From Diadema setosum (lineage: Eukaryota > Echinodermata > Echinoidea > Diadematoida > Diadematidae), in NCBI RefSeq assembly GCF_964275005.1, contig NC_092697.1:13499327-13563326 (forward strand): a DNA stretch of 64,000 nt, written 5' to 3'. The position numbers and the translations under genes are program-made. A model generated the notes under the pieces. That model was given only the letters and a program-made list of their open reading frames with translations. It did not search any database and was not told where the DNA came from. Positions 1-64,000 of this stretch are shown here, piece after piece. Every line of letters begins with the position of its first letter. Positions within the stretch are counted from its first letter, which is position 1.

Positions 1-3000
1 ACTTTTTCTTCCCTCTGGTAGGGAAACTAGTGTGGTGTAGCAATATCTGCTGCTGCTTGCTCTACATAGAAGCGGTCGCCGCAGTGCATACCTCGTGACA
101 CTGGTGGCTTCGTGGGAGAGGTAAGGAGGACACTTTTTTCCAACTAAATTTAACTGCCCAATTGTTCCGAATTCAACCTGTTCGAAAAGACTGCATGCAT
201 AATGCCAGTTCGTTTTGCCAAATATATCAAGTAATGATGTTCAATGTATTCATCTCAATAATAAAAAGGCTTAGTGTGATAAGCTTCGTTTGTGAATGTA
301 CGACTTAAAAAAGTATGGTTTGGCTAGCTAGGCTGAATATCTACTAGCATAAATTTAGTTTCTGTAAGAGAGTTTCGTGACGTCACAACATGGTCTTCCC
401 TTGCTGACAAGTGTTACCAGTACAGTCAATGTATGCGGATGGATTCTTGATGGTTTCACCACAGATTTACACTACGATTCCTTTAGCTTGCTAATATCTC
501 GTAATAGTTTCTCATGTTTGTATATGTGACGAGCATGCCTGAAATGTTAATCTTATGTCCACGCCATTCGCAAAATTTGAAAACGAAACAAAGATGTAGA
601 GTAATTTTAGCTGTGCGGATTCTAAAATGTGCCTTTACACAACGCATTACCATTTTGCTATGGAAAAGCGCGGGAAATGTTCCAACCTCGTGGTTAATAT
701 TTTTTAGCATCGTGCATCGAAACATTGTGAGAAACACTTAAGAGAAGAAATATTTTACCTTCATTATTGGCGAAGCGCCTAACTGCGGAAAGATTTTTTT
801 CCTTATCCGACGCAATTACCGATGAAACCTCGCCTTTACATGATGTGCATTGCAGCGTGACCCCTTTATTTCCTAAAATTGATACTCGGACCATATTCAG
901 CGGGTTTGTCGCTATCTGTTGCTTACGGGAGGCGCTTACACAAGGCAGAAATGTAACAGCAAATTGTGCGGGTTGGAGATTAACTACGCTGTGCGTTGGT
1001 AGCTACTTGGTTTCCGCGTGTTGGCCGAGGCGCCATAGCCACGCGTGCGCACGTCCCACCTGTGGCTTTTTTCGATGTCTACTGTTTTTTTTAATCTCCC
1101 ATCACGTGGTTGATTCTAGCTGCGTTTGTATACCATTTTTATTTCCATCACGTGGTCGAGATCCTAGCTGATGACTAACGACCCATCGTGCTTTCAGGTT
1201 GAAAGTTACATGTGCTTTCTGCAATGGTGTAACCTATGGGGTTACCAACTGGTCAGTGTTTGGTTCCCCTTGTCCCGAGTCGACCACAACCACCCAATAG
1301 GCCAGCTGAGCGGCGCTTCTCGACGAACCTCGGAATGTAAAACCAATGGAGAAAAGGCAAGATGTTGGCATAGCTGTGTGATTTTTGACACGAGCCCAGC
1401 TGTGCCTTCATACTGCCATTTATTCATTTGGTTCTTCATCTATCTCGACCATGGTTACCATGCAACAGACAGTGCGTTGACGACCGGGGGAAAGAAAACC
1501 TAACATGAACAACCCGTTACTAACAGAGCCAGGATGTCTGCAACCGGTTAAGGCATTGTACTTGCTTTGCCCCGACTGTCCCAGCCGTTGGTAAAGAGTC
1601 ACACGTTGAAATGGAAAAATCTAAGTATTTTGTACTGTGTGCCCTTATCGCTTTATTTCCCGGGGTTTCCGTAGACTCGTTAAACAAAAAGGGGCCAAAA
1701 GGGGGAACAGAATGGTAGGGCCAATTGCCCAGTACAGGGAGCCTTTATACAAGGTATTTTGTATACTCGAGAAAGAGTGACAATTAGTTACTCAAGACTG
1801 ATAATAGAATGGTAAATACATTAGAATATAAAAAAGAAATGCAAAACATTTAGGAAATGATGACAGGGCATTTCTTTTTGCCCCATTGCGCACGTCCATG
1901 CTTTCTATTAAAAGAACACTGGTCTTGACAACTAACTTTGCAGAGTGCCGACACAGCATAGCAATAGGGCAGTTTCTGATGAAGCACTGTGGAGTGTTCC
2001 AGGGTGAGAAGTTAAAACCATGCCGTCGTAGTCGAATGACTGTGGACAAAAGGAGCGACGAGTTTCTTAATCTCCATCTTCTGAGAATCTTTTTTATTGA
2101 TTACATTCCTGAAGTTACGTAATCAAGACATCCCATCTACGTATAAGACGAGCGACACAGGGCCATACAATACAGAAAGGTCGTGTAATGTATGTATTAT
2201 GTTTCATGCGCCGAATCGACGGCTGTTGGGTATTTGGTATACATGGAATCCGGAGCTTGAAATCTAAATACGAGGAACCCGGAACATCGGGTGTAAGGCT
2301 TCAGAGGTGAAAGTAACGGTTTGTATCCAGATTCTTATATCATCCATCGGAACAGATTTTAGTTAATCCATTATCCATGAAGAGGTTGTCTATTATGCAT
2401 TTTTGAAACATCGCATCGCAGTTACCACGCACAGAAAGTAGGCCCTGGAGCTCCCGAATATTTCAGGGAGAAGGAACTTGTGTCATGACAATTTTCTACA
2501 TGAAAAATAAGAGTCGATGACTGTAATTCAATTCAATAATTTTATACCCAACACAACTTAATTCTTGCACGGACAAATACAGGTGCCCTATATGCGTAGT
2601 ACCCGACACTTTAGTCCGAGATGTGATATAACAATGTATACGATTGTTGTATTCTTGTTAAAAAGCAAAGAAATTATGATGAAACTTGCTAAATAATGGA
2701 TGGCTGACGACATCAACACGCTCTGTTTCTTCTGATTTCTTTGCAGATTCAACAAAGGCTTGGCGGACCGGATGTGATCGTGCGATGGGATTACAGGTTT
2801 TGAAAACCACACATCTCTGATAACTCCCGTGTTCTAACAGGGACGTGGTCCCGTTTTACATGACTGTACGTGTGGGTCAGGGTGCGTGTGTATATTGGCG
2901 CCTGATAAGATAACCAAAAAAAAAAAATGCACGTATAGGGAGTAGCGCCACGATGGTGTAGATAACTCGGATCCTCCCATAGTGCAAAGTTGCTGTGCCT

Positions 3001-3184
3001 TTTTTCTGTGCATTAGCTTTTCACCCTGTGCGCCCATGCAAAAATTTTCTGTACCTTGACCCGTGTTCAGTGTAGAAATTTTATTACTTTTTATTTCCCC
3101 CTGTGCAACCATTCATTTTTAGCGTTTTTCTTTCTTTTCGCTGCCTATTTTCTCTGGTATGCTAGGAAATGTTTGTGTTAGACA
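1..3184. other. Gene-free stretch, nothing recognised
   Basis: Open frames here are short, overlap on both strands and match no family I know. There is a perfect TGACGTCA palindrome at 378-385, but no other promoter feature goes with it. Base composition is mixed, with a moderately GC-rich patch around 900-1350. I see no RNA gene or clear transposon end. Confidence 0.5.
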
Positions 3185-3189
3185 ATAGA

Positions 3190-3197
3190 CGTGTGTG

Positions 3198-3228
<31 letters not shown>
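3190..3228. repeat. (GT)n microsatellite
   Basis: Nearly uninterrupted GT dinucleotide run. It makes spurious Cys-Val open frames on one strand and His-Thr frames on the other. Confidence 0.9.
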
Positions 3229-3229
<1 letters not shown>

Positions 3230-3313
3230 ATTTTCTCACTCAAACTTTTATGGTGTGCCGTGTGTGTGTATGTCTGCTGTGACGTGATCCTATATATATA
3301 TATATATATATAT

Positions 3314-3556
3314 ATGAAGAGTTTGTTTGCAAAAACCGATAAGTCCATTTTTGAAGATTTTGAAGTACGGTCTCTGTCATAAAGTACAAAATAATACCTT
3401 TTAAACGATATATTGGTCATTACATATAAAGGTATGTTTTTGAAGTTATGGTCAAAAGAAGCCAAAATTTTCTTATTCTCTTTATTTTTCTTGACCTTTA
3501 ATCGCAAATATCTCCATTTGACAAATATGGACTTATCGGTTTTTGCAAACAAACTC

Positions 3557-3561
<5 letters not shown>
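3314..3561. mobile_element. MITE inside a (TA)n tract
   Basis: A 248-bp element whose two ends are inverted copies for at least 35 bp (left end ATGAAGAGTTTGTTTGCAAA, right end its reverse complement). It is embedded in TA dinucleotides on both sides (3290-3313 and 3562-3611), so the target duplication is presumably TA. There is no coding capacity. Related copies lie at 6095-6222, 40639-42232 and 52555-52698, so this is a family. The long, almost identical arms suggest this copy is the youngest of the four. Confidence 0.8.

Positions 3562-3611
<50 letters not shown>
3562..3611. repeat. (TA)n microsatellite
   Basis: Pure TA run directly flanking the MITE on its left. It probably grew from the element's TA target site or was the pre-existing insertion site. 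Confidence 0.9.
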
Positions 3612-3614
<3 letters not shown>

Positions 3615-3639
3615 GAATTGAGCTTGGAGATCCTGGTTT

Positions 3640-5090
3640 GGGTTAGGTTTAGTTACGGGAAGGAAGGAGTTGTGGCAAACGATGAATATGACTTTGGTCA
3701 AATGTAACTATGCGCATGAACTTTGGATGATGAGAATATCAATTCTGAAATTTGTAGATCATATGCATTTTAGAAGACGTGGAATGATGGGGTGACGCAC
3801 TGCTGGAGCGTTTTGTCGAAGTCCATGACCACAGCCTGTAATAAGATTATCCGATGAGAATTAAATTGTAGCCATCCTGATTTCACAAATCTTACCTTGG
3901 TAAATGACCCGTTAACCTATACTTCTACCAACCAGCTGGTGACTGTCGGAGTGGTCCATTTCAGTTCCCCGTTGGGCGCCACCCACTAAACCCTTACACG
4001 ATCTTATAATGTGGCGTAGAGTCAACGTCCATCACCTCCCATTTTTTTCGTACGATTCAACAGGCAAATAAAAGTGAATCAATGCGTCGCATGAAGATGA
4101 AAATAAATCGGTCTGTTGGTGTTTTTACTCCATTTCTAGAAACCACCCAGCATGGGTAGTCACCAGACGTGAACAAATACTGGAAGTAATGGTATTAAGT
4201 ATAATACCTCTGCTTGATATAAATGTCGCCATTTTGGAGTCTTAAATTTTTAGAGGCTTTTAATGTTGAGGATATACTCTCCCGGTAGGTGCTGGAGCGG
4301 CTGTTGCCTTTTCCACCATCTGTTGATCGGAAACTCCGAATCCTGTTTGACTAAATGTAATTATTCTTCCGAGTCCCGATTTCTAACTTGCCTCCTTAAA
4401 TTAAAAAAAAATAAAAAAACTCACCCTGTGCTACAAACGTACTGTAATTACTAGGAGACAGTGCCGATGACGTGCTCATTTTCCTTCTCAAGAGGAAAAG
4501 AGATTAAAAAAAAATGAAAGAAAAAAAAACTGAACAATAGTTCCACATGCATCCCAGAGAATACAAATATTTGCAAGACCCGGCCACAATGTGTACACAC
4601 CAACGACCGAATATGCTGAAAGACCACACACGCAAACGCACACACGCACATAACACACACACACACTGACTGGCACACACACACACACACACTCACACAC
4701 GTAGACACAGATATTATACACATTGCTTACACTCAAAATAGGCATAACGAAAAAAAAAAACAAAAAACAAAAAACGTGCGCAACGCACTTGGTGCAGTTC
4801 AATGCCACGATTACGGTGGAGGCAGGAAGCCAAGCTGGTCGATATACTGCGACATAGAGCTCGTTGCCAAGCCGCCATTCACTCCGCCGGTGATCAGGAA
4901 ACGGTAGATAGGGAATCGATTAGGACTGCAGTACACTCAAGAGTGCGCTGGATGTGGCTGTGTGGTGCGATGTCCACATGCAGTGCTTGACCAACGTTAG
5001 CGTATATTAACAGACCAACACGTGGTGATTTTAACCTTGATGGGTATATTACAAATGGAAGAAAGCAAAGAAGAAACGCAAAATAATGAA
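3640..5090. other. Gene-free stretch with a (CA)n block
   Basis: No gene recognised. A (CA)n-rich stretch with interruptions lies at about 4624-4710. Around 4802-4990 is a locally GC-richer piece with a 62-codon open frame, but it shows no family motif or convincing splice signals, so I do not call it. Confidence 0.45.
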
Positions 5091-5099
5091 TGTTTGAAA

Positions 5100-5340
5100 T
5101 AGACCTGTACGGCTGCATTTGACGATGGTTACGATATAACTGAAAAACTAAAAATAATTGACGAACAAATGAAGAAAATGGAAATTGAAGTAGTACAGAT
5201 GAAAACACCTTTTCATCTTGTGGAGTGTCTAATAGTAAATGCTGCGAGAAGACTGTAACCCGACGAGACTCAAATTTCCTTCATTTTCTGGCGAGATATT
5301 AAAATTTTACACCTCGACCCACAAAAATGCGTTACAAATA
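5100..5340 (+). mobile_element. Possible gag fossil of a BEL/Pao-type LTR element
   Basis: A short reading stretch around 5262-5310 contains RLKFPSFSGEILKF, which resembles the conserved FSG-containing segment of BEL/Pao gag-like proteins. It is preceded by a Lys/Glu-rich helical stretch, as in that family. Only this fragment is visible; no LTRs or pol were seen nearby. It is an old, broken remnant if real. The resemblance is short and could be chance. Confidence 0.22.
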
Positions 5341-5732
5341 TGTGCTAGCGTTAGATTAGTGGATAGCAAGAGCAATAGGGCCGATGGTAGTCATAGTGGA
5401 AAACAGGTGGCAGTGGTAGTGATGGGGACTGTTTGTGTGTGTTATAGCAATGGAGGGTGACGAATCAGCCCTTTATGACGGCCATGGGGTTTGGTTTTAC
5501 ATTTTTGGCGGTTTTTGTGCGAGTGATTGTGGGAGGTTCGTTTCCTATACAATGGAGCGACATGTCTATAAGGACATTCAATACAATACAATACTATACA
5601 ATTAGTAATACGAAATTGCAGAGATGGAATAAATGGGCACATTCAGAATAATTAAAAGAAAAACATTTGCCCAGGCTACCTTCAATTACACACTTATTAT
5701 TTGATGTCACACAAGTATATACACGCAATACA

Positions 5733-5738
<6 letters not shown>

Positions 5739-5787
<49 letters not shown>
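5739..5787. repeat. (TA)n microsatellite
   Basis: TA run followed by degenerate TATG/TATA repeats to about 5812. Confidence 0.9.
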
Positions 5788-5791
<4 letters not shown>

Positions 5792-5992
5792 ACATGTAAA
5801 TATATGTATATATGAGATTAAAACCTAAAATGGCATTAAAACGCTTTATCCTGGCGAGGAAAGCGCATGTTTTTGAAACAAGACACCAAACAGGTTAGTC
5901 ATCGCATTCTTCATCAGCGACCGGGATGCGATGTGATGTTAGATTAAAAATCCGTTTCTGAAGCAGAACATACACACAAGGGTATACGTCTG

Positions 5993-5995
<3 letters not shown>

Positions 5996-6072
<77 letters not shown>
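5996..6072. repeat. (TA)n(TG)n compound microsatellite
   Basis: About 42 bp of TA passes directly into about 34 bp of TG. It borders a truncated MITE on its right. Confidence 0.9.
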
Positions 6073-6075
<3 letters not shown>

Positions 6076-6094
6076 ACATAACTTATGTACACAC

Positions 6095-6222
6095 AACGAA
6101 GAGTCTGATCGCAAAATGGGTCAAGTTCAACCATGTCAAGGGAGCTATTTGGGAATAAAGCTGTTAAAAAAAAAACAAGGAAAACAATCAGAAAATCTTG
6201 AATATCTTTATCGCAATTTCTA
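6095..6222. mobile_element. Truncated, diverged member of the (TA)n-associated MITE family
   Basis: Begins with a GAAGAGTCTGATCGCAAAAT end like the family terminus. It then contains an ATAAAGCTG/poly-A/AATCAGAAAATC block that matches the interior of the copy at 40639. The opposite terminus is not found. A TA/TG microsatellite lies just to the left, as for the other copies. Confidence 0.5.
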
Positions 6223-6229
6223 AGTAACA

Positions 6230-7246
6230 TATTGTATCACTGACCCATCAAAAAGAATGTTAAAGGTTTATGCTCATCTCCCTGCACCGAATTGCATCCA
6301 TCTCAGATCATATGCTTTTTCCAGAAGGAAGGTTTCTCCAATAAGACATTACATTCAACAGTTTCGATTCAATTCAACAAGCCCTGTTATAGTTTATAAT
6401 TTTTCATCTGAACTATTACTTTTACAACAACATTTTGGGAATATAAAGTTTAAATCTGATGAACTTTTTTTCATTTACAGCCAGTTATCCATTGTTCTAC
6501 GAGGGGAAAAGACTGTTCTTTATTAACTGTACCTTGAAAGTTAATATGGTGAAAAGTATACTTTGTAATGGTACGCATTCCTTTAATTACTCTCGTATTA
6601 TTCATTTAACACATAATACATTTGGGTTTAACAAGATTTGCCGAAATCTAAATTTCAGATTATACGTCTCACGTGAATCTCTGCACAAGTAGGTCTATTT
6701 AAAACTTTAAAGATGTTTTTAATTATACAGATATTCTCAATGTACCAGGAATATCATAAATGATATCAGGGATATCATTTATCAGGGAGATCTACCAGGG
6801 ATATCATAAATGAGGCATAACTTAACCTTTCATTGCATCAATAGGACTGAATATCGACAATGAGGTTTAGCCAGTTATACTTTGTTTATGTTTTGTTATG
6901 TATTTTGTTTTAGTGTTGAGCTTGGAATTGCTTACTACCCCCCCCCCCCACATCAAAAGCATTTCTGATGAATTTTTTGGTTTAATAATTTAGTTTATTT
7001 TTGTTTGTGTGTGTGTGTTTGGGTTGTTTTTTTTTTCACTTACCATTCATGTCTCCAGGGTTATGTTATGTTTTTAATTTCTCTTTTCATGACAAGTGGA
7101 AAATAGATTCCATTGTGCGTATATTCCTTGTGTGTCTCATTTACGATGGGGGTTTTGCCTTTAGATAAACGCGTGTGCTGTTAAACTTATATTAATACTA
7201 TTCATTAACACCTTGCAAGTGCACTGTGTGTTTATAATAGAAAAAA
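6230..7246. other. AT-rich stretch without recognised gene
   Basis: Only short AT-rich open frames are present, none with a recognisable motif. There is a 12-bp poly(C) run near 6938. A locally duplicated ATCATAAATGA/ATATCAGGGA segment occurs near 6753-6810. Confidence 0.4.
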
Positions 7247-7307
7247 GTACTAATTGTGCTAGATAATCTTAAAGGAGTACTAATTGTGCTAGATAATCTT
7301 AAAGGGA
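7247..7307. repeat. Short tandem duplication (~30 bp x 2)
   Basis: The segment GTACTAATTGTGCTAGATAA plus CTTAAAGG occurs twice in direct succession. The second copy abuts and shares the TTAA/AAAGGG start of the foldback transposon at 7299, so the duplication includes the left terminus of that element. Confidence 0.75.
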
Positions 7308-7702
7308 TCGTATAGTTTTGGTTGAGACCTAATTTCAGGTTTCTAACATTTTTTGGAGTTTGGAGTTTTTGGCGAGATAATTAGAAACCTCTTATGAAAT
7401 ATGAAAGAGCATGTAATTCCATGAGGAATTCAACATTTATTTGATGAAAGTTGGTTTTGAAAAGGCTGATACATCCAAAACAGAGCGATTCTAATAAAGT
7501 GTGGGACCCACCTTTTATTACGATCGCTTTGTTTTACCTTGTTTTTGGATATTTCAGTCATTCCAAACCCGATCTTCATCAAATAAAGTTTGAATTTCTC
7601 TTAAAATATTTCGCCGTATACTATTTCATAAGTGTTTTCTTGGTATCTCACAAAAAGTTTAAAGCCCAATTCTCATCTCCACCAATACTGTACCATCCCT
7701 TT
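7299..7702. mobile_element. TTAA-flanked foldback MITE, copy 1
   Basis: Starts TTAAAGGGATCGTATAGTTT and ends ACCATCCCTTTGA. The two halves are diverged inverted copies of each other, meeting at a palindromic GTGGGACCCAC centre. Four further copies occur at 20033, 30987, 52772 and 62878. TTAA target use fits piggyBac-like transposition but does not prove it. An open frame of about 110 codons across it is fortuitous. Confidence 0.75.
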
Positions 7703-10495
7703 GACATGTATTTCTGCTGTTCTAATTTATATACCATTTTTGTTCCCCCCCCCCCCCCTCGTAATAATGGACCTATACGATGAGTTCACGAGACTTTGAG
7801 CTTAACGCGTCTTGTGTAAATCCACATGTTTAACGGAAAGACGTGATCATTGCCGCTGTACTAATAACTGGATAGCCAAGTGATACACAGTTAAGAGATG
7901 AGATTCTGACCTTTTCCTTTCTGCTCCTTTTTTCCGCAACCATATTATGCCGGATACACGCCAACGCGCCAACACAATCACACACACCACGTTGTGGTTA
8001 GACTGGAACGAACGATATTTGAGGGCCGAAGTTCAACACGCGATTGAGCGATAAATCAATAACATTTATTTATTGCTCACATTAAGAAAGGTGAATGTTT
8101 TTAAGTCCTGCGCGATCTAATATCGATTTGTTCCAGAACAAGACATAATGTTTAGCTTTGAATTGCACCTTGCACGGTCTGTTAAGAGTTTCTGTATACC
8201 GCTTGCCGAAATAACAGATACGACGTAATGGTAAAGACGCCATTTTGTACGCTCTGATATATTCAAATACACCGGCCGTGGTGTCCAGAGAAGCTGACGC
8301 CCAGATGTTCGGGTTATGCCCCAGTTCTTCTCAGAACGTGGAATTTAGCAAGGAGGAGCGATGGACTTTTTGCACGCTCTGCTTACAAAGAATACCTTCT
8401 ATCAGTAAATAAGAACGCCGTAGTTTCTGCAAATCTTATAACCTCTGCTATATTCAGTTTAGTTAAAGTATCATGTTATTCTATCATAAAAGAGAAGTGA
8501 ATGTTGAGCTCGCGCACGATATTGTATTTTTATGAAGTAGTTACGTCTACAAGTGGTAAAATCATGCAAACAGATAGAAAAGGGAAGAAAAGATTGTCCT
8601 TATCAAAGTAACTGTATCTGGTTAACAAAACGCTCATGATTGAAGGTCTGGTTAAACTTATTTCTAGATGGAAGTTATATCCTATTGCAGCTTGTTCAAG
8701 AAGTGACCCTGAAACACGATATTGTGTTTAAAAACCTTTTTACGTCCATTCAGTCTATTTATTTTTCATGGGTAAAATACAAGCTTTTGTGATTCCAAGA
8801 TGCTTAAAAAAGATGACTAATTTACAAACGTTCCAGCCGTGTCATAAAGTTTCATTTTCCACGTGTCCAGTGCTTTACATTTGCCGCGTAACTATCGCCT
8901 GGTGTTATATGCCGCCAACCCTTCCTGGATGGGACGAACGGGGCGGCTGAGCTATTCCTTGTGTGGAATTTACTTCCCACACTCCATATCTCCCGCAGAT
9001 AACCGATCAAAGTCCGGAGAACAATCAACATTCCAATGTGGGTCTCTTTTAACTGGGGTCGCTCTGTTAATGTCCCACCCCCCCCCCCCTCTGTCTCTCT
9101 CTCTCTCTCTCTGTGGTATACCGTTGATAAATTTGAGTACTTCCTTTCCTTTCGAACTCTTTCAAGCAAGCACAAACGTATTATTTTCGTGTGTGTGCTT
9201 TATACACACATCACAAAACACACATTACATATAAAATGATATCTATCTTTCATGTATACAGGCATATACACATAATGTGTGAATAATTACTCCGTCGATC
9301 ACACATGGTCTTAAGTCATGCTTTAATCTTTGCAAATACACTAAAATAAACAAACACACACTCACACACGCACACATCTTTCTATAATATTTCATACATG
9401 CATATCCCTCACCCTCCCCCTCTTTCTAAAGTCAAGTCAAGCTTTGCATTTTTTTTCCAAATCACCGAAGCCAAATGTGACCTTCTCGTACCCCGTCTAG
9501 TGCTCAGATGGATCGTCAAGCGTGTCCTAGTAACCAGTCTAGAATTGAAAGGGGAAACAAAAAAAGAAACAACAACAACAAAACGAATAAAAGAGTCACA
9601 CCACTCCACCAGAAGGTATGTAGTTCTCTGCTTTATCAAATGACGTCACAGCCTCGAGATTTGTATTTACCCTCGCAAACTAAGGTGTGTGCGCGTTTTG
9701 GCGCACGGAAAAGCCTATCATTTATATTCACTCGTATAAGTTGACAACAACTGTGATACGACGGGAATGGGCGGGGCGGTGGGAAAAAAAAAGGTTAGGA
9801 GCGGTGCATAGCATTAACAGGTGGTACCAGGGATTCAATAGCTGCTACTAAAGTATGAAATTGGAGGTGTTATATGCTTGCATCTATATGAAGGACATCT
9901 TAGGGCTGGAGCGAGTGACAATGTATTGCCACACTTAGGTACAAATTTGACTTACATCGGTTGGATCCGTTTCAATGCTGGCTTTAGGAAATATCGTGCA
10001 TGGGGAAGTGTTAAAGAACCCAAAGATCTATTCTAAAATGACCTGTGTTTGTACTATAGCGGAGTGACCTTTAAAGAAACAGTATAAGTAGTGCGGATGG
10101 GGGCTGCCCTTAAGGGTTTCGTTTTCAGAGTGTTGTTTGCCTGTTACCAAATATATCGTGTAAATTCGATCTTCATTTATTGCATGGAAACCAGTTGAGA
10201 ATTTTGTTTTACCTACATTTTTTCCCCATCCCGTACAATCCCCCATTCCCTAGCCTTAACTTCCGAATCTAAGAATTATTGAAACTGGTCGAAAATTTTC
10301 CGCGTCTGATTCCCCATTAATGCTTCAACGTAACAGAAGATAGTCTTATTGATATGGATTGTAATTTTCCCAATAAAATTGGGAAAATACCGCACATGTT
10401 TCCCTGTGTCTCCATAGCTTAATTTCAGTATACACATAATATCGTCAAGCACGCGATCCAACAAATATGTGTCAAACAACATCGTAACACATACG
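7703..10495. other. Gene-free stretch
   Basis: No gene recognised. It contains poly(C) runs at about 7746 and 9067-9087, a CT microsatellite at 9090-9113, and a TGACGTCA palindrome at 9641-9648. Open frames of 107-123 codons around 8852-9234 run through the C/CT repeats on both strands and look like composition artefacts. Confidence 0.45.
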
Positions 10496-10530
10496 CATCC
10501 CCCCCACACACACACATACACACATGTGTG

Positions 10531-10574
<44 letters not shown>
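10496..10574. repeat. Compound (CA)n / (TA)n microsatellite
   Basis: CA repeats, a short TGTG stretch and about 35 bp of TA form a partly self-complementary block. Confidence 0.85.
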
Positions 10575-10577
<3 letters not shown>

Positions 10578-10584
10578 TATTTTT

Positions 10585-10714
10585 AATTATTTGCTTCAGA
10601 ATGGTCTCATATTCAAACAATGTGCAGTTTATTGTTTAGAAGTTAGCATGCCTGTACAGTGACGAGGCATTAAACTGCACATTACTTGTTGAGACCGTTC
10701 TGAAGCAAATAATT
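10585..10714. repeat. Foldback (inverted repeat) element
   Basis: Two arms of about 45 bp (left begins AATTATTTGCTTCAGAATGG, right ends with its near complement CGTTCTGAAGCAAATAATT) are separated by a loop of about 40 bp. Few mismatches interrupt the arms. There is no coding potential. It is probably a small foldback transposon next to the TA microsatellite. Confidence 0.7.
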
Positions 10715-10952
10715 TTCACACAACAATAGATATATAATGTACTCTTAAATGAATCCCACAAGAATTGGAACAATCATCCCCGAGCATTCCCACTGATTCC
10801 CACTGATCAGTTACTGGCCTTCCCCTTTAACGTGGCATGCAAAGGGGTATAATTGAGTGGTGTTTTCGAACACAAACAACCTGCGTACATTTTTGATACC
10901 TCGGCTTTATGGGTGCAGATCGTCAAAGTTCTGGAGAGTGTGTTATATAATG

Positions 10953-11050
10953 TGAACCATCTTCTGTGTGTTTTCGTCATATTCTATTCTATCATTAAAT
11001 AGTAGAATTGAATATGACAAAATGACACAGAAGGATTTGTTGTGGTTCTA
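10953..11050. repeat. Imperfect hairpin resembling a miRNA precursor
   Basis: From CTTCTGTGT (10961) to ACACAGAAG (11025-11034) the sequence folds into one stem of about 32 positions with about 28 matched, small internal mismatches and a loop of about 9 nt. Flanking GAACCA/TGGTTC also pair. Size and mismatch pattern resemble a pre-miRNA, but a small foldback transposon is an equal alternative. I recognise no known miRNA seed. Confidence 0.35.
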
Positions 11051-12435
11051 TTCCTTCTTTTCTATTTCTTTTGTTTTTCTTCTTCTTCTATGTAGTCTTA
11101 TCTGGTCTGATCTAGTCTGGGGTTGTCCGTACTATTCCAGTATATTCTAGCACGCATGGAGTTTTGATTTGTATAATATATCCACATTCATGTCCCGTAA
11201 GAAAAATCGCATCTTGAAAAAGAGATATAGTTTCTGTTATGATGTGGTATTAAAATGAAAAAAATAAGTGCGTAAAATTGTACATTCAAGTGTGCACTAG
11301 AGAGACTCCATGTTATTGGTTTGTGTGGGTTTTTTTTTTAATTCCACCAGTGAATGATCTGAAGTCAAATTTAGGCATTGTGCTTTTATAGAAATACTAT
11401 TCTTCAACAACATCTGGGATGTGTTTGTAACACGTCTCTGCGACCATAAATTTCTTCGAACATGATCAATGTTCTGAAACAGTCTGCTAATTGATTAGTG
11501 ATAGATGTCATTCAGCTTATATCCCAAAACTTTGTGATGTACACATGGCGTAGTAAAATGTCAAATTTTCTCAGTATGATCAGCAGAGTTACAGAAATAA
11601 TGCTTTTACATCACTGTAACGTTATCGTAAAAATATGTAGGCCTACCTTTCCGACCATCCAGCTTTCGATAAAATTTTCTCAATGGGCCATATGTGGTTA
11701 CCATGCCACTGAAATATTTATTGCTTGAAATGCCACGATTAACAAGCACATAATGTTCTCATACACATTTAAACTTCGACACATTTGCACAAATTATTTT
11801 ATATATTATGTGTGTGTAATTCTGTGTATGTGCGTGTGAGAGGTAGATAGTATGTGTCCATACCTTTAAACATGAAATTCAGACCTACTGGCATGCTTTT
11901 TTTTTTTTTTTGGAATATTCTTCGGACTAAGAACCCAATCTTCGGCAGGATTAGGAAATGGGCACTAAGTCGACGTAATGACGATAATCGGTGAAAAGAA
12001 ACTGATTCTCTTCTTGAGGGCTGAACCAACGATCTGTAACTCTAAAAAGCCATTAAATGTGCCCATGCGGAAGGATTTGCAACTTAACAGTCCGTTTGGT
12101 TGGGCGCCGGGTAAAAAATAGGTCTAATTCTCAATAAATCAAAGTCTACGTTTGCTTACTCCGTACCCGTACAGTATCAAAATAGTTCAATAAAGGTAAA
12201 TAGCGAGACACCATAGCATTATCTTGCGGGAAAGAACTACTAGTATTACCTATAGACTATTCTGCATTTTCTGTCGTATACACAGACACACACTTACACA
12301 ACTTATGACGATAAAATTCCTTTTGAGGGGGTCCAAAGAATGCCATGCGCATTTTTACTTCAAGATGCATCCAAAGGTATTTTTATATGATGTATATATA
12401 TATATATATGTATAAAATATATATTATATATATAC

Positions 12436-12496
<61 letters not shown>

Positions 12497-14100
12497 TATG
12501 AGAGTTCACTTTTATTCACAGATGATTCACCTGCCAACATGGAGGAAGATAATTATACTAAAGCAAAATCCTTTTTTTTTTCCATTCTACATGAAGAAAC
12601 CGACGAAATGGCGTTACCAAGCAGTGCTTTCTGTTTATTTTTAACAGAGACATACACCAACGGGCTGGTTTTATTCCACAGGCCACACTCACTGCCGGCA
12701 AACAATGTGAAGTCGATGTTCTCGATGCGTTATAGGGGCTTCCCGCAAACATGTTGTTTTTGACAGAAATGGACCGCTCTCCACTTTTGCGTATCCGGTA
12801 CTTATCGGTACGTACCGCTTTAGGTGCAGTTTACTTAAGCTAACAAGTCGACAGAATTGGCGACAATTAAAAGGGATTCATGGACCAAAACTGGAACGGA
12901 GCGAACTCGTTTACGCAGCTCTCCACCTGTTGTCACACCCACGTAAATATGCTAGATAATCACAGCTACCCTCGATTCTGCCAGTCGTCTGACTGAATTA
13001 TAAAACGTTTGACGCACACAATAGGGTTAATCTCAACAATCGATTTGGCGACATGACAATGTATGCAATAATGTGAAACAGAATGATTTAAAAAACGCAC
13101 AGCTAATATAATATGATGAATGGTTATGTATTCGATGATGAAGCAATGGAATTCAAATTTGTCAATCGACCATTTTTTTTTTTTCAGTGAAAATGTATTT
13201 ATTCGGAAATGTTCAAGTGGCACCATAAGATACTTCAGGCAGCTCAGTAAAGGCTATGCATTGTTCCCATAAACGAGTCTGTACAGTCAAAACTTTGTCC
13301 TTACTAAAAGTGACTTTCCGTTCTAAACACAAAGAAACATTACGATCAAATTGATTTTATAAAATGATTTTATTTTGATGTGAACCAAAATTGAGGCTGT
13401 CAAACATGTCAGTGATGTTTTTTGAGCACTACAATCGCTACAAAAAGACATTTACGTCACCTAGGTTTCCACTGAACATTTATCATGAGCAAGTAAATGA
13501 TATTATGTAACTGCTATGGAAGTTGGGCTTATTCTTCTCCCTTACATTGACCATGAAGATCATGCACTTCCAATGGTATCGCAACAAGAATCGCCATCGG
13601 CCAACTCCCAATTATGGGTATACCACTTAAGTCACTGCATTTGGATTTCAGTATCCAGCGATATCATATCTGCGTTTGCTTCGCCAGAAACCCGTTTCAT
13701 AAGCTTTGTAAGGGATCTGCAGATTTTAACACTTAAAAATGGTTGACTACGTAACTACGTGTAGATTTAGGTCACCCGGGTGTGTGAGTGAGTGTGTGTG
13801 TGTATGTGTGTGTGTGTGTGTGTGTTTGATCATTTGTTATAATTTCTTATCGCTAATTTAGTATTTCACTCAACACTCGAGCAGTTATCAACCCTTTGTG
13901 CGCTCTCTATGTATTCAAACATCACAATTGACCTTTAGATGGTAAGAGAGATGTTAAGTTTGCAGTACACATTATGCACACACGAACTTTAAAAAAAAAA
14001 TGTAGACCTTCGATGTAATAAGAATTCCTTCCACAAATTTATCTTCCCTCTAATTGTTCTAGTCCAGATCTCTTTCTCTGTATTTTCTCATCTTTTATAC
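11051..14100. other. Gene-free, microsatellite-bearing stretch
   Basis: No gene recognised. It contains (TA)n at about 12389-12492, (TG)n at about 13783-13826 and several poly(T)/poly(A) runs. An open frame at 13516-13746 (76 codons) has no recognisable motif and no splice context. Confidence 0.45.
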
Positions 14101-14114
14101 GCATGTGTCATGTG

Positions 14115-14178
14115 CATGCATGTATGTATGTATGTGTGTATGTATGTATGTATGTATGTACGTATCTGTGTATGTATG

Positions 14179-14212
<34 letters not shown>

Positions 14213-14262
14213 TGTATGTATGTATGTATGTATGTATATGTATGTAAGTATGCACATATGTG
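14115..14262. repeat. (GTAT)n tetranucleotide microsatellite
   Basis: About 140 bp of GTAT/TATG repeats with a few interruptions. It generates Cys-Met-Tyr-Val repeats in one frame and His-Thr-Tyr-Ile repeats on the other strand; neither is a protein. Confidence 0.9.
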
Positions 14263-14617
14263 CGTGTGTATATACTCACCTATGTTATCTATGTATCAGT
14301 CTATCCTCAGAGACATATGCAGATATATCATTTTCTTTATCCATCTAGGGCCTATCCTTGTATTTTTTACTGTCTTTATCACTACTCTTTTTGTTCAACG
14401 TTCGAGATGATAAGTCATTTAGACGACGTTGTGCTTATAGCAGTTGGTCATCGAAAAGTAATCGTAATAAAAACATTACAATATTCATCAAGAGAGAAAT
14501 AGGAAAATTAATTCATACCCCACTCATAGAAACCTTGAGGGAACAACACCACTTTACTACCATTAGATAGAAAATGAAATATGATTCGTAAACAAATCCC
14601 AAAAAAAAAAAGTTAGT

Positions 14618-14768
14618 TCTAACGAACCTTCGGAATTACAAACCTTATTTTGTCTACCTCCTTGGATTAACGAGCCATCGGAATAACGAGCCTTTTTCTA
14701 ATCTTTCATTTTCGGATTAACGAACCTTCGAAACGAAGAAAACAAACCTTCGGAATAAAGAACTGTAA
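14618..14768. repeat. Short interspersed motif cluster (AACGAACCTTCGGAAT)
   Basis: The motif AACGA-CC-TCGGAATAA recurs about four or five times in 150 bp, with alternating GGATTAACGA elements. It may be the decayed interior of a pogo-like MITE or a degenerate minisatellite. No terminal repeats could be delimited. Confidence 0.45.
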
Positions 14769-14830
14769 TCGTTTGTTTAACTCCAATAATTACCAAATGC
14801 AATATAACCACCACTTATATATGTATGTAT

Positions 14831-15505
14831 ATAAACTGGACAGCAAAAGAAAGTACCCACTTCTTTCAAAGGCAGCACACAAAATTTCACCCCCTAACGT
14901 TAGAAATAAACAATTTTTGTACACAGGTATGCTACAATGCTCCTTACAAATCACATGCACATAAGCAAGTGAATGTCTTCATAACAAAGAAGAACTTGAC
15001 ATGCACAGCATCTTGGTCACTGAATCAAAAGTCCCACACAAAAGCACTTTCCACCATGCATAAAAGGCCACTGAATGGACAACATTTTTAAACAACCAAC
15101 ATTGATCCAAGCTCTGCAGGAGGAATGGACAGAACTTCCCCAGGACTACGCCAGACAGCTTGTCCAGAGCATGCGTCAGAGATGCTTGGAATGTGTCCAG
15201 GCACAAGGAGGACAAACACTTTATTGAAAATTGATGTTTGTGACTGCTTTTTTTTTTTCGTCCCGTGACATTGGTTTTGCGTAAAACTTGTAAGGCTCAT
15301 TCTGTTACATTTTGTGACTTTTGATTTTGTGACCAAGACGCTGTGCATGTCATTTTTTTTTTCTTGGTAATAAAGATAATCACTTGCTATTGGGTATGTG
15401 ATTACTAATGGATGTTGCAGCATACCTGTGTACGAATTGTTTATTTCTAGGGGGTGAATTTTTGTGTGCGGCCTTTGACAGAAGTGGGTACTTTCTTTTG
15501 CTGTC

Positions 15506-15515
<10 letters not shown>
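14831..15515 (+). mobile_element. Internally deleted Tc1-like transposon
   Basis: The ends are inverted repeats of about 35 bp or more. The left end begins TAAACTGGACAGCAAAAGAA; the right end is its reverse complement, ending TTGCTGTCCAGTTTA. A second matching pair (CCCCCTAACGTT / CTAGGGGGTG) lies further inside. TA repeats flank both sides, consistent with a TA target. The interior keeps only the last transposase codons (15093-15227), so most of the gene was lost and the copy could move only with help. Confidence 0.8.
15093..15227 (+). pseudogene. Tc1-like transposase C-terminal remnant
   Basis: Reads LIQALQEEWTELPQDYARQL followed by a segment ending CVQAQGGQTLY and a stop at 15225-15227. 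This is the typical end of Tc1-family transposases (EEW-N-IP, then RSMRRRC, then GGHTRY). The DDE catalytic domain and the N-terminal helix-turn-helix region are absent. The residual frame is open, which suggests a fairly recent internal deletion. Confidence 0.8.

Positions 15516-15560
<45 letters not shown>
15511..15560. repeat. (TA)n microsatellite
   Basis: About 45 bp of TA directly follows the right terminus of the Tc1-like element. Confidence 0.9.
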
Positions 15561-15561
<1 letters not shown>

Positions 15562-15567
15562 ATAACA

Positions 15568-15786
15568 GTAAAAGGCGAAGTTGTTGTTGTTGTCGCGGCC
15601 TTATGTATTTCCTGTTTTATTCCGGCGTTGCTGGTTTGTCTATCTCCTCCCGAGCCGTCGGCTCCGGGCCCCCGAGACCGGTACCGTCGGCAGCGGGAGG
15701 GTCTCCTACGTGCCTTGGACCGGGTTTCGTCCGCGCTCCGCCTCCGTGTCGACGTCGAGGACGACAAAGAGAAATTAATTAGATAG
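15568..15786 (+). CDS. GC-rich open frame, possible terminal exon (uncertain)
   Basis: In this frame the sequence gives a hydrophobic stretch (VVVVVAALCISCFIPALLVC, suited to one membrane helix), a Pro-rich linker, then a basic/acidic amphipathic tail (from RDRYRRQREGLLRALDRV to about DDKEKLIR) and a TAG at 15784. A possible splice acceptor (ATAACAG) precedes it. Against it: the GC-rich patch is open in several other frames on both strands, the block sits just right of a transposon end, and I recognise no homologue. A TGACGTCA site follows at 15809-15816, so the patch could instead be promoter-like DNA. Confidence 0.22.
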   Translation, partial: VKGEVVVVVAALCISCFIPALLVCLSPPEPSAPGPRDRYRRQREGLLRALDRVSSALRLRVDVEDDKEKLIR

Positions 15787-17500
15787 ATGCATAATGCATT
15801 TTTGTGCGTGACGTCAGATCCGAGCGTTTTAATATTCACCGATCCTGCGCTGGACTCCTGCCTTTCTCGATCGTCCATCTTTTAGCTTGCAGAGACAGTG
15901 GGGATACTAAAGTCAAAAAGATGATGGCGTGCAGCGAAATCTCTGTCATATTCCGACGGACACGTACGCACGCTCACAATGTACTCTCGGGTACGGTATG
16001 CCAGTGTGTGGCCTGCGCCTGTGTATGTATTGACGATGGTTACACGAAACACTATCTGCGTGCGCGTGATATGGACACTCATTATGGTACAATACACGGC
16101 GCGGTCATTGTTAGTACAAGGGCATTTACGTACAGCGACGTTCGCCATTGGCGTGCCCAAATGAAAACAACGAATGCTGTTATTTTATTGTATTTTGCAC
16201 AACTGCAGGATATTATGCAGCTCAGGTACGTCATTTAGTTTACTCTCAAGTCGGGTATCATTGTACTCAGACTGTTCAGGACGGCTAAATATCCACTTAA
16301 ATTTTGTCCTCGCCGATCGTACCCTTCCATATCAGAGTACACGCGCCGCTGTTCATTCGTTTACTGCATCAGGCTGCTGTAAACATGAATATTCATAAGA
16401 CGGGCGGACGCGGGGGAAACCCTCGCTTTGCTGACCGCCAATTTTTGAAGTTACAAGTGGACATCAAATGTGTGGTTCTATGGTGCATCAAACCAAGTTT
16501 TGGTGATAAAAATAAAAAAGAGGGAGCAAATGACGACAAAAATATTCTTCTTTCTCCCATAACGTGGGAAAAGAAATACAGAAAAAGATACGAGTCCCTG
16601 AGACCCATGGATACCCACGGGTGCCTACTTATTAAACCTATAATGACTATCCCCCTTCCCAAAATAATATTTATTAAATGATGATACAATAATAGTATTC
16701 ATATAATAATGATGGTAATGATAATGTATAGTCTGAAGCAGGTAAACGGGCAAGGATATGTAAACATATTGTCGTTGTGCGGGCTTTTTTTTTTCTTTGA
16801 AATGACGTGGTAAATTGAATATTATTCATGACATACGCCACTTTTCAGCTTTTTCATGAAGAGAAAAAAAAAAGACAAATACAGGGAAAGAGGACAGAAA
16901 ATATTCTCTGGAAATTTGTTGAGCTCTCTCTTCCTCTCCCTCTCTCACCCTCTCTCACACTCTTATTTATATCCTGTACAACTGAGCAGTGGAATTCTTA
17001 GCGTACTTCCAGTGGCAATTTATTCTATAAACACAAAGCACCACAATTTTTTCAATGAAAACAAACAAATATGAAATATATAAAACATGAAGTAAGAAAA
17101 TACCACAAAAGTCCGAGTCACATGAAGTGGTGGTTTAATGAAAAGTCTTACTTTGTCTATATAGACACATGTTCTCGAGAGGAAATTAAAGAATATCAGA
17201 ATGACAGAGAGAGAGAGAGAGGGGGGGGGGGAATCAATGAATGATCCATCAAGTGCATTTCAGGAACAAGTCATAGCCCTCAGATGAGATTGTCATCGGG
17301 TGGAAGGAGCACAGACGGGTTTTTCAAATAAAAACGTCGGAAAAGAGAGATAAATGATGATATAACCCATTTGCGCCTTTTTAGTGAACCGAAAAGGTGT
17401 GTGTGTGTGTGTGTTATTATATGTGTGTGTAATGATTGATCAAACAGGTGTATCAACATTAGGAACGGACGACAACTTATTAGATGGGATTTCGTTGGGA
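15787..17500. other. Gene-free stretch with diverged duplicated segments
   Basis: No gene recognised; open frames up to 144 codons at 15804-16238 lack motifs. Around 16790-16880 is a segment with ATTCATGACATACGCCACTT and GAAGAGAAAA that recurs, diverged, at about 17510-17600. A GACCCATGGATACCCACGGG piece at about 16602-16621 resembles the hairpin at 17739. These look like parts of two related non-autonomous elements. Confidence 0.35.
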
Positions 17501-17738
17501 GGGAAAATAATTTTTTTTTTTAATGAAATGTGGTAAAAGAAGTATGAATCATGACATACAATGTAAGCTTCTTTCAAGCTTACGAATGAAGAGAAAAGAT
17601 GTGTGTCTGTGGGGGCCAGAGAGGACTCATGTATACAAAAAAAAAAAATAAATAAACAAACTTTTTAAGTTCTTTCGCTTCAACTAATAAAATGGGGCGA
17701 AAAAAATATATATGAATCTAAAAATATGGGGCCCTCAG

Positions 17739-17767
17739 ACCCGTGGATTTCCACGGGTGCTGCTAGT
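17739..17767 (+). mobile_element. Helitron-like 3' terminus
   Basis: A 9-bp perfect stem (ACCCGTGGA, loop TT, TCCACGGGT) is followed 4 nt later by CTAG and then T. This matches the Helitron 3' rule of a subterminal hairpin, a CTRR end and insertion before T. The hairpin-to-end spacing is shorter than is usual for Helitrons. The 5' TC end is not defined; a related hairpin near 16602 suggests a second, decayed copy. The element body between them carries no protein. Confidence 0.4.
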
Positions 17768-19000
17768 ATATATATATATATATTATAATTTATGTGTGTG
17801 TGTGTCAGTTTGATTGACGTTAGCTTAAATCGCCTGTAAAAGTAGAGATTGGGGAAGACTTTACGCGTTATACCCCACATAATATTGCGAGAAACAAAAT
17901 TATAACGTACAAGAAGAAATAACATTTTAACACAGCAAACCTGCGGAAGGGTAACCAATCCCCCCCCCCCCTTCTCTCTCCCCTCTTAAGCTGTTATCTG
18001 GTGTCCTATTGTTCAAAAGCTTCTCTATTCTCTCCCCCCCCCCCCTTTCTTTTTAAGTCCACCATGTACACACCCTGGGAAGACATTGCTTGACAATGAG
18101 AAACCACTCTGGCTCTTATGTAATAGAATAATGAGGGGCGAAAGAGTGAACCCCTTTCGACATAACCCCATAAGACTTGGTTAAATAATGTCTTCTTTTT
18201 TCTAGTGGCGGTTGTCGTGGATAAGAGGCTTACTATATGGTCCAAACTTGGTTTCTTCTCTCTTCGTTCTCTCGGTCTTTCTTTCAGTCGTATACTTTTC
18301 TTCCAGAACGAAAGCTTAAAGGGAAAGGACGGACAACAAACAGACGTTGGCGCCAACCGCAGAACTTCTCAGAGGAGACATGCATAACTTACAGATAGTA
18401 TGGCACAACTTTGTGTGATTTCTCATCTACATGGTACCGAATAGACTATGAGCATGTGATAACAGGGATATTATTATGTATAGTCATCGAGAATTTTGGA
18501 AATTGCCTTGACCCTTGTGATCGACAGGCACCGAGTTATAGTCCTATGCATTTGTGCAAATCTAATATTTCGGAAGAATTATTGCTATGAATGCTTATAT
18601 CATCTCAATATTTTATACCTAAATAAAGTTCTTTCGGTAGATCCCGATGGAAGCCACCATAAGCCGAAAGCTTTAATGATGAAAGGGAGCATAATGTATT
18701 GAATGATGTATTGAGCAACGTCCACATCAAACCTAATTTTGTCCATATTATATAATGTGTGTGTGTGTGTGTGTGCGTGTGTCCTAGTCATGCGATATAA
18801 ATTATTTATTATGATGTGTAAACTTAATCTACATATCGATATAATGATGACCTTTTTGAGTCGAAGTGAGGATTCGAATATTTTTTATGAAACTGCCTGC
18901 AGGAGTTGATGTCTTCCTGTAGCGGTCTCCTCCTCTCACGATATATCGACAACTTCAAAACATTATTGCTTCAAGGTGGAGCAAAATGGCGTTGTTACAC
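17768..19000. other. Gene-free stretch
   Basis: No gene recognised. It contains poly(C) runs at about 17959 and 18034 and a (GT)n run at 18756-18781. Confidence 0.45.
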
Positions 19001-19054
19001 TAATCTTCTCTGATTAACCAACAAGTGTTGGTTGATTGTATTTTATCTTTTTTG

Positions 19055-19195
19055 TTTTAGGGCTCCAGCTACAAGCACATAACAGGTGGTTTCTTAGGAG
19101 TCCTGGCATGTATATGACTTACTCTTTCTTTGTAATGCCTTGTAAGTTGTATTTTGTTTTATATTTTGCTAAATAAATGAAATGAAATGAAATAA
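19055..19195 (+). mobile_element. Probable LINE 3' end with pentanucleotide tail
   Basis: A GGGCTCC-AGCTACAAGCAC segment leads into a T-rich 3' tail and ends AATAAATGAAATGAAATGAA, a short (ATGAA)n tandem. Non-LTR retrotransposons of the CR1/Jockey type end in such short tandem repeats instead of poly(A). No reverse transcriptase is present; the copy would be strongly 5'-truncated. Confidence 0.4.
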
Positions 19196-19199
19196 TAAC

Positions 19200-20032
19200 T
19201 TTTTTTCTCTTTTTTTTTTTTGAGGGCAGACTAGTAACTGTAAATGGTAGTCAGAAAATTATCATTTAAATTTTAAACGAAACAAAGTGTGACTCTCAAT
19301 ATGCTGGAAACTAGCTCGGTACCGGACACTCAAGGGCGATAACATACAGTCGACAAATATTTTCCTCTGACATTGTCTGAAATTCCTAACGAGGTTATTG
19401 TGAATGCAAAACAATGAGAAGGAGGACCAACCGGGTGTAACACCAAAGCGTGGATGGTTCTTGTTTCATAGCCAGTTGAGGGTACAGTTATCAGTTTGAG
19501 TCATCTTACGCTAACCCTTCACAGTGGAAATTAAAGCAAACAGTTTAAGACAGTTGGACAAATGAAAAAAAAAAAAAAAAAAACAGGTACACACAAGCGT
19601 GACATGGTAAAAATGTTCCTAAAAAAATAAATAATCAAGAAACGCATTATATTCTGGTTTTTTTTTTTCACAGGTTTATAAATAAATAGATATATCATGC
19701 ATAATGTCCTTACTGCCAGTAAGAAAAGACTTTTAGAAAAAAAGAGGCAAGAAAGGGAGACTCAGAGCAGACATAAATTGGCAATTGTCCTATAATTGTA
19801 TAAAATGTTCATTCATGATGAGCAAAAGATCCTTAAAGTCGAAATCGGACATTATTTACGTTGAACTGCCACTGCAAACTGATCGAGAGTCATTTGTTCC
19901 GAAAGCAGTAGGCCCTACATGTAATTATTAAAGCCAATTTCTATCTAGTCAAAAAGAAGTCATTACCGAACAATTTGATTGACGGGGTCTCCTGTTTTTT
20001 TATTGATTATGAAGAACCAAGCATAAGGTAGA
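19200..20032. other. Gene-free stretch
   Basis: No gene, RNA or transposon end recognised. Several poly(A)/poly(T) runs are present. Confidence 0.4.
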
Positions 20033-20424
20033 TTTAAAGGGATCGTATAGTTTTGGTTGAGACCTGATTTCAGTTTTCTAACATTTTTTGATGAGCCAAT
20101 GAGAAACCTCTGATGAAATATGAAAGAGCATGTGATTCTATGAGGAATTCAACGTTTATTTGATGAAAATTGGTTTTGAAATGGCTGAGATATCCAAAAA
20201 AAGAGCCATTCTAATAAAGTGTGGGACCCACACTTTATTACGATCGCTTTTTTTAACTTTGTTTTTGGATGTTTCCGTCATTCCAAACCCGATTTCCATC
20301 AAATAAACTTTGGATTCCTCTTAAAATGGTATGTTCTGTACTATATCATAAGTATTTTCTTGGTATCTCGCAAAAAGTTAAAAGACCAATTCTCATCTCC
20401 ACCAATACTGTACCATCCCTTTAA
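20033..20424. mobile_element. TTAA-flanked foldback MITE, copy 2
   Basis: Begins TTAAAGGGATCGTATAGTTT and ends ACTGTACCATCCCTTTAA, with a TTAA at both edges. It is about 90 percent alike by eye to the copies at 7299 and 52772 and lies in the same orientation. The centre again is a palindromic GTGGGACCCACAC. Confidence 0.85.
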
Positions 20425-23400
20425 TCCCATTACAGACACTCAGGCAAAGGAATAAAACACGCCATGTCATGCTACTCACGCCCTGACTTATTTTCCCGCC
20501 CTTTTTCAACTAAGCTTTTGTACTCGCAAAAAGACAACACTGCCTGAGTCGAGCGAGGTCGGGATGTGTGTGTGCGTGTGCTTGAGTGTTGTGTGCTCTG
20601 TGTTTCTCTGTGTGTTTAAGTGTGTGTGTGTGGGGGGGGGGGGTAAGTGTATGTGTGCAGGAGTTCTTACTCTACTACCTAGTCCAACATTTAAACACGC
20701 ACAGTATGCACACGATCTTGCACACACAGTGCGAGAGCACCATATTACGTAACATCACGCATTCTTAGTGCATACACGCACTACCCCCAATTGAAAAGGT
20801 GGGTGAAGAGGGAGCAAAGGACATGACGGGTTGAAAAGACGGGATTATGACGTTTGCAGAATACGGCAACTCGAACAAAAGGCCATTGCTCAAAGAACAA
20901 TTCCTGTGAATCTCTTTTATTCTTCAAACACGGACTCTTCCTCTTCGTCCTGCATTCTGCTAAGCCAGGCTGATAAACCCGCGCTTTGGTTGGTCCCTAC
21001 ACATATACCTTGGCTCCAGACAGAAGACAGCAACCGCGCATTGGTGGACATGGTCTACTGTCATTGATACGGCTAAGTAGTGGTGGAAAATGAAAGTGAC
21101 GAGACGCCACATCGACGCCGAGCGTTCGTCGGAAAGACGCCATCTTATGATGATGACGATGATGAATATGGCGACTACGAAAACGGGTGTTGATGATAAG
21201 AACGATGACTTCGCAAATCAATACTTACAGCGTTAGTAGTAATGGATCGATTCGTCATTAAGACTGTATGTCCATAATATTAAAGATACATTATGTGTCT
21301 TGTTTGGACACTGCATATACGTTGATATTCAAAGTCATCGCTAAAAAGAAAAAGCTATCGTGAAGTTTACGTAAGAAAAAGAAAACTATAGATAGAAAAA
21401 CACACCCATTCTCCCTCGAAGTTCCACTCTCTAATCTTTCTCTTGACCTAAATGTATCTGTGTATGTATATATTCATCTAGCTACAGGCCTTTCTTCTGT
21501 TAATTATTTTGATAATGTCTAATAGATATAGATCTAACGATGAACTGTCAGTTGCTACACATCAATCATAACATATTAATTTGATCTGAGTTGGTTGATC
21601 TGGTTCTAGCTTTACCATAATATTCATGTTGCAGTATAATCATCATTACAAGAGACATTATACCAGTACATTACTGTACAATGACATTTACTTACAAACG
21701 CGTGTGACTATACATGAACCTCAAAATCACAATTCATTGCACATGGATCTACGGTATTCGTACAAGCCAGCATTATCATATCGGAGTTGTTGTTGTTGTT
21801 GTTTTTTATTTCTCATAACTTATATACTTAGTCTAAAAAAAGAATGACAATTGAAACATAATTATCCTGGAGCCACGATCATCTCTTTTTACAAGTATGC
21901 TTTCGTGCATGTCGATTTCTTAGACAATTAGTGTTGTTGTTTGGGGTTGGTTGTTTTGTTGTTGTTTTTTTCTTCATCAACTCCACATCTACGTTCTACT
22001 TCTAGCTTCGATGTTGATTGTTCGACATCCAAACACAACGAAATGCAAGCCTCATACTCTGTATACTAGTATAGTACTTTTGCTTAAAAAAAAAAGGAAT
22101 GACCAAAGAACAAAAAATCCAGCTCTATGACAGATATTTTGTATGATACCTAGCCACATCTTGAATGAAGTGCAACAACGTCGGTCATTGGAACGCAACA
22201 GCTTTAACAGCTAAACACGTGAGTAACCATCATTACAATGATGATATTATGGATTGTTCGATGAACATTAATACACAACAAAAGATTACCCCACACTCAA
22301 ACTACAGCATGACTATTTGAGAGAGAAAAAAAACACTGCAAATTAGAATAAATTCATGAATGATAGCCATCATGAAAAAAAAAAAACATATTTGCGTGAG
22401 CCTATAACTGGACGAGACATGTAGTGGAAGGATAATTTATTGACCGGTGCACACAATTTGCTGGCGATTTACGCCTGGACATTCGGTTTTCGCCATGGCA
22501 CCTCCCATTATGTACCCGCATGTTTTAATCAATAGGCCCTATATAGTTCGTCACGCCTGCAACTCGCAGGTATGAGATCGCAATAATGGATAAACCCCCG
22601 AGGGGCACGCCATTCGGGTTCGGCTGACACGAAACCAGCCGTGTTCCTGTTGCTGTAGATGATGTTGTTCAGTTTTTCGTGGGTTAAAGCCATGACACGC
22701 TTTTGTAAGACGCGCTGTGACGTAAGAACTAATAGTCTTATTTGGCGAGAGCACGGCGGGTACGAACAATCACGTGGGAATGGGGTAATGATTGGGGAAA
22801 AGACAGGCGAAAAGAAAGGAGGAGAAGGGAGAGGAAAGGAAGAAAAAAAAACGATGAGTTCCTTCGTCGTTCATGATTGTGTGCCTCAAAACTAATTCGT
22901 TGTTCTGTTTGTTTATGTCAGACGCATGTAGAAAAGTTTCCCCTTATGAAAACAAACAGAGAAGCGAAAAATTAAGATGTATACGAAAACTGTGGTTCGG
23001 ATGAAACGCGTTAAGCATCAAAAAGCTGAGGTTTTGATCAGCAGTGATCAGTACAGATATTCTTGCAAAACTTAATTTGGTATACCGTCCGCAAGTTTGT
23101 CTCTTCTTTGATATCTTTTCACACTGTTACAAATTCAGTAATCCTAAGCAAACCTTGTACACAAATTTGAGAGTGTATTTACATGCTGTAATTTTTTCTG
23201 GACAATATCAACTCCCATAAGTCTTTTTGAACATGCCATCATACCTCCATTATGTAACACATAATATGTACGTATGTGTGTGATTTATATCGATGTGCCC
23301 ATACATTTATATCTTTTATCATAATGCTTCATAACACATGCTTAACACTAGTCTTTTTTTTCAGATTTTCTTAAATGATAATTCCAGACCATCTGAAGTT

Positions 23401-26000
23401 AGTTTGGATAGAAAGAGTAGAAATTTACAAGCACAAATTATGAAAATTTGATCACAATCGGATTGACAGAAAGGAATTTATGAAATTTTATAGATTCTCT
23501 ATTTTTTTTTTTTTTTTTGGTTGTGTTAAAAAAAATTATCGGACAGTGGATTATAAATATACTCAAGTATTCAAGTGAATGAGCTGATAATGTCATTACC
23601 TCACAATGCAGAAAAAGAAAATTCCATTCTTCTGCTCTATATGAAAGTGTAAAATACATTGTTATTCCTGGCTGAATAACTTCACAGAGTAATCAGTCAT
23701 AATCATATTAGAATTCTGGGATGGGGAAATACGGCTGTTGCCTTTCTACAAAACTGAACCTGGAACTTACGTGATTTGATGTACAAACTATGCAAGCTGT
23801 GAGGATGTGTTCAGATCGCTAGTTGCATATCCATATTGATCGTTCAAGAGCAGTTAAAAGTGAACATGAGCAAAACTTCACAATTTCATAATTTGCCTCA
23901 TCTTTATCCGATTCGGATCAAAATATTGTCTGTTGTGTGTGATGTTGTTGCTGTTTTTGTTGTTGTTTTAATTTTACTTTTTCTGTTCAGACGAACTTTC
24001 AGCTGGTCTGGAATACCCCTTTAAATCACTACCAAATCATATTACACTGTGTATGTTAACTGGTATGGTAAATAGACAGTGTCGTTTGAATTCTAACGAC
24101 AACACGTTTTCCTACCCTATATAGTTCATTCTGAACGAGATTCATTATTGAATTAGCCAGAAATATTGGTCCTATGACGTTCTCTGCGAAACCGTCGACT
24201 ATAGCAAAGTATGGTTGGTATGTCTACCCACAAAATGGATTCTTACTGTGCTGACCCCTTATTACCGTGTTTCCCCACTCTTATTTCAATTTACCCTGAG
24301 CCTCCTCTCAGTTCCCCATGGACCTACTACAGGTCCATGGTTCCCCAGCCCTTTTGAACCTTTCATTGCCTCGCCCATCCGGTACGACACGATGAATGGG
24401 GAAACTCGATGAAGTATTGTGTTACTGACCGAGTTCTGTTGACCGCGAGAGAGCCGGCGGATTAAAACGCTAATAACCACCTGTATGAATGAGTGGATGC
24501 TTCGAGGAATCCACCCTCATTCTCATTTTACCATTATGTCCAGAGATCACCCCACCCTCTTGCAAGATCTGTACAAATTACAGAAACTATACACCGCAAC
24601 AATTTGTCGTTATCAATACCTCGAGAACGTTTTGGTGACGAAAGCCAACAAGGAGTTTTGTAGTTGTTCCTGTTAATATCCCTGAATAGGCATAATGTTG
24701 TACTAAATCTAATGGAAATTTACTCGCCATCTAGTGGACTAATTCTATGATTTAATGGACAAATTTGACTTCGTACAGTCACGTATTTACATGGGCAAAT
24801 TATGATTAAGGGGAAAACTGCGGTTTGTAACGCGTCATCCAATATTCATCCCAACTGAAGGGAAATAACAGAGTGGAATGCGAGTGTGAATGGGGCCGAA
24901 GGACAACGTAATGATACGATTTTGCGCCCTTCTGTTGACCGCTGAGCAACAGATAAGGTGTTTGGCGCCTTTATGAGACACAGCACAAAAATGTACCAAA
25001 GCACAGTCATGGGTCAGCGGGTTTATTGACCATTAGGAAACCTATGGTGATCTTGTCTTCAAAATCCATGTTTCGCAGCAACGACTAAGACGCAACAAAG
25101 ATTCATACTTGTCGTGCAAAGATATCTTTTAACGCCAATGGTCCATTGAATTGAAAAACCTTCAGTGTTAGATAATTAGTTGTGACATACAAGTATATCA
25201 TAGGCCCCTATCACACATGGGAAACGTGTTATAGGGTCATGCAGTTTCTAGCCCGTTCATTTACACGCATAACAACATATTTTGAGCTAAATAACAATGT
25301 AATGAATTCAATAAGTTGAATATGGCATACCAACTTGTCTTATATTTACGATGAAATTGCTCTTGCGTTGAGGAAAAGCTCCATTGGCATTGTTAGCTAA
25401 TCTATCGAAATCGCAGTGATAAAGAAATCATACATTTAATTATCAGAGGGTTGGTTTAAGTATACTATTCTACAAAGGTGCGGCCATGTGTGCATGCTAA
25501 TAGATGTTGAATGCGTTACGTAAACAACAAAACGTTTGCACGATTTTTGCTAGACAGAATAGTCTCCTTGTACTGGTCTGTAAATTTGTTGAGAAGTTTG
25601 TTACTCTATCTGCGTTTTCAACGTTTAAAGATTCTCCTTGAATGATTTACTTTTTAACCTTCTCATCTACGGTGATAATTTATATTGATATGGTATGATA
25701 TACTGACACACAAAAGATAAGAGTTTTTATGATGATGATCACTCGGTTTTGATGAGATCTTTTCAAATACTGCCAGTCTTCCCTTTAATTGTGGTGACAG
25801 TTACTGCTATCAATAATCATACATCATCAATCACCAAGCGCATTTCGCTCATTGCTTTTTTATTCTAACAGGCGTCAAACAGCAGAAGAGTATCAACCAC
25901 ACGGGAGTGGAGTCCCGTGATCCCTGGCAAGTTACTGTAACTTTCAATGACCACGTGATGGCGCTATTTCATTTTGACGCCGCCCTCGTCACCGTCTAGA
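20425..26000. other. Long gene-free stretch
   Basis: No gene recognised. There is (GT)n and a poly(G) run at about 20563-20643. At 21120-21150 the minus strand holds AAGATGGCGTC, both a strong translation-start context and a YY1-like motif, in a CG-containing patch. This could be a promoter or 5' exon, but the frame behind it is short and unrecognised. The rest is AT-rich single-copy-looking DNA. Confidence 0.4.
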
Positions 26001-29000
26001 TTTCACTTTGCCTGTATTTTTTGGTCCTACCGTGAGCATTTTTTTTTTTTTTTTTTTTTTGGTATGAATTAACTATTTGTTCGGTAAATCATTCTTTCCT
26101 TCCTACGTTTCTCCGTCTTTCCTCCTTCCTTTAATTTATTCAGTCAGTCACTCGTCAACACACACGTAAATAAATACATGAACAAGTGAAATGCAGTGAC
26201 CACGTTTTGAATTTCTTTTTAAAGACACGAAAACAGAGGTTATCCGGACATCTATGGGCAGCATTTGTTTTCACTTCAGATAATATTTAAAAAAAAAACA
26301 CACACACACACACATTAAAATTGCAATCAGCCATATTACATATAATACAGCAAAACACATGCAGTGTGCACGTAAATCATCAACACTGATCCACTGTACT
26401 ACAACAAAAATCGATGGTACCTACGACCCATTGCCCCCCGCTAACACTTTTATTATGCACTTCTCAGAAACAATGCAACAATGTACAAAGGTGCATAACA
26501 TCACTTGTTGTGATGCCCATTTGGCTGACTTTATTGGTGATGACATCACGAATGGCAAGAATTTTTTTCTTTTTCTTTTTCTTTTTTTTTGGGGGGGGGG
26601 TCAAATTTTTAGAAGATGAGGCTCTGTGAGTGCAAAAAAAAAAGAAGAAAAATGACAAAATTATTTAAAAATCTGAAACATATTTTGATCAAACAACTTC
26701 AGATTTTGTAATTTGTAGACCTATTTCATCATACAGAACTTACAATGGAGATGGATATCAGGAGATATTTATAGACATAATTAAGTTTCATGTTATCTCT
26801 TGATTATTTTTTTTTTCTTTTTACTGGTACTTCAGTGGTAACTTTGCAACATTGAGGACTTCATCATTGCACACATTGATGAATCAATGATAACAGGACA
26901 CTATTTGCAAGGGTACACAACAGGGCTGGCGCTGTGTTGTTAGAAGTAGGGGGGGCAGTGTAGATTTTTGGTGCGGGTAAGAAAAGGGGGTCAATAATGG
27001 TTGGACCATGCATATACATGTACAACTGTACATTCCTATGTATTATGCACAAAAACAAAATGTCGGGCCTGACCCCTCCCTACCCCCAACCCCAACCTCT
27101 GGTTGTGCTGGCCCCCTGCACAACTACTGCATGGAATCGGTGTACTACTACAAATCCAATTACATGTAGAGAAAACACCATGATACAAGACAAACAAAAA
27201 TCACACCATGACATAGCAATCATTTAAACTATAAATGGAAAAAAAAAATGAAGATACATACAATGACATTTACACGTAAAACAAGAAGGGTCCTACTACA
27301 TTATGTCTCATACACCAAAAGAGTTATCATCACACATCCACATGAAATACAGAATGATGCAGAAATTGATTCATTGCAATGGCTTTATTCCCTATACAGG
27401 ACAGACAATGCACATACGAGTACCGCGGACAGTGAGAGACAACCATCTCCCTTGTCAGAATGGAAGATGTGCATATTGAATTGGCAAGTCAGATACAAGT
27501 GAAGTTTTTCATTTTGTTCATACAACAGGTATTGTGCAGATGCGAACTGTGGCTCATTAATGTACTACTTCTTGATAGATTTTTCCAACAGGACCGATGA
27601 AATCAGTTTACTACTACTCAGAATATTACACCAAAGGTGAGTGATTATAAGGATTGTAAGAATATTTTGCATGAGATAAGCTAACATGGTGTGTAACAGT
27701 GAGTTGACACATCATTCTTGTGTTACGAAAAAAAAAGAGAGAGAGAGAGAAGTTTATCCTCCTAAAAATGAATGTGAGGTTTGTTTAGTTTGTGTGCTCA
27801 TTAAAAGTCAGACAAAATTAACCTTAGCTAGATAAGGTACATCTCCTCCTTTTCCTCCTCCTCCTCCCCATTCTCTTCCCCCTTCTTCTTTATATTACTA
27901 CATCACCCATTCACTTTTGCTAAAGGTCACTATTAATACATGTATTCACACAGTTATAAGAATGGGGAGCAACTCTAACCCCCTCCCCAACCCACTCCAC
28001 CCCCATCATGGTGCTTCCTAACACAAACTTTCTCAGGTTTAAAAAACAAAAACAAAACAAAAAAAAAACTCATTTGTATGATAATCTGTTCAGTCTTGCA
28101 AATCCTGAAACACAAACAAAATTAACGAGACGCATTCTTAACACCAGATCATATGTCTATCAGATGTCAAAAGTTATTTAAATGTCATACAGACAGAGTT
28201 GAGAATAGAAAGTCAAGTCAATTGTGATATCAAACAATTCCAATCACCAAGAAAATGAAAAAAGACACAGAAAACAATTCCCTATCACTTTTAGAACAAA
28301 ATTAAAATTTTTCAATTTGCTTTGTGCATCACACACTTAATAAACAAGTATTCAAATTGTAAAGCCCACAAAGGCAAGACACAACCTTTAAAACATGCCA
28401 AATTTCCCCCGGCATACGTTTGTACTCAAAATAAAGTCTACGAAGAATGTGTTCACTTGTAGAACATAAAATCAACAATGTGTTCCACAGATTATCAGCC
28501 AAAATGCATCAAATTCATTATCACATCATACCACATGAAACCTCAGCCAAACCACACGCCCAACATACCTTGCCATGTAATAATTGCCAAAAGATAGTAC
28601 TAGACATGAGCAAACAACCACAACTTTTCATACACAAATTTGAAAGGGGGGAAGTATCATGCAACACAATCATCTTAAACTTTAAAAAGTTGCGGCAACC
28701 TCAAGCAGTTGAAATATTTGGATGGATAATGCGGACAACATGATAAGCTCACAGGTCTTCTTGCATTGCGAAAACAGTGATACCTATAAGCCCTGGTAGC
28801 GTGGGGAAACATGGGTGGCCGGATGGAATTCGCTGCCCGATGGTGGCATTCTTAAAACTACAAATAGCACCCGTCAGCCATGTGTCGGCGAATGTGAGCA
28901 TCAAAGTGTACGCTCATCAGGAACGGTCAAATCCGCTTGACATTCTTATGTGTGTAATTAGGGGGTCAGTGATAGGTGCTGCACACACTTTGTTACGGGG

Positions 29001-29071
29001 ATTCTCGAATGTACACGTATCTGAACTGGGCCAGCCCTCCCACTCCATGGTGTCCCCACGCTACAAGGTCT
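26001..29071. other. AT-rich stretch of intron or 3'UTR character
   Basis: No protein gene recognised. The plus strand is rich in A and CA and in ACATGTAC-like words, unlike the first 25 kb. A homopyrimidine block of CTCCT/TTCC units lies at about 27843-27890. It could be the 3' untranslated or intronic part of a minus-strand transcript, but nothing fixes a transcript here. Confidence 0.35.
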
Positions 29072-29164
29072 TTAACCCATTGAGGACGAGTCCAGAGTAC
29101 ACTCGGGCAGGTGTCTGTTGGAAATGTGTGTTGTAGCAAAATCAGCCCATCCTCAATGGGTTAA
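29072..29164. mobile_element. Small TTAA-flanked MITE (93 bp)
   Basis: Left end TTAACCCATTGAGGACGA and right end CATCCTCAATGGGTTAA are inverted copies of about 15 bp, each bearing TTAA. The interior of about 60 bp is non-coding. Confidence 0.7.
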
Positions 29165-29739
29165 TGAATGACTACATTGCTGATGTTGGAAGCTCAAATT
29201 TGCTCCCTTTACTTCAGTTTCACACTTGCCTTGCTACAGTATTTACACAATATGGCAGCTAAAGTGTACCCTCTTCACACCTGAAAAATTATTTCCTCCT
29301 AGCATTGTCACCAGAAACTGTAACATCTAGACAATTCTTGTGTACAGGCAATGCCTATTGTATAAGACACATTCACTGCAACATACTAAAAATTGTACTG
29401 TACATGACATAAACATGGTGTACATGTATTTGCTCACACAAAATTCTCACACAGAAACGTCTGACAAAGTTGTTTATCAGGCAGCAATGCAAATTAGTAG
29501 AATATGATGAACAATCATAAATTATGACTTTGGCTGATTATATCTGGTTGGTTTATCAAAGACACACCTTTGCGTGACTGACTGGCAGATATATTCCTGT
29601 TGATTTTATGAGTGGTTTTCAGAAAAGTACATGATTCACCCATTTTCATTCAGTGTATAGCTTGCGAACCACATAAATATACAGTGTATACCTTAAAAAA
29701 AAAGAAAAAAAAGAAAGAAAATGATACACATATCATCCT

Positions 29740-29935
29740 GTGCCCGGGCGAGTTTGCAAAAGCACACAATCACAGAAAAGTGTGCCTGGAAGAACAACAT
29801 GAACACTGGCAAGGCCCATACAAATGTAAGTATAATGTGCGCCTTGCGTGCGTTCATGACGTTCTACCGGGCACACCTTCCTTGATTCGCATGCGTTCAC
29901 GTCATTCTCCTGGGCAAACGACAATATATACAAAT
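29740..29935. repeat. Diverged foldback element
   Basis: The left segment with GTGTGCCTGGAAGAACAACA and CACTGGCAAGGC pairs with the right segment GCCTTGCGTGCGTTCATGAC and GGGCACAC. CCCGGGC-type outer sequences also match. Arms are about 80 bp with many differences and a loop of about 25 bp. Long open frames on both strands here are side effects of the inverted structure. Confidence 0.55.
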
Positions 29936-30705
29936 TGCACTAAAACACAGCATATACAGCATTTATCTGTACACCACAGCATGCAACAAATAAACATAGA
30001 AAGTACATACATGTAGATACAAAGTCAAGTCACATTCATACTAGCATTGCAACTGACAATTTGTACAGCTGGCCAGATCACATTAAATCCTAACATTATC
30101 AGTCAGTGAGTCTTGGGAATTGCAACTGCAACTAGGGATTTCATCCTATATCTTTCTGTGAGGAATTATACATTGCTCCAACCTGAGCTTGAAAATTAGA
30201 GTACATCATACATATCATGAAAATAAGACATGACAGAGTATCATTTATATTCTCACAGGAGTTGTCTACTCTATATTAATTTCAATTCATTTTGACAAAC
30301 AAATTTGACTTGATTGAACTTGCAACAAAATACATCTAACATATTTGACAGTCTTGGCTTACCATACAAATATACTCCTATCACATTGGCTCAAAGAAAA
30401 AAAAAAAACCCTATTACACAATCATCAACGTTTCAAAGGTGATGAAATATTAAAGACAGGATTGGAAAAATCCTGATCCAGTCACTCAACGAGAGTTCAT
30501 TAATCTTTTTTAATAGTATCCACAGGTACGCTGAAAAAGGTTATTCTTCCTGTTTAAAAAACAAAAACAAAACAAAAACAAAACAACAAAGAAAAAAATT
30601 AACTCCCAAGTTGATTGGCTGGTGATTCCATCATAAGCAAAAGACCTACAGTAATGCTGAATCCAAAGCTCACACAATATGCAGCTTCAAAATTAATGGA
30701 TATAA

Positions 30706-30952
30706 CGTCGCTGGGGTGACAAGACCTTGTATCTCAAATTTTGGGGAAAATGACTTTTTTGCATTAGTGGTCAAATAATCTGTTAAGTGATGTCCTGTCC
30801 AAATCCCAGCTGTCTTACCCCAAAAATGAAGCCACCACGGCATGTCAAAGGAACGGCTATCCCATTCAGTATAGTGCTTTGGCCGCCATGTTTTTTGGCT
30901 CTCCTGAACATTTGACATTTTTGAGATACAAGGTCTTGTCACCCCAGCGACG
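30706..30952. mobile_element. CGTCGCTGGGG foldback-end transposon, copy 1
   Basis: Terminal inverted repeats of about 33 bp start CGTCGCTGGGGTGACAAGAC; the right end is the reverse complement. A possible 4-bp target duplication ATAA lies at 30702-30705 and 30953-30956. The interior is unique and, read on the minus strand, is open across about 80 codons (includes DSRSFDMPWWLHFWGKTA). A second copy in opposite orientation is at 50574-50821 and keeps the same open interior frame. Confidence 0.8.
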
Positions 30953-30986
30953 ATAAGTGACCCGCAGTGATTTACCCATTGGTTTT

Positions 30987-31375
30987 TTAAAGGGATGGTA
31001 TAGCATTGGTTGAGGTGAGGATTAGCAAGATACTTGGAACCACTTTATTAAATCTTAAAGAACATACAATTCTAAGAGAAATTCAAAGTTTAATTGACGA
31101 AAATTTATTCTGAAATGTCCGAGATATCCAAAAACACAGTGAAATAAAGCGATCCTAATAAAAGGTGGGTCCCACCTTTTATTAGGATTGCTATGTTTTG
31201 GATATCTCAGCCATTTCAAAACTAATTTTTATCAAACAAACTTTGAATTTCTCTTGAAATTATATGCTCTTGCATATTTCATATTAAAGAGGTTTCTCAT
31301 CATCTCAAAAGAATATAATCAATGAAGTTTGAAACCTGAAGCCCCATCTCAACAGAAACTGTGCCATCTCTATAA
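30987..31375. mobile_element. TTAA-flanked foldback MITE, copy 3
   Basis: Begins TTAAAGGGATGGTATAG. The two arms mirror each other around AAAGGTGGGTCCCACCTTTT, a perfect palindrome. The right end (GTGCCATCTCTATAA) is more diverged, so this copy looks older than copies 2 and 4. Confidence 0.75.
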
Positions 31376-32602
31376 ATGCTTATCTTACATACATACTACA
31401 CGCTGTTTCTTCCTGGTCTGTCACTAGTAATATAATATGAGATGCCAAACACCACACTTTAAATTGAATTACTCATTAGCTATTGAAGAGTCACTTCAGT
31501 TCAGTTAGTATGCATCTGGCTCTGTGCTTAGTAATTTTATAAACCAGCATTATTACGGTGATGCAATAAGATACATGTAGGTGCATTTGTAGATTACGGC
31601 ACACGTCCAATTCAGACAAGAATTAGAGGGATATTTAAAAAAATATAAAAAAATAAAAAAATAAAAAAAAAACATTCTCCATAATGCTACCAAATCATAA
31701 TTTCATACAAAGTTTGAAAAGAATGATAAATCATTATAATATGAAAGTTGATAAACATAATCCACCCTCTATAACCCGAATGTACCACTGTATATTCACC
31801 AAATCATATATCAAACCATATACCAAGAAATGATTCTCACAGTCCCCAAAATAAGCAAAAAATCTTTCTTTACATGCTCCATGAGAAATACATTCTATGG
31901 AATATCTACAAGAGCTTCACAAATGTTAACCCAATAATGAATATTTCAACAAGATGAAAGCAGTAAAGCCTAGAATAATATCCACAACATGCTATCAATC
32001 ATCTTAATGGTATTAATGAACAACGTCATGTCGGGATCACAGTGTTTTATAAAATGCAACAAAGATAAGTGTCAAGAAGAACGGTGCCACTCCATTTGCA
32101 AGAGTGAATGCTGAAAATGCTTTTCTTGACTGTGGATGGGATAGATTACACTCTACTGGGACAAGAGAAGGTGACAGGATGGAGGGAAAAAAAAAAAGGT
32201 TACCATGTTCCTACTCTGTCATGACGTACTCTGCCACATATTACACATTTGCCAATCTTTCCATTAATTTCAATCACAATATATTATTCATAATTACTAA
32301 AACTTTTATCTAGAAGTAGATTTCATGACATAATTCATGTTTCTTTAAAAAGTCCACATTTTCCAGGGAAATTAAGCAGTCATCATGCATGCACAATCGT
32401 GAATATTAGGACATGTAGATTAAAGAAATCTGCATGATCACCCTCAAGCAGGGTGAAAATAGTTCTAAGGAAAGCATCAGCATTTTTCCTGGAATACGTC
32501 TAATCTCATGAACAGATATGATTTCAACAGAAGTCGCTGCTGATGCTCGCCAACACTTTGCTAGCCATCTGGTCGGGGCACTGAAACCGACTAGCCTGGG
32601 AC
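31376..32602. other. AT-rich flank of the minus-strand gene
   Basis: No coding frame recognised. It lies downstream of the stop codon at 32603 on the minus strand and so may hold that gene's 3'UTR; I see no single decisive polyadenylation signal. Confidence 0.4.
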
Positions 32603-33136
32603 TCACAGCTGGAGTTTCCTGATGCGCACACGACACCGACCCGCACGGCTACGGCTACGCCTGCCAAACTTCAGCACCTCGACCTGCGTCCTGTTGAGCC
32701 GACTGCGGTAGTAGTCCGGAATGAGGTAGGGGTTGGTGACGAATCCTAGCTCCTTGTGGATGAAAAGGGTGTGGTCGAGTCTCTCTTGGAGGACTCTGTC
32801 CAGCTTCATGCGCCTGAGAAGTACTCTGAACTGCCGCCCCTTGACGTTTGGCGGGGCGTGGCGGGCGGAGTGCAGCTTCCCGTCTCCCTTGCGACTGACC
32901 GGACCGACTCTGCCGTCGCTGCATCTCCCATGACTCAGTTTCAGTTTGTGGAGCAGAATACTGAACTTCTGGTATTGTCCGCACAGGGGCGTTCTGTCGC
33001 CCCTCCACGGCTTGGACAGCATCCGCCTCTCATGGAGTGAAAGCCTCTTCAGGGGGATGATGCACTTATGCATCCCTCTGTCCCCAAGCATGATTTTGCG
33101 CATCACCACCTGACACTTCTTGGGAGTCACCTCCAT
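32603..33136 (-). CDS. Single-exon gene for a basic 177-residue protein, family unknown
   Basis: ATG (33134-33136, context ACAAGATGG) to TGA (32603-32605) on the minus strand. An in-frame TGA four codons upstream fixes the start. The codon pattern is strongly gene-like: third positions are mostly G or C (AAG, CTG, CTC, ATC, GTC, GAC) although the surroundings are AT-rich. The product is very rich in Arg, Lys and Leu, begins MEVTPKKCQVVMRKIML, has a Leu/Arg helical segment (GRQFRVLLRRMKLDRVLQER) and ends in an Arg/Ser-rich tail (RRSRSRAGRCRVRIRKLQL). No signal peptide or membrane helix is visible. I do not recognise the family; nuclear, nucleolar or mitochondrial RNA binding would fit its charge but is only a guess. 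It may be an intronless gene, a retrocopy or one exon of a longer gene. SMIM27 lies 1.4 kb upstream on the same strand. Confidence 0.68.
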   Translation of the reverse strand: MEVTPKKCQVVMRKIMLGDRGMHKCIIPLKRLSLHERRMLSKPWRGDRTPLCGQYQKFSILLHKLKLSHGRCSDGRVGPVSRKGDGKLHSARHAPPNVKGRQFRVLLRRMKLDRVLQERLDHTLFIHKELGFVTNPYLIPDYYRSRLNRTQVEVLKFGRRSRSRAGRCRVRIRKLQL

Positions 33137-34438
33137 CTTGTTTGCTCAATGTATGCAGGCTTACCTGCCTGTCCTCTCACTGTGTTATTTTTACCTGCAG
33201 GTAAAGGAGACACAGTAGAAGTTGCTTCTTATGAATCTCAGGTAAAGACATGCAGTATTGATCAAAAAGTAAAATATCTGTTGCACCATATCTCATTCAA
33301 CTATCACTGCACAATCAATATTATCATTATACATATAATCATTTATTCATTCATTCGGCATTTCCAGAGGACGATAAGAGTTACAAAAACACAAGCATAG
33401 TACATGAGTTTAAGAAATCAGGCTTCCCATGGTGTGCCTCCCATAGCTGCCGAATGGGAAAAAAAGCCATCAGGAATTACTACATTGTATGCCGCTTCCC
33501 CCCCCCCCCCCCCCCCCCCTCCTTGGGCCTTTCCAAAGAATGTTAGGGAGCACATCAGGAAATATCTCAAACAATGTAAATTGATATAACAATTGTAATA
33601 TGCATTTGTATTCAGATTGAGCACGATAAGTAAATCATTGTATAACCACAGGCTGTAATGGTCCTCCTGTTTGTCATTTTTCTGGAGAACATCATTCCTA
33701 CACAGCTTTCATGGTAGTGTCCACCAATAGAGAATTTCACATAAAAGAACTGCTCGGCAGAAGGCGGCAATATAATCTCACTGCGTTACCATCTTCCTGT
33801 CCAAACATGGATTTTGCACATCCAATATGGGATGGTGTCACAAGTCCTTTGTTGGCTTGGCAGTTGTATATACTGTACTACAATTACCATCTGATTTTGA
33901 AAAGAAAAACAAATATTCAAAAATCATAAGGATAACACTTTGTTGACTTTTTCAATTAGATTTTGCATACCACATCAAATTTGTAAATCTTAGATATTAT
34001 TATGTGCAAATTAAAATGTCTACAGCTTGTTCTGCACATCACTTCACACTGATAAATGTATTTCCCACTGTGAGTATCAAAAAGTAACACCTCCTACAAT
34101 ATCACACTTTTGAAAAAACTGTCTTTGCAACAACTTTGAGTAGCCAAGGTATGTTCAACTCTTGATGGGAAAAAAAAACAAAAACATAAAAGGCAAAAGG
34201 AAAAGTACCCTGCAGTGGGTCTGTTGCATACAAAAGTGAACAATCAAACATATGTCAGAAAATCAATCAAGTCCAGTTACGCTAATCGGAATGGAGTATT
34301 CGTAGACTTCGGTTTGATTTCCTGACTTATATTTGATCTCAACTTTTATGCAACAGGGTCCCTGGAGGTAAAGTCACCGTTTGTGCTTGTGCATGTGTGT
34401 GTGTTGTTGTTGATGGCTTTTTTTTTTTTTTTTTCTTC
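33137..34438. other. Spacer between the basic-protein gene and SMIM27
   Basis: Holds a possible splice donor on the minus strand (CAGGTAAGC near 33163-33171) that might serve a 5'UTR intron of the downstream gene, and a poly(C) run of about 20 bp near 33500. Otherwise AT-rich, with no recognised gene. Confidence 0.4.
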
Positions 34439-34444
34439 TTTAAT
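34439..34444 (-). terminator. Candidate polyadenylation signal of SMIM27
   Basis: ATTAAA on the minus strand, about 61 nt after the SMIM27 stop codon. It is followed by a genomic A tract on that strand. A short 3'UTR is inferred; no downstream element could be confirmed. Confidence 0.45.
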
Positions 34445-34504
34445 GCTTACTGTTTACTCGGACGATTCGTTGGAGTTACCAGGGCAGCATCTGAGCAGGA
34501 TCTA

Positions 34505-37500
34505 TCACGAGGCGGGGAGAGCGAGCTCTGGGTAGATCTTGATGGCTGTGATGCGACCAGCGTAGATGACAAAACCCCAGGTTACCAGGACCAACAAGGC
34601 TAATGCCTGGGAGAGGAGACAGTTAATCACAAACAAAAATCAAAGAGAACCAGGACTTCAATATCAGATTATACCCTCTCAGATTTTACGATGGTCATAC
34701 AAATTGTGACACTTTGCTTTGTTTCTTTAAATGGTAACTTCCTATTCATCTGTCTGCTGGCATTATACATAAGTGTATATGGGGGATTCTTTGTTATTTC
34801 TACTAGTATGGTTGAGGGTCCAATACATTGACACCCTAATGTTTTTTTTATCAACAGAAACTTAAAATATCTCACAATTAGCCTGAAATTTTACTCACAT
34901 GTCAAGAAATTACTCTGAATTTACAAGCATGCATTAAAAATGTGGTTTGTGGTACACACTCCAAGATAACTGCTTTGAACTCGTGGGGTGTTATTTTGAT
35001 GCACTTTTGATTGCACCGTAACTTTAAAACTGGCACCCCTACCCTCCATTGACAACACGTGTGAAATGCACGTAATGCTTTTCCAATGTGCATTTATAAC
35101 CTACGGTATCATTGTTTTGCTGTTGATCTTGTTTAGAATCAGGTTTTTCAGTAATATTTGGACATCTTGAAATCCCCAGTGAAGAATACAAAATCACTGC
35201 GTGTAGTCTCATGCATGAATGTTCATTCTATATGCGCAGTGCTATAAATAGAGGGGTGTTGGTTTCAATGTACATATTGATGTGTTGGACACTACCATAC
35301 TACAACTCTGATGACTAATAAGAAATGGAAATTTTGGACAGGTCACAAAACCTCATGACTTACTAGTGAACTCATGGGGTTATATCTAGTCAGTCACAGG
35401 TAGTCTGCCAAATAAAGATACTGCATTCAAATTTTCCTGGTACAATGCATACAATGTACAATGCATGTACGTGTAATTTTAATAAGATTCAGATGGAGGT
35501 ATGTTACAATATTTACATAGGGCCTATCTATCTTTATGGTAATAAAAAATATGTACAACTTCCATGAAAACTGTCCATGCCATGAAAATTTAAACAAGAT
35601 TAGACCAATTAAGTTTATGAAGATTTATTATAATACTGGTAATGTCAGTATTTCTAATCTATAGTGAACTGATGACAGCAAACTACTTAAAAGTTAAAGG
35701 AAACCAAAACCCAAAGAGAAATGTGGATTGAGTGAAAGCAGCAACATTAGTAGAATACATCAGTGAAAGTTTGAGGAAAATCGGACAATCGATGCAAAAG
35801 TTCAGAAGTTTTAAAGTTTTGGTGTTGGAACCGCTGGATGAGGAGACTACTGGAGATTATGACGTATGCGTGGACAAAAATATAAAGAAAATATAAAGGG
35901 AATTTCATAAAAATGCATTTTTCATGCAAATTACACATTCCATCAACTTGATACTGACATATGTTAAGGGTAACAATTATTCCCCCTGCTTTCTGAAAGC
36001 GGTTAGTCAAGTGCTCTTTCATTATGCTAGAAAAGTGAATTTTTGTGGAATTTTCTTTATATTTTCTTCATCGATTGTTGTCCAAACATGATGTCATGAA
36101 CTCTAGTAGTCTCCTCATCCAGCTGTTCCAACACCAAAACTTAAAAAATTTATAACTTTTGCATCGATTGTCTGATTTTCCTCAAACTGTTACTGATGTG
36201 CTCTACTAATGTTGCTGCTTTCACTCAATCCACATTTCTCTTTGGGTTTTGGTTCCCTTTAACCACAAATAAAATACTGTAAAAGTGGAAATTTTCGCGG
36301 TGTTCAAATTTTCGCGCATTTCGCGCAACCAGAAACTAGCGCAAAAATAAAAGCACGCGAATATTTTTGCTTGCCATATGTGCCTGTGCGTGATGTGTTG
36401 ATTCCGCGGAATTAAAAACACGCGAAACTCTTCCGACCCGGCCAAGCGCGAAAAATTAGTCACGCGAAAATATCCACTTTTACAGTAACACCCCACGCCT
36501 TCGAAGCAGTTATCTAGTTGGAGCATGTATTACTGCAAATCGCACTTTTAATGCGCGCTTGTGAATTCAGAGTATTTTCGTTACGTGCGAGTAAAATTTC
36601 AGGCAAATTGTTTTGTAAGATATTTTAAATTTCTATTGATAGAAAAACATTAGGGTGTCGATGCACTGGACACCCAACCATACTACCGAGTATTCCACTG
36701 TATGTAGGCTCTTGCCTCTGAAAGATGGAAACTAAAATTTCAGTGAACTCTAGCTGACTTACCAGGTCTACAATTGAATTGTATTTGGGGGTGGGAGGTG
36801 CCATACCTACCGTACCTAACCAGGACAATCTGACTCTTCTTACCGAATGATCAAGTGCATGTGTGTGTAAAAACATGACAATTTCTGAGCAACACAAACT
36901 CTCTCCAAGAATACCTTCAGAAATCCCACATCACACCAGATTAGGCCTCCCATGACGATTCTTGATCAGAAATTCGACTATCCACGTACTGTATGGATCT
37001 GGAACCACCTACCAAACAATGCTGTCACTGTACCTACTGTTGATACCTTCCAGAAGGCTGCCCTACCAATCATCAGGTTGCAGCCTCCCGTAGGGTCCAA
37101 AATGCTGTAAGCCTTGCAGCCTGATTTTTATTTGCACGCACATGACACTTGACTGTAAATAAGCTGCATTTGTATATTTATATAGCACTTTCGAGCACCG
37201 TCGGCCAGTGTCATCATCGCACAGTTCATCCCAGTTTAGCTTTCTACGAGCTGCTGCAGGGATTATCCTTTTAAGGTTCAAGGAGATACAAGCTCATTAT
37301 ACATACAGGCCATGGCAACATGAATATGAATCCTGACCTTACCATCAAACTACTACTACAGTTGAACCTCTCGTATCCAGACAAATCGGGACCGGGGCTC
37401 ATCCGGATAAGGGATTTGGCCGGATACGGGAGACTCAATGCTTTATACATGTACATATACATACACATGTACTGATGTAGCCCATTGTAGTCCCACATGT

Positions 37501-38943
37501 AGTTATGTGTATACTGCAACCTTTTCATTGTTATACTCAGTAACAGACCCCAAAATAGAGGTGTATGTTAATGTTGGAAGTAATATGTAAATCATGTGTG
37601 TTTGTGTAGGAGTTCTCAAGAAGTTGGGAATCCCCCTTTCCTCCCGTAATTATTTAAAAAAAATAAAAAATAAAAAAAAAAATCACGGCGAGATTGCGTC
37701 CGTATAATAGAGAGATCCGGATAAAGGGAGGCCGGATAAGAGAGGTTCAACTGTACATGTAGTTTAACCCCCTCTGCCTCTTCTACTAAATTACTCCTAC
37801 TCCCTTGACTAGCCTGGTCATTCCTCACTGATCCTAGAACTAAGCCCCTGTATCATTGTGTATGATGGCTGAACACACATGAACGCCTGTCGTAGGCAGA
37901 AGGTTAGCTCCGCACGCCCACCTAACAAAAGGTTAGCCTGGTTATTGGCTTGACATAGAACTACACACTGACTGTACCATGAATGATCTATTTCTGTCCG
38001 CACAATATCTTCAAGCTTTAGTGAGATGTACTCAGTATCTAGCAAGGAGGTTCTAGAGAATGGAGTCACAACTGTCTTATTTCCTTTGCTTGATGTTCGA
38101 AGCCGTGCTCAAAAATATTTGAAGCATGTGCCAAACAGGATCTGCTGCGCAGATACGAAGACAACTGACTCGTGTCTCATTGCATAATCACCAGCCACTT
38201 TCAAAGGAAGATATGTCTTTGTGATGGTATTTACTTTTCGCTATCCCTTCTTATAAAAGGTAGTTGGTACAGACATGAGGATGCGCGAATAGAAGTTGAG
38301 CAAAAAAAGATGAAAATTACTCGACTGGGCATACCCGGACACTAATCTGATAGATCTATCTATCAATAAAGTCCTAACTTGAAGATTATTCCATATTAGT
38401 TTAATTTGTGGATATCGAAATTAAGCCGAAAAGTGATAAAACCAGCTTTCCAGGATGGAATTTTCACATGAAGCTCTGATTTACACTTTTGCACAAATTT
38501 CTGGACGGGATTGACTTTTGTTTTCCTTTTACATGCTTTATCATTAAGTGAAATTTCATTCATTTAATAAATAAACCAACCTACGTGTAAGTAAGCAAAA
38601 TATGGCCAACATTATGATAACGTTCAAAATGAATCTTCAATCATCAACGGCACAAGTGCACTGTGGAATTCTTTTGTACATCAACAGAAATCTGAAAATA
38701 ACTGTTTGAATAATTACAGCCAGTTGGAACTCCATATATGGTTGGACCTACTACTCATCGACTGCCTGATTTTTATTTGTTTGATAAGAATATTTAACAC
38801 TGAAATTCACATTAAGACTCGACCTACATGATTGAGAAAATCCAGCACTATTACTGTTGTATTAATAAAAAGATCAACAACGTTGAAGAAACACTCACCA
38901 ACGCTATTGTAGTATCTACCGCTTGTTTGCTCAGTATTATCAT
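34505..38943 (-). CDS. SMIM27: SMIM27-like small integral membrane protein (two exons)
   Basis: Coding exons are complement(38899-38943) and complement(34505-34606). Exon 1 encodes MIILSKQAVDTTIAL and ends at a GTGAGT donor. Exon 2 follows a CTCCTCTCCCAG acceptor, starts ALALLVLVTWGFVIYAG and ends YPELALPAS, TGA, then a second stop TAG. The junction is phase 0 and the protein has 48 residues. A single hydrophobic helix spans about residues 13-31, with a short basic segment and a KIYP motif after it. From memory, human SMIM27 (55 residues) reads LLLAIVLISWGCIIYA in the same place and has a KKYP motif after the helix. The two align without gaps from residue 1 to the end of the helix, sharing S5, D10 and the W-G-x-x-I-Y-A block. 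Human SMIM27 was first named TOPORS-AS1, and TOPORS lies divergently next to this gene here too. Molecular function is not established. An upstream short frame overlaps the start codon. Confidence 0.85.
35694..36262. mobile_element. TTAA-flanked long inverted-repeat MITE in the SMIM27 intron
   Basis: Begins TTAAAGGAAACCAAAACCC and ends GGGTTTTGGTTCCCTTTAA. Arms of well over 150 bp share blocks such as GTGGATTGAGTGAAAGCAGC and their complements, with a spacer of about 200 bp. A decayed relative lies at 54053-54505. Confidence 0.8.
36277..36485. mobile_element. TA-flanked MITE in the SMIM27 intron
   Basis: Left end CTGTAAAAGTGGAAATTTTC and right end CGCGAAAATATCCACTTTTACAG are inverted copies with TA on both sides. 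The interior is CGCG-rich and non-coding. It sits only 14 bp from the preceding MITE. Confidence 0.8.
36490..37355. other. SMIM27 intron sequence without further recognised content
   Basis: Short open frames only. A segment near 37170-37290 (CCGTCGGCCAGTGTCATCATCG) is slightly GC-richer but carries no recognised exon. Confidence 0.4.
37359..37753. mobile_element. pogo/Tigger-like MITE, copy 1 (SMIM27 intron)
   Basis: Inverted ends CAGTTGAACCTCTCGTATCC and GGATAAGAGAGGTTCAACTG, with TA at both edges (37357-37358 and 37754-37755). The CAGTTGAACCTC-type terminus and TA target are typical of the pogo/Tigger branch of Tc1/mariner. There is no transposase. Subterminal ATCCGGATAA motifs are repeated. 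A second copy in the opposite orientation is at 56131-56519. Confidence 0.85.
37756..38898. other. First part of the SMIM27 intron
   Basis: Runs from the exon 1 donor at 38898 to the pogo-like MITE. AT-rich, no further exon recognised. Confidence 0.45.
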
Positions 38944-39130
38944 GTCTGATAGACGTGGATCATCATATCATCTGGGCAAATACCTGCTGGTTGCTGAGTC
39001 TCTTCTTCCCACACTTTTCCTAATTTTCACCGCTTTCTTCGTGTTTTCTTCGCGCAGTCCCCGTAGACGTTTGTCGTTCCGGTACATTTGTACTGTGTAT
39101 CATACGAGACAACACACAACACTACCACCG
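38944..39130 (-). promoter_or_regulatory. SMIM27: SMIM27 leader and probable promoter
   Basis: Upstream of the start codon on the minus strand lies a moderately GC-richer, purine-rich segment. It holds ACCGGAAC, an ETS-type core, near 39076-39085. An upstream frame (ATGATGATCCACGTCTATCA..., 8 codons) ends in a TGA that overlaps the main ATG as ATGA. The transcription start is not defined. Confidence 0.4.
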
Positions 39131-39199
39131 GACCCTGCTCGCTATGGTTTAATATGGTGGCCGAAAAGGGGAAAATACAAGCGAGAAACGAGACAATCG

Positions 39200-39320
39200 T
39201 TTCCCCCCCCCCCCCCCCCCCACAGCTCTGTTTGTTTGTTTGTTTGTTTGTTTGTTTGTTTGTTTGTTTTTTGTTTTTGTTTTTTTTTTTGTTTTTTTTT
39301 TTTTTTGGGGGGGGGGGTGA
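39200..39320. repeat. Poly(C), (TTTG)n and poly(T)/poly(G) cluster
   Basis: In order: about 18 C, a (TTTG)n block of about 36 bp (39231-39268), a T-rich stretch and about 11 G. Composition alone makes the open frames seen here. Confidence 0.85.
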
Positions 39321-39421
39321 GGGCATACTAGATGCATAACGTTGTGAGACAATGCACGATTCTAAATAATGTTATGATCTGTTTCTTTAATTGTCTCTTT
39401 CTTTCAAGTAAGAATATAATA

Positions 39422-39580
39422 CAGTTGCGGATCCAGAAGGGGGCGCAACCGGCGCACCCCCCCTTTTTTTTAATTAAAAACAAAAGAAATAAAAAGAAAA
39501 AAGGAAATGAAACCCGGGAGTTGCACCAAAATTATTAGTTGCGCCCCTCCCCCTTTATGGAATTGCTGATGGTTAGTATC
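39422..39580. mobile_element. GGCGGATCCAG-type short repeat, copy 1
   Basis: Starts ACAGTTGCGGATCCAGAAGG, followed by GGGGCGC, an A-rich segment and GCGCCCCTCCCCC with TATGGAATT. The layout matches the copy at 43922-44076, but the right terminus has decayed. Confidence 0.55.
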
Positions 39581-39968
39581 AGATACCCAGACTGTGCAAT
39601 TTTAAGCTCAGTGTTCGGCTTCCATAATAACAGTAAAGTTTCCGAGTTTTCGGTACTTTAACAAATCAGTATAGTGGTATTAGTCACAACCACATTGCCT
39701 AGTAGACATGACGAAGAGTGTATAAGAGACCATAGGGGAGGTCACTAAACTGGGACGTTCCCTTCCCGATCCCCATGGAATTTGGCAAGTTTTCTATCTA
39801 ATCATTATCAAGTTTCATTATAGGCACAGTCTTGGGGACCTAACAGTATGTAGGGCCTACAATACTTATGCATTCCCACTTCAAATTGCCACACCCTATG
39901 ATTAAAAGAGGGAGGGGGAGGGAGAAGGGTAAGGATGAGACGCAATCTTAGTTACTGGCCAATAATCA

Positions 39969-40168
39969 GGGCCGACGGAACGTTTTCAAAAGTGGGGAGG
40001 GGGCACTTCCGGGTTTCTTCAGCTGACAAGCAAAAAGAAAAAAAAAAAGAAAAAAAATGGGGGCCCAAAGTGGTGACACCTTATGCATTCCTTTGTATGA
40101 TGCAAAAAAGTGGAGGGGGCCGAGCCCCCTGCCCCCCCCCCCCCCCCCCCGTTCCGGTTCCACCGGCC
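39969..40168. mobile_element. Short inverted-repeat element with GGCCG(G/A)(T/C)GGAAC ends
   Basis: Left end GGGCCGACGGAACG and right end CGTTCCGGTTCCACCGGCC are imperfect inverted copies. The interior has an A-rich run and a G/C-rich half with AAAGTGG-GGGGGC repeated at both sides. Non-coding. Confidence 0.55.
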
Positions 40169-40175
40169 ATAATAA

Positions 40176-40326
40176 TAGGGAGCTTTAGATTTTAGACTTG
40201 CGGACGTTCAAAGAGAAAAAAACATGATCTGAGCGTGCGCAGTAAGTTGATCCGCGCTACTGCGCACGCTCAGATCATGTTTTTTTCTCTTTGAACGTCC
40301 GTGCGTCTAAAATCTAAAGCTCCCTA
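40176..40326. mobile_element. Near-perfect foldback element (~66-bp arms)
   Basis: Arms begin GGGAGCTTTAGATTTTAGAC and end GTCTAAAATCTAAAGCTCCC, flanked by TA. They match almost base for base, apart from a 4-nt TTGC/GTGC difference, around a loop of about 13 nt. The central arm contains GATCTGAGCGTGCGCAGTA. The near identity implies recent origin or gene conversion between arms. Confidence 0.85.
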
Positions 40327-40638
40327 ATGTATAAAAAACTCCATCACCGTGGCCCTCCATCCCTCCATCCCTCCCCACCCCTGTTCTCTCTTCTATCTTC
40401 TATCAGAAGTACATGTAACATATATACCCATTTTCAAATCCTTTTTTGAAAAATCAGTTTATGTATATGTTCATATTTTGTTGTTATACTTTGTATAAGC
40501 CTAGATATGGTTTTCCTTGAACTTGTATCGGCAACAAAAATTTGCTATTGGAAATAAATTTTCATTTGAAATTGAAATATATAGATATATATGTATACAT
40601 ATATGTATATACATATATATATATATAAATATATATAT

Positions 40639-42232
40639 ATGAAGACTTTTATCGCAAAACAAGCTAACTCCATTCTTGATAAGTTGAGATATCTGTATTT
40701 GTGATTAAAGCTGCTAAAAAAACCAAAGAAAATAATTAGAAAATGCAGGATATTTTCAATGGTATGGTATGGTAATTTATTTCCGTAAATATAAAACTCA
40801 ACATTACAAATCATGTGATACAAAAACTCATAAATAATACGGCTGGATAGCCTTACTCAGCGAAGAGGACCATTATGGTCCCGCTGTTTTACAGGAGGGT
40901 CCAGTATAAATTAAAGTAATACAGTTTCTTCAATTAAACAACAAATCAAAATATATACAGTGAGAAGAAAGAAAAAAACATAAGAAAAGAAAAGAAAAGG
41001 AAAAAGAAAGAAATTGAAAAATAACATTTCCCATTAATTTATGTATTAGTAATCTGTCATGTACTGACTTATATCAAACATAAGAAGAGATGTGCTCTTG
41101 CAGTGATCGCTTGAAAATATCTATACTGGTTGCTTTTTTTTATTGACAAAGGGAGTGAATTGAACTCCCTACTACCTCTGTATGAAACCATTCTCTTACA
41201 ATAATTTGTTCTTGGAATATCAAGGTGTAAATTGAAATTAGACCGCAATGAATACAAATTTTCTGTGGGTTCAAATTTATCAGTCAAATAAGACGGTGTC
41301 ATGTTATGTAATGCCTTGTAAACTAATTGCAGTAGATGCTGTTTACGTCGAGAGACAAAATAATCCCATTGGAGAGTTTGGTGCACTTGATGGGTAGATA
41401 TGTGAGAATATGGATTTATGTTCAAAATTATTCTTCCAGCTCTATTCTGAAGTTTTTGAATCATATTTGCATGATTACGCTTTCCAGAATCCCAAACAAC
41501 GTCGGCATAATCAAACTGTGGTAAAATGAAAGACTTGTATAAATTCATACTTTGTTCATTGATTATATGCCTAAGTCTGCCCATGAAGCTCACCATTTTA
41601 CTCACTTTTTTACAAATACTTTCAACTCAGTTGTGTATTCCAATTTAATTCCGCATCTACTGATACCCCTAAGTGTTTCACATGATCTACCTGTTCCAAT
41701 TTTTTCCCATTTACATTCAAATTTAATTTATTACATTTGTTCAGTGACTTTATATTTCCAATAAACATACATACTGTTTTATCACAGTTTAGACTCAGTC
41801 TGTTTTTACACATCCAGTCAGAGATCGTATTTAATTCCTGTTGCAATTTCTGTTGAACAGTATGAGGATTTTTACTTGAAAAATGCAAAACAGTGTCATC
41901 AGCGTATAGATGGATTTTACAATTTTCAACAGTTTTAACCATGTCATTTATATAAAAGGCAAACAGTAAAGGTCCCAATATTGATCCTTGAGGTACGCCA
42001 TATGAAATACATTGTTCGCGTGATAATGTGTTTCCTACTTGAGTTACAATTCGTCGATTTTGTAAATATTCCCTAAACCACATTATACTGGAATCGTAAC
42101 TGCTAGAATATTCCTTGTTATGTCACAAGTGAGGTATTGCTGGAAAGGTTTAATTTTGCTCTATCTGATGATGGACATCCTTTGAAATGTTTGATAATGG
42201 CGCTTAGCTCATTTTGCATTAAAACTCTTCAT
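40639..42232. mobile_element. (TA)n-associated MITE split by a LINE
   Basis: Left end ATGAAGACTTTTATCGCAAA and right end ATTTTGCATTAAAACTCTTCAT are inverted copies over about 40 bp. Each is set against TA microsatellite DNA. The MITE halves are 40639-40758 and about 42120-42232; a LINE occupies the middle. The left half shares its interior with 52555-52698. Confidence 0.7.
40759..42118 (-). mobile_element. 5'-truncated LINE (CR1/Jockey-like) with reverse transcriptase
   Basis: On the minus strand 41622-42083 (and a few codons upstream) encodes the reverse-transcriptase core with GVPQGSILGPLLF and LYADDTVLHF, the catalytic YADD box. 41069-41605 continues with the thumb/C-terminal region (FILPQFDYADVVW, KLQNRAGRII). 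The two parts are in different frames: one frameshift lies near 41610-41625, after HLGVSVDAELNW. The endonuclease domain and the 5' part are missing. The 3' end, at the low-coordinate side, is a short TACCA tandem, typical of this group. It is inserted inside a MITE. Confidence 0.85.
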
Positions 42233-42239
42233 ATATATA

Positions 42240-43385
42240 TATACATGACATTATATACATATATATATATATATTATGTAATCATATAGAAATCTAGGGA
42301 TAGAAAGATATAGAGATTTATGCAGGGCGGGACGGGCTTGGTTTGTTTCATTACTCTCGCAAGTGCGATCTCCTTAGAGATTGTTGTTTATAAATCCTCC
42401 GGTCACGACTGGTTTTGAGGCGAGAAGGCAAGGCAACAAAGAGATATCACCTTCAAGACACACCGGCAGTCTTAATTACAATCACAGAATATAGTTCCAT
42501 CAGCGTTCGATGATTTTTTTCTACTCTCTTTCAGAGCGTTGCATACGAAAGAGTCAGAGAAGTATTTGTCTCATTTAGTATAGGTGAACAAAACATGAAC
42601 ACGTCAAGAACAATATGCCGAATAAAAATACCCCAAAGAGTGTGCTGCTTTCAAACTAAGTTCAATTTCCGAAGTATAATTTTCCCATTAAAACACTTTG
42701 AAGAAGTTTTTTTTTTTTCATGATTGTTTATTATGAGTAACATTGAATCTACGTGATCTTGCGTACATGCATTCGGTATTTAGAGTTAGTGCATCATCAA
42801 TCCTTTTTGCTGTTGTACAATATAAGTAATATTCATCAAAGGCTGCAAGTAAGATATGTTGATGCAAATATATTGTGCATCTATTATCATACAACAATTT
42901 TCACATCTTGAGTACAATGTATTACAGAAATGACATAACTCTTTACTCACTCATATGCACTTGATAAGAACTATGATTTATCGTAACTGAATTTATTACG
43001 TTTATACACAATAACAATATTCTGAATTATGTTTTTTTGTTGCATATCTTATGGCATTTTAAAAAGTGCGATTAGATATGCATGCATTATGAAAAGGACC
43101 CATCACTGAGGATTCCAGACATTAATTCCCCCTCAAAAAAAAACAAAAACAAACAAAACATGGGACATTTCTGCGTATAGCATGCAATGCAGGGGTGTCA
43201 CTGCAGGTTTTGTTGAGGATATGCGTGTCTTGGGGAGGGGCGGTTACTCGTGGGGAGGAAGCAGTGCTTGTATAGTGACGCTAGAGCCACTTTTTACCAT
43301 TTGCAGATGGAAAAAGCCAGCTTTAGCGTTTGAAAATACAATGTACTTCTAAAATGTGAATTAGGGATAGAAACAAACAATGTGA
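42240..43385. other. Gene-free AT-rich spacer
   Basis: No gene or transposon end recognised. Confidence 0.45.
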
Positions 43386-43396
43386 AAATGTTAATC

Positions 43397-43526
43397 CAAT
43401 CCAATTCAGTTCAATTCAATTCAATTCATTTCAATTCAATTCAATTCAATTCAATTCAATTCAATTCAATTCAATTCAATTCAATTCAATTCATTTCAAT
43501 TCAATTTAATTCAATTCAATTCAATC
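43397..43526. repeat. (AATTC)n pentanucleotide array
   Basis: About 130 bp of TTCAA/AATTC repeats with a few TTTCAA variants. On the minus strand this would be the tandem tail of a LINE 3' end, with TTTTCCAGCAAAACATAAAA beside it, but no reverse transcriptase is attached. Confidence 0.85.
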
Positions 43527-43921
43527 ATTTTTCATTCTTTTTTTCCAGCAAAACATAAAACAGAATAAATCAGGATGACGGGCATGTATTCAACTTTGCA
43601 TGATAGATAATGGTTAAAAAAAAATTATGATAAACTACAAAGTTATGTTTAAAGGGGAAAAAATAAATTGAGAGGTCCACTTAAAAAGCATGCCTGTATA
43701 CTGTGAACCACTCAAAGGATTCATCATTAATCAGCATAATTAATGTTAAGCATTGTTAGATATACAAAATGTGAACAAAGGTTATATCAAAATCGTTTCT
43801 ACATTATAAATCGTCTAAACAGTTATGACTTATTGAGGAAATAATTTGTGATACCTTTTACATATATTTATGGCTTTATTGCGAAATTTTATATGGTAGG
43901 ATGTTTTGCGATACAACTGAA

Positions 43922-44076
43922 CCAGTGGCGGATCCAGACGGGTGCGTCCCTTTTATCTTCTGTTAAAACAAAAGAAATAAAAAAATAAAAATGGGGCGTG
44001 TGCGCCCCCTTAAAATAAAATGTCGTAAAGGCGCCCTCGAAATCCCCCTTACGGAATTCAGGGATCTGCCACTGTG
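43922..44076. mobile_element. GGCGGATCCAG-type short repeat, copy 2
   Basis: Left end CAGTGGCGGATCCAGACGGG and right end GGGATCTGCCACTG are inverted. The middle is A-rich and flanked by GGGGCG / CGCCCC blocks. It resembles 39422-39580. Confidence 0.65.
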
Positions 44077-44079
44077 AAC

Positions 44080-45155
44080 TTAAGTATATAGATACAAATG
44101 AATCAAATGTGATAACTCAAGTTATTATTTTTAGTGGCGGGGAGGGGGGGGTACTGCCCCCAGATGCTGCTGACTTCTTAATGGCAAGGGGGTAATGCTC
44201 CCCACCCTTACTTTCGATAGGAAGAATATCTGAGTGAAACCCTCGGAAAATGCTCCGGTTTGCTTGCATTGTTTTAAAGCTAAAACACAGTGTACGTGTG
44301 AGCGGGGAGAGTCTGTACCCCCCCCCCCCCCGTGGGCCCCTTACATTGCAGGATTTACTATAATGTTGGTACACGGCCTGGTGAAATTTGTGTTGTATGA
44401 CTTAGCACTAAACATAAAAATATACGTAGTACCTGCAGGAATGAACTAGACTTCCTTGGCACACATGTACTACAATAGGTTGCTCTACTCTCTCTGACTC
44501 AAGCAACACATTTGTCGTGTTATAGCAACAAACAAAAAAAGCTAGTAAGTAAATAAATGAATAGATAAATAAGTAATGAATAAATAAATAAAACAATGGA
44601 TAAATAGATGTACAAGTAAAAATGAAAAAAAAACAAGAATGTCGACTTGGATGAATTGAGATGATAAATCATAAGTACATATTTGTAAATGGAAAATGCA
44701 AATTAATTAATTTATAATCACAATAACAACAATAAAGGTAATAGCAAAAAATACGAATTCCACAAATTGGGACATAGAACACCAAAACTTAATCCAAGAA
44801 ACTAACAAGACTTTCAGAGAGCTTTGTAGATTCGATTATGGGGTTAATTCCTCCTCCTTGAATGTGGAACAGGAACGCAAAAAACAAAATGAAAAAAAAG
44901 AATTAAACAAAAAAAAGAAAAAAATAATAATTACAATAAACTAAGTTCATGCATCCCTAAGAGTTCCACCCGAAGATTCTTCCCTTGTGAGGGGGGTACC
45001 ATTGTCCTTCACACCCCCCCCCCCCCCACATACACGCACATACACACCCAATATTTCGCTGCCCCTACGTCATACAACCTGAGACCTTCATGGATACTGA
45101 TTATACCATTAACATACTTCTTCTTTGTCTATTTTCCATCTTGCTTTCTGTTTTG
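44080..45155. other. Spacer upstream of TOPORS
   Basis: Contains a GTGGCGGGGAGGGGGG stretch at 44134, poly(C) runs near 44320 and 45017, and A-rich AAATAAATAAAT repeats at 44545-44610. No gene recognised. Confidence 0.45.
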
Positions 45156-45159
45156 CATT

Positions 45160-45627
45160 TCCTATATCACCCGGTACCCAGCAGCCCAGCGTCAAGCGTC
45201 ATAGGCCTACACCAGTTGAAGGAGGTGGGTGGAAGAGGAGAGGATCCAATCTACATGGTACAATGTATGTCCGGCTACCGGGAATTTCGGAGCCAGTTCG
45301 AAGAGACACCGGGGTTGGGCGGCCTGCGGAGGTGGGGGGGGGGGGGAGGAGTAGGGCAGACGGTACGCCCGGGCAAGGAACAAGTGAGTTCCACACAGTG
45401 AGAACGTTGTGACAGCCGGGCGAGGGGATGGGGTGCAAAGGATTTTGGTGGGGGGGGGGGGCGGCCGGGGACGTGACGTCACTCATTATGTATTCACGAA
45501 GGGTTCTGCGCAGACAGACGGAGGTGGAACTGTGAATTAGCAAAACTCACCGTAAAATTTCACATTAGCATGACTTTCCAAGAGTAGAATCAACTTCGTA
45601 TTTGAATCTTCATTCATTTTCCATAGG
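45160..45627 (+). promoter_or_regulatory. TOPORS: Probable TOPORS promoter and non-coding first exon
   Basis: A GC-rich island in AT-rich DNA, with GGGGCGGCCGGGG-type runs and a perfect cAMP response element TGACGTCA at 45474-45481. The sequence after it ends at a good splice donor (ATAGG|GTGAGTG, donor at 45628). The next acceptor before the coding exon is ATAACTTGCAG at 47209-47219, so a 1.6-kb 5'UTR intron is inferred. The transcription start and exon border are predictions. Confidence 0.5.
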
Positions 45628-45890
45628 GTGAGTGTGCTTAATTCGTTTATGTGTGTCTATGTATTGAGATATCTGCCATTATCTATTGTTGTGTTGTTTC
45701 ATAGGAAACCGTGTCAGAGATTCGGTCGTGGTCCCGCGTATTGAAAATGATGTGTTGTTTTGTATTGTCTTCACAGTGCAATTTCGCGATCGCGATCTCG
45801 TCTTTCATTCGGTGTTTTTAATACTAATAATAGACTTCAGAAGTTTAGGAATTACATAATTGAAATAGATTATTGATAAGTCTGCATGAC

Positions 45891-46061
45891 GCTGCTGTGT
45901 TTCTAATGAATTATTATGAACATGATGATAAGGTTATTCATGTCATTTTAGAAAAAAAAAGCAAGTTGAGCCTTGAGCCTGAGGAGGATCCGTTTCGGCG
46001 TTTGCGTGAAATGAAGCCGCATTATAACCCGCAGTTATCGGAAAATGTAAAAAAAAAATAA
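45891..46061 (+). CDS. Short open frame in the TOPORS 5' intron (doubtful)
   Basis: From ATG at 45906 the frame gives a charged peptide ending PHYNPQLSENVKKK. A possible acceptor (ATGTCATTTTAG) lies inside it, so KKSKLSLEPEEDPFRRLREM could be a small alternative exon. No homology is recognised and it is not needed for TOPORS. Confidence 0.15.
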   Translation, partial: AAVFLMNYYEHDDKVIHVILEKKSKLSLEPEEDPFRRLREMKPHYNPQLSENVKKK

Positions 46062-46096
46062 ATTGACAGCTAGATCTAGATCTAGCTATTGGCTCC

Positions 46097-46334
46097 GGAA
46101 AGAGTTCCTTATGTTCCCCCCCCCCCCCCCCATCAACTTGCACAAAACAAACAAACTACTATTCCTTTTTACCAATAATAAACTAAATAAAGGTTATGCC
46201 ATTTATTCATGGGAAGACTTCCCATAACCTTTATTTAGTCCACCATCAGCAAAAAAAAAAAAAAAAAAAAAAAAGAACAGCAACCTATCTATTTTGTGCA
46301 AACTAGTGGGGGGGGGACATAAGGAACTCTTTCC
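46097..46334. mobile_element. hAT-like MITE in the TOPORS 5' intron
   Basis: Inverted ends GGAAAGAGTTCCTTATG and CATAAGGAACTCTTTCC are flanked by an 8-bp direct repeat TTGGCTCC (46089-46096 and 46335-46342). An 8-bp duplication is the hallmark of hAT elements. An inner hairpin (ACTAAATAAAGGTTATG and its complement) and poly(C)/poly(G) tracts lie inside. Non-coding. Confidence 0.8.
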
Positions 46335-47259
46335 TTGGCTCCTTACTAATATTAGAGTCTATTTGTTTGTGCCAATTTGTTCATGAAATTTGACGCAGTC
46401 GGGGGTTTACTCCATCACCATCTTATTCAAGAATCCAGATTTGTGAATGAAGGAGTATGAACAATGCTGGGACAAACAATGTAGAATAGGAACATCAATC
46501 ATCAATTTAATGTAAAGCATTAAACAAGTTTAAAAAAAATTGAATTGTAAGCAATTAAATGTGAGCAACTAATAAATTCTTCACAAAAATATCCAGCAAG
46601 ACATAAGAGTATTTCATGCATGCTATACAAAGTGTACTGTGAATAACAGCAGTGATATAAAGGCTGGATGAATTGGAGAAAAGGAGCAAAGTTGGATTTC
46701 AAAGTTGTAACCATATATGTCAATAAATCATTTCAATCAAATTAGATTCATTTGTCAAGAATGTGATGATCATTTTTAGTTGTAGTTTCATAGAAGGAGA
46801 TATTGATACATTTTGGCAAGATCATTACCACTGCACTGGTAAAAAAAAAAAAAAAAAAAAGCAAGGAAAAATTCATTCTTATTGAAAATAGTATAAAAAA
46901 GTATATTGTTTGAATAGTTAACTTGACAAATCTTTTGATCTTTTTTAAGTTCAGTGATTTATGTTCTTGTGGAATACCATAAAAATAAGTAATATTTAAC
47001 ATGCAAAGCTACATTCATAGTGTGCCTAAATTGTACTGTCATATGAATGTCACCGAATATTCCCTTTGCTTCATCTTTATTTGTTGTGGTGTGTGCACAA
47101 AGCTGTTTTTAATGCAAGGAATCTTCATGTTTAATTAAGTGTGAATACTTGCTGATTGATGAAAGATCAATGTGACTTAAAAACTAATTTTTCTTGACTT
47201 TCTTTATTATAACTTGCAGACTTCTCTTCACAAATTATGCCTTGATCAAGTGTTATACA

Positions 47260-50025
47260 ATGGATGAGGCAAGTGTTCAAAGAGGATTGCAGAAGGCACT
47301 CAGTGAATCTTCAAAAAGCACCAAGAGCAGGAAGGATGCTGAGCTAGCTCCCACCGACAGCGATGCTTCATCACGCTCCGGATCTCCTGACCAGTGCTGC
47401 CCCATATGCCTTGGCAAGTTCAAGGACAAGTCCTTCTCAGACGGCTGCTTTCATCGTTTCTGCTTCCAATGCATTTTGGAATGGGCCAAAGTAAAGTCAA
47501 CATGCCCCCTGTGCAAGGCAACATTTAAATCCATCATTCACAATGTCGTGTCCAGTGACGTGTATGACCAGCATGTCCTTCAACCCTCTGAAAATGGGTC
47601 CTTTGACACAGATCGCCATGGCGCGAGGTTTCGATATCACACCACCCTTGCTAATGGAAGGCGGTCTGCCTGGCAGACTCGCATGGATCAGCTGCTTAAC
47701 CGTCAGGCAAGGCTGGCAGAACGCCTTCAACGAGAGAATGAGGCACGCCAGCGCCGTCAGCTTATCTATGCAGCCGGCTTACGGGTGCACCACATCGCGA
47801 CAAATAGGTTCACAAGGTTCAGAGACACATCTCCCCACTTTTTCCGCGAGAATCCGGCTGTCACACACCGCCTCATCCCATGGCTCAGACGTGACCTCGG
47901 TGTACTCTTCAATGGGAACTCTGACCATGTCACCTTTATGACCCAGTACATCCTCTCACTGCTTCCAAACGTGGACATTCAAACTGAGGAGTTTCACAAC
48001 CACCTCAGACCATTTCTATACGGCCGAACAGAACACTTCATCCATGAATTCACCAGCTTTGCTCGCTCGCCACATGACATGGACACTTATGACCAAATGG
48101 CACAGTATGACTTCCGGCCGGAGAATCCTCAGTTCACAGCCACACTACGGCCCCAGCAACCGCTGATAGCCCAGAACAGTAGCAGTGATGACAGTGAGGA
48201 GAACAATCTCCCCATCAACAACAATAACAACAACAACGAAGTCATCCTCATATCATCTGATGACAATGATGACGATGCAGAAGAAAATGTAGCTGTGAGG
48301 TCTGTGAGTAGCAGCCAGCCTCATAACACATCACAAGACATTCCAGGGCCTTCCTCTGCAGCTGACGTAGCCGGACCATCCACACAGTTTGACTTCTCAT
48401 CCACTCACAATCCAGAACCCCCAGCTATAGTGGACCATGACCAGCCGGGACCCTCTGGCATCAACAGCAGCCTGCAAATCAAGCAGGAGCATAATAGTCC
48501 CGCTGCCGAGGCTGAGGGGGAGCAGAGTGAAGACAGCAGCGGTAGCGTGGAGATTGTCGGTTATCAGAAGCCATTCCATCTGCGTACCCCAATAGCATTC
48601 ATCACCATATCAGATGATACCTCTACCGAGCCAGAAGCAGATGCCAGAGGAAAGCAGGGGAAGAGCAAGGCCACTGCACAGAATGGCGTAGTGGAGGAGA
48701 AAGCAGGAGGTAAAAGGAAGCAAAAAACCAAGCATACGCGGAATTCATACTCTGCAAGCAAAGCCAGTAACTGGTCCACTGACTCAGATGACAGCTACAG
48801 TGGGTCCAGACATGACAGACATCACCAAAGGAGCAGGGACTCAGATGAAAGGAGAGGCGGGCACTACTCATCCCGGTATCGGTCCAGAAGGAGCTTTGGA
48901 TACCACCAGGACAAGTCGCGCAGTCCCAACGAGCTGTACCGGAAGTTCAGGGAGGAAAAGAATAAGTGGAGTCTGTACTATGAGACCAGGCATGACAGCC
49001 ACTCCCTTTCACAATCCACCTCTTATTCAAGGACCAGGGGACACAGCTCAAGGACTTTGTCAAGGTCTCACTCTAGGTCTCCTTCAAGGTCAAGGTCTGA
49101 CACACACTATCATCGCAGGTACTATGGAGACAGGAGGTACGGCGACTACGATAGGCAGTGGGAACACTCGAGGGAGAGTTCATGGCAGTCACGCGATGAC
49201 TCCTACAGGAGGAGGAGCAGAAGTAGGAGCAGATCGAGGGAGCGATCAAGAGAGAGTAGCAGGTACTCGAGGGATGACTGGCATCGAAGGAGGACTAGGA
49301 GCCGTAGCAGGAGTCGTAGTAGGAGTGGAGGATGCAACTTTGATCCCAATACAGACTCCAGCAGGCACAGCTCTTGGTACAAAAACCGATATGGGAGCAC
49401 CTCCAGCTCACTGAGCAGGATTTCCCAACAGGAGAGCGGTTTGTCACGGAGCAACCCGACAAGTCCTCATCGCGAAGGCCCCTCTCATCTCCCCATGTCA
49501 CCAAAGCGAAAGCACGAAGACGACCCCAAGGAACCGAAGGACGGTGGTGATAGGAATCACAGCAAGAAGCACAAACACAAACACAAGCACCACAAGAAGA
49601 AGAGTTCCAAGCGCAAACACCGCAGGAGAGAAAAAGACAGTGAGAGTAAACACAAGGGCAATGGAAAGCACAGTAAACATAAGTCAGACAATGGGGCCAA
49701 GCCAAGTGAAGATCACCAGCAGCCTGATGTTGGTGAAAATGCAAGCAGTGCCGAAAGCTCTTCCGAATGCCAAGATGGGAGCCAGGTCGGTGAGGATGTT
49801 GCTCTGGGCAGCAAGCTCAGGACAGTCATTTCTGATGGAATGACGTCCCACATTACCTTGCAGGACCTTCTCAACATGGACGACAATATCAGTTTAGGCT
49901 CCATTCAGCAGAGCGAGCAGAGTGACAAGGACTCAGTTTCCAATGTAGCTTCCAGTGCAACTACAGAGCTGGTTGTCCTTCATCAGGGAGAAAATCAAAT
50001 AGTACCACCTTTACCGAAGGAGTAG
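47260..50025 (+). CDS. TOPORS: TOPORS, RING-finger/SR-rich E3 ubiquitin and SUMO ligase
   Basis: A 921-residue protein from one large exon. The start is ATG 47260 (MDEASVQRGL), 40 nt after the splice acceptor at 47219; the frame is open further upstream only into the intron. Residues 47-85 form a C3HC4 RING (C47, C50, C63, H65, C68, C71, C82, C85) ending CPLCKATFKSI. Residues about 256-272 (RTEHFIHEFTSFARSPHD) match a block highly conserved in human TOPORS. Acidic and Ser/Asn-rich segments follow, with hydrophobic-acidic SUMO-interaction-like motifs at about 327 (EVILISSDDNDDD) and a VEIVGYQKP block at about 430 that corresponds to VIVGFVKP in human. Residues about 505-690 are Arg/Ser/Tyr-rich; about 747-795 are Lys/His/Arg-rich (HKHKHKHHKKK), likely nuclear targeting. 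Human TOPORS has 1045 residues, acts in the nucleus on p53, topoisomerase I and other targets, and also has most of its coding region in one exon. Confidence 0.96.
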   Translation: MDEASVQRGLQKALSESSKSTKSRKDAELAPTDSDASSRSGSPDQCCPICLGKFKDKSFSDGCFHRFCFQCILEWAKVKSTCPLCKATFKSIIHNVVSSDVYDQHVLQPSENGSFDTDRHGARFRYHTTLANGRRSAWQTRMDQLLNRQARLAERLQRENEARQRRQLIYAAGLRVHHIATNRFTRFRDTSPHFFRENPAVTHRLIPWLRRDLGVLFNGNSDHVTFMTQYILSLLPNVDIQTEEFHNHLRPFLYGRTEHFIHEFTSFARSPHDMDTYDQMAQYDFRPENPQFTATLRPQQPLIAQNSSSDDSEENNLPINNNNNNNEVILISSDDNDDDAEENVAVRSVSSSQPHNTSQDIPGPSSAADVAGPSTQFDFSSTHNPEPPAIVDHDQPGPSGINSSLQIKQEHNSPAAEAEGEQSEDSSGSVEIVGYQKPFHLRTPIAFITISDDTSTEPEADARGKQGKSKATAQNGVVEEKAGGKRKQKTKHTRNSYSASKASNWSTDSDDSYSGSRHDRHHQRSRDSDERRGGHYSSRYRSRRSFGYHQDKSRSPNELYRKFREEKNKWSLYYETRHDSHSLSQSTSYSRTRGHSSRTLSRSHSRSPSRSRSDTHYHRRYYGDRRYGDYDRQWEHSRESSWQSRDDSYRRRSRSRSRSRERSRESSRYSRDDWHRRRTRSRSRSRSRSGGCNFDPNTDSSRHSSWYKNRYGSTSSSLSRISQQESGLSRSNPTSPHREGPSHLPMSPKRKHEDDPKEPKDGGDRNHSKKHKHKHKHHKKKSSKRKHRRREKDSESKHKGNGKHSKHKSDNGAKPSEDHQQPDVGENASSAESSSECQDGSQVGEDVALGSKLRTVISDGMTSHITLQDLLNMDDNISLGSIQQSEQSDKDSVSNVASSATTELVVLHQGENQIVPPLPKE

Positions 50026-50573
50026 TACTCCATGTGTTAGCTAGTTGCCCCTTGGAATTTTTTGACAATGTACAAAGTCTTCATTTGATTATGGAATGGC
50101 AATTACGTGTATATTGATGTCATTGAGATAGAAAACAGAGAACAATTGTTTCTTATAGAAAGGCATAGAATAGAATGTTGAACAAAATAGATTTGGAAAT
50201 ATGTTTGCATTTTAGAAAGAGGAAAATGAGAAGGCAGTTTGTGATTTCAGTTCCGTGCTAGTGCTGGTGCTTATGGTATCTCCCAAACAACTGTGCTGTA
50301 AATTGAGCTCTATCACCAATGGTCAGATGAACCAAAGTGATTTACCTGTCATAATTAAGATCCCATCACTGATGTTATCTTCACACGTGGGGAAGTCTGA
50401 AGCATAATTGCACTGGAATTGCATGATGAATCAAATGATTATGTTTGGTTCATGTCAGATTAAACAAGGTACAGCCATTTATGCTGTGTTTAGACAAATA
50501 GTAAATAGCCACAAACTTCATGACATCTTCTTTAATAGTATAATGATGTTCGAACCACTCCTAGGCATACAAT
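50026..50573 (+). other. TOPORS: TOPORS 3' flank / start of 3'UTR
   Basis: AT-rich, no coding frame. No AATAAA is evident in the first 500 bp, so the 3'UTR may be long and run through the transposon at 50574; the end cannot be placed. Confidence 0.4.
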
Positions 50574-50821
50574 CGTCACTGGGGTGACAAGACCTCGTAT
50601 CTACAAAATGTCAAAAGTTCAGGAGAGAAAAAAAAAAATGGCAGCCAAAGCACTATATCCAATGGGATAGCCGTTCCTTTGACATGCCGTGGTGGCTTCA
50701 TTTTGAGGATAAGACAGCTAGGATTTGGACAGAACATCACTTGACTGATTATCTGACGGTTAATCCAAAAAAGTGATTCTCACCAAAATTTGAGAAACAA
50801 GGTCTTGTCACCCCAGCGACG
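50574..50821. mobile_element. CGTCGCTGGGG foldback-end transposon, copy 2
   Basis: Inverted ends CGTCACTGGGGTGACAAGAC and GTCTTGTCACCCCAGCGACG. Opposite orientation to the copy at 30706. On the plus strand the interior reads KHYIQWDSRSFDMPWWLHF and stays open for about 40 codons, like copy 1. Confidence 0.8.
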
Positions 50822-52554
50822 TATTTGGCCATGCCTAGCGTGTTTGTGTACATTTCACATGCTGATGCCAGTGTTGAGATATCACTAACACCAGCACAAG
50901 CACCACACTTGAAATGTTTCATAGCACATAAAGCTGTAATATAACCACTGTCAATAAGATGTGCCTGCTTAATTTCTTCTTCTACATCCAAAATATTTTA
51001 GCATCATTATTTATTCAGAAGAAAAGTGGGATGTGTAGGTACTGTTTCTTGATATACTTCATTTACATGCAATACTAATCTGTATCTTAAAGCATTGCAC
51101 ATGCCCACAAACTAAGGTAAATGGTTAATACTATGTGTGATTTCAGTTAATTTAAACAGTGCCTTTTCCAGCTGGAGACAAACATATTGGCACAAAAAAA
51201 AAAAAAAATGAAAGCACAGACACACAAAGAAAGATTTCATGGGATATATGACCATATTTCCAGGTTGATTCTTTGTTCATTGCGTATTGTTCATTGACAA
51301 CTTCCTGTGTCCAAGGTTCAAAAAATGAAGATGGAGATTTCCTGTGCCTGAGGTTAACATAATGATAGTAAAACTTCCAGCAAAGACATTGGTTCTTTGA
51401 GTTATAAGGCTGTATAAAGTGGACTGAAATGCACAGGTAAATTTTATACACATTGTATTTTACATCATGGTATGGATTTAGTTTCTTCCATGAATGAGTG
51501 AAACTCCTGCATATTACATGCAATTAAATGTATGGGGTAATCATGCAAATATTTTGGGCCATAATGGGTAGAGGTGCATACTTGTGGCCCTATGAAAGTG
51601 GCCCTATGAAAGCCTTTCTCATTGTGAATATTTGATTCTACTATGCTTACATCTACTTCAACAGTGTTTGATGTAAGTTGGCATGAGCTGGTAGTTTGAA
51701 TTTACTGTGTGTATCATGGATTCTGACCCCCTGTTTTACAGAGCAAAGGGAGTGAAATTAAGTAGTGTTTATGTAATGTTATCAAATAGTACCTTCTCCT
51801 TTCTTTCTTTCTCAGTCTTTTTATTTGTCTCTCTCAATGCCTCCCTCTCTTCCTCTTTCCTGTAACTTAATACAATCTGAACTTGTATTACAGAGAGAAA
51901 ACAAATAGCAGTAGGCCTAAATATTCCATGTGAAGGGATGATATGTTCGTACCATCCATAGTTATGTAGGGGACCTGCAAATAACTGCTTTGGCTTGAGA
52001 CTATATATACTATGAATTTTGTAAGTGGAGAATATACTTTTACAAGTATATACAGCTGTGTAACATTTTGCAAATTGGTACCGCTGAACTCTACTATAGA
52101 ATGGACGGAATGCGCAGTGCATTGCATTTTGAGACTCCCAAAATGCTAGCATGCAAGCCCCACTGTTTATGTAGTGTGGATAAAAGCATAGAAGAGCATG
52201 CAGCAAACTGCGTGCACTCCTTATTTGGGAATTACTGTGGTGGGAATTTGAGTCTTAAATGGAGCTGGTAGCTTCAGCGTTTGCACGCCGATCTCAATAG
52301 CCTTTTTGCGTGTACAATGCACAGCCTCCTTTCTATAGTTTACAGTTCAGTGATTGGGACATGAAAGACCATTTCGCAAGTTGTTCAAATTTGCAATTGA
52401 AAAACACATTAAAGGAATGGAAAGAAGTACCTGTGAAGAGTTTGATCACCATTTTAAAATATTTTAAAGTAATTCCATCAGCAGATAGTGCAAAATAGAA
52501 CCTTTCCGATGATACCCTACTTATACATGTACAATGTACAATGTATAACAAGGA
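50822..52554. other. Gene-free stretch downstream of TOPORS
   Basis: No gene recognised. AT-rich; short open frames on both strands without motifs. Confidence 0.45.
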
Positions 52555-52698
52555 ATTCTTGACGTTTTAATTAAGAATATCCAGTATTTTCTTATTTTTT
52601 TTTGTTTGTTTCTTTTAGCAGGTTAAATCACAGTTATCTGAAATTGACAAGAATGGAGTTAACTCATTTTGCAATTTAACTCTTCATGTATAGTCTCC
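52555..52698. mobile_element. Fragment of the (TA)n-associated MITE family
   Basis: The right end (AATGGAGTTAACTCATTTTG, then AACTCTTCATGTATAG) and about 100 bp of interior match the reverse complement of the left half of the copy at 40639. The opposite end is missing. Confidence 0.6.
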
Positions 52699-52771
52699 TT
52701 TCAAGAGAAAAGGACAATAAGAAACAGTCTGCCATGCATTGTGTCACATGAGGCAGTATTTTTACAAGTTA

Positions 52772-53160
52772 TTAAAGGGATCGTATAGTTTTGGTTGAGA
52801 CCTAATTTCAGGTTCCTAACATTTTTTGGTGAGATAATGAGAAACCTCTTATGAAATATGAAAGAGCATGTAATTCCCTGAGGAATTCAACATTTATTTG
52901 ATGAAAATTGGTTTTGAAATGGCCAAGATACCCAAAACAGAGCAATTCTAATAAGTGTGGGACCCACACTTTTTTACGATCGCTTTGTTTTACTTTGTTT
53001 GTGGATGTTTCAGTAATGCCAAACCCGATTTTCATCAAATAAACTTTGAATTCCTCTTAAAATAGTATGCTCTGTACTATTTCATAAGTGTTTTCTTGTT
53101 ATCTCACAAAAAGTTAAAAGCCAAATTCTCATCTCCACCAATACTATACCATCCCTTTAA
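52772..53160. mobile_element. TTAA-flanked foldback MITE, copy 4
   Basis: TTAAAGGGATCGTATAGTTT to ACTATACCATCCCTTTAA, with TTAA at both edges. Same orientation and very similar to copy 2, so probably one of the younger copies. Confidence 0.85.
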
Positions 53161-54052
53161 TTTTTAGCATATCGGTTGACCCATGAAGTATTATATCACA
53201 TGTGCAGCAATGTTCAAGTACCGATTCAAGGAAAAGGTCACCCCCAGTGTCAAATTCTCTGACACACACACACGCACCAAATCCAGATTTGGTTCAAATT
53301 TAGATTTCAGCTTTTGCATCAGAAATTAATCTGACACGTTATCAAACTTGGCTGGAGGAATGCAATAAGATGCATTACATTGGTGAGCCAGATATTCTTA
53401 CTTAAATGAAAATAGCACATCACCAATTACAAATCATTGAATTTTTTTTTTCTGCGTGGTTTGCAAGACTCAATGTTTACAGTTTAAGTTTTCATTTGTT
53501 TGCAAGGAGCATTGTGAGATCACCTACAGCAAACAGCTTCTTTTTTTTTCACTTGCTACTGTTTGTAAAAGAAGTGAAAATACAATTGTATATCATATTT
53601 CAGTTGTGAGGCTTTTGTGCATGTCTGTGTACTGAGTGACACCTGCATTGACTCACCAAATCTGCAGACCCTAATTTAAATTTTCACGATTCATTGTTAA
53701 GTTTATCTCAAGTTTTTTGTTTATACACTGTACTTGGTTGTTACAGTTTCAGATTTTTTTTTTTTTCAAAAGCCTCTCAATTCCTGAATGGATAACTGGA
53801 ACTAAAATTGGCAGAATTAAAATTCCTGTTTCTCCTCAAGTTGGCATATTCTTGTAAATTTCTTTGTTATTTTGTGCAGATTCTATGAATTTTACAAATA
53901 CCATCCATTCCTTTTCCATTGTATGGCACATAATGTAATATGCAATGAAATTAAGAGCTGTCATTTTGTTAATGATGAGGTGATTATTTTTGCAGTAAAA
54001 TTCTCCCAAGATTTGATGGGTTAAAGTAACAAACAGGGCCTACTAGGTTCAG
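53161..54052. other. Gene-free stretch
   Basis: No gene recognised; a short CA run at 53263-53274 and poly(T) runs. Confidence 0.45.
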
Positions 54053-54505
54053 TTAAAGGGAGAATGTAACCTAAATGCACTTATGGATTGAGTAAATGCA
54101 GCAATATTAGTAGAACACATCAGTGAAAACTTGAGGAAAATTGGACAATCCATTCAAATGTGAATATTCAAAGTTTTGGCACAGCCATCGCTGTATGAAA
54201 AAACTACAATTTCTTGTGACAACACATTTGGGAAATTATATATCCAGAAAATATGAAGGGAATTCCACAAAATTTCCCCTTTTTATGAAGAGTGCATATT
54301 CCCTAGACTAGGTACCGACATATATGTTATGGTTGATATTATTCCTCCTGCTTTCTGAAGAGGTAAGTCACATGCTCTTCCATTATGCTTGAAAAGTAGA
54401 AATATCTTGATTTTTTTTTCTCAAACTTTTCTGATGTGTTCTACTAATATTGCTGCATCCCCTCAATTCAAGTACACTGTATGTGGGTTTCATTCACGTT
54501 CAGCA
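54053..54505. mobile_element. Decayed relative of the long inverted-repeat MITE at 35694
   Basis: The left part (TTAAAGGGAGAATGTAACC, then GGATTGAGTAAATGCAGCAA) and the right part (CTGATGTGTTCTACTAATAT, then TGCTGCA) match the two arms of the 35694 element. The right terminus is no longer clear. Confidence 0.6.
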
Positions 54506-56128
54506 CAGTTCTTGGGCCGTTCTTGGGCAGAATAGGAGTGGGTGCCGTTTGATCTTTGTGTTTTTGAGGTTGACCAACATGCATTGTGTCTCATGACAGA
54601 AATTGTAGCAGTGATTGTAACTGTCATTGTGGATACGAGCTCTGTAGATGAGCAGAAAAATGTTCAGGTATTTCTAACAAACATTTGTGTTATCCACTCA
54701 CTCTCGCCCCCTCCCCTCTCAATTCAGTCAGTAGATGTATTGCAGTATGAATACCCTTTATGTATACTAGAATAGACCAGTTCGTATTTCCACTTTGTGT
54801 GTGAGCAGAAAAAGGTCATGTGTACCAACAGGCATGTTGGTTCGTAAATTCACTGAGATAGACATCTGTGATGTGATGATTATTGATGTGATTCTAAATA
54901 GTGCTTTCCTGCACATCCACCCGACACTAAGCCTGGTCTTAGGCACACACACACCAAAAAAAAAAAACAAATAAAAAAATTTAAAAAATACATGTATATA
55001 AAATCGTAATACATTCAGGGGAAAACAATGAAATACATATGTATAATACTCCCCCAGGTGTTAATTGACAGATCATTCTGGTCAACTGCTCTGCACAAGT
55101 TTATTCTTTGTTTGAACATGAATTCTATAAATTGTCACATCCTGCAAGCTCATGTATTATGCTGCTTTCAGAGCAAGTGAAGTGCCTAGCCAACAGAGAA
55201 AAAAGAAAGGTCATTAATACCAGTGTACACATGAGCTAATTATGAACTGGCATATTGTACAGGCCAATCAGTTAAATGGTACCGTGCAATGACAATCATT
55301 GATATCCCACGATAGACTTGGATATTATGAGTCTTTGTAGGGTAAGATATTGGAGATCTACATTATACCATGCAAACAGATGAAAGTAAACTCTTTACCC
55401 TTGTTTCCCAATGGCTGGTGACCTCCCCCCCCCCCCCCCCCCCCCAGCTGATGGATGAATGTACATGTATGATTTCAGTATTAAAAAAAAAAAAGAAAAA
55501 GAAAAAAGAGTCTCCACTTGGAGAATGCATTTTCCCTGATTTGTGGACAAATTAAAACCATAACATTCATCGTATTTGGTGCATCACCTTATTTTTGGCT
55601 TTCTTTGACATACAACTGTGTGGGTCTTGTCTATCTCAGAGACAGAATGTTTGGTTAAATCGATGTGTTAGCTAATGAGAAAGAAATGAATGAGTCTTCA
55701 TGTTCATGGGAAAAAAGGATCTAAACCTGCATCAATGTGCAATAAAAGAGAGGTAAGCAGACACAGCTAACCAGCTACTTATTGTCTCTGGTCTGTTATG
55801 GGCCTACACTGCCATCTCCACATAATCCACCTCTGCATTGAAGCTCCCTCACGTCATGTCTTTAATATTAGCCTGCACCAATTAGACAGAATGTGGCAAG
55901 CTCTCGGACAGATTTCAGCTGTGCTTCTACTTGTCTTGCTGGCAGTAGAAAAGAATACAATGTGTAGCTTTATTGCATCGCACTTTGCGTTATTGCAGGT
56001 GGTTGATATGCAGCTGGAGCTGATTTGGAGCTACCTGTTTCAAACAAATGTTTATGCAAAGCAGTTGTATCTTTGTTGAGCATAATAAGCATAGCCTTGT
56101 ACATGTACAGAGTTTGTCACTGTAAAAA
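54506..56128. other. Gene-free stretch
   Basis: No gene recognised. A poly(C) run of about 20 bp lies at 55426-55445 and A-rich runs at 54955-54990 and 55482-55507. An AATAAA at 55741-55746 could end a long plus-strand transcript, but this is speculation. Confidence 0.4.
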
Positions 56129-56130
56129 TA

Positions 56131-56519
56131 CAGTTGAACCTCTCTTATCCGGCCTCCCTTTATCCGGATCTCTCTATTATACGGACGTAATCTCGCCGTT
56201 ATTTTTTTTTTTTTTTTTTTATAATTACGGGAGGAAAGGGGGATTCCCAACTCCTTGAGAACTCCTACACAAACACACATGAATTACATATTATTTCCAA
56301 CATTAACATACACCTCTATTTTGGGGTCTGTTACTGAGTGTAACAATGAAAAGGTTGCAGTATACACATTACTACATGTGGTACTACATGGGCTACATCA
56401 GTACATGTGTATGTATTATATATGTACATGTATAGAGCATTGAGTCTCCCGTATCCGGCCAAATCCCTTATCCGGATGAGCCCCGGTCCCGACTTGTCCG
56501 GATACGAGAGGTTCAACTG
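56131..56519. mobile_element. pogo/Tigger-like MITE, copy 2
   Basis: Inverted ends CAGTTGAACCTCTCTTATCC and GGATACGAGAGGTTCAACTG, flanked by TA (56129-56130 and 56520-56521). It is a near full-length counterpart of 37359-37753 in opposite orientation; the interior (GGTTGCAGTATACAC, ACCTCTATTTTGGGGTCTGT) is shared. Confidence 0.85.
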
Positions 56520-56521
56520 TA

Positions 56522-56591
56522 TTCATTAAATATGATGCTTTTTGTAATGTATTCCCTTAAATCCATGTTGTTCGGTTTGGGTTGGTTTTTT

Positions 56592-56627
<36 letters not shown>

Positions 56628-57674
56628 GGCAATATGTGCTGAAATATTTTAAATTTTGAATATAAAGTATGAAGCATATCTTGAATATATCGACTGAGAT
56701 TTTTCAGTGCATTCAACCATTTTATGATAAAAACTAGTACCAGCACCCAATTTGTAAAATGTGATGTTTGGTAATATGCCTGTCATGCTGGTTAATCATT
56801 TTATTTTGTGATTTCTTGTGACTGTGTGCAAAATTTGTTTGTGAGGTTTCTCCATAACAATTGCAAAACCCTGTATGAATACTGGTGTGTCTAGCTAGGA
56901 ATTCATGCCAGTAACATGGAGCCCATTGAGAGATAGCTGTGCAGTTGGCATTGGTACAGTTATTCATCCCTAGGAGCTTGTCAAAAAAAAAAAAAAATTT
57001 AATGAAATTGATGGATAACAAGCACCAAACAACTATGCTATATGCGTGTGCCAGCACTGTGAATATTTCTTCGTGACACCCATCAGAAGAGTGAAATTTT
57101 ATGAATAGTTTTGCTGCTGTCTGAATCTAGCCATTACCAGTGTTCCACAGCCAATGGAGATGTAGTCAAGCCCCTGTAAGATGCCATAATTTTTTTTCCA
57201 TGCAAAGATATAGTCAAAACACTGATGGCTCAATACAATATATCTCTGCCATGATTTTTTGTCAATTGATGTTTGTGCAAAGTGCATATATGGGGAAAAT
57301 ATGCCTTCATTTATGGCATATTTGTCTCAAGGTGGATGACCATACAATCAACTCTCCTTTGACTCAAATGGGGTATGGGCACAGCATTTCAAGCATTCAC
57401 GTCTGGTTCACATGTACGTATTCATTACCGTTCGCACTACGATGATATATTACATACCGGTATTATAGCAATACTACTGTATCTACTTTGTATAGAGAGG
57501 ACTGGGATGCTTTTAGCGCTATGATTGTAGTTTGCAGGCAAACATGAGAACTAGATAATGGTTGAAGACCATCTACAGTCTGCATATGACAGGATATAGA
57601 CAAGTGTAAAATGATCAAGGAGAGTTGTATACAGCTCCGACAAAGAGTATGTACCAGTATTGCACACTCAAGTA
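56522..57674. other. Gene-free stretch
   Basis: No gene recognised. T-rich runs at about 56586-56628 include repeated TTTTC. Confidence 0.45.
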
Positions 57675-57912
57675 CTGTATGCGCCATATATTTCACGTCT
57701 AAATTCTTGCAAATCAGGAATTCCCGACGATTTTGTGAGTGGCTAAATTCGCGAACGTGGAATCCTGTACTGAACAGAGAAATGTACATGTGTTTGTCGC
57801 ATTCACATCGGGATCAGAGTCAATATTTTCAAGTGTCTTTAATTTCGCGAATAGCACCTGACTCGCGAACTTCGAGAAATAAAAAACCTTGCGAAATATT
57901 TGGTATATACAG
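57675..57912. mobile_element. TA-flanked MITE with CTGTATGCGCC ends
   Basis: Left end CTGTATGCGCCATATATTTC and right end GCGAAATATTTGGTATATACAG are imperfect inverted copies with TA at each edge. The interior has repeated TTCGCGAA motifs. Non-coding. Confidence 0.7.
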
Positions 57913-57923
57913 TATATAGTGTA

Positions 57924-58124
57924 CAGTGCACTCCCGTTATAACGAACACGGTTATAACAAAATTCCGCTTACAAAGAAGTAAAAATTCAGGCTGCAACAT
58001 TATCCGCTGTTTTTTTTTTTTTTGTTTTTTTTTTTGTGTTCATTTGTTCAGTTATAACGAAATTTCGATATAACGAAAGAAAATTGCGGGTCCCTGAGGA
58101 CGTCGTTATAATGGGAGTCCACTG
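57924..58124. mobile_element. pogo/Tigger-like MITE with CAGTG(C/G)ACTCCC ends
   Basis: Left end CAGTGCACTCCCGTTATAAC and right end GTTATAATGGGAGTCCACTG, with TA on both sides. Subterminal TATAACGAA motifs repeat inside. It is a different family from the CAGTTGAACC elements and lies 11 bp from the preceding MITE. Confidence 0.8.
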
Positions 58125-58126
58125 TA

Positions 58127-59225
58127 CTGTGATGATATCAGTATTGTATCTGATTATCGTGCTAATTGCTTTTAAACAGCCTTCATGAGCAAGATGGCAC
58201 TGAACAGGGAGGTGTCACCTCCCTGCACTGAACTATTCTTTGCCCTCATGCATTTCAGGAGTAGTTGAGAAACACAAAAGGACTCACCTAAGCCATGTTG
58301 TGTAGAGCAAGGAGCTAAAGGGTTTTTCAATGAACACATAATTATTTGATGTACTTTGTATAAAGCCAGCAATGTTGGTTACTTACATGGTTGTAATTTA
58401 AGAACTTCGGGAGATTAAAAATATATATATGAATATCTTTAAATGTGTATATATCCTGGCCCAGAGTAAGTCTGGTATGCATACATTTTTCCGCTTAAAA
58501 AGTGCTTGTTTTGATTAAACAGTGGTTGAGAGCCTGGTGAGAGACCACTGTATGGTGGCTTCAAGAGAGAAAAAAAAATCATCAAGAGTGTATTCTTGTA
58601 CTATCATGAAATTGTACAGGTTGCTTGGATTTTTGTGTATTTGATACGACAACAAAAAAAAAAATGGAAAAAATGAGAAAATGTGATGCTCTCCAGGGAT
58701 CTTTTCCTTTCATGTTTATTATACTTCTGTATGTGTAAGAAATTTAAGAATCTTCTTGGAAAATGTGCGATGTTAGGCTCCCATTCTTTTTTTTTTTTTT
58801 CTTTTTTGATGTGAAATGTAATAATTTTACAAATGTGAAGAGTGACTTTGAATACAAATATGAAGAAAAATCCAATTACTTGTATTACTCCTTGTTTATT
58901 TTACGTTAACTTTGTGCGAGAGTCTTATAGGAATTCCATTTCATGATAAAACTAACTCACACACTCATGTATGCATACCATTGTACTGTACTACACACTT
59001 GTGCAATTCATTTACATACACACACACACATACACACACACACACAGATGAGTGCCATGCATGCCATCTTTATAGAGAAATTATTGAGAAAAAAAAAAAA
59101 ATCTTGTGCCAGACAACTTTTAATTCTTTGATACTCGTGAACTACAAATGTAAAAATAGAAAAACATGGCACCACTATTTTTAGTGTTTGTACAAATACA
59201 TTGCTGGGACATGTACACATACCTT
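58127..59225. other. Gene-free stretch
   Basis: No gene recognised. (CA)n at about 59019-59046, poly(A) and poly(T) runs. Confidence 0.45.
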
Positions 59226-62200
59226 AATTAGGTGATCCGAGTATCCTTCGGATCACCTTCTGTATCTGTACGGATTCTTTTTCCTTCTTTATTTCTGGAC
59301 AAAATTTGTGTAGAGATTAGCTCAGAAAGTGCATTGCCTATGAATGTCAAACTTATACCATATATGTATCATGTCCCAAAGACGACGGGTCAAGTAAAAT
59401 CGTAGTGATCAGTCGACCGTGACGTCACTATGACGTCATTATATGAAAACACATTTTCAATCATATCTCATTAATGGAATGGAATTTTTCAATGAAATTT
59501 ACGTCACGTAAATTTCAATTCAAGGGAATTCTACTCATGTTTTCAAAATTCATCGCATCGTTAAAACTTGCGCGTACGCGCGCGTTGAAATATTTGTATG
59601 CTCCAATCGCGCTCAAATTTTTTTTGCATACGTTTCAGACCATTTGGCGCATTTTTTGAAAAATTGAAAAAATCGGACGGACGCGTACGCGCGCGCACAT
59701 ATACGCACGCACAGCTCATATACAATAGAAATTTCCCGTTTTTTCACTTTGATCGGATGTCTGAAATGTCAAGGAATATTTCTACCAAGTTTCAAGTCAA
59801 TCCCACTCAAAATGACGTCATATGGGTCCGTCAAAGTTGAAATTCCGCGCGCGCGTCAATGGCGATATACAGTGCAACAATGCCAAAAAACTGCCAATTT
59901 TAAATCCGATTTTACTCGTCAGGATGGACGGTGACCCCCCATTTTCTTTACATATTCTGAAAGCTGATGAGTTGTACATGTCATTTCATGGGTTGGCAAT
60001 GCTGGAAAAATGATTAAAATATATGAAATTTCTTAATAAAGTTAAAAAAGTAAATTTTCAAAATGACGTCATCGAATTTCAAGTTCATTCAAGCATATCT
60101 CACTTATTCTTTAGTTGATTTTCGTCCAAATTTCAATATGTTGTAGCTTATTAAATGGGCTTTCAGATATATAATAACAACAATTTGATTGGATGACGGC
60201 ATCACCTCGTAACAAGGGATTAAAAGTAACATTGTTAAATTTGACCAGTTTACGTGTTATCTCTATGGGAGTGCAGTTTTTCTGGAAATGAAAACTGACA
60301 TGACTATCTTTATCGAGCACTAGCTCACTTATGCTTCGGTGAATTTCTCCCATATTTTAGTATGTTGTAGCTGAGACTTTGGGCTATCGTAAGTGTGCCC
60401 TTTGTTTTTTCATACGGAGTCGGCATCATGCCCAAAAACTTGGTTGAAATTAAAGCTTATCTTCCATGTATTTTCATATTCCTTTCTTTCTGCAACTTTC
60501 TTTGCAATAACTCAAGAAAAACAAGCTCTATCAGCCCAATATTTTGCACATGTTTAGTTTATGTCACGTACAATATTTCATAAAATAACAACTACTTGAT
60601 CGGGCACCTTCTTGGGTATGTAAATTAGGGTCAAAGGTCAAAAATGTTTCATCCTGTATCTTAGTGAATACATGTCTTATCTTTCCCATATTTTGCATAC
60701 GTAAAGACCATGTTACAAGAATCATTTCACAAAATAACCACTTTTTGCTCAGACGCCATCTTGTCTGTGCAAAGTAGGGTCAAAGGTCATATGTACTTCT
60801 TTCTTTATCTTCATTATGACGTGTTATCTCTATGGGAGGGAATTTTTCTAGATGTGAAAATTGACATGATTGTCTTTATCTACGACTAGCTCACTTACCC
60901 TTTGGTGAATTTCTTCCAGATTTTAGTATGTTGTAGCCAATTTAATACTCTTTAAGTTCTATTTATCAAAAATTTAATCGGATGATGTCTTCACCTCGTG
61001 AAAATGGATATAATGTAACCTTGTCAAATTTAACCAGTTTACGTGTTATCTCTATGGGAGGGAATTTTTCTGGAAATGAAAATTGACATGACGGTCTTTA
61101 TCGAGCACTAGCTCACTTACTCTTCGGTGAATTTCTCCCAGATTTTAGTATGTTGTAGCTCAGACTTTGAGCTGTCGTCAAGGTTCGCTTTATTTTTTCA
61201 TACGACGCCGAGATCACGTCAAAAAACTTGGTAGAAATCAAACTTATCTTCGATGTATTGAGATATTTCTTTCTTTCTGCAACTTTCTCTGCAATAACTC
61301 AAGAAAAACACCCCCTATCATCCCCATATTTTGCACATGTTTAGTTCATGTCACGTACATTATATCATAAAATAACAACTACTTGATCAGACGTCATCTT
61401 GGGTATGTAAATTAGGGTCAAAAGTCATAAATGTATCATCTTGTATCTTGGTGAATACATGTTTTATCTTTTCCATATTTTGCACACGTAAAGACCATGT
61501 TACAAGGATCATTTCACAAAATAACCACTTTTTGCTCAGATGCCATCTTGGCTGTTCAAAGTGGGGTCAAAGGTCATATGTACTTTCTATATCTTCGTTA
61601 TGACGTGTTATCTCTATGGGAGGGAATTTTTGTAGATGTGAAAATTGACATGATTGTCTTTATCGAGCACTAGCTCACTTATGCTTCGGTGAATTTCTCC
61701 CAGATTTTAATATGTTGTAGCTGAGACTTTGGGCTATCGAAAATGTGCCCTTTATTTTTTCATACTATGTCGGGATCACGTCAAAAAACGTGGTTGAAAT
61801 TAAAGCTTATCTTCGATGTATTGAGATACTTTTTTCTTTCTGCAACTTTCTTTGCAATAACTGAAGAAAAACAGACCTTCTCACCCCCATATTTTGCACA
61901 TGTTTAGTTCATGTCACGTACATTATTTCATAAAATAACAACTACTTGCTCAGACGTCATCTTGGGTATGTAAATTAGGGTCAAAGGTCATAAATGTATC
62001 ATCCTGTATCTTGGTGAATACATGTTCTACCTTTCCCATATTTTGCACACGTAAAGACCATGTTACAAGGATCATTTCACAAAATAACCACTTTTTGCTC
62101 AGATGCCATCTTGTCTGTGCAAATTGGGTTCAAAGGTCAAATATACTTCATTCTGTATTTTCGTTAGTGTATACGGAATTGTGTACCATAGATGTCAGGT

Positions 62201-62338
62201 CTGACTACCTTTTCTAAATGACAATCCAAACATCACACGGCCAATGTCCACTAAACACAGATGAAACCGGTATGGTCATGCCTATTGGGATCAGGAAACT
62301 CAAATCGTTCATTTACGAACAGATCGGATCACCTAATT
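59226..62338. mobile_element. 3.1-kb inverted-repeat-bounded element with internal tandem units
   Basis: The ends AATTAGGTGATCCGA and TCGGATCACCTAATT are perfect 15-bp inverted copies; the left end also folds on itself (AGGTGATCCGA with TCGGATCACCT). The interior has no transposase. From about 60105 it is tandemly organised as B-A-B-A-A: B units 60105-60253 and 60821-61042; A units of about 560 bp at 60254-60820, 61043-61604 and 61605-62165, each starting GTGTTATCTCTATGGGA (as does the second B). Each A unit carries two DR1-type AGGTCA repeats. Four TGACGTCA palindromes lie at 59420, 59431, 59813 and 60064. It is a non-autonomous DNA transposon of unknown superfamily, or a satellite captured by one. 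Confidence 0.7.
60627..62139 (+). promoter_or_regulatory. Six DR1-type nuclear-receptor sites
   Basis: AGGGTCAAAGGTCA or close variants occur at 60627, 60776, 61414 (AGGGTCAAAAGTCA), 61563 (GGGGTCAAAGGTCA), 61977 and 62126 (GGGTTCAAAGGTCA). A direct repeat of AGGTCA with 1-nt spacing is the classic site for RXR heterodimers, HNF4 and COUP-TF. They recur twice per A unit, so they multiplied with it. Binding in vivo is not shown by sequence. Confidence 0.55.
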
Positions 62339-62339
62339 T

Positions 62340-62877
62340 GTCAGTGTTGACAAATTCCAAGTCTAGTATGTGTACATGTATTTCCAAAAAAGCATGAAAC
62401 ACGTACATCAAAATTTTTCAACCAAAAAACTGATAGGAATACTGTATTATATGCTAAGTTCAAAGAAAAAAAAATGGGGGCTTGTCCGCGGGGAAAGGTA
62501 TATATATACACCAGTTGTAATTGGAGATAACAACAATTTATAAACTTTTCTGCATCTTATGTGTGATAAATGTAATATATTCCAAGCATGGCAAACCAGT
62601 ATACAAAGCTCACTTGATTAGATCTATAAAACAAACTTCCTGTCTGTGTGTGGTACAGGCTTATAAGAGTTATATAGAGTTCACCATGCTACGATAGAAA
62701 CTTTTTTTTTGTATCCTTTGCATTTAATGTGCATTATTTTGCTCTCACATGTTAACACGAAGCTGTTGTGCAATCTAATACATGCATTGTTCATGAGAAA
62801 TTTAACTACATAAAGAAAATAGTGTAAGAACTACTGATAACCCGAGTATACATGTATGTCAATGTTTTCCTACACAG
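62340..62877. other. Gene-free stretch
   Basis: No gene recognised. Confidence 0.45.
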
Positions 62878-63268
62878 TTAAAGGGACTGTACAGTACTGG
62901 TTGAGGTAGAGATTCATGTTTTGAACATTCCTAAGTAAGATAATGAAAAGCCTCTTATGAAATATGAAAGAGCATGTAATTTTAAGAAGGATTCAACGTT
63001 TATTTGATGAAAATTGGTTTTCAAATGGCTGAGATATCCAAAAACGTTCTAATAATAAAAGGCGACATGCCCCAACTTTATTAGTATCTCTTTGTTTCAC
63101 CTTGTTTTTGGATATCTCAGCCATTTCAAAACCGATTTTCATCGAATAAACTTTTGATACCCCTTACAACTGCATGCTCTTTGACATCTCATAGAGTGGT
63201 TTCTGAATATCTCACAAAACGTTAAAAGCTAAATCTTCACCTCGACCAGAACTGTACACACCCTTTAA
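62878..63268. mobile_element. TTAA-flanked foldback MITE, copy 5
   Basis: TTAAAGGGACTGTACAGTACT to ACTGTACACACCCTTTAA. It shares the family interior (TTTATTTGATGAAAATTGG, GAGATATCCAAAA) but its outer ends and centre differ most from the others, so it may belong to a subfamily. Confidence 0.75.
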
Positions 63269-64000
63269 TTTGTATACACCTTGGATGTAGGGCATACATG
63301 AATCATACATGAAAACATTTCACCTTCTTTCAATGCAAATACATCTATAGTGCCATTAACATTAGCAACACGAAGGCCAGTCACAATGCTTCTTACTTTC
63401 TGTCCTTTTGTAGTACACTGTACCATGATTACCTAAACGGTACAGATATAGCTCTACAACACTTAGTTACCTTCTCGCCAAACATGGAAAAGAAAGGGGA
63501 TAGTGGTCAAGCACAGAAATGATTTAATATAGTTCTCAACAAATCATGTGGTAAAGTGCATACTACTCAATCATAGTCAAGTATCCAATCGCATTAGTGT
63601 TATAACCTTCCCTTGTTTTTGCCAAAGGGTGCCTGTCAGACACCCTCTTTGAGCAGGCACAGAAAAAGAAAAGAGAAAAATCACAAATTACTTTCACTTT
63701 TTGTTGCAAAATGCATAGATGGCTATAAAGATATTATGTTGTACTTTTACACATACCTGGCTCTCCTCTGCTCCAGTATATACATGACTGTATCAACACT
63801 GCACTTTCCGAAATTCAATTGAAATGGTGGAGGTATTACTAGACTACTTTCCAAAAATACCACTGGGCTAAAATTGCTGTTTTTGCTGGTTTGCCTGCTA
63901 CACAAAAGAAAATAATGATATTGCTTTGGTTTCTTGGCATGTTGTACTTGAATATAATTATACTTTGAACAAAATTTATGAAGGACTACCAAGTACATGT
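63269..64000. other. Gene-free stretch to the window end
   Basis: No gene recognised; a small GGGTG-CACCC hairpin lies at about 63627-63645. Confidence 0.45.

Follow-up and report, generated by a model that had tools for sequence, protein, structure and literature searches.

A predicted SMIM27-like gene and TOPORS lie head to head

The locus lies within a stretch of 64,000 nucleotides of the Diadema setosum genome (contig NC_092697.1, positions 13,499,327 to 13,563,326 of the forward strand), which was analysed as a whole and is referred to below as the window. Its minus strand carries a predicted two-exon gene whose product resembles SMIM27. The first coding exon (38943-38899, minus strand) holds the start codon, comprises 15 codons and reads MIILSKQAVDTTIAL. 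It ends in TTG and is followed directly by the splice donor GTGAGT (38898-38893, minus strand), which falls among the best 0.56% of the 7,507 GT sites in the window when scored with a simple position matrix. The second coding exon (34606-34505, minus strand) is preceded by a pyrimidine-rich acceptor, ...CTGTCTCCTCTCCCAG, and reads ALALLVLVTWGFVIYAGRITAIKIYPELALPAS before its stop codon, including a membrane helix with the residues WGFVIYA and a KIYPE tail. The two exons are in phase and together give 48 codons, and hence a product of 48 amino acids with one membrane helix. The hydropathy of this product peaks at 2.49 over 19 residues (residues 13-31), with maxima at residues 13-31 and 16-34. 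From the splice signals and the reading frame, the intervening phase-0 intron would span 34607-38898 on the minus strand (4,292 bases), and the gene is predicted to be transcribed and spliced as modelled.

Base composition sets the second exon apart from the intron (GC 0.57, with 0.70 at third positions, versus 0.38); the first exon, at 0.38, is intron-like. About 60 bases past the stop codon, an ATTAAA on the minus strand (34439-34444) is a possible polyadenylation signal, which may have arisen by chance given the adjacent run of A. The intron is rich in inverted repeats, which are probably mobile elements. They lie at 35693-36263 and 34804-36685, the longest having arms of 171 bases that are 91% complementary, and several longer-range pairs are present as well.

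On the plus strand, the coding exon of TOPORS (47260-50025) encodes a RING domain, the TOPORS central domain and an RS-rich tail. TOPORS is the topoisomerase I-binding RS protein, a RING E3 ligase. The open frame extends from 47188 to 50025, where the stop codon ends, and the probable ATG is at 47260. A TTGCAG acceptor is found 40 bases ahead of this ATG, and because the coding exon starts at such a good acceptor, an upstream TOPORS exon is likely. The N-terminal RING was recognized by three Pfam families, all above their curated cut-offs (zf-C3HC4 PF00097, 1.7e-9; PF13639, 3.7e-7; PF13923, 1.6e-6), and matches of the product in the PDB were to other RING proteins. Aligned to a segment of human TOPORS that was not taken from a database, the urchin protein is identical in 115 of 278 columns (41%, 199 bits), the central domain included. 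Among 12 candidates scored across the 912.7 Mb genome, the RING-plus-central region finds a single match, which is the gene's own locus.

The two genes are therefore divergent, with SMIM27-like on the minus strand and TOPORS on the plus strand, as the preliminary description had proposed. Their start codons are 8,316 bases apart. Between them lies a reverse-transcriptase fragment in two frames (41069-42122, minus strand), which probably sits in TOPORS intron 1. Of the 127 open reading frames scanned, one matched Pfam RVT_1 (3.4e-18), and a YADD motif points to the frame at 41622-42122 as the one concerned. This Pfam scan of the window took in 125 of the 171 open reading frames with a GC content of at least 0.44 together with the two reverse-transcriptase frames of lower GC, out of 621 frames of at least 45 amino acids in all, 450 of which have the lower GC. 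RVT_1 was the only convincing family found, the four others having E values of 0.006-0.008. Farther along the minus strand, an open frame of 180 codons (32603-33145, GC about 0.58) is possibly an exon; it has no Pfam match, and long overlapping frames occur there on both strands.

The membrane exon carries a specific similarity to human SMIM27

Human SMIM27 is a small protein of about 55 residues that spans the membrane once. The sequence that we used as query was not taken from a database, which is the main caveat on every SMIM27 comparison given here; a text search of the open-licence literature with fragments of the sequence found no printed copy of it. Residues 4-36 of the 48-residue product align to residues 4-36 of the human query with no gap and with the start codons in register. 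Eleven of the 33 positions are identical and 23 are positive, for a BLOSUM62 score of 68, which bears out the original observation that the minus-strand protein aligns gap-free to SMIM27 through its helix. Past the helix, a gap of four residues that had escaped the preliminary description brings IKIYPE into line with RKKYPD, and the local score becomes 69 with a gap opening of 11 or 73 with a gap opening of 7. The urchin protein and the human query share S[KR]xxxD ahead of the helix, WGxxIYA where it ends, and KxYP[ED] within the tail.

Short membrane proteins can resemble one another through composition, and the null used here keeps both topology and composition, the residues of the human protein being shuffled only among others of the same part (N-terminal, membrane or tail). 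None of 3,000 such shuffles scored 68 or more (mean 23.5, SD 4.8, best 50). We also enumerated two-exon models on both strands of the window, with a start exon of at most 120 bases, an intron of 50 to 8,000 bases, a GT donor of loose consensus and a YAG acceptor with 9 or more pyrimidines among the 15 bases ahead of it. The proposed model ranks first among the resulting 66,094 combinations, and when the query was shuffled, 0 of 392 versions found any two-exon model in the window that reached 68, the closest scoring 66. The second exon by itself scores 55 against the human query, and not one of 1,000 shuffled queries found an equally good acceptor-led exon in the window (mean 32.9, SD 3.6, best 49). 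It is also the top match in the window by tblastn with the composition correction off (E 7e-4; next 0.84). The membrane exon bears the SMIM27 signal, and the first exon is the weaker half of the model. With the proviso that attaches to the human sequence, these comparisons support a similarity to SMIM27 beyond that expected from the composition of a membrane helix. The best-kept residues cluster at the end of the helix (WG..IYA) and in the tail; most likely, the protein would be a small accessory subunit of a larger membrane protein, against which its helix would pack.

The preliminary description had suggested profile searches of the 48-residue product against SMIM27. Pfam reported no family for the product at E values up to 10; its identity as SMIM27 is supported by the alignment, the shuffles and the position of the gene. 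A search of the PDB with the product gave no match and, as expected, the bacterial and archaeal and the viral contig collections held no relatives of it.

Searched against the whole 912.7 Mb genome, the human query did not bring up the SMIM27-like locus. Because of this, the evidence for SMIM27 is local and leans on the position beside TOPORS. The two matches that the human query did return, on contigs C6 (E 0.066) and C5 (E 2.07), each contain an internal stop and were rejected as second SMIM27 loci. The former is part of a repeat, the same RKKYPD stretch occurring on both strands there, and neither has an open SMIM27-like frame. With the urchin protein as query, two equal-scoring places on contig C17 (E 0.376) have two stops each, likewise with no open SMIM27-like frame, and were set aside.

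A possible shared promoter or inherited linkage

A candidate promoter for both genes lies at 39020-39200 and is not assigned to a strand. It holds an ETS-like ACCGGAA at 39083 on the minus strand and a YY1-like AATATGGTGGC at 39151 on the plus strand. These are few-base matches from a scan with seven patterns; across both strands of the window, ACCGGAA occurs 3 times and the YY1-like AATATGGTGGC pattern twice. An E2F-like site at 39056 (minus strand) is one of 5 in the window, and a CCGGAAG stands at 40012. The strict YY1 pattern had no match within 39.0-39.2 kb, and the TCTCGCGA and NRF1 patterns had none in the window. The CpG ratio at 39.0-39.2 kb is 0.95-0.96, a value of at least 0.95 being reached in 7 of 57 windows of 400 bases. 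Because it is matched so often, this ratio gives no support to a shared promoter, and we have lowered our estimate of one for that reason.

The ETS-like and YY1-like sites, together with the acceptor ahead of the TOPORS coding exon, suggest one divergent promoter. Under such an arrangement, TOPORS would begin with an untranslated first exon at 39.0-39.2 kb, followed by an intron of about 8 kb that ends at the 47.2 kb acceptor. Most of the 8.3 kb from one start codon to the other would then be TOPORS intron 1. Candidate plus-strand donors for the first exon follow 39316, 39407 and 39928, for example. We lean only slightly toward the view that a single promoter near 39.0-39.2 kb drives both genes; if it does, sharing it could be the reason that the pair has stayed together.

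One alternative is that a true SMIM27 lies beside TOPORS by inherited linkage, the two genes being expressed independently and from separate promoters. The distance between the start codons and the reverse-transcriptase fragment between them favour this reading, and a spacing of 8.3 kb with a retroelement inside is by itself no demonstration of a shared promoter. The unremarkable CpG ratio and the presence of mir-31 in the vicinity also favour independent expression. Against it stand the good acceptor, which makes an upstream TOPORS exon likely, the ETS-like and YY1-like sites just upstream of the first SMIM27-like exon, and the placement of the RIG-I-type and UBAP2 matches on other contigs. 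We regard linkage of this kind as a plausible but somewhat doubtful account.

Human UBAP2 is on 9p, and the one UBAP2 match in the urchin genome is on contig C7, not on the TOPORS contig. RIG-I is described as adjoining TOPORS in zebrafish and human (PMC2686710). In the urchin, RIG-I-type C-terminal domains occur in at least seven places, on contigs C16, C18 and C8, among 12 candidates scored, and none of the seven is on the TOPORS contig (C13). Four of the domains fall within about 0.34 Mb on C16. Because the RIG-I-type and UBAP2 matches are on other contigs, the vertebrate block was not simply retained whole; as far as tested, the larger block has not been kept and the SMIM27-TOPORS pair has.

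Two further genes were sought by profile. Across the genome, neither NDUFB6 (PF09782) nor aprataxin (PF16278) gave a match, but the controls gave none either. In the window, an NDUFB6 protein used as query found no convincing match on either strand (best E 1.4).

A mir-31 precursor lies at 1344-1430 on the plus strand, about 46 kb from TOPORS (RF00661, 63.8 bits, E 3.7e-12). It is the single mir-31 locus in the genome; a second match falls on the other strand at the same position. In human, MIR31 and TOPORS share 9p21 but are megabases apart. The Rfam search found nothing beyond mir-31, and the tRNA search found no tRNA.

The first coding exon

The first exon contributes less to the alignment, and its choice was examined separately. 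The 12 kb upstream hold 116 open stretches that begin with ATG and run for 15 codons, and among these the proposed exon matches SMIM27 residues 1-15 best (score 12, next 8). Seven of the 116 end at a GT, giving candidates that place methionine on methionine at exactly 15 codons; here too the proposed exon is best, with 12 against -2 for the next, and it alone has a GTRAGT donor.

These figures bear on the possibility that the second exon is the true SMIM27 membrane exon but is joined to another first coding exon, which would leave the gene pair standing and make the 48-residue model incorrect in part. When residues 2-15 were shuffled, 1,335 of 20,000 versions (about 7%) yielded a GT-ended stretch scoring at least 12, and 12,527 of 20,000 did so when all 116 stretches were allowed. 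With the second exon fixed and offsets left free, other start exons reach scores up to 67, and upstream ATGs and short reading frames precede the proposed start. Set against this are the GTRAGT donor and the wide gap in score among the seven GT-ended candidates. Because of its exact position and strong donor, the proposed exon is likely to be correct, and we consider a different first exon unlikely. It is more unlikely still that there is no gene at all and that a chance open frame merely resembles SMIM27 as any hydrophobic membrane helix might: the protein is short, its locus is missed by the genome-wide human query and one shuffled query came to 66 against 68 window-wide, but shuffles that control for helix composition never attain the score, and the specific agreement in WG..IYA and KxYP[ED], the strong donor and the adjoining TOPORS gene all speak for a gene.

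Discussion

We conclude that the locus probably contains a two-exon echinoderm ortholog of SMIM27, predicted from its sequence to encode a single-pass microprotein of 48 residues, head to head with a single-copy TOPORS. The genome also has a strong match to bindin (PF02084, E 2.9e-54, with a second piece at 3.8e-12), a sperm protein of sea urchins and also of sea stars, which points to an echinoderm and most likely to a sea urchin, an invertebrate deuterostome. The preliminary description had gone on to argue that the pair dates to a bilaterian or deuterostome ancestor. The echinoderm match speaks for the deuterostome age: provided that it is genuine, it supports the view that echinoderms and vertebrates inherited the pair from their shared ancestor. 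More tentatively, SMIM27 and TOPORS may be a regulatory unit that goes back at least to the ancestral deuterostome and that a divergent promoter has held together as other neighbours were rearranged. We put the chances of this somewhat below even.

The same locus bears on how the human gene is viewed. In one paper, SMIM27 is equated with TOPORS-AS1 (PMC8656283), and the latter name is the commoner of the two in the open-licence literature. The paper with the most mentions of TOPORS-AS1 treats it as a non-coding RNA, SMIM27 being absent from the main text (PMC8021562). If the same two genes are partners in a sea urchin, this would argue that selection has kept the reading frame and not only the RNA. 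The contention that SMIM27 is a genuine old protein and not an antisense RNA is to this extent strengthened, the conserved reading frame being its one support. If SMIM27 and TOPORS do form a conserved regulatory unit, the human long non-coding RNA TOPORS-AS1 would in fact be a messenger that encodes a conserved microprotein, and the tumour-suppressor effects reported for TOPORS-AS1 would need to be re-tested with the reading frame destroyed.

We found no invertebrate or zebrafish SMIM27 in the open-licence literature, although gene databases may already list orthologs. Among papers on head-to-head gene pairs in deuterostomes, none concerned the SMIM27-TOPORS pair by title, and a search on miR-31 and TOPORS synteny returned nothing relevant by title. 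One paper on TOPORS and bidirectional promoters does not concern a SMIM27-TOPORS promoter. The urchin gene adds a new lineage to a known gene and does not represent a new type of system. It also supplies a short list of conserved residues for testing.

Compared with the human segment, urchin TOPORS has the same RING, the same downstream domain ending in RTEHFIHEF.SFARSP and the same RS-rich and lysine-rich tail. It differs in a shorter linker between the RING and central domains, with 45 gap columns in all. The SMIM27 loci of the two animals can be compared in the same way. NDUFB6 is described as lying opposite TOPORS-AS1 (PMC6160698). In the urchin window, no NDUFB6 was matched on either strand with the protein as query. 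The urchin SMIM27-like protein is of the same length class as human SMIM27 (48 versus 55 amino acids), with a single membrane helix in the same place. However, its tail is four residues shorter past the helix, and the last residues are little similar. Both proteins carry the KxYP[ED] motif in the tail, and both genes are oriented divergently to TOPORS.
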